Source of the DNA: Bradyrhizobium icense
GTDB taxonomy: Bacteria; Pseudomonadota; Alphaproteobacteria; Rhizobiales; Xanthobacteraceae
Reading direction: 5' to 3'
Length of the DNA stretch: 64,000 nucleotides
Assembly (NCBI RefSeq): GCF_001693385.1
Contig: NZ_CP016428.1
Coordinates: forward strand, 2,728,001-2,792,000
The position numbers and the translations under genes are program-made. A model generated the notes under the pieces. The model searched no databases. It saw nothing but the letters and a program-made list of their open reading frames with translations, and was not told the origin of the DNA. Below are positions 1 to 64,000 of the stretch, one piece after another (positions within the stretch are counted from its first letter, which is position 1; the number at the start of each line of letters is the position of its first letter).

Positions 1-347
1 CCCAGGCGACGATGTTCGGCAGCCGCGGCAGGATGGACAAATGTACGTACTGTGCCGGCGGCCCGGAAGCCGACCATTCTGATGCTGAGTTCGAAAAATA
101 CGGGCGCAATCGAATCGCCGAGGGAAAACTGCCGATCTGTGCGGAGATGTGCTCCACGCGTGCGTTGCTGGCTGGAGATGGCGAGATCATCCGCGAGATC
201 TACATGGAGCGCGTTATCAAGCGCGGCTACGGCAGCGGCGCCTGGGGCTGGGCGACCGCCTACTACGGCAGCCGTGCCCAGGACGGCGCAGACGTCGCTC
301 AGAAGACGGAATCGACAACTACAGGCTCCGCTGCGGCGGCTCGATAG
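1..347 (+). CDS. Formate dehydrogenase iron-sulfur (beta) subunit, C-terminal part
   Basis: The reading frame is open from the window edge (first full codon at base 3) and ends with TAG at 345-347, so the start lies outside the window. The visible part carries a CTYC pair followed by the CAGGPEADHS and LPICAEMC motifs seen in the ferredoxin-like electron-transfer subunit of membrane formate dehydrogenases, where the cysteines bind [4Fe-4S] clusters. The tail ends in a Tyr/Gly-rich segment without a C-terminal membrane anchor. It would pass electrons from the catalytic molybdenum or tungsten subunit to the cytochrome b encoded 9 bases downstream. Assignment rests on the Cys pattern plus the neighbouring gamma subunit, DUF3305 and DUF3306 genes. 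Confidence 0.88.
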   Translation, partial: QATMFGSRGRMDKCTYCAGGPEADHSDAEFEKYGRNRIAEGKLPICAEMCSTRALLAGDGEIIREIYMERVIKRGYGSGAWGWATAYYGSRAQDGADVAQKTESTTTGSAAAAR

Positions 348-356
348 GAGAACGCC

Positions 357-1589
357 ATGGTTCGGATAGCGGCAGCGATTTGCAGTCTGCTGTTTGCGGC
401 GCTTCTCATCTGGGTGGGTATCAGCACCTTCACCCATCCTGATCCGATGGTGGTGCCGACGAACGGCGTCATCAATGGCGCCGCGGCCGATACGCTGCCG
501 ACTGGTCCGCAGGCTCGCCGGGCGCTCGCCGAACGCACGCAACTGCAGCGTTGGCGCACAGAGTCTGGACCATCTCCCGAGGGCCGTTTTACGACAGGCC
601 AGGCGATTTCGGGCGCGCAGATGCCACGTAACGGCGAGACGCCACCAAGTGCGAATCAAACCCTGACGCGGGAATGGCTTGCCGCGCGCGACAACGACTG
701 GCCGGTGCTGATCGACCGCGGATACATTGCAGGTACCTCATCGCTCCCCGCTGCGCGAGACAACGTTTTCATGCAGCCCCAGGGCCGGGATTTTCGACGG
801 CTTCATGAGAGCACGACCTCATATGCTGGCGGCTGGATCATCTTCGGCATTGCGCTTGCAATTAGCTTGTTCTTGCTGGTGCGCGGACGGATTCCGTTGG
901 TGCACGGTTTCAGTGGACGCGAAGTTGAGCGGTTCAGCGGATTGGAACGCGCCAACCACTGGCTCACGGCATCGAGCTTCGTTGTTCTTGCGCTCACCGG
1001 CCTCATCCTGATCTACGGCTGGACGCTCCTGCAGCCACTTATCGGTTCTTTAGCCTATGGTTCGGTCGCCAGAGCTAGCCTCTACCTTCACATTGCGTTC
1101 GCGGCGCCCTTCTTTCTTGGAATTTGTGTGATGGCGGTGATTTGGTTGCGGCAGAACCTGCCGAGCCGGTTGGACCTGCATTGGATGCGCCGCTTCGGCG
1201 GCTTTCTGAGCAATTCCGGAAACAATCCGCCCGCCCGTCGGTTCAATGCCGGTCAGAAACTAGTGTTCTGGGGAGTCGTCATCGGAGGGCTGCTACTGTC
1301 CCTGAGCGGCCTCACACTGATGTTTCCATTCTTCTGGACCGACATCCAATGGCTGCAATGGACGCTGCTCGGCCACGCGCTGCTCGCTTTGCTGATGGTC
1401 GGCTTGATCCTGGGCCACATCTACATCGGCACGATCGGGATGGAAGGCGCCTTCGACGCCATGTGGAACGGCCGTGTAGACCGCAATTGGGCAGACGAGC
1501 ACCACAGTCTCTGGCTCGAAGAGCTGGTAAAAGAGGACAGGGCCGGGCGTGCAGAGACTCGGCCGGCCTCGCAGCTCCCGGCCGAATGA
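357..1589 (+). CDS. Formate dehydrogenase cytochrome b (gamma) subunit
   Basis: This 410-residue protein anchors the formate dehydrogenase in the cytoplasmic membrane and passes electrons to quinone. It has an N-terminal hydrophobic segment (about residues 3-25), a polar periplasmic stretch of about 130 residues, then five more hydrophobic segments (about 160-180, 208-230, 245-270, 305-328, 342-365). Histidines suited to bind heme b occur in ERANHWLT, LYLHIAF, LLGHALL and ILGHIYIG, as in the FdnI/FdoI family. The long N-terminal extension is usual in proteobacterial versions and absent from the short E. coli subunit. It starts 9 bases after the iron-sulfur subunit, so the two are clearly one operon. 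Confidence 0.92.
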   Translation: MVRIAAAICSLLFAALLIWVGISTFTHPDPMVVPTNGVINGAAADTLPTGPQARRALAERTQLQRWRTESGPSPEGRFTTGQAISGAQMPRNGETPPSANQTLTREWLAARDNDWPVLIDRGYIAGTSSLPAARDNVFMQPQGRDFRRLHESTTSYAGGWIIFGIALAISLFLLVRGRIPLVHGFSGREVERFSGLERANHWLTASSFVVLALTGLILIYGWTLLQPLIGSLAYGSVARASLYLHIAFAAPFFLGICVMAVIWLRQNLPSRLDLHWMRRFGGFLSNSGNNPPARRFNAGQKLVFWGVVIGGLLLSLSGLTLMFPFFWTDIQWLQWTLLGHALLALLMVGLILGHIYIGTIGMEGAFDAMWNGRVDRNWADEHHSLWLEELVKEDRAGRAETRPASQLPAE

Positions 1590-1602
1590 AGGGAATTAGA
1601 TC

Positions 1603-1770
1603 ATGGCGGCGTTTCTCGTCGGACTCGCGGTGGCGGTCGTGGTGGCGGTTGGCAATGTGGTAGCTCTCAACGCCTTCGACAAAAGCACGTCGCAGGCGTT
1701 CTACACGCGCTACACGCTCCCGCTCGATTACACCACACCGACGGACGGTCGACTTGACGTGCACAAGTAA
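1603..1770 (+). CDS. Small single-pass membrane protein in the formate dehydrogenase operon
   Basis: A 55-codon frame starts at ATG 1603, 13 bases after the gamma-subunit stop, and ends in TAA at 1768-1770. The product begins with a hydrophobic helix of about 20 residues (MAAFLVGLAVAVVVAVGNVV) followed by a polar tail rich in Thr and Tyr. Its position inside a formate dehydrogenase operon and its plausible single membrane pass suggest a small accessory subunit or assembly factor. I do not recognise a named family, so function is inferred from context only. It is too short to be found by usual ORF length cut-offs. Confidence 0.6.
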   Translation: MAAFLVGLAVAVVVAVGNVVALNAFDKSTSQAFYTRYTLPLDYTTPTDGRLDVHK

Positions 1771-1892
1771 TGTTCGATGGGAGCCTTGCCGACCCTGTGT
1801 TGTTAACTTCTCTACAAATGGGCTGTGAATCCCACAGCGTTTTGAAACTTCGCTTTGGGCACAACCTCAATCGATGAACAAGGGCTTCACCG

Positions 1893-2342
1893 TTGGTAGT
1901 AGAGCTTGGCATTGTGATCGAGTGCAGAGAGCAGGATGGGCCTTGGGGCGGTGTTCTTTGGCGTCCGGTCGCTGTTGTTCCCGGCGGATGGACGAGCCAA
2001 CAATGGCAGCTCCTGCGCGCTGAAGGTCGGTCCAGTCGCTATTATGCCGGACCTCTCGCACTGGAATTGCATGCGGGAGACGCGGAAGCATATCGGGAAA
2101 ATCTGGCCGATGCCAATCCATCGGTGTTTGTGGTCTTGCGGCACAACGCAAACTCGGACGAGCCACATGACGTACGACCGGTGCTGGTAACTGCGGCACG
2201 ATACGAGGCTGAGCTTCATCTTGAGGGTGGCGAGGACGTCATGGAGCCAGTTCCGATGCCTGACCTTTTCGTTCCCTTGATCGAGCAGTTCGTAAGGGAT
2301 CACCATGTCGAACAACCTTTCATCAAGCGGCAGCGACAATAG
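1893..2342 (+). CDS. DUF3305 protein, formate dehydrogenase accessory
   Basis: This is a 149-residue soluble protein with the DUF3305 layout: an N-terminal IVIECREQDGPWG segment, a central GWTSQQWQLL and YYAGPLALELHAGDAEAYRENL core, and an acidic C-terminus. DUF3305 genes are found in formate dehydrogenase operons together with DUF3306; their biochemical role is not established, and maturation is the usual guess. The frame upstream of TTG 1893 is closed by a TGA at 1875, so TTG (or a later GTG) must be the start. The end overlaps the DUF3306 gene by 38 bases, which points to translational coupling. Confidence 0.82.
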   Translation: MVVELGIVIECREQDGPWGGVLWRPVAVVPGGWTSQQWQLLRAEGRSSRYYAGPLALELHAGDAEAYRENLADANPSVFVVLRHNANSDEPHDVRPVLVTAARYEAELHLEGGEDVMEPVPMPDLFVPLIEQFVRDHHVEQPFIKRQRQ

Positions 2343-2934
2343 TCGCGGCGGGCTTGAACTCGAGGATCATCGTGAAGGCATCCTGACGCGATGGTCGCGC
2401 CGTAAGGCCGGAGCTCGACGTGGCGAGCGCATGCTCGATGAAGCTTCCGATGACCCCTCAGGGACGATCGGAACAGGTTCGCACGCGGTCGAACCGACAC
2501 CTGCTGCCAGGCCCGCACCCGGAACGCCATCTGACCTGCCTGATCCCGAACAGCTCGACATCGCCGCCGATTTCACCGTGTTTCTACGTGACGGTGTAGA
2601 TCCTCTGCTGCGCCGCGCCGCCCTGCGAAAGCTTTGGACGCTTGATCCGGTATTCGCTTGGCAAGACGGCCTGGTTGAGTACGGCGAGGATTTCACCGAC
2701 GGCGCCAAGGCTGTGCCGGTAGTGCAAACCGCTTTCCAAGCCTGGGACATGTTATCGGAACTAACGAACAGCGTTCCGAATGCCATCCCTGAATCGTCAA
2801 GGCAGACGAGCGAGGCGCTTGTTGCCGAACGGTTAGGCGAAATGGAGCCTCCACGAGATCAAGGGTGCGACCAAGATACCCACGCTGCCGAAAGCGGCGC
2901 AAAGAAGTCCCGATCAGCCGGTATGAGGCAGTAA
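2305..2934 (+). CDS. DUF3306 protein, formate dehydrogenase accessory
   Basis: The 209-residue protein shows the DUF3306 signature: a TRWSRRK motif near residues 28-34, a Pro-rich acidic linker, and the block ALRKLWTLDPVFAWQDGLVEYGEDFTD at about residues 106-132. It is soluble with a disordered, charged C-terminus. The gene overlaps DUF3305 by 38 bases in another frame and is the last recognisable member of the formate dehydrogenase operon here. In other genomes the same pair sits beside formate dehydrogenase subunits and a 4Fe-4S protein; its molecular role is not known. Confidence 0.85.
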   Translation: MSNNLSSSGSDNSRGGLELEDHREGILTRWSRRKAGARRGERMLDEASDDPSGTIGTGSHAVEPTPAARPAPGTPSDLPDPEQLDIAADFTVFLRDGVDPLLRRAALRKLWTLDPVFAWQDGLVEYGEDFTDGAKAVPVVQTAFQAWDMLSELTNSVPNAIPESSRQTSEALVAERLGEMEPPRDQGCDQDTHAAESGAKKSRSAGMRQ

Positions 2935-3352
2935 GCGCAACTCCCTCGAGCGCCCCGTGTGCACGCGTTCGCACCGCGATTGCAACGGTCGGGAATGAAT
3001 CCGGCTGCAGGGCGAACCAATCTGCATCGGCTTTGCGGGCCTGAAGGCGGCAGGTCATTAACGAGTGGCAAAAGCAGAAGCGCGGGTGCTGATCGAGCAG
3101 TCCCCGGCTCACAATGGCTACGATCTGAAATTTCCTTCGCCCCGGACCGGCAAGACGATCTGGAGTTTACGGTTCGAGCATTATCATGGGGTATTCTGCC
3201 GCTGTATCATAGCGACCAGCCCCACTGCCACTTGTGGCACCGCAACGTCGAATTGAGGATACTGCCCTCAAACAGGAGTTGACCGGGTTAGACACCGGGC
3301 CGTAGCACTACGGTACTTGCCGCATTCTCAGCCGGCAGGCCTTCTGCAGAGT
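2935..3352. other. Intergenic stretch with no convincing gene
   Basis: Several short overlapping frames exist on both strands, but none has a family pattern, a good ribosome-binding site or consistent codon bias. The plus-strand frame from GTG 3065 (63 codons) reads plausibly for about 40 residues and then becomes low quality. It may be the worn 3' end of the formate dehydrogenase operon. Confidence 0.4.
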
Positions 3353-3889
3353 TCAAGGGTCGCGTTCGCGCGATTGCAGTGGCCGGCTAATCGAGTTCTT
3401 AATTGCAAACAGATCGATAAAACTATCGGCCTGTCTGCGCAGATCGTCGGCGAGCATCGGCGGCTTCGTCCGAATACTCGACACGACGCTGACCTTTGCA
3501 CCCAATCGTTGAACTCCTTCCACCAGCCGCCGAAAGTCACCATCGCCGGAAAAAAGGAAGATGTGGTCCACGCGGCGGCCAATCTCCAATGCATCGATCG
3601 CGAGCTCGATGCCGATACTGCGCGCCGTCCGCCTGCGGCCTTCATGATTTCGGTACTCTTTGATAGATTTCGTCCTAACCGTGAAGCCGTTGTAATCAAG
3701 CCAATTAGCTAGTGGCCGAACGGCGTCGAATTCTCCTTCCCTGAAGGTCGTGTAGAAGTACGCGCGGACGAGGGTGTCCGATTTTGAAAACTCATGAAGA
3801 AGCTTCTTGTAATCAATCTCGAAGCCAAGATTTTCTGCCGCATATTGCAGATTGGCGAAGTCAATGAAGAGCGCAACTCGATCGGTCAT
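3353..3889 (-). CDS. NYN-domain (LabA/DUF88-like) protein
   Basis: The product is 178 residues when read from ATG 3889, preceded by an AAGGAA ribosome site. The upstream extension of the frame lacks family similarity. It has the NYN PIN-like nuclease fold pattern: DRVALFIDFANL at the N-terminus (first catalytic Asp), a central helix region, ARSIGIELAIDAL, and DHIFLFSGDGDFRRLV near residue 125 with the acidic pair expected at the metal site, then a VSVVSS strand. NYN proteins are thought to cut or process RNA. It lies directly downstream of a truncated glucose dehydrogenase gene on the same strand, with only about 40 bases between them. Confidence 0.85.
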   Translation of the reverse strand: MTDRVALFIDFANLQYAAENLGFEIDYKKLLHEFSKSDTLVRAYFYTTFREGEFDAVRPLANWLDYNGFTVRTKSIKEYRNHEGRRRTARSIGIELAIDALEIGRRVDHIFLFSGDGDFRRLVEGVQRLGAKVSVVSSIRTKPPMLADDLRRQADSFIDLFAIKNSISRPLQSRERDP

Positions 3890-4458
3890 TTCAATTCCTT
3901 GAATCCGGGTCCCCCTGGGTTGTAGGAGAATCAGCCTGCGCGCCGTGATCGGTCGTAGGCAGGCCAATGGATATCGTTCCAAACGGACGGTTCCTCCATC
4001 CTCGTCGCGGACGGCGGTGTTTGCCGGGAAATGACCGAGGTCGGGCTTGACGGGCCGAACATGATGAGCGCCACCCCCACCAACAATAGCAGGCCCGCGG
4101 AAATGGTCGCTGGTACTTCGAAGTCGTGCCGATACTCTCTCAGCTTTGGAGTAATCGTGAGAACAAGGACGAGTATCGTAGCAGGGACAGCGATGCGAAG
4201 AATGAAGGCGGATCCATTTGAGCCTACCTGCCACCACCCTCCGACTGTGATGAGGAGGAACGCGAGCAAGTATACCCAAGCGCCCTCAACTCGCCGTCTG
4301 CATATAAGTAGACCCGAGACGCTCAGTCCGACGCCGGAGGGGAGATAATAGAGCGGCATGTGCCACACGCCGGCAACGCAGAAGATCGCGCCGACCGAAA
4401 TCATCACGACCCCGAGGGCGAGTGCGATCCAGTCGGCTGCCGATCTGATTTGAAACAT
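3890..4458 (-). pseudogene. N-terminal fragment of membrane PQQ-dependent glucose dehydrogenase
   Basis: The frame read from ATG 4458 gives four to five hydrophobic segments with the pattern of the membrane anchor of glucose/quinate/shikimate PQQ dehydrogenases: AGVWHMPLYYLPSGVGL, VEGAWVYLLAFLLI, WWQVGSNG and a final helix. It then reaches the DIHWPAYDRS motif that opens the catalytic propeller and stops at 3931. One frame over, residues resembling the next family block continue to about 3893. Intact family members are about 800 residues, so more than three quarters, including all PQQ-binding parts, is missing. The leftover could at most insert in the membrane. A strong AAAGG ribosome site still precedes ATG 4458. 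Confidence 0.75.
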
Positions 4459-4557
4459 GTGCGAACCTTTGTGACATCGGCTTTGCACAAGCATCGCTAT
4501 CGGAATGCAGAGACCGCCGGTTCGTTTGTGCGACCACTGCCGGTGCTCGCGATCATG

Positions 4558-5049
4558 TCAGGTGTTGCTTGGATACTTGAATTCTGGCGCTGCCTTCAAC
4601 TGCTCGGCGCTAGCATTCATCGTGGCGCGCCATTGATTGTTGGCTCGATCGTAGGTGAGATCGATCGAGGAAGAATGCACCGCGACGTAGCGGCCGGCGA
4701 TGCCTAAGAACCCGCCGACCGAAAGGATGTAGCCGTCGATTCCGTTCTCGTTGAACGCAATATCCTCGATGGTGGCGATGGCGTCGTCCGCTGTGTTGCG
4801 CACTTCGAGTCCGACAATCCTCGAACTCAAGCGGTCTTTCGTTGATATCGCCGTGAATGCGCCGACGGCGTTGCTTACGTCGTTCGTAGGATTGAGCTGA
4901 TTTTTACCAACTGCCCCGTAATCTGCCGGGTTTCTATGGGTCTGACTAGTCGGCAGCCTTTCTGGAGTGCTGCTGGTCTGCGCAAAAGCTGTTGAAGAAG
5001 CGGCAGCAAGGACAGCCGTGGCAATGATGATGTTTCTGTTCATAGTCAT
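4558..5049 (-). CDS. Secreted PRC-barrel domain protein
   Basis: The 163-residue product starts with a Sec signal peptide ending in SSTAFAQ (about residue 24), a low-complexity linker, then a PRC-barrel domain from about residue 70: STKDRLSSRIVGLEVRN, IATIEDIAFNENG, GYILSVGGFLGIAGRYVAVHSSSI. PRC-barrel proteins of this exported kind are common in rhizobia and are often induced by stress, but no substrate is known. ATG 5049 is preceded by GAGG at a good distance; an in-frame ATG at 5043 is the alternative. The gene is followed by an intergenic gap and stands alone. Confidence 0.85.
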   Translation of the reverse strand: MTMNRNIIIATAVLAAASSTAFAQTSSTPERLPTSQTHRNPADYGAVGKNQLNPTNDVSNAVGAFTAISTKDRLSSRIVGLEVRNTADDAIATIEDIAFNENGIDGYILSVGGFLGIAGRYVAVHSSSIDLTYDRANNQWRATMNASAEQLKAAPEFKYPSNT

Positions 5050-5413
5050 CGGTCTACCTCAACTCTTCTTTGTGACTGATACAGTCGAAGTGAAGCTTCG
5101 GTGTTGTCAGCGCAGTCATCTGCTTATTTTCAGCCACGCTGCAGTTGGCGCTGGCATACCGATGCACCAAAATGCGCGCAAAATGATTGATTTGCTAGAT
5201 TGCGTGGTACAGCGCCGTACAGTTTCCGAGCGGCTATCGCGCTGGAAACGAACTATGCGATGCGTCTGCAATCGACGCGACGCGGGTTCTTCCTAAAGCG
5301 ACTCTGAGCGGTTCAGGCGGGCAGCCCGGAACAGGCGGCCAGATCGGATCCAGGCTCGCTCTCAAGAGTTATCGTCAAGCAAGTTATGGTCAACTGCGAA
5401 AGGGAGTCGAACG
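5050..5413. other. Intergenic region, no gene seen
   Basis: About 360 bases lie between two divergently read genes. No frame has coding character. The region should hold the promoter of the PRC-barrel gene (minus strand) and of the small Pro-rich peptide gene at 5414 (plus strand); I could not point to a confident operator. Confidence 0.35.
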
Positions 5414-5524
5414 ATGCACGGCAAGGACCAAGGTCAAAAGCCTGAGAAACCCGGACAGCGAGACCCCACGCAACCGCCGCCGCGTCCTAGCCCAAATCCG
5501 AATCCGGATGAAAAGAAAAGTTAA
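5414..5524 (+). CDS. Small Pro/Lys-rich hydrophilic peptide
   Basis: A 36-codon frame runs from ATG 5414 to TAA 5522-5524, with GGGAG about 8 bases before the start. The product is hydrophilic and of low complexity: Lys/Gln/Glu/Gly first, then a run of Pro, Arg, Asn and Ser, ending DEKKS. It is disordered and cytosolic by appearance. Very short Pro-rich proteins like this are annotated as hypotheticals in many rhizobial genomes. I cannot name a role. Confidence 0.5.
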   Translation: MHGKDQGQKPEKPGQRDPTQPPPRPSPNPNPDEKKS

Positions 5525-5638
5525 AGACCGAATCCGCAAGCGACGGGCTGTTGCCACGAGAGGACTTGACGGCGCCGCCATTCTGAGCCTTGCGGAACGG
5601 ACGGGCTGCGCTATCTAGCGCACTTCTCCTGCGCGTCC

Positions 5639-6011
5639 TCAGGGACAAGGATGACGCTGTCCGTCGTAACCGAGATAGGTTCCGGACTGCGGATCGTACG
5701 ATTTGAACCGTTGCGAACAATAGGCGTCATACTCCCGCGCCTAAGCGCGGCTGTTGGCAATCGCGCTGCCGATAGCACGCCGGCGGCGAAATCTCCGATA
5801 GCCGGGCCCCAGCCAAAGTGGCCGCGATGGCCATGTCGCCAATCGTGATGACGCCAGCGTGGTGCCAGCCACGACCGCGCCATCCAACGGTGATGATCGA
5901 TGAAGAACTTGCGGCCGGTTTGCTGGTTGCGGCTGGAGCTGCAGCCCCGCGTCTCGCATACGGTGCCGACGCAAGAGCGACGACGACTAGTGCGGTCAAG
6001 GTGTGCTTCAA
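5639..6011 (-). pseudogene. BA14K-family secreted protein, frameshifted and interrupted
   Basis: Three frames together rebuild a BA14K-like protein. The N-terminus (from TTG 6011) is a signal peptide, KHTLTALVVVALASAPYA. The middle His/Arg/Trp/Gly-rich part (HHDWRHGHRGHFGWGP) lies in a second frame. The conserved C-terminus, AREYDAYCSQRFKSYDP followed by GTYLGYDGQRHPCP, lies in a third frame and ends at TGA 5641-5639. An in-frame TAG separates NSRA from AREYD. At least two frameshifts and one stop are needed, so this is a dead gene, not a sequencing slip. BA14K proteins are small periplasmic or surface proteins of Rhizobiales. Confidence 0.75.
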
Positions 6012-6335
6012 TCCTATGTAAGTCTCTCATCGGATTCCTGAGAATTTACTAATCCCGCGATACAAAAGAGGTTGCGAATAGGGACGGTGCGAAGGTGTAC
6101 GCGCACTCCCATTCTTGGAGTTGCATTGTGCCCACTCTTCTCACCGGCGGCGGGAGGTGTCGCTCCGCGATTGATGACCAACAGCGTGTGATCGGCCTTT
6201 GTCCAGCGTCAGGAATTTCCCGACCTTCGCCAGAATTGACCCGACTGAAACTGCTGCTGGAGCAGGTGCATATTCGATGAATCCTGATCAGGGAGAGCAG
6301 ATGCAGGACAGGTACGGCACGAGGGAGACAAGCTA

Positions 6336-6519
6336 ATACATAGATCGTCAATTAAAGCCATAGCGGTGGCGGCGGTTGCGGCCTTGCTATCAGCGACGAG
6401 TACCGGTGCACACGGGCCCCGATGATTTTGCGCACATTCAGAAGATGCAACTTATGAGGTTCAAAGGCGAGCGCTGGGAGCTGTTCGGCGACGTGATCGG
6501 CGGTGAAGTCAGCGGTTAG
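6336..6519 (+). pseudogene. Remnant of a small exported protein gene
   Basis: One frame gives a signal-peptide-like segment (KAIAVAAVAALLSATSTGAHG) ending at a TGA. The next frame continues without a gap as DDFAHIQKMQLMRFKGERWELFGDVIGG and stops at TAG 6517-6519. The second part resembles the C-terminal tail of ABC-type substrate-binding proteins in style, but I cannot name the family firmly. No start codon remains upstream of the leader. The most economical reading is a gene that has lost its start, its middle and its frame. The rest of 6031-6335 and 6520-6672 shows nothing coding. Confidence 0.3.
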
Positions 6520-6672
6520 GGACCGCGCATGACGGTCGATTGTGCGGAGATTCGCTGGTCATGCCTCTCTGGGAAAGTAGCGGAGCTCCGCACCAGCAGC
6601 AAGGAAACTGAAGAGAACGCCCTGCGGAGAACGGGGGCGCCAAGCCGACGTGCAGGTAAGGAGACATTTGAA

Positions 6673-7080
6673 ATGGCGACGCTGGAAGCGGATGCGACGA
6701 AGCAAGACGCGAAAGGCCGGCATGATTTCGTTAACAAGGTTTGCGATGCATCCAATCTGCTCGTCGGTGTTGGATTGTTCTTGTCACCATGGCTGTTGGG
6801 ATTTGGCGCGCCTACGCCGAACGTGCCGTCTCAAAGTGCGGGCGTAAGTGGAACCTTCATCGGCATCCTCTCATTCTCCGCGTTGTATGCTTTCGAAGTT
6901 TGGGAGGAGTGGCTGATTCTGATCGTCGCGGTCGGTGCGCTCGCGTCACCCTGGATTTTCAACTTCGGTGGCTTAGCAATGGCCGCTCACCTTTGCGCGG
7001 GAGCGCTCTCGCTTCTCCTGGCGATGACGAGGCTTGGGCTGTGGTCGCGTATGTTGAGCCGAGATTCCAAGTTTGGCTGA
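6673..7080 (+). CDS. SPW-repeat membrane protein
   Basis: The 135-residue protein from ATG 6673 (preceded by AAGGAG) has two copies of the SPW repeat, each a hydrophobic helix starting with a Ser-Pro-Trp turn: LFLSPWLLGFG near residue 36 and ALASPWIFNFGG near residue 93. Four hydrophobic segments suggest a compact integral membrane protein. SPW proteins are widespread in soil alphaproteobacteria; function unknown. The in-frame extension upstream to 6529 lacks hydrophobic or family character and a ribosome site, so the later start is preferred. It ends just before the convergent response-regulator gene. Confidence 0.82.
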   Translation: MATLEADATKQDAKGRHDFVNKVCDASNLLVGVGLFLSPWLLGFGAPTPNVPSQSAGVSGTFIGILSFSALYAFEVWEEWLILIVAVGALASPWIFNFGGLAMAAHLCAGALSLLLAMTRLGLWSRMLSRDSKFG

Positions 7081-7152
7081 CCACGTCGTGCCAACGAGGA
7101 ATTCCTGGATTTCCGAGGAAGTGCGCTGTCCAGAGTCGGCGAGTTCAGAGCC

Positions 7153-7803
7153 TCATTGCAGATCGTCCAGCCAGCGGTGCGCGACACCATAGCGAACGAT
7201 TTCGGCTCGTGTACGAAGCCCAAGCTTCTCAAGGGCTCTCGCTTTGTGAGTCTCTACAGTCTTGACGCTGACATCGAGACGTCCGCTGATCTCCTTGTTG
7301 CTCAGGCCGCGCGAGATCATCTGCAAGACCTCCGTTTCACGTTGACTGAGTTCCGCCAATTGAGGTCTTCCGGTCGCTTGATCAGGCGGTTGTGGAACGA
7401 CCATCTCCGCTATCGTGGGGTCCAGGTAAAGCCCGCCGCTGGCGATCGCTCTGATCGCTCTGACAAGTTCCTCAGCGGCGGATCGCTTCAACAGATATCC
7501 GCGGGCACCGGCCCTCATCATCGGCTGCACATAGGCGCGGTCCTCGTGAACCGTCAGCGCAAGAACCTTGATCTTGGGAAAGTCGATCGCAGCGATCTCG
7601 GCGAGTTTGAGGCCATTGATCTCGGGCAATGAGATGTCCAGCACGGCGATGTCAGGATCAGCTTCGCGGAAAACCTCGAGGGCGCCAGGACCTGTCGTAG
7701 CCTCGCCAACCACCGTGATGTCTCCGACAGCGTCAAGCAGCGCCTTCATTCCTGCAAGCACAACAGGATGATCGTCAGCGAGCATGACTCTGATGGAGCT
7801 CAT
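7153..7803 (-). CDS. NarL/LuxR-type response regulator
   Basis: The 216-residue regulator has a receiver domain with the acidic pocket Asp10/Asp11, phospho-acceptor Asp56 in AVLDISLPEING, and Lys in YLLKRSA. It is followed by a LuxR-type helix-turn-helix from about residue 150: LSQRETEVLQMISRGLSNKEI, VSVKTVETHKARALEKLGL. The start ATG 7803 sits one base after the stop of the sensor kinase gene, so the pair is translationally coupled. The kinase 7805-9841 is its obvious partner. Targets are unknown; the nearby PRC-barrel, SPW and Crp/Fnr genes are candidates by position only. Confidence 0.92.
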   Translation of the reverse strand: MSSIRVMLADDHPVVLAGMKALLDAVGDITVVGEATTGPGALEVFREADPDIAVLDISLPEINGLKLAEIAAIDFPKIKVLALTVHEDRAYVQPMMRAGARGYLLKRSAAEELVRAIRAIASGGLYLDPTIAEMVVPQPPDQATGRPQLAELSQRETEVLQMISRGLSNKEISGRLDVSVKTVETHKARALEKLGLRTRAEIVRYGVAHRWLDDLQ

Positions 7804-7804
7804 G

Positions 7805-9841
7805 TCAGGCTTCCCTTCCCGAGCCCAGGGGGATCGATATGAACAGCGTTGTGCCAACGCCCGGCTCTGATTCTATGGCGATCATACCGCCAATCAAGTT
7901 CAATCGCTCGCGCATTCCAGAAAGGCCTAGTCTGCCAGAGGCTTTCCTTTCGTTTTCGGACGGTGCGGCCCCTTCGGGAGAAAATCCGACGCCATCGTCC
8001 TCGACCACAGCGCGCAATTCGTGGAGTCGTTGATCGATTACGACGCTGACGTTTTGCGCCTTCGCGTGCTTGAGAATGTTGGTCAACGCCTCCTGGATTG
8101 CACGATAGACCGCTATCTCGATGTCCAAGGGGACGGGATTAGGGGGTCCGAGGATCTGAAGGTCCACTTTAATGTGGAATCGGCGGCTCCATTCCGAGCA
8201 GAGCGCCTTTACCGCGTCGTGAAGTCCAAGGTCGTCGAGAGCCGTCGGTCGCAGGTCCGTCGCGACCCGATGAAGGTCACGTCCGATTCCGTTAGCCAGA
8301 GTTTGGAGCCAGAGAACGCGATCCGCGCGACCACGATCCACGCCTGGTCCAATGCTGTGCTCGAGGTTCTTGAGCCCTAGCAGTAATCCTGTCACGCTCT
8401 GTCCGATTTGATCATGAAGCTCGCGGGCAATCCGGCGTCGTTCGTTCTCCTCGGCGACCGAAAGCCGGCGCAGCAACTTGATGCGCTCAATTTCGGCTTG
8501 CTTGGCCGCATCGATATCCATGACAACGCCAAAAACGATGTCGTGCATGTCGGGATTGACCTGCGAGGGACGCCCCGTCACCCGACGCCAGCGGACATTA
8601 TGGTCGACGTCTCGCGTACGGAACTCGATGACTGTTGGCGTCTCATGCACGCTACCCTTCAATGCCTTGGCCACAAGGTCCCTGTCCGACGGATGGATGC
8701 CAGCAAGGAACAGCTCATGGGGATAGACGCGATCCCAGCTCTCGCCAAGTCGGGCCGGAAGGTTCAGAAGGTCTTGCGCACGATGCGAAACAAGCACCTC
8801 TCCGCTCTTCAAGTTCCAGTTGAAGACGCCCAATTCTGCAGCCTCGATGGCGAACTTGCGACGCTCCTCACTTAGACCCAACGCGATAGCCGCTTGCGCT
8901 TCCTGCGCACGACGCCGTTGCGCCAGGTCAATACTGGTGAGCCAGGCTAGGGCGACTGCGAGTGCAATGCTGACGGCGCCGCCACCCGCCAACAGATATT
9001 GTGACCTTCGTACTGGTGCATTCAGGGATTCGGTCGGCAGTCCGAGATGAACAGACCATCCGCCCGTTCCAGGAAGCGAGCGATACACTGCGTCGACTTC
9101 GACGCCTTCCAGTGTGCGGCCGACGTATGCTCCCTCGGAGCCACGCTGAATGGCTCCCCGAACCGATTCACTGGCTGGCCGTCCAAGCTCGAACTCCTCC
9201 TTGATCGTCCGCGCAACGATATTCCCCTTGGCATCGGCGACCAGGCCAACCCAGCCTTTTGGCGCACCAGCGCTGCGGAGGATCTGACTTACAGCATCAG
9301 GAACGAGAGCGATCGTCAGGACAAAGGTGATCCGTTCATCCCGCTTGACGGGAGCCCGCAAGGCGACAAGTCGCTTTCCGGAAATAGGACCCAGCGGGCC
9401 AATGCCGCCGATTGCAGCCTTTTGCGTCTGCACCACCTTGTTGAAATTCTCCCGGTCGGCCGTTGCTCCCAGTTGGGTCCCCATCGGCCGAAGGAGATTG
9501 AGAACCTGCCGGCCCTCGGTATCGACGAGTTCGATCGTTTCCCAGAGCGGATGCGCATCCTTGAGCCGCTTAGCCTCGCGGTAAAACATCTCCAGATCAG
9601 GTTGATCCAGCGAAGCGGAAGCAGCCAGCGCTTCCGCCAGTTCGACCTGAGTGGCGAGTTCTGCAGTAACGCGGCTGGCAACACGGTCGAGGGCCTCGAA
9701 GGCGGCCAGTCGCGCGGCATTGCGATCTTGCCGCGCATTCAGGAAGGCAACCCAGCCTCCAAACAAAAGTACGGGAATAGCAGCAGCCATCACCAGCAGG
9801 ATCAGTGACCGGCCTGCCATGCTTGAGGTCGATAGAGCCAT
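7805..9841 (-). CDS. NarX-type sensor histidine kinase with Cache and PAS domains
   Basis: The 678-residue membrane kinase starts with a transmembrane helix (about residues 10-32), an extracytoplasmic Cache-like sensor region to about residue 280, and a second transmembrane helix (about 283-303). A PAS domain (about 325-445) precedes a HisKA_3 dimerisation helix with the phospho-acceptor in RRIARELHDQIGQSVTGLLLGL, and a HATPase domain with VEDDGVGFSP and GRLGLSGMRERL near the C-terminus. This is the NarX/DegS/UhpB class that signals to LuxR-type regulators such as the gene one base downstream. The ligand is not deducible from sequence. Confidence 0.92.
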   Translation of the reverse strand: MALSTSSMAGRSLILLVMAAAIPVLLFGGWVAFLNARQDRNAARLAAFEALDRVASRVTAELATQVELAEALAASASLDQPDLEMFYREAKRLKDAHPLWETIELVDTEGRQVLNLLRPMGTQLGATADRENFNKVVQTQKAAIGGIGPLGPISGKRLVALRAPVKRDERITFVLTIALVPDAVSQILRSAGAPKGWVGLVADAKGNIVARTIKEEFELGRPASESVRGAIQRGSEGAYVGRTLEGVEVDAVYRSLPGTGGWSVHLGLPTESLNAPVRRSQYLLAGGGAVSIALAVALAWLTSIDLAQRRRAQEAQAAIALGLSEERRKFAIEAAELGVFNWNLKSGEVLVSHRAQDLLNLPARLGESWDRVYPHELFLAGIHPSDRDLVAKALKGSVHETPTVIEFRTRDVDHNVRWRRVTGRPSQVNPDMHDIVFGVVMDIDAAKQAEIERIKLLRRLSVAEENERRRIARELHDQIGQSVTGLLLGLKNLEHSIGPGVDRGRADRVLWLQTLANGIGRDLHRVATDLRPTALDDLGLHDAVKALCSEWSRRFHIKVDLQILGPPNPVPLDIEIAVYRAIQEALTNILKHAKAQNVSVVIDQRLHELRAVVEDDGVGFSPEGAAPSENERKASGRLGLSGMRERLNLIGGMIAIESEPGVGTTLFISIPLGSGREA

Positions 9842-10057
9842 GGCGATTCTTCCTGAGCCTGCGACGCAGTAACCGTGCAGTAACCGTTACGACTCATATC
9901 GCTCAAAGGATCATCAAGGAAGGCTGTTTGGCTGTCGGAAAGTTCCGCTCGGCTGTAGGGAAAATCCCGACGGTGTGGGTCTGGACCCCGACTTCCAGGC
10001 CCTCACTAACCATGCTCAGACTCGCGCGGGAGGGCAGGCGCGGTCACGGAGAACGCT

Positions 10058-10855
10058 ATGCTACTTTCAGAAGGAATGACGGAAACGACTTCGACAAATC
10101 GTGCGGTCGCGCCGATCGAAGACAAGGCTGTTTCATCGTATGTGGCCAATGGCATCCTGCGGCAACTTTCCGAGCAGTGTCGCTCCGAAATACTGGCGCG
10201 GTCTGAGCACGTTACGCTGGCCAGGAGTCAGATCCTAGCCGAACGGAACGTCCTGCTGCCCTTTGCCTACTTTCTGGAAGGTGGGGCTGTGTCATTATTC
10301 GCACGTGCCGGCGCCGATCGCGCTCACGTTGAAGTAGGTACGTTGGGGGTTGGCGATTTTATCGGCATTCCCATTGTCCTAGGAGCCAGAATATCGCCAC
10401 ATCGGTGCATTGTTCAGGTGCCGGGCAATGCTCTGCGCATCAACTCAGATGAACTCGCCGCAGTTCAGGAAGCCTTGCCCGAGCTCCGTCGCGCGTTGCT
10501 TGCCTATGTTCATTCAGCGCTCATCCAAAGCTCTCAGCTGCTTGCGTGCAACACAAAGCACTCGCTGCGCGAACGACTCGCAAGATGGTTGCTGGTTACG
10601 AGCGACCTGCTGCAGGTGAGTCACATCCCTTTGACCCACGACGTATTGAGTCGGGCTATTGCGGTTCGCCGCGCCGGCGTCACGACCGAAATGGGAAGAA
10701 TGGAAGAAGCAGGGCTGATCCACAGAGAGCGCGGAAGCATCTCGATACTGGACAGGGAGGGATTGGCGAGCGCTTCATGCAGCTGCTATCGCCTGCTGCG
10801 TGTTCCCGCGAAGGCCTGCCAAACAGGTCAAATGATCGATGCGGTCACTCGGTGA
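10058..10855 (+). CDS. Crp/Fnr-family transcription regulator
   Basis: The 265-residue protein has a cyclic-nucleotide-binding-type beta barrel (about residues 30-150) and a C-terminal winged helix with the pattern LTHDVLSRAIAVRRAGVTTEMGRMEEAGLIHRERGSI, as in Crp/Fnr regulators. The N-terminal domain lacks the spaced cysteines of oxygen-sensing FNR proteins. Subgroup members with a similar non-canonical pocket are frequent in Bradyrhizobium. ATG 10058 has GGAG 7 bases upstream; a second ATG at 10076 is too close to its own Shine-Dalgarno. It is transcribed away from the sensor kinase gene, with about 215 bases between them. A Cys pair (CSCY) sits near the C-terminus. Confidence 0.88.
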   Translation: MLLSEGMTETTSTNRAVAPIEDKAVSSYVANGILRQLSEQCRSEILARSEHVTLARSQILAERNVLLPFAYFLEGGAVSLFARAGADRAHVEVGTLGVGDFIGIPIVLGARISPHRCIVQVPGNALRINSDELAAVQEALPELRRALLAYVHSALIQSSQLLACNTKHSLRERLARWLLVTSDLLQVSHIPLTHDVLSRAIAVRRAGVTTEMGRMEEAGLIHRERGSISILDREGLASASCSCYRLLRVPAKACQTGQMIDAVTR

Positions 10856-11298
10856 GCTGCGATGGAGGTGCGCGCAGGTCAGTTCGCTGTAGATCGCAGT
10901 GTACCGCGCCTTCAGGCCTGAACCAGTGACAAACCAAAGAAGTATCGAAGCCTGGTGCGCATCAAAGCAGACGCAAAGGAGCGTCAAATGGAAAGGTTCG
11001 ACGTCAACTGGCAGGCGCACTCATGGCCGGCCGCGACGCGCATGGGACCAGCGATGTCTTTCCGGCCGAACTCGTGACGCGGCCTGGCGCCAAGCAAACC
11101 GACTACCGGCTAAGGCCTGTGAGGCACTGGCCCTGCAGGAACAACATGAGGAAGAACTGGATGGTAGCTAGCTCCGAATGCGTAGGGTGGGCCGACGGCT
11201 TTACCGGTCTCATCGGGGCCGTAGCTCGCGGTAGAAGCGAAAAGTTGCGAGCAAGCCGCAAGTTCTCGTGAGGGCATCAAGCGTGAAGGAACGAGAAA
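10856..11298. other. Intergenic stretch, possible gene debris
   Basis: Short frames from 10899, 11023 and 10988 exist, but none shows a family pattern and they overlap each other. A ribosome-like AGGAG before ATG 10988 opens only a 29-codon frame. Given the many broken genes nearby, this is probably worn coding DNA plus the promoter of the PRC-barrel gene at 11299. Confidence 0.35.
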
Positions 11299-12015
11299 AT
11301 GACAGGATACCGATCATTTGCATGCTGGATGTTAGCCGCGGTAGTCGCACTAGGACTTTGCTCCGGCGCAGGAGCAGATACCGATCAGAAGACGGAGCAG
11401 CAGCTGCCGTCGGAGCAAACGCTGTATGCAGGATGGCGCAGTTCCCAGATCCTCGGAAGCCACATCTTTTCGAAGAAAGGCGAGTATCTCGGTAGGGTAC
11501 GCAACATAGTCGTTGCTGATAATGGCCAGGTGAGAGCGCTCATCGCGGAGGAGGCTGGCATCGGTATCACGCCAGAGTTTGTTTTTCGGCTCCCATGGGA
11601 GGACGTGGTCAAGCCGGTGCGTGGAGGCGCACTGATTGCAGATCTGACGGACGTCAGATCGCGGCAATATGGACTGTTTCCCTTACCGCTTGGCGAGCCC
11701 GACGAGAATAAGCCGCACGTCGAAGATTTCCTTGTAACGAAAGTGCTTGGAGATTACGCGCGGCTGCAAACCGGAGCGGGCTATGGTCTGGTCAAGGATG
11801 TGGTCTTCTCGCAGCATGGCCGGATGCTTGCGGTGCTCATCGCGCGAGATGCGGCCCAGGGCGGAGGTACGCTCGCCTTTCCGTATCCCGGCCGTACTGG
11901 ACGATGGAGTCCAAGCGCGAGCTACTACGGCCTGCCGTTCGTAACGGCGGAACAGGCGGATCGTGCCGGGCTGCAGGTTGACTCGAAGAGATTCGAGGAC
12001 CGGGGCGCCGGCTAG
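11299..12015 (+). CDS. Secreted protein with two PRC-barrel domains
   Basis: The 238-residue product has a signal peptide (MLAAVVALGLCSGAGA region, about residues 11-26) and two PRC-barrel repeats. The first, at about 45-120, reads GWRSSQILGSHIFSKKGEYLGRVRNIVVADNGQVRALI. The second, at about 145-225, reads VTKVLGDYARLQTGAGYGLVKDVVFSQHGRMLAVLI. It is probably periplasmic. The domain is the same type as in the protein at 4558-5049, so the region encodes two secreted PRC-barrel proteins on opposite strands. PRC domains can bind RNA-processing or photosynthetic partners in other systems, but no partner is evident here. Confidence 0.82.
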   Translation: MTGYRSFACWMLAAVVALGLCSGAGADTDQKTEQQLPSEQTLYAGWRSSQILGSHIFSKKGEYLGRVRNIVVADNGQVRALIAEEAGIGITPEFVFRLPWEDVVKPVRGGALIADLTDVRSRQYGLFPLPLGEPDENKPHVEDFLVTKVLGDYARLQTGAGYGLVKDVVFSQHGRMLAVLIARDAAQGGGTLAFPYPGRTGRWSPSASYYGLPFVTAEQADRAGLQVDSKRFEDRGAG

Positions 12016-12178
12016 TGCGAGTCCAATTCAGGACGCAGGCGAGCGCCTTGACACGTTGCCGCGTCTCGAGTCGCCGCCAGCTGGCGCAGCAACCATGAGC
12101 CGCTACGTTGCCGTACAAACTGGCGAGCAAGTACTGTCTTCCACGAAGGGTTAACTTTGCTGATGATGGGTTTGCGCA

Positions 12179-12391
12179 ATGGACACCAAACAGCGTCCCG
12201 CTGCGTCTGACACGGATGTCCTCATCGCGTCGATCGAGGAAGCGCAGCGCATCCTTTCCATTTACGCCAGCGGATATCCGCGGCGTGATCAGGACGAGCT
12301 GCTCAGAATGCTCGAGTTTATCCTGTGTGAACCGGCCGTGAATCGGGCGGTGCAAACCTTGAAAGCGAGGGCCCGACTGACCGTAGTCTAG
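12179..12391 (+). CDS. Small hypothetical protein
   Basis: A 70-residue frame starts at ATG 12179, about 160 bases after the PRC-barrel gene. The product is soluble and mostly helical by composition: SDTDVLIASIEEAQRILSIYASGYPRR, then DELLRMLEFILCEPAVNRAVQTLKAR. The amphipathic helix pattern and balanced charge look like a real protein rather than an accidental frame. I do not recognise the family. Confidence 0.5.
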   Translation: MDTKQRPAASDTDVLIASIEEAQRILSIYASGYPRRDQDELLRMLEFILCEPAVNRAVQTLKARARLTVV

Positions 12392-12472
12392 TCACAGAGG
12401 ACCAGTTGCAATCGTTCCGATGCGGCGCCCTCAGCGGTGGAAGACGCAGAGCTTTTCAAGACGCCTAGCCGT

Positions 12473-12739
12473 TCAGTCCCCATACCCTCTCGATCCAGCC
12501 AAATACGAATAGCACAAACAAACTAATGGCAGTGGCAGTGCCACGAGCAGCCACGCTCCGGGGGCGCACGCGATGCCGAGTCCGGCCGGTATCCATACGG
12601 TAGCCGCAGTGGTCAGTCCGTGAACAGTATTGGCTTATTGGCTTTTCGATCGCGCAGGATCACTCGTGCACCCATGAATGAACCCCGCTCCGGTAAGGAC
12701 TGCACCAGCGAATTTGGTTCGAAGCCACTTGTCCGTCAT
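12473..12739 (-). pseudogene. MgtC/SapB-family membrane protein fragment
   Basis: Minus-strand reading across three frames gives MgtC landmarks in order: FAGAVLTGAGFI (frame A), GARVILRDRKAN (frame B), then VHGLTTAATVWIPAGLGIACA and a Leu/Val-rich helix ending at TGA 12475-12473 (frame C). MgtC proteins contain exactly this succession, a GxGFLGAGVI-like segment followed by GLTTAATxW. Two frameshifts are needed and the N-terminal helices are missing, so it is a dead 3' fragment. MgtC-family proteins regulate membrane ATPases and magnesium or acid stress adaptation. Confidence 0.65.
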
Positions 12740-12836
12740 CGTACCGCGCCTGTCGGCTGGCCGTCGGGAGATCTCGGAACGTCTGATTTGACCTCTGGTT
12801 GAAGCTTCACGACAGAGACAAACAAGGAGTTCTGCC

Positions 12837-12968
12837 ATGAAGTTCAGCCGCCGATCGGCCGCGCTGGCCACCGCAGCAGTTTGTCGCGCTAGCGGCGGTG
12901 GCCGCTCCAAACCTGTAAGGTCAAAGCGCTCATCTTCGCCCTTAAAGGCGATGTTGGCGCCACATTGA
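12837..12968 (+). pseudogene. Truncated gene start (Arg-rich leader)
   Basis: An AAGGAG ribosome site precedes ATG 12837. The frame begins MKFSRRSAALATAAV, which resembles the start of an exported-protein leader, then degrades into Arg/Ser-rich sequence and stops at TGA 12966-12968. In the other frames the following bases read VALAAVAAPNL and KALIFALKGDVGAT, as if a longer exported protein had suffered frameshifts. I take this as the 5' end of a destroyed gene. The parent family is not recognisable. Confidence 0.3.
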
Positions 12969-12989
12969 GGGAGGGCTCCCGCGCCTCTT

Positions 12990-14626
12990 TCAATCATCGG
13001 TCTGAAGGCGCGATTTCTGCACCAAAAGCACGGTCAACAGTGGCGCCAGTACTCCGATCAAGGCCACAGTGACCAGAAGCCAGCCGAGCTGGCTGTAATC
13101 AGCGGGCACCTGGACTGTGCCGGTCGCTCGGTCTTTAACCTCGCGAGTCACCAAGAATATCTGGTTCAAATATTTCGTAAGCAAACTGCTGGCCGTCAGC
13201 GCCATATTAGTGAACGAGGCCATCACCGCAAAGAACGTTGCCTTGAGATCGGCCGGTGCATTGCGCGCGATCCAGGTCAACAGGGGGATCATCGCGACCT
13301 GGCCCAGGGGAGATTCGAGTGTGGTATCCATAATCGCGATGAAATGCGCATCGACCACGCCGCCAGTAAGGCGTGCAGTCCACTCCTGACGTCGTAGTAA
13401 AGCCCGATGTTAGGCAGGGCCAGAACACCGGAGGCAAGCGTCAGCAGAATAACAATATAGGCGATTGATCGGCTCGCCATCAGCGGTCTCAGCAGCACCA
13501 TGCCTATGAGCGTGAGACAAGATGCAATCAGCGAAAGCACGGACAGGAACTGCTGGTCGAAACGGAGTTGATCGATCATGAACCACGTTGCTCCTGCGCC
13601 TGGCAGCGGAACCGCGCGAAACACGAAAATGATAAGCGCAGTGCCGATCAGCGCACGCGCCTTGGCAGGTGGCAGTTTCTGGACCAGCTGGTAGATAAGC
13701 ATCGTGATAATTGCCATCGATCCACAGAACACGATCTCCTGTGCCAGCGGTGTATCGCTGATGCCGATAGCCAGCGTTAGCGCCACAAATGCGGCGCCCC
13801 CACCAAACATCCAGTAGTTGGGCTCTGTTGTTTGACCCGGCGAATAGACCAGCCGCTCGGCGTCATCCGCTTTAAACCCCTGTTCTCGCAGTCGCCTCGC
13901 GCGTGCAGCAAGCATTACTTGAGACAGCATCACGCCGCTGACTGACACCAGAGGGATGGCAAGCGCCATTGCGTAGATGCGAGCGTAGACATCCGCCTTC
14001 TGGCTTTGTTCAAGGTTCTCCACACCGGCAAACATCACAATATTGAGCAGCGCGACGAACACCAGACCGCCTACTAGCGCGATGCGGCCGAGGGTCTGCA
14101 TCGTGGTATGGAGCGCCTTGATCTCCACTTCAGACAGCGGTTGGCCGTTGGCGCGGACTCGAGGCACCGCTTCAACCGACATGGCATCCGCAACCGTGTC
14201 CTGGACTACATAGCCGGCTGGTGCCAGTAGGCTGCTCACCACGAACCAGGCTTCCACACTCATCAATTCGCGCATTGCCGCAGTATGTATGATGAGTGCG
14301 TACATGATGCCGAGGCTTGCGGCGATCAGCGCTGCACCCAAATAGACCAGGAGTGCCTTCCAGCGCCAAACCAAATCGACCAGGTGGCCAAGTGGCATTT
14401 TCAACGCCCACGGCAGCCCCGCCCAAAACGTGAGCGCGGCCAAGAACGCGGCCGTAAGCCCGAGGTACTCCTTGACAAAGAACGTTCCGACGATGCCGGT
14501 CAACCCGGAAATCCCGGCCGCGAAATAGACCATTAGCGGCGGCAGAAACGACCAGCGCAGTTGTCGAAAAATATCAATGAACGTTCGTTTGAACCACTCT
14601 TGTGCCGCCGCCAGCATGTTTCCCAT
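12990..14626 (-). pseudogene. BT1/folate-biopterin-type MFS transporter broken by a one-base frameshift
   Basis: Read from ATG 14626 (MGNMLAAAQEWFKRTF) the protein has about ten hydrophobic segments until the frame shifts near 13388-13389 and terminates at 13289. The other frame continues perfectly as QEWTARLTGGVVDAHF, then MDTTLESPLGQVAMIPLLTW and two more helices to 12990. Restoring one base after the GT of a GACGT_CAG stretch rejoins both parts into a protein of about 545 residues. The DTTLES/GQVAMIPLLTW block and overall layout suggest the BT1-like branch of the major facilitator superfamily; the substrate is unknown. The lesion is recent in character (one indel, otherwise intact) or could be a sequencing error. 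Confidence 0.75.
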
Positions 14627-14647
14627 CTCTCTCGGTTCGCCCACCAA

Positions 14648-15316
14648 CGAAGATACGGCAGGACGTAGGTGCTAGCGCCTTCGTCGCAAAGCAGTTTTAG
14701 AGTAAGCCTCACCGCCGGAGCCGTGCCAGAATCAGCGGAGACGGGTAGCGAGTTGCCACCACGATCTTACGTCTGTCGAAATCGGCCGCAGCCAATTGCC
14801 AGCGAGCACTCCACAGCGAGTTTAACCTTTTCGCTGTGTTCTTGCGACCGCTCAGGAACAGCTTGCGAGCAGCGCGAGCGTAACCGCCCTCCAACTGCAC
14901 CCAGCGGCAGTGCTCCGAAAGGCGAGCTGGGTTCTTTTTGACAACTTACAAAGTGGCCCTGCCTCATTGGCCTGAAAGGCAACGATGGAATGTCGCACCC
15001 GACGCTGGTCGGAAGAACCGGCAATATTCACGCACAGCATGTTGGCAGGGCTGCCGGCGAAGCGACGGATCCGAATGGGACTTGTTCGGCCCGCCAAATG
15101 ATGCCGCCCAAGCGCGCAATGCGATTCCCTTCGCCTTGCCTGCATAGTGATCGGCGCGTTCGATCACGCCCCGCGCGGAGGGTCTTAGGTCCAGCGCAAG
15201 TGCGCGTGCAACTGCCGATGGGATGATGTACTGTCTTTGACGCCATCGGTCTCTCCCACGGCCGAACAAAGCCGACGTACACAGCTCTTACATCAGACGT
15301 TCCCATATGCCGGCAA
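14648..15316. other. Non-coding stretch, no recognisable gene
   Basis: Short frames overlap on both strands without family pattern, hydrophobic structure or ribosome sites. Located between a broken transporter and a cytochrome c remnant, it is probably worn gene debris. I could not identify the parent genes. Confidence 0.35.
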
Positions 15317-15556
15317 TCATGCGGTTGAGCCTGCGAACTCCTCAGCGCGCCACGGCGTGTCCGAGTACCAAGCGGCAGCATCTATCTCCGCTGCTCTTGG
15401 CTGGCCTTCATAGGCCGGCATGTTCTCGGCGCGCCCCGTACGGCGCGGCAACGTTGGCTTCAACTCATCGTAGTTGGGGGCGATTTCGCCCTGTGCACCA
15501 GCAGCGACGAGAGTGTGACATAGCAAGCAATGGGCGGCTCTGCGGCGCGGATATGC
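15317..15556 (-). pseudogene. Class I cytochrome c remnant
   Basis: The minus-strand frame reads AHCLLCHTLVAAGAQG, then PNYDELKPTLPRR, then a short gap and MPAYEGQPRAAEIDAAAWYSDT. These are the three hallmarks of small class I c-type cytochromes: the CxxCH heme site (15515-15529), the GPNLDELKP-like segment, and the Met ligand in the GMPAY/F block followed by the C-terminal helix. The frame is closed by TAG just upstream, so there is no start codon or signal peptide, and the segment between heme site and Met ligand is shortened. It is a fragment without a route to the periplasm. Confidence 0.65.
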
Positions 15557-16553
15557 CTACCATCGTTCTGGGTTTGGAGCAGCGCGGGCAGAAAGCGAGC
15601 GGGCAGACCTGAGCGTGACGGCGCGCACGGTCGTGCCCGCAGCTATCGACCAAGTTGCCGAATAAGATCACCTGCCGCAAGAGTTTGTCTCACACAAAGC
15701 CTCATTGTAACCGCGTGAGCACGCCAGCCATAACGGGCCGTATCCGCGCTCGTTGGGAGTGTAGGCTTCCGGCTGCGTGTTCCCTTTCGCTGACGCGGCT
15801 CGCGATGAGGTAGCGACCGACGTCCGGTCGGTCGGCGCGACACAGGCAGAGTTGTCACGCCGACCTAAGCTGTAAGTATGCAGCGGAGCTGGTTGGTACC
15901 CGATGTCGCACGCGTTTCGATCCAGAATAGTAGCGCGACATGTTTTTCGGAGCTCGTAGCATTGCGTGGCGCTCAAAGATCGACCGCCGGCTATCGACAG
16001 CGAGTTGCTCCCCGAAGCGTGATGCGCTGTTCGGCACAGCTATCGTTCAGGCGGCCATGCGAAGTTCTGGTGAGTTCTATCGGCGGCGCTCTGCCGGACC
16101 TTCTGCATTTAAGCGTCGGGAAGAGGGTCTCCCTTCTTTAAGGCTCCCTCCGGCACCCCATCCAGCAGCATTCTTTCGCTCATTGGCCTAGGATTTCGAT
16201 CCTTGGCGTCATTCATTGCACCGCAGGCCACCTGAACGGCTTTCACTGCCTCAAGCTGTTCACCTCTGTGAGCGTACCACACATCCTGCAGGTGGCTTCG
16301 TCGCGCATTTCTGGCCACGTTACCAGCACCGCGTAGCCGGCCGCGAGCTTCTCGAATTCTGGATGCCGGCGAGCGTCTCCTCTGACAAGGATTGGACCTC
16401 TAGATTTTGCTAGTCGCCAACAGCGGCGGGCCCTCAATGTTCCTTGTAGCGAGTCATATTCAGTAAGTATTGCACTACTTTGATCGCAAAGAACTTTTTT
16501 GATACTTCGAATTTGAGTCCCTATCAAGTAACTCTAGCCCGACGGAGTTCCGC
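15557..16553. other. About 1 kb without a recognisable gene
   Basis: Many short frames are present on both strands, none with coding character. A minus-strand stretch near 16243-16410 (HPEFEKLAAGYAVLVTWPEMRD) reads like protein, but I cannot match it to a family. The last 100 bases before 16554 are AT-richer than the surroundings and may carry the old promoter of the copper-binding gene. Confidence 0.4.
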
Positions 16554-16955
16554 ATGCACGTTCAAGAGATGATTAGTACGCACCCTCAAGTGCGCGGCCA
16601 GACCAACGACGCCCTGATCCGCTGCATCGAAGAGTGTTACTCCTGTGCTCAGACCTGTACCTCCTGCGCCGACGCCTGCTTGGCTGGGGATAACGTGACA
16701 TCACTGACCTAATGCATCCGACTGAACTTGGACTGTGCTGATGTCTGCAACATCACGGGGCGCATTGCGACTCGCCGTACCGGCTCAGATGAAGATTATC
16801 CGTAGTATGCTGGACGCCTGCGCCGCTGCTTGTCGGCTGTGCGCCGAGGAATGTGAAAAGCATGCCAAATGCACGAACGCTGCCGTATCTGCGCCGAAGC
16901 CTGCCGCCGGTGCATGAGCCCATGCGAACAGGCCGCGCAGAGTATGAGGCATTGA
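16554..16955 (+). pseudogene. Four-helix-bundle copper-binding protein (Csp/DUF326-like), decayed
   Basis: The ORF opens as MHVQEMISTHPQVRG and shows the Cys-rich first helices (RCIEECYSCAQTCTSCADACLAGD) before a TAA at 16710-16712. The same frame continues past the stop with CIRLNLDCADVCNITGRIATRRTGSD. A second frame then gives RSMLDACAAACRLCAEECEKHAK, and a third gives HERCRICAEACRRCMSPCEQAAQSM to TGA 16953-16955. The ordered CxxxC repeats lining each helix are those of the four-helix copper storage proteins. One stop and at least two frameshifts make it non-functional. Csp-type proteins store or buffer Cu(I). Confidence 0.82.
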
Positions 16956-17089
16956 CATCGGGGACTCGCGCGGATGCCAGCGCTCGCTCTATACGAGCGT
17001 CGTGCTGGGAGGTGAAAACAGCGGCTAACGATTTGATGCCCTCGGCGGGCGTTTGATCACAAGACCGAGCCGCGATGAGGTTCGCGGCG

Positions 17090-17512
17090 TCAGCCGAGAG
17101 GTCGGGTTTGTCTGAAATGGAAACCGTTCGGAGTGAACCTGCGGGCCACGGCCCGCGCCTTGTCCTCGCATGTCTCCAACGCGATCTTCTGGGCGAGCAT
17201 GACATCTCCGATCGGCAGCGCGCCGATCGGCATGAAACACAAGCCCTCCTGCAGGCGACCTCTTTCGTCGATCTCGCACACGTTCACCGAGGCCCCGGCG
17301 TGGATCCTGTACCGCTTTCCGCTGTCGCTTCCGACGACCTCAAAGTAGCCCCGTCTGCCGAACTGCTCCAACTGGTTCGGCGACAGCCATTTTCGCAATA
17401 GCCGCAGCGATCGGCCCTCCGGCGTACCCTCGGAGCCGTGCCGGATGAAGAGGGCTCGCGTCGCTCTCTTGCGGGAGCGGCCACCTGGCGGCAGCGTTCG
17501 AAAGCCGAACAT
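17090..17512 (-). CDS. Conserved hypothetical protein
   Basis: The 140-residue soluble protein has a basic N-terminal half (RSLRLLRKWLSPNQLEQF) and a conserved-looking core, RRGYFEVVGSDSGKRYRIHAG then MNV-like VNVCEIDERGR, LCFMPIGALPIGDVMLAQKIALET. The core pattern is one I associate with a group of small uncharacterised alphaproteobacterial proteins. It is intact as read. It sits beside the other conserved hypothetical at 17528-17749, divided by only 15 bases and on the same strand, so the two may be co-transcribed. Confidence 0.65.
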   Translation of the reverse strand: MFGFRTLPPGGRSRKRATRALFIRHGSEGTPEGRSLRLLRKWLSPNQLEQFGRRGYFEVVGSDSGKRYRIHAGASVNVCEIDERGRLQEGLCFMPIGALPIGDVMLAQKIALETCEDKARAVARRFTPNGFHFRQTRPLG

Positions 17513-17527
17513 GTCAGAAAGACCCGA

Positions 17528-17749
17528 CTACCCGCCGACCAACCTGGGGAAGAAGACGGTTTCTTCCGCAGTGGGGTCAAAGGATCGGATCCGCGAGATC
17601 TGATCGGGACCTGTCCGGATCGCGGCGGTGAACGCGGCCTTCGTCAGTTCATAGAATCGCTGCTCCGCCTTCATCAGTTCTTGTGCGTCGTGGGAGTCGA
17701 AAAGATGACGGCTGTCGCCGGTGCGGTTCATCACGATCTGGATCGCCAT
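17528..17749 (-). CDS. Conserved hypothetical protein
   Basis: The 73-residue product from ATG 17749 (preceded by a GAGGA site) reads MAIQIVMNRTGDSRHLFD, a central helix (LMKAEQRFYELTKAAFTAAI), and a C-terminal block IRSFDPTAEETVFFPRLVGG. This start and end pattern recurs in small uncharacterised proteins of Rhizobiales, and the IRSFDP...ETVFFP...GG ending suggests a compact beta element. The frame also extends upstream to 17803, but that part has no family character. Function unknown. Confidence 0.65.
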   Translation of the reverse strand: MAIQIVMNRTGDSRHLFDSHDAQELMKAEQRFYELTKAAFTAAIRTGPDQISRIRSFDPTAEETVFFPRLVGG

Positions 17750-17875
17750 GATCGTCCTCCTCGGATTGGTGATAGCCAAGGACCCGGTCCAGTATCCGAC
17801 CACCCTGACGGGTTTTCAAGAGAAGAACATTCCAATCACAAGACGCCATTCGTAGGTCCGATCGCGCAGCCGCAC

Positions 17876-18135
17876 TCAGGCCGGCGGGCACTCCGGGCAG
17901 GTGTCGCCGATCGACTCCAATATGTCGCGGAGCCCGGCGATCGCCCTCTGCAGAGACGCCCGTCGGCGGATGCTGACGCGATCGCAACGGCGCGCTCGCG
18001 GGCATGCGGATCGGCACGGTCCTACATCCAGCCGTGCTCCTCACACTCGCGGATCGTGCCGGCCTCCTGCAAGACGCAGATGGCACCGCCGCGCAAGGCG
18101 CAGATGGTGGGGCATCTTTCCTTGAAAGTCAGCAT
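17876..18135 (-). pseudogene. Decayed conserved hypothetical gene
   Basis: From ATG 18135 the frame reads a Cys-containing start (CPTICALRGGAICVLQEAGTI) and RECEEHGWM, then meets TAG. After the stop it continues DRADPHARERAVAIASAS, and in the next frame LQRAIAGLRDILESIGDT with CPECPPA to TGA 17878-17876. The EEHGWMxDRADPHARERA pattern matches small hypothetical proteins of related bacteria. One stop and one frameshift break it. It stands upstream of, and on the same strand as, the hypotheticals at 17528 and 17090. Confidence 0.6.
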
Positions 18136-18286
18136 CGAAGATTGGTCCTGCCCGAGACGAATCTGTGCGGCCGTCCCCGGTTCCGGCCGCTAACACATGG
18201 CAGGGATTCCGAATTGCCATGCCCACGTTTTTCCACGGGTTCCGTCGTCAACATGCCCCTACCATTCATGAGCTAGGCGAGTAAGA

Positions 18287-18421
18287 TTGTATCCCGTGTG
18301 GCCTCTAATCTTTGGGGGCGCGACAGGTGTCCTCGCCGGACTAATCCTGATCGCGCTGAGCCTACCTCGAGGTCGACGCAGCCGCGAGCACTACGGAAGT
18401 TGGGATCACTTCGTGCTCTGA
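18287..18421 (+). CDS. Small single-pass membrane protein
   Basis: A 44-codon frame from TTG 18287 (GTG 18296 is an alternative start) ends at TGA 18419-18421. The product has one hydrophobic helix, PLIFGGATGVLAGLILIALSL, followed by a basic stop-transfer segment PRGRRSREHYG and an aromatic tail. The clean helix plus positive-inside tail argues for a real small membrane protein. No known function. Confidence 0.45.
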   Translation: MYPVWPLIFGGATGVLAGLILIALSLPRGRRSREHYGSWDHFVL

Positions 18422-18966
18422 ATTGTGCGCCGTAATCGCTTGAAGAAGCTCATGTGTGCTCAGTTGTGCGACTGGTCGTTTGCAATCGCGATTAATGCAG
18501 AGACAGCGAGCCCGGCGCGGATGCTCGGTGCCAGGGACCGAGCACGCTTCAAACAGCTACGATCAGCAAATGTCGGTATCGGTGGTTGCGTCTCCCCGCG
18601 ACAACCGAAAGATCATCGGCTGAAATCAATCCAGCCTCGGGGCCAACCCCAGAATAACCCCGGCTACGCCTGAAACGAACGGGGATAATCGTAAGCGTAC
18701 GGAACCAAAAATACAGACTTTTCAACGCTGTACGCTGCAATAACCGGGTTCGGGACGCAGGGGCCACTGCCTGCTACTCTCACTATCCTCTCAAGTTCAA
18801 TATTTGTAGGCGCACTACAGCTATGACCAAGCTGAGCGGGCCGGTGCACACGGTGAGTAGTTGGGAATTGCGGATCTAAGGGCCGACGCCAGTCAGGCCT
18901 CGACAATCGGGTCGAGCATGCGGCACTCTACAATTCGTGGGGAATGCCGGTCGGCGGGGCAGCATC
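18422..18966. other. Intergenic stretch, no gene seen
   Basis: About 540 bases hold only short random frames on both strands. It separates a small membrane-protein gene from the GYF_2 gene and should contain the promoter of the latter. No repeats or operators could be named. Confidence 0.35.
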
Positions 18967-19512
18967 ATGAATGAGGGTTGGTACTACGAGGACCAAGGTC
19001 AATCAGTTGGACCAATGTCGCTTAAGGAGTTGGTTCGGACATTGTCCCGGCTTCGAGACCCAAGTGAAGCAGTAATCTGGAGACCTGGCTTTTCAGACTG
19101 GCAGACGGCGGGTTCGGTGCCGGACGTTGCTGCTTGGATCGCTAGACCGCCCGACCTTCAAAATCGCGCAAGTTCAGCGCCTCGGATAGCTATCAATTCA
19201 CCTGCAAATAACGCAAAGCCAACGCGGATCATACGGACGGAGAAACGCAAGCGCGGTTTCTTTGGTTGGTTGTTTTTGATTTTGTTCCTTTTGTTTAATG
19301 GTCTGATGGTTGCGTGGTTATTTTCGTACTGGTCCGCCGTGCTGCCGATGGCGACCACAGGAAGCGAGGCGGGTCGAGCGGGGGCCGCTATAGGAACGAC
19401 TTTGGGGACTGGGTTCATTATCTCGATCTGGACTTGCGGCAGTATCGTGCTTGGCCTCTTTGTTCTCTTCACAAGAGGCCGCAAAGTGATCGTAGAAGAA
19501 GAACGGAGATGA
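18967..19512 (+). CDS. GYF_2-domain (DUF4339) membrane protein
   Basis: The 181-residue protein from ATG 18967 begins with a GYF_2 domain: WYYEDQGQSVGPMSLKELVR, then VIWRPGFSDWQTAGSVPDVAAW, ending about residue 58. A basic linker leads to two transmembrane segments (about residues 99-124 and 138-172), and the C-terminus is charged. GYF_2 domains are protein-interaction modules often attached to membrane segments in bacteria. The transmembrane-coding part (about 19255-19330) is T-rich and poorer in GC than the neighbours, which fits acquired DNA. The ten residues encoded upstream of this ATG lack domain similarity. Confidence 0.75.
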   Translation: MNEGWYYEDQGQSVGPMSLKELVRTLSRLRDPSEAVIWRPGFSDWQTAGSVPDVAAWIARPPDLQNRASSAPRIAINSPANNAKPTRIIRTEKRKRGFFGWLFLILFLLFNGLMVAWLFSYWSAVLPMATTGSEAGRAGAAIGTTLGTGFIISIWTCGSIVLGLFVLFTRGRKVIVEEERR

Positions 19513-19719
19513 CGGGTAAATTTGTCAGGCGCCAACACATGGTCGGCGAGAGCAGGGAAGCACGCACTCTGCGGCTACGTTGCTTTGAGTCCTGAGGCTG
19601 GTCTAGAGCACGACTTGCAGATGCGCGGTTCTCCCGGCTAATCACAAGTCGGGCGAGGTTTGCCTAAAAGACAATTCCCAAACGAAATCAAAGGCCGCTA
19701 ATTAGGCCAGTTTTCCGCC

Positions 19720-19810
19720 AAGTCATTGTTAGACCTGATGATCTTCGGGACTCTTAATCATCGGGTCCCAGGTTCGAGCCCTGGTGCGCCTACCATCCCA
19801 ACAATGACTT
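19720..19810. repeat. 11-bp inverted repeat flanking a tRNA fragment
   Basis: AAGTCATTGTT at 19720-19730 and its exact reverse complement AACAATGACTT at 19800-19810 enclose the tRNA-Lys 3' half. The arms are about 70 bases apart. Such arms around a tRNA-derived core could be integrase arm sites, but this is inference. Confidence 0.5.
19746..19795 (+). other. 3' half of tRNA-Lys(CTT), probable attachment-site remnant
   Basis: The stretch holds an anticodon loop CTCTTAA (anticodon CTT), the 3' arm of its stem (TCATC), a variable region, a perfect T arm (CCAGG, TTCGAGC loop, CCTGG), the 3' acceptor strand TGCGCCT, discriminator A and an encoded CCA ending at 19795. Upstream there is no D arm and no 5' acceptor strand AGGCGCA, so it is not a working tRNA. 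A GATGA that could pair with TCATC lies 9 bases too far upstream. A 3' tRNA half beside a tyrosine integrase is the usual scar of island integration. Confidence 0.7.
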
Positions 19811-20107
19811 ATAGCTGACGTGCGACGCCATTCCGACAGGCGAGCGCCTATGGCCGCGTAAGTTGCCAAGCATTTGCTCGAAGGAAACCCGAGCTACAGT
19901 GTTCCAGTATCCGGCGCGCGCAATAACGAGAGCTTGATCAAGCCCAAAGAAAAACCGGACCGTTATGCAGCAGCCATCTGCATAATGGTCCGGCCTGACT
20001 GTTTGTTGCGCGGATATTCTGTTGGCGAAAGCTGCGGCCTGTCCGTGCTGCAAAGGGCGTAACGGACCTCAGATGTTATCCGGATAGTAAGAGGTTTCGC
20101 TGAACCG

Positions 20108-20173
20108 CTACTTCTTTTTCTTCTTGGCTGTCTTCTTTGCCTTTGCCTTTGCCTTCTTCGCTTTCTTGGCCAT
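20108..20173 (-). CDS. 21-residue Lys/Ala-rich mini-peptide
   Basis: The frame runs from ATG 20173 to TAG 20110-20108 and has GGAGGG 6-10 bases upstream of the start on the minus strand. The product contains only Met, Ala, Lys and one Thr, in histone-H1-like AKKAK steps ending in five Lys. Such a peptide would bind nucleic acid or membranes non-specifically. Similar very short Lys/Ala-rich proteins are annotated in Bradyrhizobium genomes. The ribosome site supports translation, but composition alone could mislead. Confidence 0.5.
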   Translation of the reverse strand: MAKKAKKAKAKAKKTAKKKKK

Positions 20174-20381
20174 GTTGCCCTCCGTGATCCCAAAAGTTGG
20201 CTCGATGCAAGTCGACAATCGACGTGCAAGATTCAGAATACACCATGGTTGCAAAATTGATACTGTGCGCTTCGAAGAGGGTAAACGACCATCACACAGT
20301 CGCAACTTGCAATCGGCCGAAGCGCTCACCTGATGTGTGGACACCGCACGCTTTGACGGATCAAGACGGGAAGAAGTTCTC

Positions 20382-20780
20382 ATGTGGCCGGTAGACGAAG
20401 TCGACGACGGCGAGGAGCTACCGGTCCCTGATTTCATCGCGACGGAAGTGCGCATCGGCGCCCACCACTACGAGCCGCTCGGTGTGATTCTGTCGCGCGG
20501 CGAAGGCGTCTGGGCGTGGGATTCGCAAGGCAAGCGTTATCTCGATTGCCTCTCCGCTTATTCGGCGGTGAACCAAGGCCACTGCCATCCGAAATCCTGG
20601 CCGCTATGGTGGAACAGGCCGGCAAGCTGACATTGACCTGCCGGGCCTTCCACAACGACCGACTGGCCCCCCTTTTACTAACAGATCGTGGAGCATACCG
20701 GCTCACACAAGGTGCTGCCAATGAACAGCGGTGCCGAGGTCGTGGAGAGTGCGATCAAGTCCGTGCGCAAGTGGGGCTAA
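20382..20780 (+). pseudogene. Ornithine aminotransferase N-terminal fragment
   Basis: From ATG 20382 the frame reads [32 protein letters not shown], then [21 protein letters not shown], the N-terminus of ornithine--oxo-acid aminotransferases (RocD). It shifts frame after HCHPK into [22 protein letters not shown], shifts again into [27 protein letters not shown], and stops at TAA 20778-20780 where a Tyr is expected. The PLP lysine and the entire large domain are missing. The sequence breaks off about 45 bases before the integrase gene, so the island event probably removed the rest. Confidence 0.8.
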
Positions 20781-20825
20781 GAGGTGAATCGTATAGGTCG
20801 CTCACTGAAATCTTGGTGCGCCTCG

Positions 20826-22148
20826 TTAGGCGACGAGCTTGAGCCTTTGCCGCTTGCTTTCGGGCGGCTGCTCGCCCGACGTATTCTTGCGCGGCTTGAT
20901 GAAGTCAGCCCACGCCTGCAGCGCGTCGCGGCGCCGCTGGATCATCTCGCTGTCCCAATACGACAGTTCAGCCTCATCGCCGACACGGTGCGACAGGCAG
21001 AACTCAAGCACTTCGCGGCGGAAATTGTGCTCCTTGTTGTCAGCGCCCCAATTTCGGAAGCTCGTGCGGCAGCCATGCATGGTGGATTTGACGGCAGTCC
21101 GCTCGATGGCCCCGACAAGCGCGTTTGCCCGGAACGGCTGATGTTGCTCGGCGTGGTCGGAGGGGAACACGTACTTGTCTGTGCGCGGCATCGATTGGAT
21201 GATCTCGATGGCCTGATCTGACAGCGGGACGAGATGCGGCTTCGGCTCTAGCTCGCCCTTAATCTTCATCTTCTCAGCCGGAACCATCCACGTCCTTGCT
21301 TCGAAGTCGAGCTCCGTCCACTCCATCAGCCGGATTTCTTGGCTCCGCGACACGGTGAGGATGCCGACTTCTGTGCAGCGCGCCGCGTTGCCGGCATCAT
21401 AGCGCAGCCCTGTCATCATTTGCGGCATCTTCGTATATGGCGCGGACCGATGCCCCTTCTTGCGATTCAGCTTGCGGGGCGACGGCAGCAGATGTTTGAG
21501 GTTGCCGCGCCATGCGGCCGGGTTCTCGCCCGTGCGCAGTCTCAACGCTTTGGCAGCGTCCATCAGCCGCTCGATCCGCTGGCGCGTCCGTGACGCTGTA
21601 ACCGGCTTCAAGGTCCAGATCGCCTTGAGCGCTTCCAACACGTGCTCGGTCGTGATCTCCTGGAGCTTCTTGTCGTGCAGGCTCGGCACGTCCCGGATGG
21701 AGCGCTGCCACTGCTTCAACTCCTCTTCGGACAGCCCTTGGCACCAAACAGGGTACTGCTCCTCGGCAAACTCCTTGAACGTCTTGCTACCCTGACCGGT
21801 GGCCCGCTTCTTGACGCGCGGATCGATGCCCTCGCGCTTCAACGCGACTTTATAGTCGCGCGCCTTCTCGCGCGCGCTGCTTAGGGTCAGAGCGTCACCG
21901 CTTGGGCTGTCGCGGTCGCCAGCCTTGGCGAACTCCATCTGCGCCCGCTTGCCTTCGAGGTCGGTAAAGCGGAAGGCCCATACCCGATCACCGCTTTTGC
22001 GCACCACCAGATATAGCCCCCCGGCGTCCGCATGAACGCCAGCTTGCAGGGATTTAACTTGGTTCGAATTGAGTGCCACTTTAACGTTCCCCTTCCGCTT
22101 ACCAGCTACCGTCACGGATGCTTCGCTCGTGTGGGTCAGTTGTTCCAA
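20826..22148 (-). CDS. Tyrosine-type integrase (P4-like)
   Basis: This 440-residue recombinase has an N-terminal arm-binding domain typical of P4-type integrases (VKSLQAGVHADAGGLYLVVRKSG), a core-binding helix region (about 125-225), and a catalytic domain. Candidate catalytic residues are Arg in LTVSRSQEIRLMEW, His and Arg in MHGCRTSFRNW, the later His in CLSHRVGD, and Tyr in ELSYWDSEMIQRR. It is full length and intact. It stands at the right edge of the accessory region; its stop codon lies 2 bases from a 10-bp copy (TGGTGCGCCT, 20814-20823) of the tRNA 3' end found at 19782. It probably moved this island or a part of it. Confidence 0.9.
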   Translation of the reverse strand: MEQLTHTSEASVTVAGKRKGNVKVALNSNQVKSLQAGVHADAGGLYLVVRKSGDRVWAFRFTDLEGKRAQMEFAKAGDRDSPSGDALTLSSAREKARDYKVALKREGIDPRVKKRATGQGSKTFKEFAEEQYPVWCQGLSEEELKQWQRSIRDVPSLHDKKLQEITTEHVLEALKAIWTLKPVTASRTRQRIERLMDAAKALRLRTGENPAAWRGNLKHLLPSPRKLNRKKGHRSAPYTKMPQMMTGLRYDAGNAARCTEVGILTVSRSQEIRLMEWTELDFEARTWMVPAEKMKIKGELEPKPHLVPLSDQAIEIIQSMPRTDKYVFPSDHAEQHQPFRANALVGAIERTAVKSTMHGCRTSFRNWGADNKEHNFRREVLEFCLSHRVGDEAELSYWDSEMIQRRRDALQAWADFIKPRKNTSGEQPPESKRQRLKLVA

Positions 22149-22289
22149 AATCGGCCTGTTTTGGATATGTGGCAGTCACGGATACTTTAGAAGGGAGAGC
22201 CGCGTCAACTTACCATTTTTTCGCCAGAACCGGCCGGCGTTCGGCGATTTTCAGTGAAATCAGACGATAGCAGATGCAGATAACATAAT

Positions 22290-22309
22290 GGAAATAAAAG
22301 GAAATAAAA
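22290..22309 (+). repeat. Tandem 10-bp direct repeat upstream of the kinase gene
   Basis: GGAAATAAAA occurs twice head to tail. It lies in the AT-rich gap between the divergent integrase and kinase genes and may mark a promoter or an integration-linked sequence. Two related GATAGCAGA(T/C)GC copies flank it at about 22266 and 22328. Confidence 0.4.
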
Positions 22310-22364
22310 ATCATGACGACGATCAGTGATAGCAGACGCGACGCTCAGAATGGATACATGATCC

Positions 22365-23855
22365 GTGACGGCCTTCGGTAAGCTGATCCGCACCACGGCG
22401 TTCCGGCTGACGCTGGTCTATCTGTTCTTGTTTGCGCTGTTTGCGGCGTCGCTGCTGGGCTATTTTGCCTGGAATACGCGGCGGCTGATCAACGAGCAGA
22501 TCACTGCCACGGTGAACGCCGAAACCGCGGAGATTACCGACATCTATACGCGCCGCGGCCTGCGCGGCCTCGTCTTCACGCTCGGCAACCGGGCGTTGCG
22601 GCCAGGCGCCAACCTCTATCTCGTCACCACGCCGGAGGGGAAGGCGATCGGCGGCAATGTCGGCGCGCTGGCGCCGGGCGTGATGGCCACAACCGGCTGG
22701 TCGGAGACCGGTTATCGCCGGCTCGACGAGCAGGACACTGCGGATCACCGCGCGCTGGTGCATGTCACCGAACTCACCAATGGTTTCCGCCTGCTGGTCG
22801 GCCGCGACCTGGAGGAGCGGCGCCGGCTGTTTGGCATCGTCGCTAACGCCGCGCAATGGTCGCTCCTGGTCGTCATCGTGCTCGGCATCGGCGGCGGTAT
22901 CTTCGTAGCGCGGCGGGTGCTGCAGCGGATCGACGCCATGACCGGCACCACAAGACGCATCATGGCGGGCGACCTTTCCGGGCGCCTGCCGGTCGGACGC
23001 TCCGGCGACGAACTCGACCGTCTCGCGGAAAACCTCAATGCCATGCTGGAGCGCATCGAGGCGCTGATGACGGGGCTGAAGGAAGTCTCCGACAACATCG
23101 CGCACGATCTGAAGACGCCGCTGACGCGCCTGCGCAACCGCGCCGAGGAGGCGCTGGCAAGCTCAGGCAGCGAGGCCGAATACCGCGCGGCGCTGGAGCG
23201 AACCATCGAGGAATCTGACGGCCTGATCCGCACCTTCAACGCGCTGTTGATGATTGCGCGCGCCGAGTCCGGACAGGCGCGCGGCAACATGGATGATTTC
23301 GACGCCGCCGACGTCGCCAAGGGCATCCACGAATTGTATGAGCCGCTGGCCGAAGACGACGGCATGACGCTCCGCGTCAAGGCCGCAAGCGCACGGCTTC
23401 ACGGCAACCGCGAGCTGATCAGCCAGGCACTCGCCAATCTGGTCGAGAACGCCATCAAGTACGGCAAGCACTCGCCGGTGGTGCAGCCGCTGGACCCCGC
23501 CGCAGCGGCGCGCACCCGGGAGATCCTCATCGAGGCGCGGCGCGAGGGCGACCATGTGCTGCTCAGCGTCACCGATCATGGGCCCGGTATTCCTGAACCG
23601 GATCGCAAGCACGCGGTCGAGCGGTTCGTGCGGCTGGAGGCGAGCCGCACGCTGCCGGGTTCCGGTCTCGGCCTTAGCCTGGCGTCCGCGGTGGCGACCC
23701 TGCACGGCGGCGAACTCAGGTTAGGGGATTCGCATCCCGGCCTGACCGCGACGCTGGTCGTCCCGGCGCTATCTGCCATAGCGTTTTCGAGCGAAGTGGA
23801 CGCCGGTTCGCGTGAAGAAAACGCGTCAAAACTTAGGGCTGGGGCCCGGTTCTGA
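22365..23855 (+). CDS. HAMP-domain sensor histidine kinase (orphan)
   Basis: The 496-residue kinase has a transmembrane helix (about residues 13-34), a periplasmic sensor of about 130 residues, a second helix (about 163-185), a HAMP linker (about 186-240), HisKA with the phospho-acceptor in VSDNIAHDLKTPLTRLRNR, and HATPase with NLVENAIKYG, DHGPGIPEP and GSGLGLSLA. GTG 22365 is the only good start, since an in-frame TGA closes the ATG at 22350. No response regulator is adjacent; the integrase lies directly upstream, so the partner was probably lost or moved. The last 25 residues are encoded by a dispersed repeat, and the stop codon falls inside its hairpin. Confidence 0.9.
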   Translation: MTAFGKLIRTTAFRLTLVYLFLFALFAASLLGYFAWNTRRLINEQITATVNAETAEITDIYTRRGLRGLVFTLGNRALRPGANLYLVTTPEGKAIGGNVGALAPGVMATTGWSETGYRRLDEQDTADHRALVHVTELTNGFRLLVGRDLEERRRLFGIVANAAQWSLLVVIVLGIGGGIFVARRVLQRIDAMTGTTRRIMAGDLSGRLPVGRSGDELDRLAENLNAMLERIEALMTGLKEVSDNIAHDLKTPLTRLRNRAEEALASSGSEAEYRAALERTIEESDGLIRTFNALLMIARAESGQARGNMDDFDAADVAKGIHELYEPLAEDDGMTLRVKAASARLHGNRELISQALANLVENAIKYGKHSPVVQPLDPAAAARTREILIEARREGDHVLLSVTDHGPGIPEPDRKHAVERFVRLEASRTLPGSGLGLSLASAVATLHGGELRLGDSHPGLTATLVVPALSAIAFSSEVDAGSREENASKLRAGARF

Positions 23856-23877
23856 TCCCATCAGAACCGGGCTCCAG
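23781..23877 (+). repeat. Dispersed palindromic repeat, copy 1, with strong hairpin
   Basis: The unit starts GCGTTTTCGAG, contains GAAGAAAACGCGTCAAAA, and ends in an 18-bp stem (23839-23856 with 23860-23877, one G-T wobble) around a CCC loop. A related unit occurs at 62341. The hairpin may stop transcription from the kinase gene before glnE. The repeat type is common between genes in Bradyrhizobium-like genomes. Confidence 0.75.
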
Positions 23878-23926
23878 CGGGCGGCAGGCTTGCGGCCCAA
23901 ACGCAGGATGTGCCACAGAAGGTGGC

Positions 23927-26863
23927 ATGAACTCTTCTGCCTTGGCCGCGCGGTTCGTCAGCGGGCCGCATATCACGGCCACTGGCAACGCCGAACAGCG
24001 CCTGGGAGACTGGCTCGCCGAATTGGAGCCGGAGCAATCGGCTGAGATCAAGGCGTGGCTGGATCGCCCGTTCGCCAGGACCATCCTGCTCGGCATCGTC
24101 GAGTTCTCGCCGTATCTGTTCGACCTGATCCGGGCCGACGCCGGTCGGCTGCTCCGCTTGCTGGCGTGCGACCCGGAACCGCATCTCACCTCGCTGATCG
24201 AGAAAGCCACGCGCGACGTACTCGCTGCCGCGGGCGAGGCCGAGGTGATGCTTCTGCTTCGCCGCATGAAGTCGGAAGCCGCGTTGCTGATCGCGCTGTG
24301 CGACATCGGCGGGGTCTGGCCGGTGATGCGGGTCACGGCGGCGCTGACCGATCTTGCAACCGTCTCCGTGCAGGCGGCGCTGCGCTTTCTCTTGCGTCAG
24401 GAGGTCGCGCGCGGCCGCATGACGGCGCTCAATCACGACCGGCCGGAAGAGGGCTCTGGTCTGATCGTGCTTGCGATGGGCAAGATGGGCGCGGGCGAGT
24501 TGAACTACTCGAGCGACATCGACCTGATCGTTTTCTTCGATCCCGCCGCCACCTCGCTGGTGGCAGAAATCGAGCCGGCGCCGTTCTTCGTGCGGGTGAC
24601 GCAGGCGCTCGCCCGCCTGCTGCAGCAACGCTCCGGCGAGGGTTATGTGTTCCGCGTCGACCTGCGCCTGCGCCCCGATCCGGCCTCGACGCAGGTGGCG
24701 ATCTCGACGGAAGCGGCGCTGCATTACTACGAGCGGGAAGGGCGCACCTGGGAACGCGCCGCGATGATCAAGGCGCGCGTTTGCGCCGGCGATGCCAAGG
24801 CCGGCGAGACGCTGATCGCGGAACTGTCGCCGTTCGTCTGGCGCAAGCACCTGGATTTTGCCGCGCTCGCCGACGTTCACGACATGAAGCGTCAGATGCA
24901 GACCTACCGCGGCCAGAGCGAGATCGCGGTCGAAGGCCATAACGTCAAGGTCGGCCGCGGCGGCATCCGCGAGATCGAGTTCTTCGCGCAGACGCAACAG
25001 CTCATTGCCGGCGGCCGCCATCCGGAACTGCGGGTGCGCTCCACGCTCCATGCGTTGCAGGTGCTGGCGACCAGCAATTGGATCGGCTTTCAGGCCTGTG
25101 ACGAATTGACCGCGGCCTACGAGTTCTTGCGTTGCGTCGAGCACCGGCTGCAGATGATGTGCGACGAACAGACTCACACGTTGCCGGAAGACGCCGAGGC
25201 CGTGGAGCGTTTTGCGAACTTCTTCGGCTATGAGAGCCGGGCGGCCTTTGCGAAGGACTTGGTCGGCCACCTCAATGTCGTGCAGGGACATTACGGAAAG
25301 TTGTTCGAGGGCGATCCGACCGGCACGGTGAAGCTGCCGCAGCTCAACTATGGCGGCGGGCCTGAGGATGCGCGTCTGCTCGATCACCTGACGACGCTCG
25401 GCTTCAAGAAGCCGGTCGCCGTGGCTGGCACCCTGCAGCTCTGGATGCAAGGCAACTTTCGCGCGCTTCGCAACGAGGCGACCAAGGCAGCCTTCATCGA
25501 ATTCGTGCCCGGCCTGCTCCACGGTCTCGCGCATGCCGAAGACCCCGACGACGCCGTGACCACGTTCGATCGTTTTCTCGGCGCATTGCAACGCGGCGGC
25601 CGGCTGATTTCACTGTTGAGCCAGAACCGCGACCTGGTCGCGCTGGTAGCCTTGATCCTCGGCGCAGCGCCGCGGCTCGGCGACATGCTGGCGCGCCAGC
25701 CGCAGATCATGGACGGTTTGATCGATCCCCGTTTCTTCGGCGCAATGCCGGACCAGAAGGAATTGTCGGTGCGGCTGGCGGCGACGCTGAAGGACGCAGA
25801 CTCTTACGAAGACTTCCTCGATCGCCTGCGGCTGTCCGGGCAGGAGAGCCTGTTCTTGATCGGCACGCGGATCCTGTCCGGCACGGTTTCCGCCCAGCAT
25901 GCTGGCGTCGCCTTCGCCGACGTCGCAGAGGGGATCGTGCACACCGTGCACGGCCTGGTGAGAGACCAGTTCGCGACCCAGTACGGCCGCATCAAGGGAC
26001 AGGAGACCGCGATCCTCGCGATGGGCCGGCTCGGCAGCCGCGAGATGACGGCATCTTCCGATCTCGACCTGATCCTGCTGTACGATTTCGATGCAGACGA
26101 TCCCGATTCCGACGGCGAACGATCGCTGCATGGCGCGCAGTATTTTACGCGCCTGACCCAGCGGCTGATCTCGGCGTTTACCACGCGGACCAATTACGGC
26201 GTTCTCTATGAGGTCGACATGCGGCTGCGCCCGTCGGGCCGCGCCGGGCCGCTGGCGTCGCGGATCGATTCCTTTTCCGATTATCAGGAACGCGAAGCCT
26301 GGACCTGGGAACACATGGCGCTGACGCGAGCGCGGGTGATCTCGGCTTCACCGGCGTTTCGGAAAGAGATCGAGGACACCATCCGCAACGTGCTGACGCG
26401 GCCGCGCGATGCGGCCTCTACTGCCGGCGACGTCGCCGACATGCGCCGGGCGATTGCGCTGGAAAAGGGCGAGGACGACATCTGGGACCTCAAGCTCGCC
26501 GCGGGCGGCCTGGTCGACATCGATTTCATCGCGCAATATTTGCAGCTCGTTCACGCCTCGGAGAAACCCGAGATCCTCAGCGTCTCCACGCTGCAGGTGC
26601 TCGACAACGCCGCACGCCTCGGCGTGCTGCCGCAATCCGATGCCGAGATTTTGCGCTCGGCGGCACGGCTTTATCACGACCTCACGCAAATCCTCAGGCT
26701 TTGCGTCACCGGCAAATTCAAACCGGAGGCGTCGGGAGAGAACCTCTTGCGCGTGATGGCGCGCGCCGGCGACACGCCGGATTTCTCGACGCTGGAGGCG
26801 AGGGTGCGCGAGACGCAGGCAGAGGTGAGGCGGGTGTTTCAGGCCATGGTGGGCAGGGACTAG
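23927..26863 (+). CDS. glnE: Glutamine synthetase adenylyltransferase/adenylyl-removing enzyme
   Basis: This 978-residue enzyme adds and removes AMP on glutamine synthetase (GlnA) in response to PII proteins, so it sets nitrogen assimilation. It has two nucleotidyltransferase domains. The N-terminal de-adenylylating domain carries GAGELNYSSDIDLIVFFD (about residue 190) and KVGRGGIREIEFFAQ. The C-terminal adenylylating domain carries GSREMTASSDLDLILLYD (about residue 705) and an analogous LAAGGLVDIDFIAQY block. Length fits the family (about 950-1000). The gene is a single cistron about 50 bases after the palindromic repeat. Confidence 0.97.
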   Translation: MNSSALAARFVSGPHITATGNAEQRLGDWLAELEPEQSAEIKAWLDRPFARTILLGIVEFSPYLFDLIRADAGRLLRLLACDPEPHLTSLIEKATRDVLAAAGEAEVMLLLRRMKSEAALLIALCDIGGVWPVMRVTAALTDLATVSVQAALRFLLRQEVARGRMTALNHDRPEEGSGLIVLAMGKMGAGELNYSSDIDLIVFFDPAATSLVAEIEPAPFFVRVTQALARLLQQRSGEGYVFRVDLRLRPDPASTQVAISTEAALHYYEREGRTWERAAMIKARVCAGDAKAGETLIAELSPFVWRKHLDFAALADVHDMKRQMQTYRGQSEIAVEGHNVKVGRGGIREIEFFAQTQQLIAGGRHPELRVRSTLHALQVLATSNWIGFQACDELTAAYEFLRCVEHRLQMMCDEQTHTLPEDAEAVERFANFFGYESRAAFAKDLVGHLNVVQGHYGKLFEGDPTGTVKLPQLNYGGGPEDARLLDHLTTLGFKKPVAVAGTLQLWMQGNFRALRNEATKAAFIEFVPGLLHGLAHAEDPDDAVTTFDRFLGALQRGGRLISLLSQNRDLVALVALILGAAPRLGDMLARQPQIMDGLIDPRFFGAMPDQKELSVRLAATLKDADSYEDFLDRLRLSGQESLFLIGTRILSGTVSAQHAGVAFADVAEGIVHTVHGLVRDQFATQYGRIKGQETAILAMGRLGSREMTASSDLDLILLYDFDADDPDSDGERSLHGAQYFTRLTQRLISAFTTRTNYGVLYEVDMRLRPSGRAGPLASRIDSFSDYQEREAWTWEHMALTRARVISASPAFRKEIEDTIRNVLTRPRDAASTAGDVADMRRAIALEKGEDDIWDLKLAAGGLVDIDFIAQYLQLVHASEKPEILSVSTLQVLDNAARLGVLPQSDAEILRSAARLYHDLTQILRLCVTGKFKPEASGENLLRVMARAGDTPDFSTLEARVRETQAEVRRVFQAMVGRD

Positions 26864-26894
26864 GCATTGGCGCGCCGATAGAGCGAAGGGCGCA

Positions 26895-27260
26895 TCAATC
26901 AAACCGCGCAGTTGCGGTCTTGCCGTCGGGCGCGGTGAACTGAACCGCTCCTTTGAGATGGGCTGGCAGGGCCGTAGCCGACGTTCCGCTTAGCGCGTTT
27001 TTCTCCGAAGGAGCGAGCGTTATGCGCTCTGCCTTTCCTCCCAAGTTGAAGATGGCGACACCTTTGAAGCCCTTCGGATCAATCGGTTTGTCGTCTTCAC
27101 CCGTCAGGAAGATCTCGATCGTTTTATCCTTCACGACGAGTTCCGCATGGTAAGCGCCGGCATCGCCAACACGCCCCCCATGCGAACCTTTCGGCTCGTG
27201 TGCGTATGCCGGAATCCCGGCCAGTAGAGCGGCGCCGAGAGCGAGATATCTGAACTTCAT
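26895..27260 (-). CDS. Small periplasmic protein of metal-efflux operon
   Basis: The 121-residue product from ATG 27260 (GGAGAC upstream) has a signal peptide ending in IPAYAHEPKG, followed by a beta-rich domain with KTIEIFLTGEDDKPID and HLKGAVQFTAPDG. The HEPKGSHGG segment right after cleavage may bind metal. It is the last gene of the operon with the CusA/CzcA-type pump and adaptor, 28 bases downstream of the pump. Small periplasmic proteins in such operons often act as metal chaperones or buffers, which is an inference here. Confidence 0.75.
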   Translation of the reverse strand: MKFRYLALGAALLAGIPAYAHEPKGSHGGRVGDAGAYHAELVVKDKTIEIFLTGEDDKPIDPKGFKGVAIFNLGGKAERITLAPSEKNALSGTSATALPAHLKGAVQFTAPDGKTATARFD

Positions 27261-27288
27261 GGGCGGTCTCCTTTCAAGACGTGAGCGA

Positions 27289-30200
27289 TCAATAGGAATG
27301 TGAGGCAGCGTGATCCCCGACAGACTCATCGGACTGCCGTTGCATCAGCCGCATCAGCGGCCTTCTGCCAAACATGAGAAATAGCACCGGCGTAATCAGT
27401 GCATCGAGCAGGGTCGCGCTGATAAGCCCGCCGAAGATCGTCACTGCGACGGGATGCAGGATTTCCTTGCCCGGCTCGTCGGCAGCGACAAGCAGTGGCA
27501 GCAGCGCAAGCCCCGCGGACAGCGCAGTCATCAGCACCGGCGTCATTCGCTCGAGGCTTCCGCGGATCACAAGCTCGGGCCCGAACGGCATCCGTTCCTG
27601 CAAAGCAAGATTGATGTAGTGGCTTATCTTGAGAATCCCGTTGCGTGTCGCGATTCCCGTCAGTGTGATGAATCCGACCATGCTGGCGACAGACAGCGGC
27701 TGGTCGGTCAGCGCCAGCGCCGCGACCGAACCGACCAGCGCCAGCGGCACCCCGCCCATGATGATCAAGGCCAGCACCGTGGAGCGGTAGCGGCTGTAGA
27801 GAATCGCAAAGATCAGCGCGAGCGAAAGAGCGGAAAGAATCCCGATTCTGCGGCTGGCTTCCTCCTGAGCCTGGAATGTGCCTTCAAGGTTCGCGGTGAC
27901 GCCCTGCGGAAGGCTGGTCGCCTGCAATTCGGCGCGAATGCGGCGCACGATCTCCGCCATGTCGGTTTTGCCGTCGGAGTTCGCAAGCACGACGATGCGC
28001 CTGCGGCCGTTCTCTCTCAGGATTTGGTTCGGTCCATCCGTTTCCTTCACATCTGCAATCTGACGTGCCGGTATCCAGCCGGAGGGGGTCTTGATCAGGA
28101 GTTCGCCGAGCTTCTCGGTCGTGCGCAGCCGCTCGGGCAGCCTCAAGACCACGTCGTAGCGTTTGTAGCCGTCGACCACGCGCGAAATGACGCGCCCGCT
28201 CGACAGCCGCGATAATTGTTCCGTGACGGCGCCGGGCTGCACTCCATACAAGGCAGCGCGCGTGTAATCGACGCGGACTTCGAGCTGCGGAATGCGCACC
28301 TGCTTTTCGACCTGGAGGTCCTGAATGCCTTCAATCTTCGCGAGCCTCCCGCGGAGTTCTTCCGCGCTATTTCGCAGCGTGTCGAGGTCGTCACCGAACA
28401 GTTTGAGGGCGAGTTCGGCACGAACGCCTGAGAGCAGGTGATCGAGCCGGTGCGAGATCGGCTGCCCGACATTGATCGAAAGCGGCAGCACCGAAAGCCG
28501 AGAACGGATATCCGCGACGATCTCGGGTTTTGGCCGGTGCGAGGGCTTGAGATCGACTTCAAGGTCCGAGGAATGGACGCCTTCCGCGTGCTCATCCAGC
28601 TCGGCGCGCCCTGTCCGCCGCCCAACGCTGATCACTTCCGGCACATCGAGCAGCAGGCGTTCCGCGACCGATCCCACCCGGCTGGATTCCGAAAGCGACA
28701 CCCCCGGGGCGAACGCAATGTTGATCGTGAAAGTACCTTCGTTGAACGCCGGCAGGAACGCGCGCTTCAAGGCGAATGCGCCCGCGCCGGCGCCCAACAC
28801 GGCGAGGGCCGTCAGGCCAAGCAGCAATCCCTTGCGGGCGAAAGCGAACCGAAGCGCCGCATGGTTGGCGGACTTGAGCTTGCGAACGAGCCAGCTCTCC
28901 CGTTCTGCCAGCCGCTTCATTCCCGGCAGCAGGTAGTAGGCCAAAACGGGGGTCAGCGTGATCGAAACCACCAGGCTCGCGAGGATCGAGATGATGTAGG
29001 CGTGGCCCAGCGGTGCAAACAGTCGTCCCTCGATGCCCGAGAGCGCAAACAGCGGTACGAACACAAGGACGATGATCATCGTGGCATAGACTATACCCGA
29101 TCGCACTTCGTTGGATGCCGAAACCACCACGTCGAAGACTGAACGGGGGTTACCTTGCTCCCTGTTCTCGCGCAGTCGGCGGAAGATGTTCTCGACATCG
29201 ACGACCGCGTCGTCGACCAGTTCGCCGATGGCGATAGCAAGTCCTCCCAGGGTCATCGTGTTGATCGACAGACCGAGCAGCGTGAAGATGATGGCCGTGG
29301 TCAGGATCGAGACCGGGATCGCCGTAAGCGAGATTGCCGTGGTGCGCCAGTTGAGGAGAAACGCGAACAGGATGGCCGCCACGACGAGCGCTGCTTCGAG
29401 CAATACCCGTTCGAGGTTCTGGATCGAGTTTTCAATGAAGTCCGCCTGCCGGAAGATGATCTCGTTGGCTTTCACGCCGGACGGCAGGCTGGGCTCCAGC
29501 TCGGCGAGCGCCTGCGTGATCTGTTGCGTCAGCCGCACGGTATCGACATTGGGCTGCTTCTCGACCGAGACGATCACAGCGGGCCTGCTCATATACCCCG
29601 CATCGCCCCGCTTGACCTTGGGCGCAAAGTCGACGTTGGCCACCTGGCGCAGCAGAATAGGGCGTCCGTCGACGGTGGTAACGACGATGTTGCGCAGGTC
29701 TTCCAGGCTCGTGGTGCGCCCGATATTCCGGATCAGATATTCGCGGGCGTTCTGATCGGTGAACCCACCGCCGGTATTGGTGCCGAACTGCCTCAGCGCC
29801 AGCTCGACCTGCTCGTAGCTCACACCGAGTGCGCGCAACGCAGAGGGCAGCGGCGCAATCCGGTACTGGCGGACCTCGCCGCCGATCGGGATCACCTGTG
29901 CGACGCCGGGTATGGCGAGCAGCCGCGGCCGGATCGTGAAATCGGCGATCTCGCGGACCTCCATCGGGGAGGCCGTCTTCGACGTCACCGCGACCAGCAG
30001 AATTTGACCCATAATCGAGCTGATGGGGCCGATCTGCGGCGTGACGTTCAAAGGCAGTTGGTTCTGCACCTGCGCGAGCCGTTCCGCGACCAGTTGACGG
30101 TTGCGGTAAATATCGGTTCCCCAGTCGAACTCGACGTAGACGATCGAGAGGCCGATGCCGGAGACCGACCGCACGCGGCTGACGCCCGGTACGCCATTCA

Positions 30201-30417
30201 TCTGGGTTTCAATCGGGAAGCTGACGAGCTGCTCGACTTCCGGCGGGGCGTAGCCTTCCGATTCCGTCATGATCGTGACGGTTGGACGATTGAGGTCGGG
30301 GAACACGTCGACCGGGAGCTGGCGCGCGGTGTAGGCGCCGAGCACAACGAGGATGCCCGCCAGCGCAAGAACAAGGAGGCGGTTGCGGAGGGAGGCGCTG
30401 ACCAGGAATGTGAACAT
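27289..30417 (-). CDS. Heavy-metal efflux RND pump (CusA/CzcA family)
   Basis: The 1042-residue inner-membrane pump drives metal ions out by proton exchange. It has the RND architecture: a first helix ([20 protein letters not shown]), a porter domain, helices 2-6 with the proton-relay motif [21 protein letters not shown] in helix 4, a second porter domain, and five final helices. The helix-4 acidic pattern and [15 protein letters not shown] start place it in the heavy-metal subfamily rather than the drug exporters. It follows the adaptor gene by 12 bases. No outer-membrane channel gene is adjacent, so it must use one encoded elsewhere. Cu(I)/Ag(I) or Zn/Co/Cd cannot be told apart from this view. 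Confidence 0.95.
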
Positions 30418-30429
30418 GAACGTGTTCCT

Positions 30430-32091
30430 TCAACGTACGTGATCGAGAAGGTCCGCGCCTTGCGACACGATCCGCTTGCCCGGAGCGAAGCCGGACACGA
30501 TCAGCACACGGTCGCCGTCGAGAGGCTCCGTGCGCACGCTCCTTGCCATGAACCGCTCGGGCGCGACGTGCTCGTACACGAAATCCTGGCCATTCGACCC
30601 GCGCACGACACTGCTGCGCGGCACCGCAAGACCCTCCTTTGTTTCGTCGGTGCCGGCCAATACAGTCAGGAACTGGCCGGCCCTGAGCCCCGCCGTGTCG
30701 CCCGTTACGGCAAAATGCACCGGCACCGACTGGCTGCGGTCGGCGAAGCCGGTACCCCGATAGATGAGGTCGTAATTCCTGCCCGTATATGTCGAGGCCC
30801 GCGCGCCTTGCGAGGGCTCGATGTTCTCGAAGCTGAGCGCTTCGACCCATAGCCGCGCGGGATCGATGATGTTGAATACGATGGAGCTCGGCTGAACGAT
30901 TTGGCCTGCCACGGCGCTGCCTTCAGCGATGACGCCTGCGACCGGGGCGATCAGCGGTTCGGGTTCGCGGCGCGATTTTTCGATCGATGCGCGCCGCTCG
31001 CGCAGCCCTTCCAGCTCCAGCCTTGTATCTTCGAGCTGAGTCCGGGATATGGCACCCGAGGGCGCGAGTTGTTCGTAACGCGCGAACCTGCGTTCCACGA
31101 TCGAGATTTGCTGATCGAGCTCGCCCTGGCGCTGCCGCATGTCGGAAATATCGATCGCCTGAATCGGCGGCGTGACATAGCCCAGGATATCGCCCTGTTT
31201 GACCCGTGTGCCCAGCCGGGGAAAACCCTCCGGCGGCGCGGAAAGCCGGCCGCCCACGGCGGATTGCACATACCCGCTGGCATTGGGATCGGGAATGATC
31301 CTGCCTGGAAGTTCGGTGACCTTCCTGTGCTTCGCCTGTTCGGCGACCAGCGTCCGCAGCGCAAATATCCGCTGCACCGTCTTGGGCACGAACACCGTCC
31401 CATCCGGCAGGCGCTGGGCGCGTTCTCCTGAAACGGCGCTGATCGCGACCTGCGCCTTGTCTTCCTCATGGCCGTGGCCTTCATGCGCTTTCGTCCCGCG
31501 GACGCCCGTGAGCGCCGCAAGGAGGACGACAATGGCCGCCGCTCGCTTCCCGCGAAGTGCGATGGCGGTTAGCAGAGTACCCGCCAGCAGGCCGCCCAGA
31601 GCGGGAAGGAACGAAGCCTTGCCGATGTGTTCGCCGTGAGCCGACGCGTCCCCCTGTACGGCACTTTGCGCCGCCTCACGCGCAGTCTGAATGGTCATCG
31701 GCAAAATGTCGGTGGCGTCTCCCACCGTAACGGTGAAAATGAGGTCGGTACGTCCGTTCTTTGCCAGCCACGGCGCCGGTAGACGGTATGTGCCATCGCC
31801 ATTCTCGGTAGCCGTTGCGGAGCCGCCGGGAGTTTCGACTTCAAGTACCGCGCCGGTCACTGGTTCGTTCGTAGCGAACCGGTCGAGATGGATCTCAAGA
31901 TGGTCGCCGCGGACGACGGCAACGATCTCGAATATGTCGGAATCGGCCTCGCCACGCGGCAACGCGCCTGTCGAGACGGCAGGTTGTTCGCCATGGTCAT
32001 GACCCTCATGGGCGGAAGCGGGAGCGAGCGCAGCAGACAGAGCTGCGACTGCCGCGAGAGCACGCAGGGCGCGCCCGAAATGGGAAAGCAT
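30430..32091 (-). CDS. RND metal-efflux adaptor fused to an N-terminal His-rich domain
   Basis: The 553-residue protein has two parts. Residues 1-205: signal peptide ending APASA, an HEGHDHGE metal-binding stretch, an immunoglobulin-like beta domain (ATENGDGTYRLPAPWL), then a hydrophobic helix (about 168-200). Residues 206-553: a second His stretch (KAHEGHGHEED), then the membrane-fusion-protein modules: lipoyl half-motifs (GGRLSAPPEGFPRLGTRVKQGDILGYVTPP), a coiled-coil hairpin (about 330-385), beta barrel (SIVFNIIDPARLWVEA) and a membrane-proximal domain. It links the RND pump to an outer-membrane channel. The N-terminal domain plus extra helix is longer than usual for CusB/CzcB proteins. 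Confidence 0.9.
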   Translation of the reverse strand: MLSHFGRALRALAAVAALSAALAPASAHEGHDHGEQPAVSTGALPRGEADSDIFEIVAVVRGDHLEIHLDRFATNEPVTGAVLEVETPGGSATATENGDGTYRLPAPWLAKNGRTDLIFTVTVGDATDILPMTIQTAREAAQSAVQGDASAHGEHIGKASFLPALGGLLAGTLLTAIALRGKRAAAIVVLLAALTGVRGTKAHEGHGHEEDKAQVAISAVSGERAQRLPDGTVFVPKTVQRIFALRTLVAEQAKHRKVTELPGRIIPDPNASGYVQSAVGGRLSAPPEGFPRLGTRVKQGDILGYVTPPIQAIDISDMRQRQGELDQQISIVERRFARYEQLAPSGAISRTQLEDTRLELEGLRERRASIEKSRREPEPLIAPVAGVIAEGSAVAGQIVQPSSIVFNIIDPARLWVEALSFENIEPSQGARASTYTGRNYDLIYRGTGFADRSQSVPVHFAVTGDTAGLRAGQFLTVLAGTDETKEGLAVPRSSVVRGSNGQDFVYEHVAPERFMARSVRTEPLDGDRVLIVSGFAPGKRIVSQGADLLDHVR

Positions 32092-32168
32092 ACCAAAAAT
32101 CCTTCAGTCTGAATGACCGTCAGCTTCGGACCGTAAGCCGGCCGCGCAAATTCACGGATCGTTTGCGT

Positions 32169-32576
32169 TCAGATCAAGGATTTGGGAGGGCGCCTGAGGG
32201 AATCAGGCGCGCGGTGTGGCGTTATCGGGGATGCGACAAATACCACACGTGTTGTCGACCGGGGGAGGGGGACGAGTTGCACAAAGCTCGGCAACCCGGC
32301 CGCACAGCAAGCGGCGCATGTCAAGGTGCAGGCGCCGACGCAATTCCGGTCAGAAGTGGCAGGTGTCTCGGTTTGTCCCCGCTGAGCCTGTTGCAACACT
32401 GCTTGCGTCACCGCCCGTTCGGATGGATTAGAGGCGGCATGACCCCGTGGGCCGTGAATATCAGCGGCAGCGTGGTGCGCATGGGCGACATGGGCTTGGG
32501 CAACAGAGGGCGCGAATGAAAGCACGATCAGGACGATCGCGGCTCCCAGTGCGCACACAATTAGTTGCTTCAGCAT
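32169..32576 (-). CDS. Small Cys/His-rich exported protein upstream of metal efflux genes
   Basis: The 135-residue product from ATG 32576 has a signal peptide or anchor helix (LIVCALGAAIVLIVLSFAPSVAQA), a His-rich stretch (HVAHAHHAAADIHG), and a Cys cluster NCVGACTLTCAACCAAG with five cysteines within 16 residues. The C-terminus PDSLRRPPKSLI is a pattern I recall from small periplasmic proteins near copper efflux operons. It lies 77 bases upstream of the adaptor gene on the same strand. A metal-sensing or metal-buffering role is likely but inferred from residues and position. Confidence 0.7.
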   Translation of the reverse strand: MLKQLIVCALGAAIVLIVLSFAPSVAQAHVAHAHHAAADIHGPRGHAASNPSERAVTQAVLQQAQRGQTETPATSDRNCVGACTLTCAACCAAGLPSFVQLVPLPRSTTRVVFVASPITPHRAPDSLRRPPKSLI

Positions 32577-32855
32577 GATCGTCCGATTGTAGCCCAAGTG
32601 CGCACTTGATATCGCCGGGGAACCGGGAATTCAAGACCGTAACGCGGCGGTGCCGACATGGTTATTGCCGGCACACTCCAGGTGTGAAGTCGCTCCTAAT
32701 AAATCGCCGGCTTGCATGCTGGGCACCCCGGAATCGAACAGGGCGCGTTCCTGAGCCCGGTTCCTCGAACGGGATCAGCAGCTTGCCCCGGGAGGCAGGG
32801 GAGCGCTTTGGAACTCCTGGGGCCACTATGAATTGTCGCGGGAATAGGAGGCTGG

Positions 32856-33050
32856 ATGCATACCGAGATCAACATTTTCGACAAACCCATCGAGCGCATC
32901 AGGAAGACCTGCGAGCTGATGGGCCTTGGTGCCGATTTCGACCGCAAGCTGCCGGAACTCGAAACCTATCTTGAAAGGCTGGTGGCCGAAGGCGAAACCA
33001 GCGAGGAACGGCTGACCGTGAGCGGTCTGACCTTCGTCAAGCAGGCATAA
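32856..33050 (+). CDS. Small hypothetical protein
   Basis: The 64-residue protein is soluble and helical: FDKPIERIRKTCELMGLGADFDRKL, then LETYLERLVAEGETSEERL. ATG 32856 is preceded by AGGAGG at a good distance, which is a strong ribosome site. The balanced charge pattern supports a real gene, and I recall similar short proteins in Bradyrhizobium. Function unknown. Confidence 0.65.
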   Translation: MHTEINIFDKPIERIRKTCELMGLGADFDRKLPELETYLERLVAEGETSEERLTVSGLTFVKQA

Positions 33051-33083
33051 CAGGGACGCGTGAGGCGCTGGCAAGGCGCGGCA

Positions 33084-33305
33084 TCAGGAGATTTCGTCCG
33101 GAAGCTTCCAGGCCGGATCCGGCGCGCAGTACTCTTCCCTGATTTCCTTCACGTGGTAGCGGGCCGGCAGAACCAGCCCGCCTGCTTCGCCAGCAACGGG
33201 AAGATCGGAAATCAGGGAAGCATCGAGGGCCTGCTTCCACACCTCTGCCTCGGTCGGCAGGTTAGGCCCGATCTGCCTGTCGTCGGCGAACAGCGCGTAG
33301 GGCAC
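33084..33305 (-). CDS. Small conserved hypothetical protein
   Basis: The 73-residue protein begins MPYALFADDRQIGPNLPTEAEVWKQA and ends in an acidic Asp/Pro-rich tail. The MPYALFxD...PTExxVWxxA start is shared with a group of short rhizobial hypotheticals. GGGAGA lies just upstream of the start on the minus strand. It faces the convergent small gene at 32856-33050 across 33 bases. Function unknown. Confidence 0.65.
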   Translation of the reverse strand: MPYALFADDRQIGPNLPTEAEVWKQALDASLISDLPVAGEAGGLVLPARYHVKEIREEYCAPDPAWKLPDEIS

Positions 33306-33320
33306 AATCCTCTCCCAATC

Positions 33321-33360
33321 AAAACCCCGCCAGCTATCTGAGATAACTGACGGGGCTTTT
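33321..33360. terminator. Terminator-like hairpin with A/T runs on both sides
   Basis: AAAACCCCGCCAGCTATCT pairs with AGATAACTGACGGGGCTTTT across a GAG loop, with two imperfect positions that become G-U pairs on the minus-strand RNA. The A4 and T4 ends make it look like a bidirectional terminator. It stands just upstream of the minus-strand gene 33084-33305, so a leader-hairpin role is also possible. Confidence 0.6.
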
Positions 33361-33617
33361 GAGCTGATATTTCTGGTGGATTTCTCCTTTCCTGAACTAC
33401 CTGCTCACTCCTGTAACGCGGGACGATGGATGTCGTTCCCTAATTTTTTCGGCTGCCGGGTGAAGAAATGACGCCGCCCGCGCGTTCGCCTGCCCTTGCT
33501 GATTTTTGATGGGAACGGCGTCCCAATGGCGGCTTTCGGAAGTCCGCCTCAATCGCGCGGAACTATTGCCACTTTTTCCTGCTTGTGATGGCATCTCCAA
33601 CTTGGACGGGACGGCCG

Positions 33618-33878
33618 ATGCGCAAGCTACTATTTGGAATCGCACTCACACTACCAATCGCTTTCATGTCTCCGGCAACGGCAATGCCTCGCGGCTATCC
33701 ATTGGTCCAGGACTCTCTGGTCAAGGGCGATCTGATCGAAGTAAAGGGCGGGCACGGCCGCGGGCATGGTTGGGGCCGCGGGCACGGTTATCGCCCGTTT
33801 GGTTGGAGCCGCGGCCGGAAGGTCGGCTGGCGCGGCCGTGGTTGCCCGCCCGGCCACTGGAAGAAGGGCTGGTGCTGA
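33618..33878 (+). CDS. Small secreted Gly/His/Arg-rich protein
   Basis: The 86-residue product from ATG 33618 has a signal peptide (KLLFGIALTLPIAFMSPATA) and a short linker. Its tail is made of GHGRGHGWGRGHGYR-like repeats and ends RGCPPGHWKKGWC. The closing CPPGHWxxGxC resembles the GCG-type ending of small exported proteins common in rhizobia. The His/Gly content suggests metal or polyanion binding at the cell surface, but this is inferred. The in-frame extension upstream to 33585 lacks signal character. Confidence 0.7.
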   Translation: MRKLLFGIALTLPIAFMSPATAMPRGYPLVQDSLVKGDLIEVKGGHGRGHGWGRGHGYRPFGWSRGRKVGWRGRGCPPGHWKKGWC

Positions 33879-34036
33879 CACCGGATGCCCGGCGGCTTTC
33901 TTCCGTATTTCGGCGGATCGGGTGTGCGGCTTGTTCACCGTAGCTGGGCGAGCAAGGCGTAAGCAACATTCCGCAGCAGAACGCGCCCTTCAGGTCTATT
34001 CTGATGAGCGCGTCCTGCATGATTGATAGTCGCTTT

Positions 34037-34825
34037 TCAGAAAATGCCCGGGACCAGCATCGCGACCTTTTCGCGATAGCGCCGGTACTCATCGCCGAAC
34101 ATCGTCACCAGATCGCGCTCTTCGAGGTAGATGCCGACGAAGATGTAAGCCGTCGTCACCGCAGCGAACAGCAGGTGGCCCTGCGTCATCGTCGGCGTGC
34201 ACCAGAACGCGATGATGAAACCGAGATAGATCGGGTGCCGGATCAGGCGATAGAGGCCCGGCGTCTTGAACTTCATGGGCTCGACCATGCGGCCGGCGAA
34301 ATGGGAGACCACTTGCGTCAATCCGAACAGCTCGAAATGGCTGATCAGGAATGTGCTGTAGAGCACTGTGAGCCAGCCCACGAAGCCGCCCGCGATCGCG
34401 ATCCCGGCGAAAACGGGATTCTCTATATGCCAGACCACCGCAGGCATCGGCTGCCATTGCCAGAACAACAGGATCAGCGTCAGGCTCGTCAGCAACACAT
34501 AGGTTGAGCGTTCGATAGCAGGTGAGGCGAAGCGCGTGAACAATCTCTTGAAACCCTGACGCGCCATGCCGCTGTGCTGCACGGCAAAGATCGACATCAG
34601 CACCAGGTTCGTCAGCAAGGCTGTCATCGGCGAAGATGCCGGACCGGTGTTGATGTTCTTCGGTACGACGTACTGCGAGACGAAGCCGACGGCGTAGAGG
34701 AACGTGCCGAGGAAGATCAGGTAGACGAGACCGCCGTAGCACAGCGTGAGTAGTCTCGCTGCGAAAGAAACCACCGCCGGCGGCGTTGCAGGACTGTTCG
34801 GCCCGGTGTGCATCGTAATGGACAT
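34037..34825 (-). CDS. mddA: Methanethiol S-methyltransferase
   Basis: The 262-residue integral membrane enzyme methylates methanethiol to dimethyl sulfide with S-adenosylmethionine. Six or so hydrophobic segments are followed by the NnrU/isoprenylcysteine-methyltransferase-like C-terminus, FKTPGLYRLIRHPIYLGFIIAFWC and YLEERDLVTMFGDEYRRYR, whose RHPIYLG and ExR/D motifs form the cofactor site. Inner motifs such as MARQGFKRLFTRFASPAIERSTY and VLYSTFLISHFELFGLTQV match the MddA branch. The start ATG 34825 has GGAGAT upstream. Bradyrhizobium is one of the groups where MddA was described. Confidence 0.85.
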   Translation of the reverse strand: MSITMHTGPNSPATPPAVVSFAARLLTLCYGGLVYLIFLGTFLYAVGFVSQYVVPKNINTGPASSPMTALLTNLVLMSIFAVQHSGMARQGFKRLFTRFASPAIERSTYVLLTSLTLILLFWQWQPMPAVVWHIENPVFAGIAIAGGFVGWLTVLYSTFLISHFELFGLTQVVSHFAGRMVEPMKFKTPGLYRLIRHPIYLGFIIAFWCTPTMTQGHLLFAAVTTAYIFVGIYLEERDLVTMFGDEYRRYREKVAMLVPGIF

Positions 34826-34879
34826 GTTCAATCTCCTTCCGTTTGAAATGGTGATGTCTGGCAATAATCTTGGTGGGCA

Positions 34880-35137
34880 CTATCTGAGGCGGCGCCGCTT
34901 GCGTAGCTGCGCTGCTTTCTCGACGGCTTTATCGAGCGGGCCGCGGTAGATGCGCGTCCGATCCAGTTCGTGCCAATCGAGCCGGTGGAACGCGCAGAGC
35001 CGGGCCTGCTGCTCGCGATAGGCGGTGGTTGCTGCAGCCCAATGGTTGAAAAACCGCCGCAGGCGCGCGAGCAACAGGAGAGCGCTTCTCCGCAGCCGAG
35101 GCGTTGTCGCTGATGAGAATGCAGCAATCGTGGTCAT
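34880..35137 (-). CDS. DUF1127-domain protein
   Basis: The 85-residue product from ATG 35137 ends in a DUF1127-like helix pair: a Trp/Arg-containing stretch (LRRFFNHWAAATTAYREQQ) and LDWHELDRTRIYRGPLDKAVEKA. DUF1127 proteins are short Arg-rich regulators; some act with RNA or in phosphate and carbon metabolism in Agrobacterium. Here the spacing between the two blocks is slightly longer than in the shortest members. The rest of the upstream frame to 35296 has no domain character. Confidence 0.75.
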   Translation of the reverse strand: MTTIAAFSSATTPRLRRSALLLLARLRRFFNHWAAATTAYREQQARLCAFHRLDWHELDRTRIYRGPLDKAVEKAAQLRKRRRLR

Positions 35138-35423
35138 CGGGCGGCCCTCCGGCGAGGGTGACCGGCGTTGGCCGCGCAGCCTTGCGGCATCAAGCCTTCT
35201 GGCGAAACATTGGAATTGATGGGAACAAGCAGACAGGTCATGGGGTCTCCGGTTGAACGAGGGTTGACCTGTCTCTAAATTGAGTTGCCCTTCCAAGCTT
35301 GGCGGAGTTCTTCAGAACACCTTGGTTTTTCCTTCCTGCAGCGGTTGTTTTTGCTCGATTTGTTTCATTGATTTCTGTGATGGGTGCCAGGGCACGGATC
35401 GCATTGCACTAGTAGAGGTGGTA

Positions 35424-37079
35424 ATGCAGTACCGATTTGCCGAGTTCGAGTTGGACCTAAGCCAGCAAGAGCTGCGTCGGCTTGGCGAGTCCGTGCATAT
35501 CGAGCCCCAAGTGTTTGATCTCATCGTCCACCTGGTGCGCCACCATGACCGCATCGTCAGCAAGGATGAGCTGATCGAGGCCGTCTGGAATGGCCGGATT
35601 ATCTCGGAGGCCGCGCTTTCCAGCCGCATCAATGGGGCTCGCCGTGCGCTTGGCGACAACGGAATCGACCAGTTCTTCATCCGGACGCTGCACAAGCGGG
35701 GGTTTCGTTTCGTCGGCGACGTTCAGGCCATCAGCACGCCGACAACCGACGCGGAGGCGGCCCGGCTGGTTCCCGAGGAAGGTGCTTCAACGGCCGATCC
35801 TCCCGTCCGCGTCTCGGTGTCACCAGAAGTATCCCGCCTCGATAACATTGTCTCGGAATCGGTGAAGGCCGAGGCCAATACGCGACCGTCGATCGCGGTG
35901 CTGCCGTTCGGGAACATGTCTGGCGATCCCGAGAACGACTATTTCAGCTATGGGCTGACCGAGGACATCATTCGCCTCCTTGCACGCAACCGGTGGCTTT
36001 CGGTGATCTCGCGGCACTCGACCGTCGGATTCCAGGGGCGGGTGGTCGATGCCCGTGAAGTCGGTGAGCTGCTCGGCGTCCGCTATGTGTTGGTCGGCAG
36101 CGTTCGCAAGAGCCGCGATACCGTGCGGATCACGGCAGAGCTCGTCCGGGCGGCGGACGGCAAGCAGTTATGGGCAGACAAATACGACCTGGAGCTCGAA
36201 TACATCTTCGATATCCAGGAGGAGATGGCACGCCAGATCGCCGCAACGATCGAGCCGGAGCTTTCGAAGGTCGAGCAGCAGCTTGCCGCCCGCAAGGCGC
36301 CGGAAAGCCTGGACGCCTGGGATTGCTACCAGCGCGGCCTGTGGAATCTGTGGCGCTTCACCACGCCGGGGTTCGACACGGCCGAGGAGTATTTCCAGCG
36401 CGCGATCGATGCTGATCCGAACTTTGCGCGCGGTCATGGTGCCCTCAGCTATGTCAATCTGCAGCGCGCCTTCATCGACGAGCCGAAGGATCGCCCGGCG
36501 CGGCTGGAAACGGCGCTGCGCCAGGCGCGTCATGCGGTGGCGCTCGATGAGCTCGATTGTTTTTGTCACTGTGCGCTCGGACGCGCCCTGTGCCTGACCC
36601 ATCAGAATGACGAGGCGCTGGCGGCACTCGACGTGTCGCTGGAGCTAAATCCGAGTTTCGCGCAAGCCTATTTCGCGCAAGGATTCAACATGCTGTGGTA
36701 CGGACGGGAGGTCGAGGCGGAAACGCTGCTCGATCGCGCGACCATGCTGAGCCCGCGCGACAGCCACATTTCTGCGTTCCACCATGTTCGCTCCTGGGCG
36801 CACTTCTCCCTCGGCGAGTACGACATCGCGGTTGAGTTCGCCCGACGGGCAACCCGGCAACCCAATGTCACCTATCAGGCCTATGCGTCGCTTGCGGCCT
36901 CGCTCGGCCTGCTCGGCGATGCGACGCAGGCGAAAGCGGCGGCGGCCGAGCTTCTGCAGCGCAAGCCGAACTACAGCATCGGGACGGCACGACAGGAGTT
37001 CTTCTTCTGCAACGATGTCGGCTTTATCGACCGGTTCGTCGAAGGGCTGCGCGTGGCGGGAGTTCCGGCGAAAGGCTGA
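35424..37079 (+). CDS. CadC-like winged-helix regulator with TPR repeats
   Basis: The 551-residue protein starts with an OmpR/CadC-type winged helix: YRFAEFELDLSQQELRRLGESVHIEPQVFDLI, then EAVWNGRIISEAALSSRINGARRALGD and RGFRFVGDV. After a linker it has a TolB-N/FlgO-like domain (PSIAVLPFGNMSGDPENDYFSYGLTEDI, residues about 155-280), followed by TPR helices to the C-terminus. No transmembrane segment is seen. Such proteins are found next to adenylate-cyclase-like genes in Bradyrhizobium and are likely cytosolic transcription regulators; the signal is not known. ATG 35424 is preferred because the domain begins right there and AGAGG precedes it. Confidence 0.85.
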   Translation: MQYRFAEFELDLSQQELRRLGESVHIEPQVFDLIVHLVRHHDRIVSKDELIEAVWNGRIISEAALSSRINGARRALGDNGIDQFFIRTLHKRGFRFVGDVQAISTPTTDAEAARLVPEEGASTADPPVRVSVSPEVSRLDNIVSESVKAEANTRPSIAVLPFGNMSGDPENDYFSYGLTEDIIRLLARNRWLSVISRHSTVGFQGRVVDAREVGELLGVRYVLVGSVRKSRDTVRITAELVRAADGKQLWADKYDLELEYIFDIQEEMARQIAATIEPELSKVEQQLAARKAPESLDAWDCYQRGLWNLWRFTTPGFDTAEEYFQRAIDADPNFARGHGALSYVNLQRAFIDEPKDRPARLETALRQARHAVALDELDCFCHCALGRALCLTHQNDEALAALDVSLELNPSFAQAYFAQGFNMLWYGREVEAETLLDRATMLSPRDSHISAFHHVRSWAHFSLGEYDIAVEFARRATRQPNVTYQAYASLAASLGLLGDATQAKAAAAELLQRKPNYSIGTARQEFFFCNDVGFIDRFVEGLRVAGVPAKG

Positions 37080-37088
37080 GCCTCGCGA

Positions 37089-37934
37089 TCACGGCTGGGG
37101 ACCGGACAGGTTCATTTCGCGCTCGGCGCGGAACACATTGCTGTAAAGGTTTGCAATCCACTGACGCCCCCTTGAGGTGACGTTGAGATAGCGTATCGCT
37201 GTCTGGATCTGCGGAGCCACATTGTTCCAGTAGAACTGCGGATACTTGTAGACGACATCAGCCGGCGTCTCGTAGCCGAGCGTCTTGGTCAGGCCGATCT
37301 CCTGAAATTCATAGAACAGGGCATTCGACTTTTTCAGGTAATTGGGGTCGCCGAGCTGCCCGATCAGGTCGGCCGCGCGGAGTAACAATCCTTCCTCATC
37401 GACCAGATCGTCGCCCGACGCTTCCGGGTAGGGAAAGCGGGTATATTCAATCGCCCTGGCGATCCGGCTGGCGTCGACTTCTTCCGCCGTGTCGAGGCGT
37501 TCGAAGACAAATAGTTTTGAGCGGTCTACATGGTAGGGCGCTAGCGACGCATCGGACGAGCCTCTCGGCAAGCGAATGGTTCGGCCGCTGAGGTCGGCAA
37601 CATAGGACTCACCGTCATCTCCCTGAACGGTTCCTCTGACATATCCGATGTCGTGGGTCAGGCACGCCAGGATGAAGTTGGCGTAGTCGTCGGGCGTCGT
37701 CGGCCGCAACACCGCCCGTCCCATCAGGATGTCGTGGCCGGCCAGGGTGACGAGCAGGGAATGCTCGACGTTGTGATAGAGCGCGTCGCTGTTGCCGATG
37801 CATTCCAATGTGAGCCGGGCGGCATAGGGCAGGAACTCCGCCAGGCGGGCGTGCGATGCGCCAAACCGGCTCTTGGTTTCCGAGGTCAGAAATGTGCCCA
37901 GGGCCTGCGCTACGAGTTCCGGGATTGTGATCAT
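37089..37934 (-). CDS. HD-domain phosphohydrolase
   Basis: The 281-residue soluble protein carries an HD-type metal site: HNVEHSLLVTLAGHDIL (about residue 55), LTHDIGYVRGT (about 88) and a later Asp in LLRAADLIGQLGDPNYL. These order the H...HD...D ligands of metal-dependent phosphohydrolases that cleave nucleotides or cyclic nucleotides. ATG 37934 follows GGAGGTT, a strong ribosome site. It is convergent with the TPR regulator gene, 9 bases apart. Substrate unknown. Confidence 0.82.
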   Translation of the reverse strand: MITIPELVAQALGTFLTSETKSRFGASHARLAEFLPYAARLTLECIGNSDALYHNVEHSLLVTLAGHDILMGRAVLRPTTPDDYANFILACLTHDIGYVRGTVQGDDGESYVADLSGRTIRLPRGSSDASLAPYHVDRSKLFVFERLDTAEEVDASRIARAIEYTRFPYPEASGDDLVDEEGLLLRAADLIGQLGDPNYLKKSNALFYEFQEIGLTKTLGYETPADVVYKYPQFYWNNVAPQIQTAIRYLNVTSRGRQWIANLYSNVFRAEREMNLSGPQP

Positions 37935-38152
37935 CTGAACCTCCACATCGGCGTGCGACGTCGCGAGACAGAGCGGGTATCGGCGTGGAATGATACCACA
38001 TCGCCGCCTACCCGGACGTGACCGGCGTCGCGACGGATGGGCCGGGCGTGACGTCGCCGAGCCGCCCCTGGGAGGCCAAAATCAAGATTATCTGGAGATT
38101 ATCTGAACATCGGCTCTAAGCGCGGACCGCCGGCTCGCGCCATATTACCTGC

Positions 38153-39124
38153 ATGAAACGACGAGATTTCATTGCATTGCTGGGTGCTGCGGTGGCCTGT
38201 CCGGCCGCCGCGCTCGCGCAGAATTCAGGGCGGGTTTATCGCATTTACTGGCTCTCCACGCAGTCCCAGCCCGATCCGTTTTTGGATGGCTTCCGGGAGG
38301 GGCTGCGCGCCCGGGGGTATCTCGAGGGCAAGAACGTCGTCCTTGATTTGCATTATGCGATCGGCAACCCGCAGGCGCTGCGCGAGGTGGCGTCGGAACT
38401 CAGGCGCGGCAAAGTCGATCTAGCCGTATCGAGCGGTCCGGCGACGCGTGCGATGACGGCGGTTGAGGAAGTGCCGGTGCTGTTTGCCCTGAGCGGCGAC
38501 CCCGTGGAACTGGGCCTCGTTAAAAGCCTCGGCCAGCCCGGCGGCAATTTCACCGGCTCGACCTTCCTGTCGCTGGAGCTGGCTGGCAAGCGGGTTGAAC
38601 TGCTGAAGGAAGTCCTCCCGAAGCTGCGCAAGCTTGCGGTCTTCTCGAACGCCAATCATCCGGGCGAACAGTCGGAGTGGCGCGCGACCAGGGAGGCCGC
38701 CTACAAGCTCGGCATCGAGCCGATCTACATTCCCTTCTCCGGCGCAAGCGAACTGGACAACGCGCTTGGGAAGGTCGCGGAGACAGATGCGGATGCGTTA
38801 CTGGTCTTCCCTGACGTTCTCACGATGGTGCACCGGGCCAAAATTGCCGACTTCGCCATCGCGCATCGGCTGCCTTCGATGTTTGGCTGGAGCGAATATT
38901 GCGACGCCGGCGGACTTCTGAGCTACGGCGCAAACCAGCGGGCGGCGTATTCCTGGCTTGCGACTTATGCCGACCGGATTCTGCGCGGGGAAAAGCCGGC
39001 CAATCTTCCTGTCCTTCAGCCCTCCAAGTTCGAGCTCGTCTTGAATCTCAGGACAGCCGAACGGCTCGGCATTGACCTCGACGAATCCTCCATCCTGTTT
39101 CGCGCCAACAGGGTGATCGAATGA
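38153..39124 (+). CDS. ABC-type periplasmic binding protein, no permease nearby
   Basis: The 323-residue protein has a twin-Arg-style start (KRRDFIALLGAAVACPAAALAQ) and the layout of the ABC substrate-binding family PF04392: VYRIYWLSTQSQPDPFLDGFREGLRARGYLEGKNVVL, VDLAVSSGPATRA, and a C-terminal LPVLQPSKFELVLNLRTAERLGI. Members of this family often have no transporter genes beside them; many are thought to bind aromatic or tryptophan-like ligands, but that is family-level knowledge. The next gene, on the same strand 31-46 bases later, encodes a Cache-HAMP nucleotide cyclase. Confidence 0.85.
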   Translation: MKRRDFIALLGAAVACPAAALAQNSGRVYRIYWLSTQSQPDPFLDGFREGLRARGYLEGKNVVLDLHYAIGNPQALREVASELRRGKVDLAVSSGPATRAMTAVEEVPVLFALSGDPVELGLVKSLGQPGGNFTGSTFLSLELAGKRVELLKEVLPKLRKLAVFSNANHPGEQSEWRATREAAYKLGIEPIYIPFSGASELDNALGKVAETDADALLVFPDVLTMVHRAKIADFAIAHRLPSMFGWSEYCDAGGLLSYGANQRAAYSWLATYADRILRGEKPANLPVLQPSKFELVLNLRTAERLGIDLDESSILFRANRVIE

Positions 39125-39170
39125 CGCGTCACACATCGGTTCGAACCGCCTTGCATTGGATTTCCCATTG

Positions 39171-40970
39171 GTGACTCGTCCGCGCCGCTCGCTGTTCATC
39201 AAGTATTTCATCACACTGTTTGTCGCAGTGGTGGTGCCTTTGATGCTGGGCTCTGCGAGCGAAGCGTGGTTCGCCTTTCGTGACAATCGCCTCTACCTCA
39301 ATGAGATTCTTCAGGTCGAAGCCCGTTCTGCAGCCGACCGGATTCAGGCCTTCACCGATGGAATTCGCGATCAGCTCGGCTGGGTCGTGCAGTTTCCCTG
39401 GACGCCGGGTGAGGACGACCGGCGCAGGATTGATGGATTGCGTTTGCTGCAGCAGGTACCGGCGATCGTTTCGCTTTCGATGGTCGACGCGACGGGCACC
39501 GAACGCGTTTTCGTATCTCGCGTGAGCATGAACCGAACCGGTCGCGGCGCTGACATGTCGGCAGATCCCGCGGTTATCGGCGCGCGTGCCCACCGGGTCT
39601 GGTATGGCCCGGTGCACTATCAACGCGATTCCGAACCTTACATGCGGATCGCGGTCGCGGGAAATCGCGCGGCCGCAGGGATTGTCGTTGCCGATATCAA
39701 TCTGAAATTGATTTGGGACATCATTGCTGGCATCAAGATCGGCGATACCGGCCACGCGCTCATTGTCGACGACACAGGGCGCCTGGTTGCCCATCCGGAC
39801 ATCAGCCTGGTTCTGCGCAGTGGTGCCGGGGCCGGCGACTTCAGCCGGCTTAAGTCGGAAGTCAGCGCCGCGAACGGATCCGCGGTCACCACGACGGGCG
39901 AGGACGGTACGCCCGTGGTTGCGCTTTCGGTGCGTGCCGCCAATGTGGATTGGACGGTGATTGCCGAACAGCCCGTGCTGGAAGCGTTTGAATCGATCCG
40001 CGCCGCGCTATGGCGCTCGCTGATACTCATCGTCATCGGCATCGTTTTCGCGTCTGTGCTCGCTTATTGGCGCGCGTGCCGGATGTGGGGACCGATCCGG
40101 CAACTCGAGAATGGCGTTGAGCGGATCGGGATGGGACAGTTCGATCATCGCATCACGATCCAAAGCCGCGACGAACTGGAGCAATTGGCGATCCGCTTCA
40201 ACCAGATGGCGGAGGAGCTCGGAGCCTCGCAGCAGAAGTCCGAGCGTATCAATCGCCTGAAGCAATTCCTTGCCCCACAGGTGGCCGAACTGGTTGAGCA
40301 TTCCGACCAGCGGCTGCTCGACGCACACCGGCGGGACGTGGTCGCGATTTTCGGCGATCTGCGCGGCTTCACTGCTTTTACCGCGCGTGCCGAGCCCGAT
40401 GCCATTCTGGCCGTGCTGAAGCAGTACTATGAAGCCGTTGGCGCCGTCACGGCGCGCCATGAGGCGACTTTGATCCGCTTCGCGGGAGACGGCGTGATGG
40501 TCCTCGTCAACGCGCCCGTTACTTGTGAGAACCCGGCATACCGCGGCGTTCGGCTTGCGATCGATATGCAGGCTGCGGTGCAATCCGTTGCCGGCACCTG
40601 GTCCGCAGGTGGCTGCGCGATCGGCTTCGGCGTCGGCGTCGCGATGGGACACGCGACCGTCGGAACCCTCGGCTATCAGGGGCGCCTCGACTACACGGCA
40701 ATCGGAAGCGTCGTCAATCTGGCCTCACGGCTTTGCAGCATGGCCGATGACGGACAGATTTTGCTGGACCCAATTATCAACGAACGCGTTAAGGACAGTT
40801 TCGCGCTCGCTTCAATCGGAGAGCGGCCCATTAAAGGCTACGATCGCGCGCTCGAGATTTTTGCCGTGACTCGCATGGACGCCTCCGCACCGACCGGGCG
40901 CGTCGATCGCGCCGGTGGGTCCGGTGCAGAACGATCGCGCCACGGATTGACGCTGACGGAAACAGCGTAG
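39171..40970 (+). CDS. Cache-HAMP adenylate/guanylate cyclase
   Basis: The roughly 600-residue membrane protein has a transmembrane helix near the N-terminus, an extracytoplasmic double-Cache sensor (about residues 35-280, with GDTGHALIVDDTGRLVAHPD), a second helix, a HAMP domain (about 310-365) and a class III nucleotide cyclase domain. The cyclase motifs are VAIFGDLRGFTAFTAR, RFAGDGVMVLVNAP and LDYTAIGSVVNLASRL, with both metal-binding aspartates. It makes cAMP or cGMP in response to an outside ligand. GTG 39171 or TTG 39156 are the possible starts; neither has a strong ribosome site. Translation from a shared mRNA with the binding-protein gene is likely. Confidence 0.88.
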   Translation: MTRPRRSLFIKYFITLFVAVVVPLMLGSASEAWFAFRDNRLYLNEILQVEARSAADRIQAFTDGIRDQLGWVVQFPWTPGEDDRRRIDGLRLLQQVPAIVSLSMVDATGTERVFVSRVSMNRTGRGADMSADPAVIGARAHRVWYGPVHYQRDSEPYMRIAVAGNRAAAGIVVADINLKLIWDIIAGIKIGDTGHALIVDDTGRLVAHPDISLVLRSGAGAGDFSRLKSEVSAANGSAVTTTGEDGTPVVALSVRAANVDWTVIAEQPVLEAFESIRAALWRSLILIVIGIVFASVLAYWRACRMWGPIRQLENGVERIGMGQFDHRITIQSRDELEQLAIRFNQMAEELGASQQKSERINRLKQFLAPQVAELVEHSDQRLLDAHRRDVVAIFGDLRGFTAFTARAEPDAILAVLKQYYEAVGAVTARHEATLIRFAGDGVMVLVNAPVTCENPAYRGVRLAIDMQAAVQSVAGTWSAGGCAIGFGVGVAMGHATVGTLGYQGRLDYTAIGSVVNLASRLCSMADDGQILLDPIINERVKDSFALASIGERPIKGYDRALEIFAVTRMDASAPTGRVDRAGGSGAERSRHGLTLTETA

Positions 40971-41183
40971 CAGCGACGACCCACGGCTCGCAATGGCGCG
41001 CATTGGCGGACAAGCCGTCGCTTCGCCCATCACAATGCTCCCGATAAGGTTGAGTAATGGGGCGATGTGAGAACCAAATTGCCTCGGAAATCCAGCGCCC
41101 CGGCCGCCGTTTTTGACGTGTTGATGGCCGCCGGTCCGTGCTATTTCTGGCCACCATTACCACCAAACCCCGGGGCTATCCCT

Positions 41184-42074
41184 TTGATCGACAAGCTTGA
41201 ACTTCTGCTGGCGCTGGCAAAGGAGCGGCATTTCGGGCGGGCGGCGGAAGCCTGCGGCGTCACGCAGCCGACCATGTCGACCAGCCTCAAGCAGCTCGAG
41301 GAAATTCTCGGCGTCATGCTGGTGCAGCGCGGCTCCCGCTTTCAGGGTTTTACGCCGGAGGGCGAGCGCACGCTCGACTGGGCCCGGCGCATCGTCGGCG
41401 ATGCCCGCGCCATGCGGCAGGAGATCAACAGCCTCAAGGACAAGCTCTCCGGCGAAATCCGGATCGCCGCGATCCCGACCGTGCTCGGCATGGTGGCGCA
41501 GCTCACGACGCCGTACCGCGCGCGCTATCCCGACGTGCGCTTTCGTATCCAGTCCTGCACGTCGGCCGACGTGCTGGGCCTGCTCGAAAATCTCGAGGTC
41601 GATGCCGGGCTGACCTATATCGAGAACGAGCCGATCGGCAAGGTCCGCACCATCCCGCTCTACAACGAGAACTATCGCCTGCTGACGGCGCCCGACGCCA
41701 TGTTCGGCGATCGCAAGCAGGTCACCTGGAAGGAGGTCGGGCAGGTGCCGCTGTGCCTGCTGACGCCGGACATGCAGAACCGCCGCATCATCGATCGCGC
41801 GCTGGCGTCCGTCGGGGCCGAGGCGACGCCGACGCTGACCTCGAACTCGCTGTTGGTGCTCTATACGCATGTGAAGACCGGACGCTGGGCGAGCGTGATG
41901 CCGGCCAAGCTTGCGGAGACGCTGGGGCTCGCCGACTCCGTCCGCAGCATCCCGATCGTCGATCCCGTCGTCGACTACAGCATCGGCATGGTGGTCCCGC
42001 AGCGCGATCCGATGACGCCCTTGATCGCGGCGCTGGTGCAGGTCGCCCGCGAAGTGGCGCCGACGCTGGCGTAG
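41184..42074 (+). CDS. LysR-family transcription regulator
   Basis: The protein has a LysR-type winged helix at the very N-terminus: IDKLELLLALAKERHFGRAAEACGVTQPTMSTSLKQLEEIL. The effector-binding domain follows, from GEIRIAAIPTVLGMVAQLTTPY to the C-terminus. TTG 41184 places the helix at the normal distance from the start; the frame is also open back to 41067, which would add 39 unusual residues. It is convergent with the histidine kinase gene, 2 bases apart. Genes of this subgroup are often near formate dehydrogenase or redox genes, but here no target is adjacent. Confidence 0.85.
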   Translation: MIDKLELLLALAKERHFGRAAEACGVTQPTMSTSLKQLEEILGVMLVQRGSRFQGFTPEGERTLDWARRIVGDARAMRQEINSLKDKLSGEIRIAAIPTVLGMVAQLTTPYRARYPDVRFRIQSCTSADVLGLLENLEVDAGLTYIENEPIGKVRTIPLYNENYRLLTAPDAMFGDRKQVTWKEVGQVPLCLLTPDMQNRRIIDRALASVGAEATPTLTSNSLLVLYTHVKTGRWASVMPAKLAETLGLADSVRSIPIVDPVVDYSIGMVVPQRDPMTPLIAALVQVAREVAPTLA

Positions 42075-42076
42075 GA

Positions 42077-44398
42077 TCAGGCCGCCTCGGCCTGGGCCCT
42101 TGCTGTCGGCTTCGGCTGCTGCGGTTCGCGCGGCAGCACGATGCGCACGACGGTGCCGGTGCCGAGCTTGGAGCGCAGCCGCATCGCGCCGCCATGCAGG
42201 CTGGTCAGCGACCGCGCGATGGCTAGTCCCAGGCCCGAGCCCTGGTAGGTCTTGGTGAGCTGGCTCTCGACCTGCTCGAACGGATTGCCCAGCCGCCGCA
42301 GCGAGGCGGGCGCGATGCCGATGCCGGTGTCGGCGATCATCAGCACGATCGAGTTGGGCAGCACGTGGCTGCGCACGGTGACCTTGCCGTCGTCGGGGGT
42401 GAACTTCACGGCATTGGACAGCAGGTTGACGAAGATCTGCTTGACCGCGCGGCGGTCGGCCATCACGGAAATGGTGCTTTCGATGTCGGCGTCCAGCGTC
42501 AGGTGCTTGTCCTCGGCGCGTCCGGACACCACGCGCAGCGACTCCGCCAGGATCTTCGACAGGTCGAGCTGCTCCATGTCGAGCTTCATGCGGCCGGCCT
42601 CGATCTTCGACATGTCGAGGATGTCGTTGATGACTTCGAGCAGGTATTTTCCGCTCGTCAGGATGTCGTGGCAGTATTCCTGGTACTTGTCGGAGCCGAG
42701 CACGCCGAACATGCCGCTGCCCATGATCTCGGAGAATCCGATGATGGCGTTCAAGGGCGTGCGCAGCTCGTGGCTCATATTGGCGAGGAATTTCGATTTC
42801 GCCTGGTTGGCTTCCTCGGCGCGGTTCTTCTCCTGCGAATATTTCTCCGCGAGGTCGGCGAGCTCCGCCTGCGAGCGCTTCAGGTCGAGCACGTTGGCGC
42901 GCAGGCGGGCGTCGTTCTCGATCAACTTCTGCTCGTGCTCCTTGATGCGGGTGATGTCGGTGCCGACCGAGACGTAGCCGCCGTCCTTGGTGCGGCGCTC
43001 GCTGATATGCAGCCAGCTTCCGTCGTCGAGCTGCGCCTCGAAGGTGCGGGCTCCCGGCGCTTGCGCGCCGGTCTCCTGCAGTCTGGTGCGGACCTCCGGC
43101 ATGCTGCCGACCTCGATCACGGTCTCGTACGACGTGCCGGGCGTCACCGCCGTATCGGGCAATTTGTGCAGGCGCTGGAAATGCGAGTTGCAGAGCACGA
43201 GCCGGTCTTCCGCGTCCCACAGCACGAAGGCTTCCGGAATGGTTTCGATCGCGTCGCGCAGCCTGAGGTCGGCTTCCACGGTCTTCTCGGCGAGGCTCTT
43301 CTGCTCGGTGATGTCGACCGCGATGCCGATCAGGTGCAGCCCGCCATCGGCCGAGGTGTGACTGAGCTCGCAGCGCACGCGCAACCAGATCCAGTGGCCG
43401 CCGGTGTGCTGCATGCGGAAGCTCTGGTCGATGTGGGTGATCTGGCCGGCGATCATCTGGTCGGCGATCGCGAACAGGTCGATGTCGTCGGATTTCACCA
43501 GCGCGTTGACTTCGCCGAAGGTGAGGAGGTCGTTGCGGGAGTCGAGGCCGAGCATCGTGAACATCGAGGCCGACCAGAAGATCCGGCCGCGCGAGAGGTC
43601 CCAGTCCCACAATCCGCAGCGGCCGCGGTTGAGCGCGGTGTCGATCCGGCCGCGCACCGCATCGTTGATCAGGTCGCCCTCGCGGGCGCGGGTCGACTGC
43701 CAGTGGAAGGCGAAGCCGAGGATCAGCACGACGAAGCCCGTGGTGGCTGACAGCGTCACCGACAAGGCCGCATCCGAACCCCACAGCGGCTCGTTCTTCT
43801 CCTGGATGACGATGACCATGCCCGGCAGCGATTTGACCAGCCGCGAGATCGCCATGGCGCCGTTGCCGTTCGGCAGCGTCATGTCGCTGACGACGCCCTG
43901 CTGGCCGGGCGTGACCAGCAGTTGCGCCGTGCTGATGACGTCGAGAATGCGATCGCTGCCGCCAAGGTCGGCTTCGACGGGAACGCGGGCCAGGATCCGG
44001 TGATCGGCGCCCGTGATGATGACGTGCCGGCCGCTCGCAGCGCCCCAGGCCGGGATCAGGTCGGGCAGCAGGCTCTGCAGCCGCTCGATATTGGCGGCGC
44101 GGTCCTGCCGGACCGCGGCGAAGCGGTCGAGGCGTTCGGCCAGGAGCTCGGTTAGCGCGGAGAGGTCACGCTTCATGGCGGCGCGCTTCTGCCGGCTCTG
44201 GTCGATCACCTGCACGAAGGCGCCGAGGCAGATGGTGATCAGGAAGGCGATGATGAGCGTGGGCACGGCGCGGCGCAGCGCCGGCTCTGCGGTGAGTAGC
44301 CGGTGGTAGGCAGGTTTTGCGATCGACTGCGCCAATCCTTTGATCGAATCGGATTGGACACACGCGTTCGCCGCATTCGCCGCATGCGCGCGCGCCAT
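42077..44398 (-). CDS. Multi-PAS sensor histidine kinase (PleC/DivJ-like)
   Basis: The 773-residue kinase has a transmembrane helix (about 44-66), a periplasmic sensor to about 228, a second helix, then two PAS domains (about 275-380 with WDWDLSRGRIFWS; about 400-505 with AFVLWDAEDRLVLCN). A coiled coil leads to HisKA, ANMSHELRTPLNAIIGFSE, and HATPase with NLLSNAVKFTP, ADTGIGIAP and GSGLGLAI. The HisKA sequence and layout are those of PleC-like kinases that signal to DivK/PleD in the alphaproteobacterial cell cycle, though identity with PleC is not proven. It has no receiver domain and no adjacent regulator. Confidence 0.88.
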   Translation of the reverse strand: MARAHAANAANACVQSDSIKGLAQSIAKPAYHRLLTAEPALRRAVPTLIIAFLITICLGAFVQVIDQSRQKRAAMKRDLSALTELLAERLDRFAAVRQDRAANIERLQSLLPDLIPAWGAASGRHVIITGADHRILARVPVEADLGGSDRILDVISTAQLLVTPGQQGVVSDMTLPNGNGAMAISRLVKSLPGMVIVIQEKNEPLWGSDAALSVTLSATTGFVVLILGFAFHWQSTRAREGDLINDAVRGRIDTALNRGRCGLWDWDLSRGRIFWSASMFTMLGLDSRNDLLTFGEVNALVKSDDIDLFAIADQMIAGQITHIDQSFRMQHTGGHWIWLRVRCELSHTSADGGLHLIGIAVDITEQKSLAEKTVEADLRLRDAIETIPEAFVLWDAEDRLVLCNSHFQRLHKLPDTAVTPGTSYETVIEVGSMPEVRTRLQETGAQAPGARTFEAQLDDGSWLHISERRTKDGGYVSVGTDITRIKEHEQKLIENDARLRANVLDLKRSQAELADLAEKYSQEKNRAEEANQAKSKFLANMSHELRTPLNAIIGFSEIMGSGMFGVLGSDKYQEYCHDILTSGKYLLEVINDILDMSKIEAGRMKLDMEQLDLSKILAESLRVVSGRAEDKHLTLDADIESTISVMADRRAVKQIFVNLLSNAVKFTPDDGKVTVRSHVLPNSIVLMIADTGIGIAPASLRRLGNPFEQVESQLTKTYQGSGLGLAIARSLTSLHGGAMRLRSKLGTGTVVRIVLPREPQQPKPTARAQAEAA

Positions 44399-44589
44399 GC
44401 TTTAGACCCCCGCCGAAGGCTCTTTTGCACATTGTCCGGAAGCACCCCATTACTTCCGAATCATGCCGATTTGAATCCACTTTTTTCGGGCTGTCGAGAG
44501 TCAACGATTCGTTAATTCGAAATAAATCTTGTCCAACGCGAAATAAGGCACGCTCGATGCGAGTCCGAAACGGGAACGCGCCCGCAAAG

Positions 44590-45969
44590 CTACGCGCGCG
44601 GCGGTTCGGCATGGCTGATGACGCGCTTGATCGAAGGGAACGCGCGGCGCAGCGCGCGCTCGATCTCGTCGACGTTCTCGTGCACCTTGATGACGCTCAT
44701 CGATGACGCGGCGCGGCAATGGAAGTTGACGATTTCCCCGGCATCGGTGTCGCGGACCCGCACATTGTGAATGTCATGGATCGCGCCGTTGCCGCCGGCA
44801 AAGCGCGACAGCGCGGCCTTGATGGTTTCGACGCGCTCGGGCGCGGCGTCGGTGCCGTGCGGCAACTCCGGCTCGAGCGGCTCGATGTGGGTGTCGACCT
44901 CGACGTCTTCGCCAAAGTCCTCGCGGATGCTGCGTTCCAGGTCGTGGGCGATGGCGTGCGCGGCGGTGAGTTCCATGTCGCCGTCGACTTCGAGGTCGAT
45001 GCTGACCGTCAGCCGGCCGCCGAGATCGTGCACGGTGACATGGTGGACGGCGAGGCCGGAATTGCGGGCGATCACCATGATGCGCTCGCGCACGCTCTCA
45101 TTGTCCCGCGCGACCGGCACGGCCGTGAAGGTGAGGTCGGCGTCGCCGAGCGCTCGCGTCACCGCGGCTTGCGCGGTCTGCTTGATCGCCTCGACGCGGT
45201 CGATCGGGTAGGTGCGCGGCACTTTTGCGATGGCGTCGATGAAATGCGTCGGCCCGACCATGCGCACGCGCACGCGCTCGACGCCGACCACGCCGGGTAC
45301 CGCGCGGATCGCGGCGGTCGCCTTATCCGAAGCGCCTTCGGGTGCGCGGTCGAGCAGGGTTTCGACGGTGGAGCGCCCGAGCCGCAGGCCGAGGATCGAT
45401 ATCATGACGGCGACGGCAATCGCCGCAACCGAGTCGCCCCAGGCATAGCCGAGCCCGGTCAGCGCCAGGCCGGCGATGACGGCAAGGGAGCCGAGCACGT
45501 CGGAAGCAAAATGCAGCGCATCCGCCGCCAACGCCTGGCTCCGCGTTTCGCGTGCCGTGCGATGCAGCGCCCGCGCGCGCCAGAAATTGACCGCGATATC
45601 GATCACCAGCACGACGAAGGGGACAGCCGATATCGTCGGCGGGGCTGCACCTTCGCGCAGGCGGCTCCAGGATTCGACCAGGATGCCGCCGGCCAGCACG
45701 TAGAGCAGCGCGATGACGAACAGCGCCGACAGACTCTCGAACTTGCCGTGGCCGTAATGATGTTCCTCATCGGCCGGCTGGTCGGACACCCGCACCACCA
45801 GCCAGGTGATGATTGTCGCTATCACGTCGACGGAGGAGTGCAGCGCCTCCGAGATCAGCGCCAGCGAGCCGATCGCGATGCCAACCGCGAACTTCGCCGC
45901 AGCCATGCCGGCGCTGGCAAAGATCGAGATCGCGGCGACGTTGGTTTTTATGGTTGGGATAGTGGCCAT
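44590..45969 (-). CDS. Cation diffusion facilitator metal exporter
   Basis: From ATG 45969 the 459-residue protein has six hydrophobic helices and a C-terminal ferredoxin-like domain. CDF hallmarks are SLALISEALHSSVDVIAT in helix 2 (HxxxD metal site) and ALAADALHFASDVLGSLA in helix 5. The His/Glu loop EEHHYGHGKFESLSAL is also typical. The C-terminal part is unusually long, with a second domain after residue 300 (VARDNESVRERIMVIARNSGLAVHHVTVHD, EVDTHIEPLEP), so it has two stacked regulatory domains. It exports Zn, Co, Fe or Mn; which one is not visible. The frame upstream to 46032 has no helix. Confidence 0.92.
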   Translation of the reverse strand: MATIPTIKTNVAAISIFASAGMAAAKFAVGIAIGSLALISEALHSSVDVIATIITWLVVRVSDQPADEEHHYGHGKFESLSALFVIALLYVLAGGILVESWSRLREGAAPPTISAVPFVVLVIDIAVNFWRARALHRTARETRSQALAADALHFASDVLGSLAVIAGLALTGLGYAWGDSVAAIAVAVMISILGLRLGRSTVETLLDRAPEGASDKATAAIRAVPGVVGVERVRVRMVGPTHFIDAIAKVPRTYPIDRVEAIKQTAQAAVTRALGDADLTFTAVPVARDNESVRERIMVIARNSGLAVHHVTVHDLGGRLTVSIDLEVDGDMELTAAHAIAHDLERSIREDFGEDVEVDTHIEPLEPELPHGTDAAPERVETIKAALSRFAGGNGAIHDIHNVRVRDTDAGEIVNFHCRAASSMSVIKVHENVDEIERALRRAFPSIKRVISHAEPPRA

Positions 45970-46079
45970 GGGCGGCGGTTTAGCAGGGCGTTGTGTGGGA
46001 TTAAAGCTGACAGTTGGATGCGCAATCGCCACTCACTTGCAGGAGCGATTTGTTGCGAATTATTCCGAGTTGAGTAAGC

Positions 46080-46193
46080 GTCATTGCGAGCCAACGGGTC
46101 GCGCGAATGCGCGCCCGATGACAGGCTCCGCAAAGCAATCCATCCTTCCGCGTGCGAGGTGACAATGGATTGCTTCGCTGCGCTCGCAATGAC
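46080..46193. repeat. Palindromic dispersed repeat unit 1
   Basis: GTCATTGCGAGC (46080-46091) and its inverse GCTCGCAATGAC (46182-46193) bound the unit, with an inner inverted pair AGCAATCCAT (46134) / ATGGATTGCT (46165). The unit folds into a nested hairpin. This type of repeat is scattered between genes in Bradyrhizobium-like genomes. Confidence 0.7.
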
Positions 46194-46216
46194 GCGGAGA
46201 TAGCGACGCAGTACTC

Positions 46217-46327
46217 AACTGTCATCCCCCGCGCATGCGGGGGATCCAGTACGCCGCGGCCGATCGGTTCAATCACTGCTGCCTCTGGAATACTGGGTCG
46301 CCCGGTCAAGGCCGGGCGATGACAGTT
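46217..46327. repeat. Palindromic dispersed repeat unit 2
   Basis: AACTGTCATC (46217-46226) and GATGACAGTT (46318-46327) bound the unit. Inside are the short palindromes TCCCCCGCGCATGCGGGGGA and CGCCCGGTCAAGGCCGGGCG. It has the same build as unit 1 but a different sequence. Confidence 0.7.
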
Positions 46328-46397
46328 GGATGTGTGTCCGCAATCTCGCGACACATTGCGCCCGAGCTTTGCAAATTCATTCGCCCAGAAGAAGAGG

Positions 46398-46519
46398 GCG
46401 CAGGGAATGCCGGGGAATGCCGGGTGCCGGCTAGCACCCGCGGTCTCGTGTGCAAATAGCGCAAGAAAAACGCACACGAGCATACAGGTACAGCCGGAGC
46501 AGCCCGGCATTCCCTGCGC
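46398..46519. repeat. Palindromic dispersed repeat unit 3
   Basis: GCGCAGGGAATGCCGGG (46398-46414) and its exact inverse CCCGGCATTCCCTGCGC (46503-46519) form 17-bp terminal inverted repeats. It has no coding frame of its own, so it is a MITE-like or REP-like element. Confidence 0.7.
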
Positions 46520-47128
46520 AGTGGTTTGACGGCTTATGGCGCGCTCTCCCTGGAGACGAATTCCTCTTGCCTCCATCGCTGACGGATTGAAGGATTGTCT
46601 CAACCCGGTTGGGTCGACGCACCTCCGTCAGCTTGACACCAGCCACGGGTGCCAGGACCACACGGCTTTGCCGTACGCTTCAGCGCCGTACGTCCTGCGC
46701 GCCATGTTCACTCACGGACTAAAGCCCGCCCCGCGAACAATCTTCGCGCCAACGCTGCCGCGTCCACCGCATCCCGCCCCACGTTCGTGACGATGGCCAA
46801 CGCCCCTCTTGTCGGGGCGGGACGGCGGGATTTGTAGGCGTGATTTGGGTCGGCGGCGAAGCGGAATATTTTTTAAGCGATGACTGGACGGGGCAAATCA
46901 CGTTGAAGTTGTTGGGGAAAAAAAGTACTCAAAAAATCGATTTTGCACGCGCCCGCTATTTGTTTGAACGAGCCGAACGGCGCCGCACGGCCGATTGCTT
47001 GACTTTCGCATCAATAGGCCGAGGGCGGCGCACTGAACGGTGCTGGACTGATTGAACGTTTTGAGCAGCAATCGCTGTATGCTCTGGATCAGACACTCCG
47101 ATCGTGCGTTTACGTTGGTCATCCCAAT
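46520..47128. other. Repeat-derived intergenic DNA and AT-rich promoter zone
   Basis: The first 320 bases continue the repeat character, with hairpins such as CGCCCCTCTTGTCGGGGCG near 46801 and an outer ATCCCGCC/GGCGGGAT pair. From about 46860 the sequence becomes AT-rich (runs of T and A), and should hold the promoter of the AI-2E-type transporter. No gene is seen. Confidence 0.5.
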
Positions 47129-47146
47129 ATGGGAAAGGCCGCGGCT

Positions 47147-49555
47147 ATGGCGGACTTTGCTCCAGTCTCGCCTCGATCTTCGCCAGCCACTCAGCCCACA
47201 GGCTCGCCGATCCTGACGGCCGGCGGTATCGTCCTTGCAATCGGAGGACTTTATTTCGGCCGAGATATCTTTGTTCCCTTCGCCCTCGCCATCCTCTTAA
47301 GCTTTGTTCTCACACCGTTGGTAAACTTTCTAGGACGCTGGAGGTTGCCCCGCATTGCCGCGGTGCTGATTGCCGTTACCCTTGCCTTTATCCTGATTAC
47401 AGGCGTCGCCTTCGTGGTCGGGCGCCAGCTCGTCCAACTCGCTAACAATCTTCCGAGCTACCAGACTACTATCACTCAGAAAATCCGGTCCTTGCAGGAG
47501 TCCGCCCCAGGTGGCGGCGTCCTTAATAATATTACCAGAACGATAGAGGATCTCGGCAAGGACATCTCGGGCGACGAGAGGAAGCCTGAAGAGGCACAGC
47601 CTCGCGTCGGAACCGGCCCTAAGTCTCCGGAGCCGGTCACCGTGCGCCTAGAGGCACCACGGCCAAAACCCCTCGAGATCATCCGATCCGTAGTCGGCCC
47701 GCTGTTAGCGCCGCTCGCCACTGCCGGGCTGGTCGTCATCTTCGTGATCTTCGTGCTGCTAGAGCGGGAGGACCTGCGCGATCGCTTCATCAAGCTCGCA
47801 GGGGCCGGAGACCTTCAGAAAAGTACGCAGGCCATCAACGACGCCACCGCCCGGGTCAGTCGTTACCTCCTGATGCAGCTCGTCGTGAATCTGACCTACG
47901 GCATTCCGATTGGCATTGCCCTTTACTTCATTGGCGTGCCCAATGCCCCGCTGTGGGGGCTGCTAGCCGCGGTCCTCCGATTCATCCCGTATCTCGGTCC
48001 CTTCCTGGCCGCCCTGTTTCCCATTGCCCTTGCAGTCGCCGTTGATCCTGGCTGGACCATGTTATTCTGGGTGGTCGGGGTGTTCCTCGTGGCTGAACTG
48101 ATCAGCAACAATGTCGTCGAGCCATGGCTTTACGGCGCCAGCACGGGCCTGTCCTCTCTGGCCATCATCATTGCGGCAATCTTCTGGACCATGCTGTGGG
48201 GCCCTGTCGGCCTGTTCCTAGCGACGCCCCTGACCGTCTGCGCGGTCGTCATCGGGCGCTACGTCCCGCAACTCGAGTTCCTGGGCGTGCTTCTTGGCAG
48301 CGATCCGGTGCTTGCGCCGGAGGAGCAGCTTTATCAACGCCTGCTAGCCGGCAACCTGGAAGAGGCGGTGGAGATTGCTGAAGACTATGTCGACAAATAC
48401 TCCTCGCACGAGTTCTATGATAACGTGGCCATACCGGCACTGCGCCTTGCGGAAAACGATCGCCAGCGCAGCACGACGGATACCAATTACCGGCGGCTCG
48501 TTGCCGACACGGCGATCTCTGTTGTGCGGGAGGTCGAGGATCATATCCGGGAAAAGGCCTCCTCAGCGGCCGAGCGGGGTGAAGATCGCACAGCTGAGCG
48601 GCCACCGTGCGTTCTCTGCGTCGCCGGCCGCACTGAGCTAGATCACGCGGCGGCGGAGATGATGGCGCAGGTGCTCGAGGAACGGAGCATCAGCGCCAAG
48701 GTCCTGCCGCCGATCGCGGTCAGCCAGGGAGCGCTGGGGCAGCTAGGTCTCGAAGGCATCGAAGTGGTGTGCCTGTCCTATCTGCATCCCCAGCCGCAGG
48801 TCTATGCCCGGTACATCTTCCGTCGTCTGCGTCGCCGAGCCCCCCACGTGAAGCTCATCGTCTGCTCCTGGAATCTGGCGCACGGTACGCAACAAACGGA
48901 AGAGCTCAACAAGCAGATGGCGGCCGATGCGGTATTCGCCTCGCTTCAGGGCTGTATCAAGCAAGTTGATGAATGGATGTGCCGCCCAGCATCAGGCAGC
49001 GGTACGCGGCCGGTCCTTCCTGACGTTAGGCAAGCGCAGGTTGCAGCGCTGCACAGCCTCGGTTTGGCCGCCGCGAAAGGACAGCAGTTCGATGAGGCGT
49101 CCAAGAAGATCGCGCAGGCTTTCAATGTCCCGATCGCACTCGTATCTCTGGCTGACGATATTCACCCGGCCCAGCCAGACGCAATAGACCTGTCGCAGGA
49201 AAATCAGGCCATCAATCAGGCACCTCATGAGGAGCCGCTCGGCGCATACGTGATCGCGGCAAACGAAGTCCTGGTTTCCGAAGACGTGACCGGGGACCCA
49301 CGCTTTGCCGACGATCCACGCGTGCTGGAGAAGGGCATTCGCTTTTACGCAGGCGTCCCCTTGCGGACTTCAGCTGGACACGTCGTAGGCTCCCTTTGCA
49401 TCGTTGACACGCAGCCCCGCGAGTTTGTGGACCGAGATCGCCAACGCCTCGAGCAGATGGCCAACGAATTGATGGGTCAAATCGAGAGCCGCGCCACGGA
49501 ATCAGCAACGGGCCTTTCGGACCCGGTTGGACCAAGCGCTGCATCCGGGTCTTGA
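47147..49555 (+). CDS. AI-2E/PerM-family transporter fused to Rossmann-like and GAF domains
   Basis: The protein (about 800 residues) starts with a PerM/AI-2E exporter domain of about eight helices (residues about 20-375): IFVPFALAILLSFVLTPLVNFL, the polar periplasmic loop, LMQLVVNLTYGIPIGIALY, LWGLLAAVLRFIPYLGPFLAAL, NNVVEPWLYGASTGLS. A soluble region follows. At about 500-605 a Rossmann/B12-binding-like fold is suggested by PCVLCVAGRTELDHAAAEMMAQVL and GIEVVCLSYLHPQ. A GAF domain at about 640-790 reads FNVPIALVSLADD, VSEDVTGDPRFADDP, IRFYAGVPLRTSAGHVVGSLCIVD. Standalone PerM proteins are about 350 residues. The GAF domain could sense a small molecule and gate transport. ATG 47147 has GAAAGG upstream; 47129 is the other start. 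Confidence 0.85.
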   Translation: MADFAPVSPRSSPATQPTGSPILTAGGIVLAIGGLYFGRDIFVPFALAILLSFVLTPLVNFLGRWRLPRIAAVLIAVTLAFILITGVAFVVGRQLVQLANNLPSYQTTITQKIRSLQESAPGGGVLNNITRTIEDLGKDISGDERKPEEAQPRVGTGPKSPEPVTVRLEAPRPKPLEIIRSVVGPLLAPLATAGLVVIFVIFVLLEREDLRDRFIKLAGAGDLQKSTQAINDATARVSRYLLMQLVVNLTYGIPIGIALYFIGVPNAPLWGLLAAVLRFIPYLGPFLAALFPIALAVAVDPGWTMLFWVVGVFLVAELISNNVVEPWLYGASTGLSSLAIIIAAIFWTMLWGPVGLFLATPLTVCAVVIGRYVPQLEFLGVLLGSDPVLAPEEQLYQRLLAGNLEEAVEIAEDYVDKYSSHEFYDNVAIPALRLAENDRQRSTTDTNYRRLVADTAISVVREVEDHIREKASSAAERGEDRTAERPPCVLCVAGRTELDHAAAEMMAQVLEERSISAKVLPPIAVSQGALGQLGLEGIEVVCLSYLHPQPQVYARYIFRRLRRRAPHVKLIVCSWNLAHGTQQTEELNKQMAADAVFASLQGCIKQVDEWMCRPASGSGTRPVLPDVRQAQVAALHSLGLAAAKGQQFDEASKKIAQAFNVPIALVSLADDIHPAQPDAIDLSQENQAINQAPHEEPLGAYVIAANEVLVSEDVTGDPRFADDPRVLEKGIRFYAGVPLRTSAGHVVGSLCIVDTQPREFVDRDRQRLEQMANELMGQIESRATESATGLSDPVGPSAASGS

Positions 49556-49754
49556 TTGTTCAGTGCTTGTGATGCGCATCACCGAACCGAACCATCGGTT
49601 TCGGCCCTCCTGCCTTGCGCTCGCGCCGTTGCGATACGTCGGATCAGGTGCTGATCCAGCACACCGTGACACGCATTGCAGCGCGGCGTTCTCGCCATCT
49701 GGACACGAGCCGGGTCCATTGTCCAAAATCGCTCGCAACAGAGCGGAGGCGCCG

Positions 49755-50597
49755 ATGATCATTGTCGATTCCCAGGTCCATGCCTACGAGGCGAACAGTC
49801 CGAAGCGGCCCTGGCACAGTGTGCCGAACTGGCCCGATCACGTCACGGGTGACGAGATGGTGGCGGCGATGGACGAGGTCGGCGTCGATGGGGCGATCTT
49901 CATCTCCGCCTTTTCGTTGTACCGCTACGACGCCAGCTATGCCGAGGAAGTGCAACGGACCCATCCCGGCCGGTTCGCGATCGTCAAGCCGGTCGACCCT
50001 GATGATCCTGATGTGGCCGACGTCGTCGCCGACTGGAAGAAGACGCCGGGCACCGTCGGAATCCGCATCATGCTGACGAAGGAGGCCAAGCGCGCGCCTG
50101 ATGACCCGGGGCTCGACCGGATTGCGCGCGCGGCGGTTCGCTACGATTTTCCGGTCAACATGCTGTGCTGGGACAATCTGGACGCGGGCAGGGCGCTGAT
50201 CGATCGCCATCCCGACACGCGGTTCATCATCGATCATCTCGGCATCCTGCAGCCGCGCGTGCCGCCGGCGCCGTCCGAACCTTGGGCCGAGCTTCCGAAG
50301 GTGCTGGAACTCGCCAAGCGGGCGAACGCCGTGATCAAGGTCAGCGGCGCCTGCACGCTGTCCCGCGAGCCGTATCCATTCCCTGATATCTGGGACCCGC
50401 TCGCCCGCGTGTTTGACGCCTGGGGTTTTGAGCGCTGCCTGTGGGGCACGGACTGGACGCGGGCGTTCGCGGTCGTCAACTACGAGCAGGCCGTCGAGCC
50501 GTTCCTCAAGACGAGCCGCCTGAGCGAGACCGAGCGGGCCATGTTGATGGGTGGCGCTTGTATCAAGGCTTATGGCTGGTCACCGAAGAAAGGTTAG
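49755..50597 (+). CDS. Amidohydrolase family protein (TIM-barrel metal hydrolase)
   Basis: The 280-residue protein from ATG 49755 starts MIIVDSQVHAYE, where the first metal-binding His normally lies in an HxH (here QVH, so one His is replaced). It continues with LCWDNLDAGRALIDRHPDTRFIIDHLGI, carrying a His in the strand-5 to strand-6 region, and ends LWGTDWTRAF with the final Asp. This is the amidohydrolase-2/PF04909 layout of lactonases and decarboxylases such as 2-pyrone-4,6-dicarboxylate hydrolase or gamma-resorcylate decarboxylase. Substrate unknown. GGAGGC precedes the start. The frame upstream to 49527 overlaps the transporter gene and has no domain. Confidence 0.85.
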   Translation: MIIVDSQVHAYEANSPKRPWHSVPNWPDHVTGDEMVAAMDEVGVDGAIFISAFSLYRYDASYAEEVQRTHPGRFAIVKPVDPDDPDVADVVADWKKTPGTVGIRIMLTKEAKRAPDDPGLDRIARAAVRYDFPVNMLCWDNLDAGRALIDRHPDTRFIIDHLGILQPRVPPAPSEPWAELPKVLELAKRANAVIKVSGACTLSREPYPFPDIWDPLARVFDAWGFERCLWGTDWTRAFAVVNYEQAVEPFLKTSRLSETERAMLMGGACIKAYGWSPKKG

Positions 50598-50799
50598 GGC
50601 GTCGGGCGGATTAGTCTTACTGCGTCGTGGGTTTTGGTCGCTTGTATGTGCAGCGGCTGCTCCGCAGCAGGGGTATCGGGGAAGCATTTTGACGAGTGCG
50701 CGGATCGCGGGCCGCTGAACAACGGTACGACGACTCAGCGGTTGTTGCCACCAGCATCCTATGACAACATCTAAAGTACCGAATTGTCACGACTTCTAG

Positions 50800-51834
50800 A
50801 TGCCTATGCCGCGCCGGAAATATGCTTGGGAAAAGCTATCGGATGAGCAGTTGCTCAAGCAACGCCTCAGTAGCCTGAGGGTTGCGATCGAAGACACCTG
50901 GCTCGAGGATTGTCTCAGCACTCTCTATGAAGAGCTCGAAGGGCGGGGCATCCGGCTGCGGCCACACGCATGGATATCGAGCGAATGGTTTAGTCCGGCA
51001 AATGTACCCGGCATTGCCATTCCGTTCTATCTCACCCATCCCCGCCTGATGAAGATCGAGAAGAAAATGATGCTCGACGTCGAGGGCGGCACTTGGTCCG
51101 AGTGCATGGCCATTCTCCGTCATGAGGCAGGCCATGCCGTGCAGCACGCCTATCAGCTGCACCGCCGTCGGCGTTGGCAGCAGCTCTTCGGCCCGTCCTC
51201 GAAACATTATCCGCGCTACTACCGGCCTAATCCGGCTAGCCGGCGTTATGTCCAACATCTCCGGCTCTGGTACGCGCAGAGCCATCCGGACGAGGATTTC
51301 GCCGAAACCTTCGCGGTGTGGCTGCGGCCGCGTTCAAACTGGCGGACGCGCTATGCCGGTTGGCCAGCGCTGAAGAAGCTCGAATATGTCGACGAACTGA
51401 TGGACGAAATCGCCGGGAAGCGGCCGCCAAACACGACGCGGGAGCGTGTCGATCCGCTGCATGAGCTCAGCGAAACGCTTGGCGACCACTACCAAAAAAA
51501 GCAGGCGTTCTACGCCTTCAAGCCGCCGAAGACTTACGACCGCGACCTCTCCCGGCTCTTTTCCGCCGATCCACGGCATCGCCGGGAACAACCGGCTTCG
51601 GCCTTCATCAGGCGGCACCGCGCCCAAATCAGGCAGCTGGTTGCGCGGTGGACGGGCGAGAACCAACTTACGCTCGATGCCGTGCTTGATGACATGATCT
51701 CCCGCTGCCGCGAGCTCGATCTGCGTGCCGTCGGCTCCGACCGGAAGCTTATGATCGACTTCACCGTCCTGTTAACCGCCAAGACCATGCACGCGCTGTT
51801 CGGCCCGTCGCGGCGCAAATGGATCGCGCTATGA
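50800..51834 (+). CDS. Putative zinc metallopeptidase of a two-gene unit
   Basis: The 344-residue soluble protein has a zincin site: RHEAGHAVQHAY gives HExxH with His108, Glu109 and His112, and HPDEDFAETFAVWL (Glu169) can supply the third ligand. A basic stretch RRRRWQQLFG and PRYYRPNPASRRYVQHLR lie between the two. The C-terminal 130 residues are helical and Arg-rich. No signal peptide, so it acts in the cytosol. It matches the layout of putative zinc-binding metallopeptidases that I recall beside ATP-grasp ligases in other soil bacteria. Its stop codon overlaps the start of the ATP-grasp gene (ATGA), so the two are translated together. Substrate unknown. Confidence 0.8.
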   Translation: MPMPRRKYAWEKLSDEQLLKQRLSSLRVAIEDTWLEDCLSTLYEELEGRGIRLRPHAWISSEWFSPANVPGIAIPFYLTHPRLMKIEKKMMLDVEGGTWSECMAILRHEAGHAVQHAYQLHRRRRWQQLFGPSSKHYPRYYRPNPASRRYVQHLRLWYAQSHPDEDFAETFAVWLRPRSNWRTRYAGWPALKKLEYVDELMDEIAGKRPPNTTRERVDPLHELSETLGDHYQKKQAFYAFKPPKTYDRDLSRLFSADPRHRREQPASAFIRRHRAQIRQLVARWTGENQLTLDAVLDDMISRCRELDLRAVGSDRKLMIDFTVLLTAKTMHALFGPSRRKWIAL

Positions 51835-52865
51835 GACGCCTGCGCATTCTGGTGCTCATGCATCCGGACTTCGTGCCCCCGGACTCGACCGACGGATACA
51901 CCGCGCGGCAAATCAATGAATGGAAGACAGAGTATGACGTCGTGAGCACCTTGCGCACGGCCGGCCATGAAGTTCGCCCGCTCGGCGTGCAGGAGGAACT
52001 AAAGCCGGTGCGCGACGCGATCGAAGGTTTCAAGCCGCATGTGGTATTCAACTTGCTTGAGCAGTTTCACCATGAGCCCGTGTATGATCAGCACATCCCA
52101 AGCTATCTCGAGCTGATGCGAATCCCGTATACCGGATGCAACCCGCGTGGCCTGATCCTGGCGCGCGGCAAGGATCTGTCCAAGACGTTGGTGCACTATC
52201 GTCGGATCGCGGTACCGGCCTTCGCCGTGTTTCCGATGCGCCGCAAGGTCAAACGGCCAGCGCGCCTGGCGCTGCCGCTGATCGTCAAGAGCCTGAACGA
52301 GGATGGATCCTTCGGGATCTCGCAAGCATCGATCGTCGATACGGACGAGAAACTCGCAGAGCGCGTCGCCTTCGTCCACGAGCGGATCGGAACTGCCGCC
52401 ATCGCCGAGCAGTACATTGAGGGACGTGAGCTTTATGTCGGCGTGCTCGGCAACAATCGGCTGCGAGTTCTGCCGGTTTGGGAATTAAAATTCGGCACCA
52501 TGGGCGGCCCGAGCGCACGACACATAGCCACCGAAAAGGTCAAACACGATCCCAATTATCAGGAACGCGTCGGAATTGTAGATGGGCCGGCCAAGAACCT
52601 TACGCCGGAGGTATCCGCCCGTATTCAGGGAATAGCGAAACGCATCTACCGAACACTGGGGCTCGATGGATACGCGCGCATCGACTTTCGCCTTTCTACC
52701 GACGGCATCCCGTATTTCATCGAAGCGAACCCCAATCCCGAAATCGCGAAGAGCCAGGAGTTCGCTACAGCGGCTCGGTATGACGGGCTCGATTACCCGG
52801 ACCTGCTGCATCGGATTCTGGCTCTCGGACTAAGCCGGGCAAAGGCGGGCGTATCCGTAGGCTGA
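51831..52865 (+). CDS. ATP-grasp ligase of a two-gene unit
   Basis: The 344-residue protein has an N-terminal pre-ATP-grasp Rossmann-like part (RRLRILVLMHPDFVPP, VVFNLLEQFHHEPVYD) and an ATP-grasp domain. The latter has the first phosphate-loop strand LALPLIVKSLNEDGSFGIS, the EQYIEGRELYVGVLG adenine strand and the metal-binding end GYARIDFRLSTDGIPYFIEANPNPEI. The IPYTGCNP and FIEANPNPE motifs are those of D-Ala-D-Ala-ligase-like carboxylate-amine ligases. The start ATG 51831 overlaps the metallopeptidase stop by four bases. No cell-wall gene is near, so a role in making a peptide or amide metabolite is more likely than murein synthesis; the substrates are not known. Confidence 0.82.
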   Translation: MRRLRILVLMHPDFVPPDSTDGYTARQINEWKTEYDVVSTLRTAGHEVRPLGVQEELKPVRDAIEGFKPHVVFNLLEQFHHEPVYDQHIPSYLELMRIPYTGCNPRGLILARGKDLSKTLVHYRRIAVPAFAVFPMRRKVKRPARLALPLIVKSLNEDGSFGISQASIVDTDEKLAERVAFVHERIGTAAIAEQYIEGRELYVGVLGNNRLRVLPVWELKFGTMGGPSARHIATEKVKHDPNYQERVGIVDGPAKNLTPEVSARIQGIAKRIYRTLGLDGYARIDFRLSTDGIPYFIEANPNPEIAKSQEFATAARYDGLDYPDLLHRILALGLSRAKAGVSVG

Positions 52866-52990
52866 CAGGCAACGCCGGATCCACGCCGATGTTCGCGCTT
52901 GAGGGCTAACCGGACATGCGCCAGCAAGTATCAGGGTTGAGCAACGGTAGTTCGACATCCCATAATTCCACCCACTCGGAGGAAACACCA

Positions 52991-53989
52991 ATGCAGTTCC
53001 GAACCTTTGGCCGCACCGGCATGCAGCTCTCCATCCTCGGCTTCGGCTGCGGGGCCGTCGGCGGATTGATGGTGCGCGGCGACCCTGCCGATCAGGAGCG
53101 GACCATCGCACGCGCAATTGCCGCCGGCGTCAATTACTTCGACACGGCGGTGCAGTACGGCGACGGCGAATCCGAAAAGAACCTCGGCCGCGTTCTGCAG
53201 AATCTGAAACCGGCCGACGTCATCGTCGCCACCAAGGTGCGGTTGCCGCCTGACGATCGTGGCCGGATCGATGAGGCGGTGCGGCTATCGCTGGAAGGCA
53301 GTCTGGCGCGGCTGCGGCTTGAGCAAGCCGACATCCTTCATCTGCACAATCCGATCACCGAGCAGGGCGGCGGGCCGGCGCTGGGCGCGCGGCAGGTGCT
53401 CGACGAGGTGGTGCCGGCGTTCGACCGGCTGCGGCGAGAGGGGAAGATCCGGTTTCTCGGGATCACGGCGCTCGGCGAGACGGCGGCGCTGCATCAGGTG
53501 ATCGATGCTGGCGTCTTCGACAGCGCGCAGGTCGTCTACAACATGCTCAATCCGTCTGCGGCCGGCGAATTGCCGGTGCGCTATCCGGCGCAGGATTATG
53601 GGCGGCTGTTCGATCGCACGGAGGCCGCCGGCGTTGGCGTCGTGGGTATCCGCGTGCTGGCCGGCGGCGCGCTGTCGGGCTCGGCCGAGCGGCATCCGAT
53701 TGCGGGTGCCGCGCCGGAGCCGATCGGCTCTGCCATGAGCTACGATGCCGATGTCGATCGCGCGCGCCGCCTGATGCCGCTGGTCGAAGAGGGCTTCGCC
53801 GCCAGCCTGACCGAGGCCGCCACGCGGTTTGCGATCTCGCATCCGGCGATGGGCACGATCCTGGTCGGCATGGCGACACCGCAGCAGTTCGAGGACGCGC
53901 TGGCGGCGGTCGAGAAGGGCCCGCTGCCGCAGGCGGCGCTGGCGCGGTTGTCGGAGTTGCGGCAGGCGTTTTCCGGCGAGGCACGGTGA
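52991..53989 (+). CDS. Aldo/keto reductase
   Basis: The 332-residue protein from ATG 52991 (GGAGGAAACACC upstream) starts MQFRTFGRTGMQLSILGFGCGAVGGLM. It has NYFDTAVQYGDGESEKNLG with catalytic Asp and Tyr, VIVATKVRLPP with Lys, DILHLHNPI with the active-site His, and a C-terminal NADPH pocket (GTILVGMATPQQFEDAL). It reduces carbonyl compounds with NADPH. The family is broad and the substrate cannot be named. The gene is separate from the ATP-grasp gene by 125 bases on the same strand. Confidence 0.88.
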   Translation: MQFRTFGRTGMQLSILGFGCGAVGGLMVRGDPADQERTIARAIAAGVNYFDTAVQYGDGESEKNLGRVLQNLKPADVIVATKVRLPPDDRGRIDEAVRLSLEGSLARLRLEQADILHLHNPITEQGGGPALGARQVLDEVVPAFDRLRREGKIRFLGITALGETAALHQVIDAGVFDSAQVVYNMLNPSAAGELPVRYPAQDYGRLFDRTEAAGVGVVGIRVLAGGALSGSAERHPIAGAAPEPIGSAMSYDADVDRARRLMPLVEEGFAASLTEAATRFAISHPAMGTILVGMATPQQFEDALAAVEKGPLPQAALARLSELRQAFSGEAR

Positions 53990-54100
53990 TGAGGTGAGCC
54001 ATGCGAACTCATCGGCACCGTAAACGTGATTGATGGGTATCGCTTCCGGCCTTCGCTCGTTGAGCTACGGCGGACAAGTCGCTCCACCCATCCTACGATG

Positions 54101-54940
54101 TCAGGGATAACCGGCGCCGGCGACTTCCACATCGACCGCGTCGATGCGCGCAGATGATTTGCGTTGGCGGAGTTCTTCGTAGGAGGTTGCCGCGCTCAGG
54201 CAGAACAGCGTTTTCCGTTCCGCGCCGCCGAGGGCGCAGGCGAGGGCGCGGCGGCCGAGGACTTCGATGCGCTGCAATTCGCGGCCCGCGGCGTCGAGGC
54301 GGATGAAGGCGTCTTCTCCGAAGGCTGCGACCCACACGGCGCCGTCCTGATCGAGGCAAATACCGTCAGGAGATTTCATGAATCCGAACCGGCCGCGCAG
54401 TTTCAAGTCGCCGTTCGGCTCGATAGCGTAGTCGGCCAGGCAGGCGCCATCCATCTCGGCCACGACGAGCCGGCTGTTGTCGGCCGAGACCGCGATGCCG
54501 TTGGGAAACCGTAATCCGTCGGCGACGACGCGGATCGCGCCGTCGGGCATCGCCAGAATGATGCGACCGGGAGCGTCGCGGTCGGGCGGCGGCGGCAGGT
54601 CGAAGCCGAGGTCGCCGACATAGGCGCGGCCGAGCCCGTCGACGATCATGTCGTCGATCGTGCCGGTCGCGATCCCCGACAGGTCGGCGTAGAGCGAGAG
54701 CGCGCCGTCGCGATAGGCCAGCAGGCGCTTGCGGAACATCGTCAGCACGATCAGCGTGCCGTCCGGAAGCACGCCGAGGCCGCACGGCGTGTCGTCGAAT
54801 TTCGCATGCTGCTCGCACTCGCCGGATAGTGAGAGGCTGAGCAGCGTGCGCTCCATGCAGTCGACGAACCAGAGCCGGCCCGCATGCCAGCGCGCCCCTT
54901 CATAGTAACGTCCGCCGTCGAGCACGCAGCGCAGCGTCAT
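54101..54940 (-). CDS. SMP-30/gluconolactonase-like protein
   Basis: The 279-residue six-bladed beta-propeller protein has the SMP-30 motifs EGARWHAGRLWFVDC (metal-binding Glu), LGVLPDGTLIVLTMF, DDMIVDGLGRAYVGDLGFD, FPNGIAVSADNSRLVVAEM (metal-binding Asn and Asp nearby) and KSPDGICLDQDGAVWVAAFG. It hydrolyses sugar or other lactones with a divalent metal. It is 3 bases downstream of the alcohol dehydrogenase gene on the same strand, which suggests a shared operon for oxidation of a hydroxylated substrate to a lactone followed by ring opening. Confidence 0.88.
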   Translation of the reverse strand: MTLRCVLDGGRYYEGARWHAGRLWFVDCMERTLLSLSLSGECEQHAKFDDTPCGLGVLPDGTLIVLTMFRKRLLAYRDGALSLYADLSGIATGTIDDMIVDGLGRAYVGDLGFDLPPPPDRDAPGRIILAMPDGAIRVVADGLRFPNGIAVSADNSRLVVAEMDGACLADYAIEPNGDLKLRGRFGFMKSPDGICLDQDGAVWVAAFGEDAFIRLDAAGRELQRIEVLGRRALACALGGAERKTLFCLSAATSYEELRQRKSSARIDAVDVEVAGAGYP

Positions 54941-54943
54941 CGG

Positions 54944-55912
54944 CTACATCGCCACCACGATTTTGCCGAGGTGTTTGTTGGCTTCCATGTGCTCGAACGC
55001 TCTTCCGATCTCGGCGAAGGGATAGACCTTGTCGATCGGCAGTTGCAGTTTTCGCGATTCCACGGCCGGCCAGATGTCTTTGCGGACCTCGTCAAAGATC
55101 TCGCGGATTTCCTCGATGGTGCGGGTGCGGAAGGTGACGCCGATATAGTGGATGCGGCGGGCGGCGTGGAGGTCGAAATTGAAATCGGCGTGGGTGCCGC
55201 CGAGCCGGCCGACATTGACGATGCGGCCCTTGATTTTGGTGGCGGCGAGATTCTGGTTGGCGACCTTGCCGGAAACCTGATCGACGATGAGGTCGACGCC
55301 TTCGCCGTTCGTTGCGTTGAGCACCTGATCGACCCAGTCGGGATCGCTGGAATCGATCGCGAGATCGGCGCCGAATTCCTTCAGGCGGCCGCGGCGCATC
55401 GCATCCGTCGAGGAGCCGATCACGAGTTTGGCGCCCTTCAGTTTGGCGATCTGCATCGCCATCAGGCCGACCCCGGAGCTGGCGCCCTGGATCAGGACGC
55501 TCTGGCCCGGCTGCAGCGCGCCGTTGGTGACGACCGCATTGTGCATGGTGGCGAGCGCGACGGGGAGAGTAGCGGCCTCCTCGAAATTCATGTTCGAGGG
55601 CGCGCGGAACAGCCGGCCGTGGTCGGCCAGCGTATATTCGGCGAACGCCGCGCTGCCGGAGCCCATGATCTTGTCGCCGACCTTGACGCCTTTGGCGTCA
55701 GGCCCGAGCTCGGCGACTTCGCCCGCCCATTCCATGCCGAGCACGGTGCCGACGCCGCCGGCCGCGCCGTGCACATGGCCCTTGGTCATGCCGAGGTCGG
55801 CGCGGTTGAGGCCGCAGGCATGGACCTTGACCAGCACCTGCGTGCCCTTCGGCGAGGGTTTTGCAACGTCTGTGATTTCGGCGCCGTTGGCGCCGTAGAC
55901 ATAGGCTTTCAT
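54944..55912 (-). CDS. MDR-superfamily quinone oxidoreductase/alcohol dehydrogenase
   Basis: The 322-residue NAD(P)H-dependent protein has the MDR pattern: KAYVYGANGAEITDVAKPSPKGTQVLVKVHACGLNRADLGM, GMEWAGEVAELG, the nucleotide-binding VLIQGASSGVGLMAMQIAKLKGAKLVIGSS (GxSGxG), and a long C-terminal Rossmann half (VDLIVDQVSGKV). The zinc-binding Cys/His of classical alcohol dehydrogenases is missing, so it belongs with quinone oxidoreductases. The gene is the first of a pair with the gluconolactonase-like gene. Confidence 0.88.
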   Translation of the reverse strand: MKAYVYGANGAEITDVAKPSPKGTQVLVKVHACGLNRADLGMTKGHVHGAAGGVGTVLGMEWAGEVAELGPDAKGVKVGDKIMGSGSAAFAEYTLADHGRLFRAPSNMNFEEAATLPVALATMHNAVVTNGALQPGQSVLIQGASSGVGLMAMQIAKLKGAKLVIGSSTDAMRRGRLKEFGADLAIDSSDPDWVDQVLNATNGEGVDLIVDQVSGKVANQNLAATKIKGRIVNVGRLGGTHADFNFDLHAARRIHYIGVTFRTRTIEEIREIFDEVRKDIWPAVESRKLQLPIDKVYPFAEIGRAFEHMEANKHLGKIVVAM

Positions 55913-55943
55913 GGGCTCTTCTCTTGTTGAGCGGACAGACCGT

Positions 55944-57011
<1,068 letters not shown>

Positions 57012-57131
57012 TCACCCCCTGCAAAAGTCTACGGGGGGCTGGCGGTGGTCAGGGCAACGCCATCATGCAAAAGCGCGGCTTGTTTCCGCAGTGCGAACAA
57101 TTCCGCATGAAGTCCGAGCGGGCCGGCCCAG

Positions 57132-57488
57132 TTAGCAAGTAATGTGGAAAAGGCCGATCTTCTTTGCATGCGAGTTGTTGAACGTATGAATCGCCTTGGG
57201 GGTCGGCTGCAACAGGACCGTGCAACCCTTTTTCGCAAAATACGTCTCAGCTTCCGGCGATAGGTGCACATTGCCCATCTGGCCCGAGCCAAGAATTAGC
57301 TGCTCGCATCCGTCCTCATAGACGAACTTCGCTTCGTCTTTGGAGAGGACATGCGAGGTGCCGTAGTACTTCTTCGACAGCTTTTTCTTCCGCTTTGCGA
57401 TTTCGCCGGAGAGACGAATGATCACGTCGTGTTCATAGGTCTTTCCGTCAATCGTGATGGTGCCGAATGTAGTGCGTTCGATCTCCAT
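57132..57488 (-). CDS. Mth938-like domain protein (DUF498 type)
   Basis: The 118-residue protein has the Mth938/NDUFAF3-like fold pattern: FGTITIDGKTYEHDVIIRLSG at the N-terminus, CEQLILGSGQMGNVHLSPEAETYF in the middle and a Cys-containing C-terminus with KAIHTFNNSHAKKIGLFHITC. The GSGQMG turn is characteristic. In eukaryotes the family member NDUFAF3 helps assemble complex I; the bacterial role is unclear. A GGAGAC site precedes the start. It is divided from the PFK gene by 123 bases. Confidence 0.85.
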   Translation of the reverse strand: MEIERTTFGTITIDGKTYEHDVIIRLSGEIAKRKKKLSKKYYGTSHVLSKDEAKFVYEDGCEQLILGSGQMGNVHLSPEAETYFAKKGCTVLLQPTPKAIHTFNNSHAKKIGLFHITC

Positions 57489-57588
57489 GGGCTGTCTCCT
57501 TCATTCTCGGCACGAGGCCCTGACTCCGCGTGGGCAGACCCGTCCTGCCCGGTGCTACCTCCGAAGCTACCCCACAGGAGACGTTCTT

Positions 57589-57599
57589 GGGGGGGGGGG
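57589..57599 (+). repeat. Homopolymeric run of 11 G
   Basis: TTCTTGGGGGGGGGGGTGCC lies just past the stop codon of the phosphofructokinase gene (minus strand). Long G runs in a chromosome can slip in replication, and are also places where sequencing errors occur. It is outside any gene, so phase variation of protein is not expected. Confidence 0.6.
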
Positions 57600-57611
57600 T
57601 GCCACTGCCAC

Positions 57612-58799
57612 CTATGACGCGCGATTGAGAAAGATCGGCAGCCCTCGCTTATTGCCGTAGATGGGGCGGTAGCGCTCCGTGTTGTATGTGTTGGCGACGT
57701 CCAATTTGCGCGGCCCGAGCTTGGCGTCAGGGATGGGCACGAGGTCGTAGCGCCCCTCCACCAGCGCCGACATGAGGCCGGTCTTGCCTTCCAGGATGGC
57801 ATCGTAGGCCATGTTACCGAAAGTCAGGGCCACGAGCTTGTCCATGAAGTCCGGATTGCCCGATCGCAGGTCGTAGGTGAGATCGGAGGTGATCGTCTCC
57901 TCGCCGGCGCGTCGCTTGATCTCGTCGGCGAAAGATTCCGCCACACTCGCCTTCTTGCGATGACCGTAGGCATCAGGTTCACCGTATTCCTGCACCTCGT
58001 AGCCCTCCCACGCGGCGCCCTCGCTGAGCACAACGAGCGAGTAGTTGCTCGGGTTGGCGCGCTTCTCCTCGACGAGCAACTGGATCAGTTTGTCGAGATC
58101 GACCTTGTACTCCGGTATGACGCACCGTATCGAGGTGGCGTACGCGGTGTAGAGCGCTGTAAATCCGGCATCGCGGCCAAAGACGCGGAAAATGCCGATT
58201 CGCTCGTGCGATCCGACAGTGGTGCGCTGCCGCTGGATGGCGTCGCTGGCGCGGGTGATCGCGGTCGAGAAGCCGATGCAGTACTCGGTGTTGCGGACGT
58301 CGTTGTCCATCGTCTTCGGGATGGCGATGATCTTGACGCCGAGGTCGTTGAGCTTGGCTGCGTAACTGAGCGTGTCGTCGCCGCCGATGGCGATCAGATG
58401 TTCGATGCCGAGCCCCGAGAGGTTCGCCAGCACCTGGGCAGTAACGTCCCATGTCCTGGTTGCGATGCCGCCCTTGGTGCTGAGCGAGGCTGGAAAATCG
58501 TTACTGACGAGATGATCCGGCAGCTTCTTCATCTTGGACGGATTGGTGCGACTCGAGTGCAGCACGGTGCCGCCGCTCCGGTCTATGGTGCGCGTGTTGT
58601 CACGGTTCAGCGGGATGATGTAGTGGGACCTGCTGGCCGGGTCCTCGAGGTTTACGTGGGTGAGGGCCTCCCAACCACGGCGGAGACCCACGACCTCGAT
58701 GTCGTTCTCGCTGCCGCGATATGTCACGCTCTTGATGACTGCGTTGAGACCGGGAACGTCGCCGCCGCCCGTGAGAATGCCGATACGCCTTTTTGCCAT
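57612..58799 (-). CDS. Phosphofructokinase, PPi-dependent type
   Basis: The 395-residue enzyme phosphorylates fructose 6-phosphate. The nucleotide loop RIGILTGGGDVPGLNA is at residues 5-20, GGDDT at 139-143 and PKTMDND at 161-167, with the catalytic TMDND Asp. In PFKs an Asp as the second residue of GGDD(S/T) and the Lys of PKTxDND mark use of pyrophosphate, because they block the ATP pocket; ATP enzymes have GGDGS and a Gly or other residue. So the enzyme should be reversible and PPi-linked. The frame ends at TAG beside a G run. It is 21 bases downstream of the FBP aldolase/phosphatase gene. Confidence 0.88.
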   Translation of the reverse strand: MAKRRIGILTGGGDVPGLNAVIKSVTYRGSENDIEVVGLRRGWEALTHVNLEDPASRSHYIIPLNRDNTRTIDRSGGTVLHSSRTNPSKMKKLPDHLVSNDFPASLSTKGGIATRTWDVTAQVLANLSGLGIEHLIAIGGDDTLSYAAKLNDLGVKIIAIPKTMDNDVRNTEYCIGFSTAITRASDAIQRQRTTVGSHERIGIFRVFGRDAGFTALYTAYATSIRCVIPEYKVDLDKLIQLLVEEKRANPSNYSLVVLSEGAAWEGYEVQEYGEPDAYGHRKKASVAESFADEIKRRAGEETITSDLTYDLRSGNPDFMDKLVALTFGNMAYDAILEGKTGLMSALVEGRYDLVPIPDAKLGPRKLDVANTYNTERYRPIYGNKRGLPIFLNRAS

Positions 58800-58820
58800 A
58801 CCCACCTCGCAGGCGATCTC

Positions 58821-59966
58821 TTACTCGGCTGCTTCCGGCTTGCGCTCCTTGCGCACCTGAAAGCGCTTCAGCAGCGAGGACACGGTGTCGCGGAAGCCGC
58901 CATACTCCAGCTCGGAATAGGGCAGCATCGCCGCACCGGACCAGCCCTGGCTGCGCATCTCGATTGCCTTGCGCTGGGCGCGCCGGCGGACTTCGTCCCA
59001 CGCCGGGTTGTCGAAGAAATCGGTAAAGGACTCCGAAAAACGGCCGTCCTTGTCGATCGAAAAGCCGGTGCAGGAAACGATCGGCAGGCAGTACATTCCT
59101 GTCACTGGTGTGTTAATTGGCACCGGCATGAGCGGCATCACGTGCGAGCCGCGCGCATCGCCGCCTACGAAGTGCGCCTTTGCGAATGGCGAGACGATTT
59201 CTTCGGGCGCCGGGAAAATTCCCTGGTTCCTGACGATCGCGACCGGATCGTCCTTGCCGGTGTACTTGCCTGCGATCGCGTGAAGACGCTGCGCCGAAAC
59301 GGCGACGGCGACCTCGCCATGGGTCCGGGAAACGATGCGATCAATGCCAAAGCGCTCGTTGTCGCGGAGCAGCGCGGCAATATGGTAGCCATCCGCGGGC
59401 GCGTCGAGTTCGATCACGCTGTCGCCGGCCGTGTTGTCCATGTCGATGACATGGAAACGGAATCCCTTGATCATTGGGGGCAGCATCAGCCCGGCGCAAT
59501 ACATGGGATCGGCAAAGGCGAGGTAGAGCGGCAGGTTGTAGGCGCCGGGGCCGCATTTGTCGGCGGCGAACACCATGAAAGACTCCGCAGGTCTCGTGCC
59601 CGAGAGGCTGTGGTCGAAGCTGAGCTCGGCGACGCCCGGGCCGGCGCCGCGGACGTTTCCGGACGGTGCGTCGACGAGAAGATCCTGGCCGGCGCCGTAA
59701 AGCCCGGAGGTTTTCGCGACCGAGGTGGCCGCAAGGAACGCCTTCCAGGCAAGTTGATGCACCTCGGAGCTCCCTTCGCCCCGTGTGTGCGTCATGATAA
59801 TCGCAATGTCGTCGCCGGTGTGGCAGACGAAAGCGTCGATCAGCAGGCGGTCGCAGATCGCCTTCGCGACCTCGCCCTCGACGGCCGCCATCATGCGTGT
59901 AGATGGCTTCGTGTGGCCGCCGACAGAGCCTATGTCAGCCTTGATGACGGAAAGAGTGAGTCTCAT
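58821..59966 (-). CDS. Bifunctional fructose-1,6-bisphosphate aldolase/phosphatase (archaeal-type class V)
   Basis: The 381-residue protein reads LTLSVIKADIGSVGGHTKPS at the N-terminus and has the metal-binding Asp-rich blocks CHTGDDIAIIMTH and FHVIDMDNTAGDSV. The KYTGKDDPVAIVRNQG segment contains Tyr235 and Lys238, spaced as the Tyr229 and Lys232 of the Sulfolobus enzyme that form the aldolase Schiff base. In archaea and deep-branching bacteria one protein of this kind turns triose phosphates into fructose 6-phosphate. Here it heads a two-gene unit with a PPi-dependent phosphofructokinase, which suggests a compact, reversible hexose-phosphate module. Confidence 0.92.
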   Translation of the reverse strand: MRLTLSVIKADIGSVGGHTKPSTRMMAAVEGEVAKAICDRLLIDAFVCHTGDDIAIIMTHTRGEGSSEVHQLAWKAFLAATSVAKTSGLYGAGQDLLVDAPSGNVRGAGPGVAELSFDHSLSGTRPAESFMVFAADKCGPGAYNLPLYLAFADPMYCAGLMLPPMIKGFRFHVIDMDNTAGDSVIELDAPADGYHIAALLRDNERFGIDRIVSRTHGEVAVAVSAQRLHAIAGKYTGKDDPVAIVRNQGIFPAPEEIVSPFAKAHFVGGDARGSHVMPLMPVPINTPVTGMYCLPIVSCTGFSIDKDGRFSESFTDFFDNPAWDEVRRRAQRKAIEMRSQGWSGAAMLPYSELEYGGFRDTVSSLLKRFQVRKERKPEAAE

Positions 59967-60569
59967 GAGCGTTCCCTCCGACCAGCGCAGCGCACCGCCT
60001 CGGCGTCTGCGCTTGCTGCGCCGGGGCGACGGCGCTGCTCATTCGCGCAAAAGAACGTCTGATGTTCCGTTAGGTTCCACAAATGCTCTTCTCGAAAAGT
60101 TCGGGCTCATCCGGTAGCCGGGACCATCGATCACCGTGAAGATCATTCCAGAAGCGGTGGGATAACCAGTTCATGCGCCGCCATTTGCTGCGGTGTACGA
60201 GTCCGCCATTGACCCCCAACCCGACATAGGTCGAATTGAGATCTCGCAGCGCAGCAGTTTCCTCCGGCGTTTTCGGGTTTGGCCTCGCTGGCGTCTATAT
60301 GGGAAATTAGATACTGTCGAATTAGCTGCTCAATAAGACGAGATTGCCGATATCTCGAACAAACTGGCAGCGTAATGCCGTCGGCAGGCATTTACTCGGC
60401 AGCACACGACGTCTTTTTGGCCGGTGCGAGCGTGGATTTCGCGCGTGCCGGAGCCATGGCCCGATGACGGGAAAAACTTCAGTGTCGCGTCCCTCGCAGA
60501 CGATCTCGCCAGGCCTGCCAGAAAACCAAATGCGGTTTTCTCATCGCCGCTCACTAGGAGGGCACAGAA
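59967..60569. other. Intergenic stretch without a confident gene
   Basis: About 600 bases hold short overlapping frames only. One plus-strand frame, GTG 60193 to TAA 60336 (47 codons, Arg-rich), has no family pattern. The 3' end has AGGAGG before the next gene. The region must hold the promoters of the divergent aldolase/phosphatase and DctP-like genes. Confidence 0.4.
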
Positions 60570-62066
60570 ATGAAACCAGGGAGAACTCTGTCAGCATTGA
60601 CCGTTGCTGCATGCGGCACGTTTTTCGGTCAGTCCGCAGCTGCCGACGTCATCATTCCTTACAACGAATACAGCGGCTCCCCGACAATTGGGCGGGGCAA
60701 CGGCACATCGACCGATCCAAAAAATCCCGGCTATGGCGCCATGAGGATATTCATCCAGAAGGTGATGGATCACACCGATGAGAACGGACCGGATGCATTG
60801 CCAATCGGACAGAAGGTCATCTTTCAACGGGATCAGAACACCGGGCGCGCTGTGAATGCGCTCCGGGCCGGCGTACAATTTGCAAATAGCAACGCTACGC
60901 CACGTCCGGTGTTTTCAGAACCGAGCTGGGGCTTCATCTACAATTCGGTGCCCTTTGGAATGAACTTCGAGCAGACGCTGGGATTTCTTTACGATGCGAA
61001 GCTGGACGAAACCGGAAGAAACGGAATCGAATTGGCGCAATCGATCCTGGATAGCCGAGGGGGAACCCAGATCGTCTTTCCGGTCATCGGCAGCACAATG
61101 CAGGGCTCGGGTTACTTCCCGCAGCCTATTGGCAAGCCCGACTGCAATGCAGGAGACACCGATTGTGAAAAACACGGCAATGGAATTGGCTTGACCGGTC
61201 TTTGCACGTCAGGCTGGAGAATTCGATACTTGTCCCCGCCGCAAGATGTCGTGGACCGGGCATGCGACATACTGGTGAAAAGAGGCTTTATCCGCAGCAA
61301 GACTCTCGTGTTTTATCCGGCCGTAGGCGGCCAATCCGTTCTGTTGCCGATGCAAAGAAATGCAATTCAGGGCTTCGAATACGTCAATCCAAATGACGAC
61401 CTTCTCGATTTCTTTCCAGTCAAGAATGCAACGCCGGCCCGTCCCCTTGGTGACCCGGATGCCGGAAACCTGGATTGCGCTCCGGCGCTGGCGTTCCCAA
61501 TTCCGCCCGATACCAAATCCAACTGCACGCAAAATATCGGACAGATTGGCGCACGGTTTGCACATCATCCGTCATGGCATCAACCGTTTCTGTTATCCTG
61601 GATGCACGTCGATAAGGCGGCTTGGAATGGCCTGAACGCCGCCCAGAAAGCGGCCGTTCTCAGAGCTGCGAAAGAGTCCGTGACCGAGTCCTTTAATGCA
61701 GCCGAGTCGGTCCAGTGCAAAAAGCTGAAAGATATTCTGGATTTCAATCATGGCATCGGTCAGCGGAATCTGGACGGCACCCCGCGATTGATCGCCGGCA
61801 AACCCATCCCTGCGGATATGACTATCACCCGGTGGCCCGACGATGCATTGAAGGTCCTGCTTGAAGCCAGAAACGAGTATATGGCCTTCCACGAAGGACC
61901 AAGTAATCCGAACGAAAAGACAGACGCGCAAAAAGACTTCTCCATCATATCAATAGCCTGGACGAAGTATGCTGCGAGCGTCGGCGCAGCAAACAAGTTT
62001 GATCCCGGTCACTTTCCGGCAAAGACCGGCTTGGTCGCAGGCGAGAAGTGTAACTTGGTTCAATAG
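60570..62066 (+). CDS. DctP-like (TRAP-type) solute-binding protein, orphan
   Basis: The 498-residue protein has a signal peptide (TLSALTVAACGTFFGQSAAA) and TRAP receptor features in the C-terminal half: WMHVDKAAWNGLNAAQKAAVLRAAKESVTESF resembles the helix pattern of DctP receptors, with the Arg/Trp-type ligand region in FAHHPSWHQPFLLSW. It carries several paired cysteines (e.g. DCNAGDTDCEKHG, LCTSGW, ACDIL), unusual for the family, and is about 150 residues longer than typical DctP. No TRAP permease (DctQ/DctM) is next to it. AGGAGG precedes the start. It may bind a ligand for signalling rather than uptake; assignment is moderate. Confidence 0.65.
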   Translation: MKPGRTLSALTVAACGTFFGQSAAADVIIPYNEYSGSPTIGRGNGTSTDPKNPGYGAMRIFIQKVMDHTDENGPDALPIGQKVIFQRDQNTGRAVNALRAGVQFANSNATPRPVFSEPSWGFIYNSVPFGMNFEQTLGFLYDAKLDETGRNGIELAQSILDSRGGTQIVFPVIGSTMQGSGYFPQPIGKPDCNAGDTDCEKHGNGIGLTGLCTSGWRIRYLSPPQDVVDRACDILVKRGFIRSKTLVFYPAVGGQSVLLPMQRNAIQGFEYVNPNDDLLDFFPVKNATPARPLGDPDAGNLDCAPALAFPIPPDTKSNCTQNIGQIGARFAHHPSWHQPFLLSWMHVDKAAWNGLNAAQKAAVLRAAKESVTESFNAAESVQCKKLKDILDFNHGIGQRNLDGTPRLIAGKPIPADMTITRWPDDALKVLLEARNEYMAFHEGPSNPNEKTDAQKDFSIISIAWTKYAASVGAANKFDPGHFPAKTGLVAGEKCNLVQ

Positions 62067-62098
62067 ACTAAACTTCGAGGACTGGCATTCGGCCTCGA

Positions 62099-62260
62099 TC
62101 ATAACCTGGCTCGGGGACGTGTGCCTTTTTGCCTCTCGCGGTTGAGGATGTCGTTGGCGGTGACGTCGTCGACGCAGGTCTAGCCGAAGATGAAGTCATC
62201 GGCTTCCTCAGTGGAAACGTTGGTGCAGGGCTTTCCGATTGCCGTCCGGCTTAGCAAAAG
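62099..62260 (-). pseudogene. Fumarylacetoacetate-hydrolase-family fragment
   Basis: The minus-strand frame reads IGKPCTNVSTEEADDFIFG, then TAG, then TCVDDVTANDILNRERQK and stops at TGA 62101-62099. The pattern GKP..NVS..EA.D.IFGYTC.NDVTA.D is the centre of FAH-family hydrolases (which carry a metal-binding Glu/Asp in this part); the Tyr is replaced by a stop codon here. Only about 54 codons of a 280-residue protein remain. It is dead. Confidence 0.6.
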
Positions 62261-62340
62261 TCTACCGGGCAGGGGCGATGGGCCCATGCGGCAATGCGGG
62301 GATAGCCTCGAATTGGCGTGTCGGCTGTCAATAATCGATC

Positions 62341-62430
62341 GCGTTTTCGAGTAAAGCGCACACCGGCTCGTCTAAAGAAAACGCTTCGAAACAAGAGGCT
62401 AGGGCCTCCTTCTGATTCAATCAGAATCGA
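62341..62430 (+). repeat. Dispersed palindromic repeat, copy 2 (degenerate)
   Basis: GCGTTTTCGAG at 62341, then AAAGAAAACGC and TTCTGATTCAATCAGAA about 65 bases later follow the same order as copy 1 at 23781. Here the final hairpin stem is weaker. It precedes the convergent end of the ketopantoate-reductase-like gene and may act as its terminator. Confidence 0.65.
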
Positions 62431-62455
62431 CAAGGTGCTCAGAACCGATAAGGCT

Positions 62456-63544
62456 TTACGTCACTGAGACTGGCGCACCTCGCGGCGCGTCGGATGCTTC
62501 CGCCACCGTGCTCTCATTCAGTTTCTGATTGACGATCTGGACCGTGCGGTCGATCTCGGCATTGGGTACGCCAAGCTGATGCGAAATCAGCTTCACCAAG
62601 AGGTCGACGCGCTCGATAAACGGCGCGCCACCAGCGACCGCCCGGGCCGCCGAGGAGGGCTTGAGAAGGCTTTCCGCTGCTTTGGCGTATTTCTCGAAAG
62701 GTACCTGATCGGTGGGATCGGCGCCCAGACGCTGGGCGATGGCATCGACATGGTCGTAGATCGACTGCGAGAGATTGATATCGCCGTGCACCGCGTCGCG
62801 GATCGATTGCGGCTCGTGCTGTGTGATGCAGCGGTAATTCCCGGTCAACAGCATCGACCATTTGGCCAGAGGGACGAACATCGAATCGAACACTTTGAGC
62901 TTCACCGGAACGTCCTGGCCATCCAGCTTCACCGCATCGATGTCGGCTTCCAGCTCCCGAAGCAGCAGGTTGTGTTTCTCATCCGCAAATGATGCTGCCT
63001 TGAAGTTGGTCGGCAGGCCGACATGAAGAACATTCGCCGCCTCTTCCGGTGGACGGAAGGCCTGCGGATCGGGGGAGCAGAGCGATACCAGACCGGGCTC
63101 GAACCGTTCCCATACCGCGGCATTGGTATAGGCCTCCTCCAGGTCCATTTTCGCCAGCGCCGGGATCCGTCTGAGATAGGGCAGGGGCGGCATGTTCATG
63201 ATCGAAAGGCAGGGCAGCTTCGTCTCGGCGATCTTGATCATCAGCGCCTGGATCGCATGGTCGGTGTATTGCGGTTCCTGCATCGCAAGACCGACCAGAT
63301 CATAGCGGGAGGGATCGACGTCGGCGGGCTCGACCGCGTCCAGGATCCCAGGCAGGTCGCGCGAAAAGATCGGGCGATGGATCGCCTCGTCGCGCAGCTT
63401 GATGCGAACTTCGGTGCCGTCGCGATTGATGAGTTCTGCCGTCTGCTTCCGGCAAACCAGGGTCACGTTGTGACCCGCCATCAAGAGCTTTGTCGCCAGC
63501 AACGAGCCATACGAGGCTCCAAGGATCAGAATGTTGCGCGCCAT
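62456..63544 (-). CDS. Ketopantoate-reductase-like NAD(P)-binding protein
   Basis: The 362-residue protein from ATG 63544 starts with a Rossmann loop, RNILILGASYGSLLATKLLMAGHNVTLVCR, and has an ApbA/PanE-like C-terminal helical half (LAKWSMLLTGNYRC, KYAKAAESLLKPSSAARAVAGGAPFIERVD). The GASYGS loop departs from the strict GxGxxG of PanE, and the protein is longer than PanE (about 300), so it may reduce another oxo-acid. No pantothenate gene is near. GGGAGG precedes the start. Confidence 0.75.
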   Translation of the reverse strand: MARNILILGASYGSLLATKLLMAGHNVTLVCRKQTAELINRDGTEVRIKLRDEAIHRPIFSRDLPGILDAVEPADVDPSRYDLVGLAMQEPQYTDHAIQALMIKIAETKLPCLSIMNMPPLPYLRRIPALAKMDLEEAYTNAAVWERFEPGLVSLCSPDPQAFRPPEEAANVLHVGLPTNFKAASFADEKHNLLLRELEADIDAVKLDGQDVPVKLKVFDSMFVPLAKWSMLLTGNYRCITQHEPQSIRDAVHGDINLSQSIYDHVDAIAQRLGADPTDQVPFEKYAKAAESLLKPSSAARAVAGGAPFIERVDLLVKLISHQLGVPNAEIDRTVQIVNQKLNESTVAEASDAPRGAPVSVT

Positions 63545-63702
63545 GCGCCCTCCCACAGATGTTGCTTCCGGCGCGCCACACCTCCGGCGCAAATTTGCGA
63601 GCGCCTGCTTTGCGACAGGAGTTAAGCCGATTTTTTCGGTGCGATACCGTCTTCCCCGGGAGTGCCGCCCCAGAGAATGCCGGCCGAGCTCGAAGCGACC
63701 GG

Positions 63703-64000
63703 TCAGGCCGACGCGACCAGCTTGTAGGGCGTTGCTTCGTCGTCGAACGCGGTCGTGATGTCGCGAATGCTGATGACGCCGATCAGGCTGTAATTGTCGA
63801 TCACCGGCACGTGGCGGATGTGGTGCTTGCTCATGAGGTGACGGACGTGCTCGAGCGTATCCGTCGACGTGCAGGAGACGAGCTGCTGCACCGAAATGAA
63901 TTGCGAAACGCGCATATTCACGCCGGCTGCGCCGTACTGGGCAATCGCGCGCACCACGTCGCGTTCGGTGAACATGCCGACCGCCGTGTTGCCTTCGGTA
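63703..64000 (-). CDS. CBS-domain protein, partial at window end
   Basis: The frame enters from beyond base 64000 and ends at TGA 63705-63703. The visible 98 codons hold the end of one CBS motif (TAVGMFTERDVVRAIAQYG) and a whole second one: VQQLVSCTSTDTLEHVRHLMSKHHIRHVPVIDNYSLIGVISIRDITTA. CBS pairs bind adenine nucleotides and serve as energy or stress sensors. A protein with only CBS domains of about 140 residues is the likely full form. The N-terminal part is outside the window. Confidence 0.88.
   Translation of the reverse strand, partial: TEGNTAVGMFTERDVVRAIAQYGAAGVNMRVSQFISVQQLVSCTSTDTLEHVRHLMSKHHIRHVPVIDNYSLIGVISIRDITTAFDDEATPYKLVASA

Follow-up and report, generated by a model that had tools for sequence, protein, structure and literature searches.

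The window, a stretch of 64,000 nucleotides at positions 2728001-2792000 of the 8.32-Mb single-contig genome of Bradyrhizobium icense, carries two overlapping genes on its forward strand. Among named organisms, its nearest protein relatives come mostly from Bradyrhizobium. The first encodes a putative zinc metallopeptidase and the second an ATP-grasp ligase with the fold of D-alanine-D-alanine ligase (Ddl). Their main features, in window coordinates, are as follows.

50800-51834, + strand: gene for a zinc metallopeptidase, putatively cytosolic (open reading frame, 344 amino acids)
51121-51135, + strand: HEAGH zinc-binding and catalytic motif (H108-E109-A-G-H112), from the sequence
51304-51306, + strand: Glu169, candidate third zinc ligand, within HPDEDFAETFA, from sequence and conservation
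51819-52865, + strand: gene for the Ddl-fold ATP-grasp ligase (348 amino acids from 51819, or 344 from 51831)
51831-51834, + strand: ATGA, in which the ligase start and the peptidase stop overlap by 4 nt, from the sequence (an option in 74 of 80 loci)
52722-52763, + strand: ligase acceptor-site segment EANPNPEIAKSQEF, E302-F315, aligned with EANTSPGMTSHSLV of E. coli DdlB

Two starts are available to the ligase. The one in the list of open reading frames, at 51819, overlaps the peptidase by 16 nt, and the one at 51831 overlaps it by 4 nt. Ligase M5, which start 51831 encodes, occupies a nearly invariant alignment column. In 74 of 80 relative loci the ligase could start in frame so as to overlap the peptidase by 4 nt; in the remaining six, 25 to 137 nt separate the peptidase gene from the nearest ligase start. 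The ATGA overlap reported in the preliminary description is therefore upheld as start 51831, and suggests translational coupling of peptidase and ligase. On inspection, neither protein has an N-terminal hydrophobic stretch, in keeping with the earlier view that both lack a signal peptide.

The association of the two genes was followed at the family level with one alignment profile per protein, run against the same 248 genomes (E ≤ 1e-20 for the peptidase and E ≤ 1e-80 for the ligase). The peptidase is found in 66 of these genomes and the ligase in the identical 66; the other 182 have neither at these thresholds, and none carries one gene alone. In all 66 genomes the two matches share contig and strand, and the spacing between the matched segments ranges from -13 to +26 nt. 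The pair occurs in 21 of the 47 genera of this sample and in 11 of its 17 genomes from the window's genus. A second collection, of genome contigs, gave 214 pattern matches and from these 183 relatives, the best 80 of which were examined, a set that partly overlaps that of the 248 family genomes. The ligase lies downstream of the peptidase in every one of these best 80 of 183 (three ligases, in L057, L084 and L127, are cut by contig ends), and by record title almost all of the 80 come from Alphaproteobacteria (Bradyrhizobium, Afipia, Xanthobacteraceae, Dongia, Reyranellaceae, Desertibaculum and further groups). Because this arrangement holds in 66 of 66 genomes of the family and in 80 of 80 loci of the second collection, the pairing is far beyond chance, and the pair is obligate among the genomes searched. 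The preliminary description had mentioned the same pairing in other soil bacteria and had named rare adjacency elsewhere as grounds for giving up a two-gene system; the first point was accurate, and wherever a search for both genes located them, they were neighbors. The pair is also present in MAGs labelled Gammaproteobacteria (SJ706, L077) and Rhizobium sp. Q54 (L052), possibly by misbinning or transfer.

A phylum-wide search with the single protein found the peptidase in 6 of 299 genomes, all of the window's genus, and a class-wide profile search gave a strong peptidase match in 4 of 289 genomes and a weak one in 9 more. The ligase adjoins the peptidase in all nine loci read from these searches (the window, five congeners and three other genera). 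A phylum search with a mixed profile recovered the window's genus only (9 of 398 genomes), which indicates that the pair's clade is narrow and uneven in the phylum and argues against universality. Both genes are under purifying selection (dN/dS about 0.09 to 0.16 in comparison with six relatives), and peptidase and ligase distances correlate with r 0.86 across 48 sequences, shared species history being uncorrected in this value. Since ligase and peptidase were not found apart, they should act on one substrate. We tentatively favor, at a little short of even confidence, the reading that the two genes work as a unit and encode a pair of cytosolic enzymes by which the terminus of a peptide or protein is edited.

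Of six neighboring genes in the window, four recur in none of the 80 pair loci and two in a single locus (L072), so that the pair is constant and its context variable; only 48 of the 80 loci span at least 20 kb, and the absence of neighbors thus partly reflects short contigs. The preliminary description had proposed a search for a third conserved neighbor, and an all-against-all comparison of open reading frames of at least 70 amino acids, from 44 of the 80 loci and the window, revealed no gene family spanning lineages. This absence of a third gene pointing to a protein target counts against the editing of a peptide or protein end. Judged from one example of each, the five clusters of widest spread have coordinates that overlap those of the pair. 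The next two, tried as third genes, were rejected as alternative-frame or antisense shadows of the pair together with a few unrelated members. Two further clusters (10 and 11 loci), both downstream of the pair, are confined to Xanthobacteraceae/Hyphomicrobiales MAGs. One of the clusters in this MAG group, seen in 10 of the 44 loci, is a convergent gene on the opposite strand whose product, as tested in L055, has a lytic-transglycosylase domain (SLT). In nine of the ten loci this gene directly follows the pair, and in L059 it is 6 kb off. The other contains neighboring open reading frames that include a homogentisate dioxygenase (tested in L060).

L055:12068-13138, strand opposite to the pair: convergent lytic-transglycosylase-type gene, SLT domain

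Among short open reading frames (18-120 amino acids, within 0.9 kb), the 14 largest clusters hold no locus from outside Bradyrhizobium, a result that covers these 14, clusters of up to 7 loci lying beyond them. This bears on a RiPP- or graspetide-like system, in which the ligase would cross-link or extend a ribosomal precursor, encoded elsewhere, and the zincin would remove its leader. A graspetide survey describes two branches, 7 and 8, of ATP-grasp loci that are linked to peptidases and have no predicted precursors (PMC8939145), a combination that by description resembles the window pair and speaks for such a system. We nevertheless judge it improbable: besides the short-frame result, no transporter gene spans the pair lineages in the 44 loci and the window, and the ligase has a Ddl-like fold and no match to any RimK-type Pfam model (E up to 1).

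The ligase matches PF07478 at 94.1 bits (cut-off 24), and its Pfam matches above cut-off are PF07478 and PF02655. It has the Ddl fold, that of a dipeptide ligase, in agreement with its earlier description as a D-Ala-D-Ala-ligase-like ATP-grasp enzyme. It retains the ATP and Mg residues, of Ddl type; K118, K157, E197, E204, R287, D289, E302 and N304 are invariant in 48 of 48 sequences, and S164, the counterpart of Ddl S150, is also kept in all 48. We take the D-Ala pocket of E. coli Ddl, in roles and numbering, to be formed by E15, S150, Y216, S281 and L282. The likeness to Ddl thus includes fold, ATP and Mg residues and the equivalents of S150, R255, D257, E270 and N272. In contrast, the equivalents of E15, Y216, G276, S281 and L282 are all replaced, the alignment around the Y216 loop being uncertain; from E. 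coli DdlB to the ligase, G276 becomes E308, S281 becomes Q/E313 and L282 becomes E314. By these residues, most of the D-Ala site is lost and the pocket is not that of a D-Ala-D-Ala ligase. The glutamates or glutamine at 308, 313 and 314, in place of carboxylate-holding residues, would suit a neutral or basic acceptor. A clear Ddl pocket, which the preliminary description had set against a two-gene system, is accordingly not what the alignment gave.

A variant cell-wall role would make the pair a second D-Ala ligase and a dipeptidase, as in VanA-VanX, or another editor of peptidoglycan precursors. The NCBIfam matches to the ligase, among the best 25 of 36 families, are all Ddl and Van ligases, and the lytic-transglycosylase-domain gene accompanies the pair in 10 of 44 loci. 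However, none of these best 25 of 36 reaches its curated cut-off, and the scores fall far below it: 108 against 245.65 bits for TIGR01205, 120.6 against 243 for NF002378 and, in a clear difference from VanA-VanX, 59.2 against 775 for VanA (NF012217). PF01820, the N-terminal Ddl domain, has no match in the ligase (E up to 1), whereas the genome's own Ddl matches it at 50.7 bits. That canonical Ddl is encoded elsewhere, beside ftsQ, and the paired ligase lies outside its cluster. With most of the D-Ala pocket lost, and with the SLT gene convergent and confined to one Xanthobacteraceae/Hyphomicrobiales MAG group, we disfavor a cell-wall role as highly improbable. The more specific identification of the paired ligase as the cell-wall Ddl is ruled out by pocket, scores and the separate Ddl.

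The zincin assignment of the peptidase, with HExxH and Glu169, has stood up. The protein matches Pfam PF15887 (Peptidase_Mx) at 33.9 bits against a cut-off of 27, which places it in that family, and PF15887 matches 50 of 50 aligned peptidase relatives (E ≤ 0.01). All 50 aligned proteins, that of the window among them, share H108, E109, H112 and E169, and an equivalent of E169 is also present in the peptidase of a divergent pair and in three homologs on phage-like contigs (see below). Comparison by hhalign of the window-type peptidase with four classic PF15887 members gives a probability of 95.9% over 73 columns, covering the HExxH..E core. The window protein matches positions 90-168 of the 236 in the PF15887 profile only and has no match to the PF10005 zinc ribbon (E up to 1), whereas the classic member at L136 has both PF10005 and a full-length PF15887 match. 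The window peptidase is therefore a putative divergent PF15887 member that lacks the N-terminal zinc ribbon of classic members; classic membership is ruled out by the missing PF10005 and the partial profile match. About 130 residues outside the catalytic core are conserved among relatives. The predicted structure has a mean pLDDT of 69.7 and a pTM of 0.48, with residues 146-179 and 196-216 below 50, and this poor modeling around the active site counts against the end-editing reading. A sequence search of the PDB with the peptidase profile gave one chance-level match only (E 0.043); plasmid records hold no match to the peptidase of the window or of the divergent pair (L147), and phage records none to those of L147 or L149. 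The only PF15887 matches in the window's genome are the window gene and a short match at 2639151-2639309 (profile positions 183-235, in an 89-residue frame), perhaps a decayed classic gene.

Classic PF15887 peptidases were read in ten wide loci, chosen before their contexts were viewed, and in 30 narrow ones, with one place (genome G102) common to both sets. In four of the ten wide loci (L135, L136, L138 and L140) they adjoin CP-ATP-grasp and Alpha-E genes, with transglutaminase and/or Anbu, and in six of the 30 narrow loci (L018, L019, L022, L027, L032 and L037) CP-ATP-grasp, Alpha-E, transglutaminase or Anbu lies within 1.5 kb. The Anbu-type context of L136 was checked with Pfam. The classic peptidase is thus possibly an extra member of the Anbu operon, and the peptidase family meets amide-ligase systems twice. 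Genes of such amide-ligase clusters are absent from the other six wide and 24 narrow loci (L038, among the 24, has a weak transglutaminase match), which argues against editing of a peptide or protein end. The Anbu operon (CP-ATP-grasp, Alpha-E, transglutaminase and Anbu) resembles the window pair in that an amide ligase accompanies a peptidase, with classic PF15887 beside it. Its ATP-grasp enzyme is, in contrast, circularly permuted, and the 80 pair loci have no match to CP-ATP-grasp, Alpha-E, Anbu or classic PF15887 (tblastn, E ≤ 1e-5). A transglutaminase-like match is present in two of the 80: L081, where it lies downstream of the pair at about 0.9 kb, and L085, at about 5.4 kb. The window's genome has two Alpha-E genes far from the pair, at 3426579-3427517 (L164) and 6079902-6080789 (L165).

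A scan of viral contigs revealed a divergent pair, L147, whose peptidase is 36% identical to that of the window over its full length and whose ligase, 62 nt downstream, is 37% identical over residues 75-341. The named homologs of this peptidase, four among the 120 listed, are two from Terracidiphilus, one from Acidobacteriaceae and one from a Clostridia-labelled MAG. The pair probably exists in Acidobacteriota, with adjacency there seen at one locus, L147, and the sequences point to a much older peptidase-ligase pairing. Three phage-like contigs carry the peptidase core (HExGH ... HPDEDFAETFA), at L148:3001-3585, L149:2992-3615 and L150:2413-3704, and none has a ligase within about 3 kb on each side. 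The peptidase family is therefore not always dependent on a ligase, which again weighs against the end-editing reading. By eye, L148 and L150 have a portal-like open reading frame, for which Pfam gives only a sub-cut-off match to DUF4055; L149 has a 5'-3' exonuclease gene, and the L150 frame at 2006-2572 has the look of a proteasome-type Ntn hydrolase, with no Pfam match. These phage-like homologs, together with the patchy distribution over 21 of 47 genera of the family sample, would fit a function in defence or in a mobile element, but neither protein of the pair has a PADLOC match (E up to 0.1) and both genes are under purifying selection, so that we consider this very unlikely.

Four distant, plasmid-borne relatives of the ligase were read (L142 to L145, about 30% identity). 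The neighbors of L143 are annotated as diaminobutyrate transaminase, SbnA, ornithine cyclodeaminase and a KamA-family protein, and that of L144 as lysine 2,3-aminomutase; the two ligases are 29% and 30% identical to the window's. L142 and L145 have no diamino-acid genes in the annotation of PLSDB, whose gene table is incomplete. By species, annotation places the Thioflavicoccus plasmid relative beside 2,3-diaminopropionate and KamA-family genes, the Mesorhizobium one beside lysine 2,3-aminomutase and that of Sinorhizobium NGR234 beside CapA and PEP-hydrolase-family genes. Two of four plasmid relatives beside small-molecule genes favor a metabolite product and argue against end editing. The pair could then be a module in which the ligase makes a dipeptide, or an amide of an amino acid and a polyamine, while the peptidase breaks this product down or regulates its amount. 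The dipeptide-ligase type of fold and an acceptor site that would suit a neutral or basic group are consistent with this. Against it stand the two plasmid relatives in which that incomplete table gives no diamino-acid genes, the absence of any amino-acid-synthesis, export or other third gene across the pair lineages, and the roughly 130 extra peptidase residues, which would be more than a small dipeptidase should need. We regard such a module as possible, though doubtful.

Two points lead us to prefer editing of a peptide or protein end over a small-amide module: the large size of the peptidase and the occurrence of its family alongside peptide-ligase systems. In this scheme, the ATP-grasp enzyme would activate a carboxylate with ATP to give an acyl-phosphate, to be joined to an amine other than D-Ala, and the zincin would hydrolyze a peptide or amide bond on the same substrate. 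The zincin may remove the group that the ligase has added, as writer and eraser in the manner of RimB for RimK, or it may trim the substrate in preparation for the ligase. The two enzymes would be kept in step by translational coupling, and the substrate would be encoded or made elsewhere. The activity of both enzymes, a common substrate, its nature as a peptide or protein and the order of the steps are inferred.

A eukaryotic parallel in logic is offered by tubulin, on which tubulin tyrosine ligase is an ATP-grasp-type writer and the detyrosinase MATCAP a zinc metallopeptidase that erases the C-terminal residue. The window peptidase gave no match to PF08014, the MATCAP family (E up to 1), and no structural link to MATCAP emerged; a PF08014 search of the window's genome was also silent, as were its control searches. 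By this analogy, the pair may run a cycle of writing and erasing at the terminus of a bacterial protein, with a Ddl-derived ligase and a zincin, in Alphaproteobacteria and Acidobacteriota, a proposal that we advance as speculative. A bacterial precedent that has been tested is the RimK-RimB(-RimA) system of Pseudomonas, in which RpsF is polyglutamylated and RimB is reported to remove the glutamates added by RimK and also to stimulate RimK (PMC11957791). There, too, an ATP-grasp ligase and a protease are co-encoded and add to and trim a protein tail (PMC11957791), but RimB is a retropepsin-like aspartic protease where the window partner is a zincin, and the window ligase has no RimK-type Pfam match. 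The pair is thus best described as an analog of RimK-RimB and not as a member.

As a principle, ligase with protease is known; its form here, a Ddl-derived ligase with a zincin, appears to be new. A search of the open-access literature, as far as the text of its articles was available, did not reveal an earlier report of the two genes together; a survey of amidoligases that Iyer and colleagues published in 2009, outside that search, may mention such neighbors. Databases name the proteins "D-alanine--D-alanine ligase" or "ATP-grasp" and "putative zinc-binding metallopeptidase", and the Ddl annotation is misleading. If the pair writes and erases a peptide tag, many soil bacteria would have an unrecognized cycle of protein or peptide modification; if its product is a small amide, a widespread metabolite would be missing from current maps. 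Just upstream of the pair, at window positions 47129-49555, lies a gene for an 808-residue protein that joins an AI-2E transporter domain to a C-terminal GAF domain, an unusual fusion.
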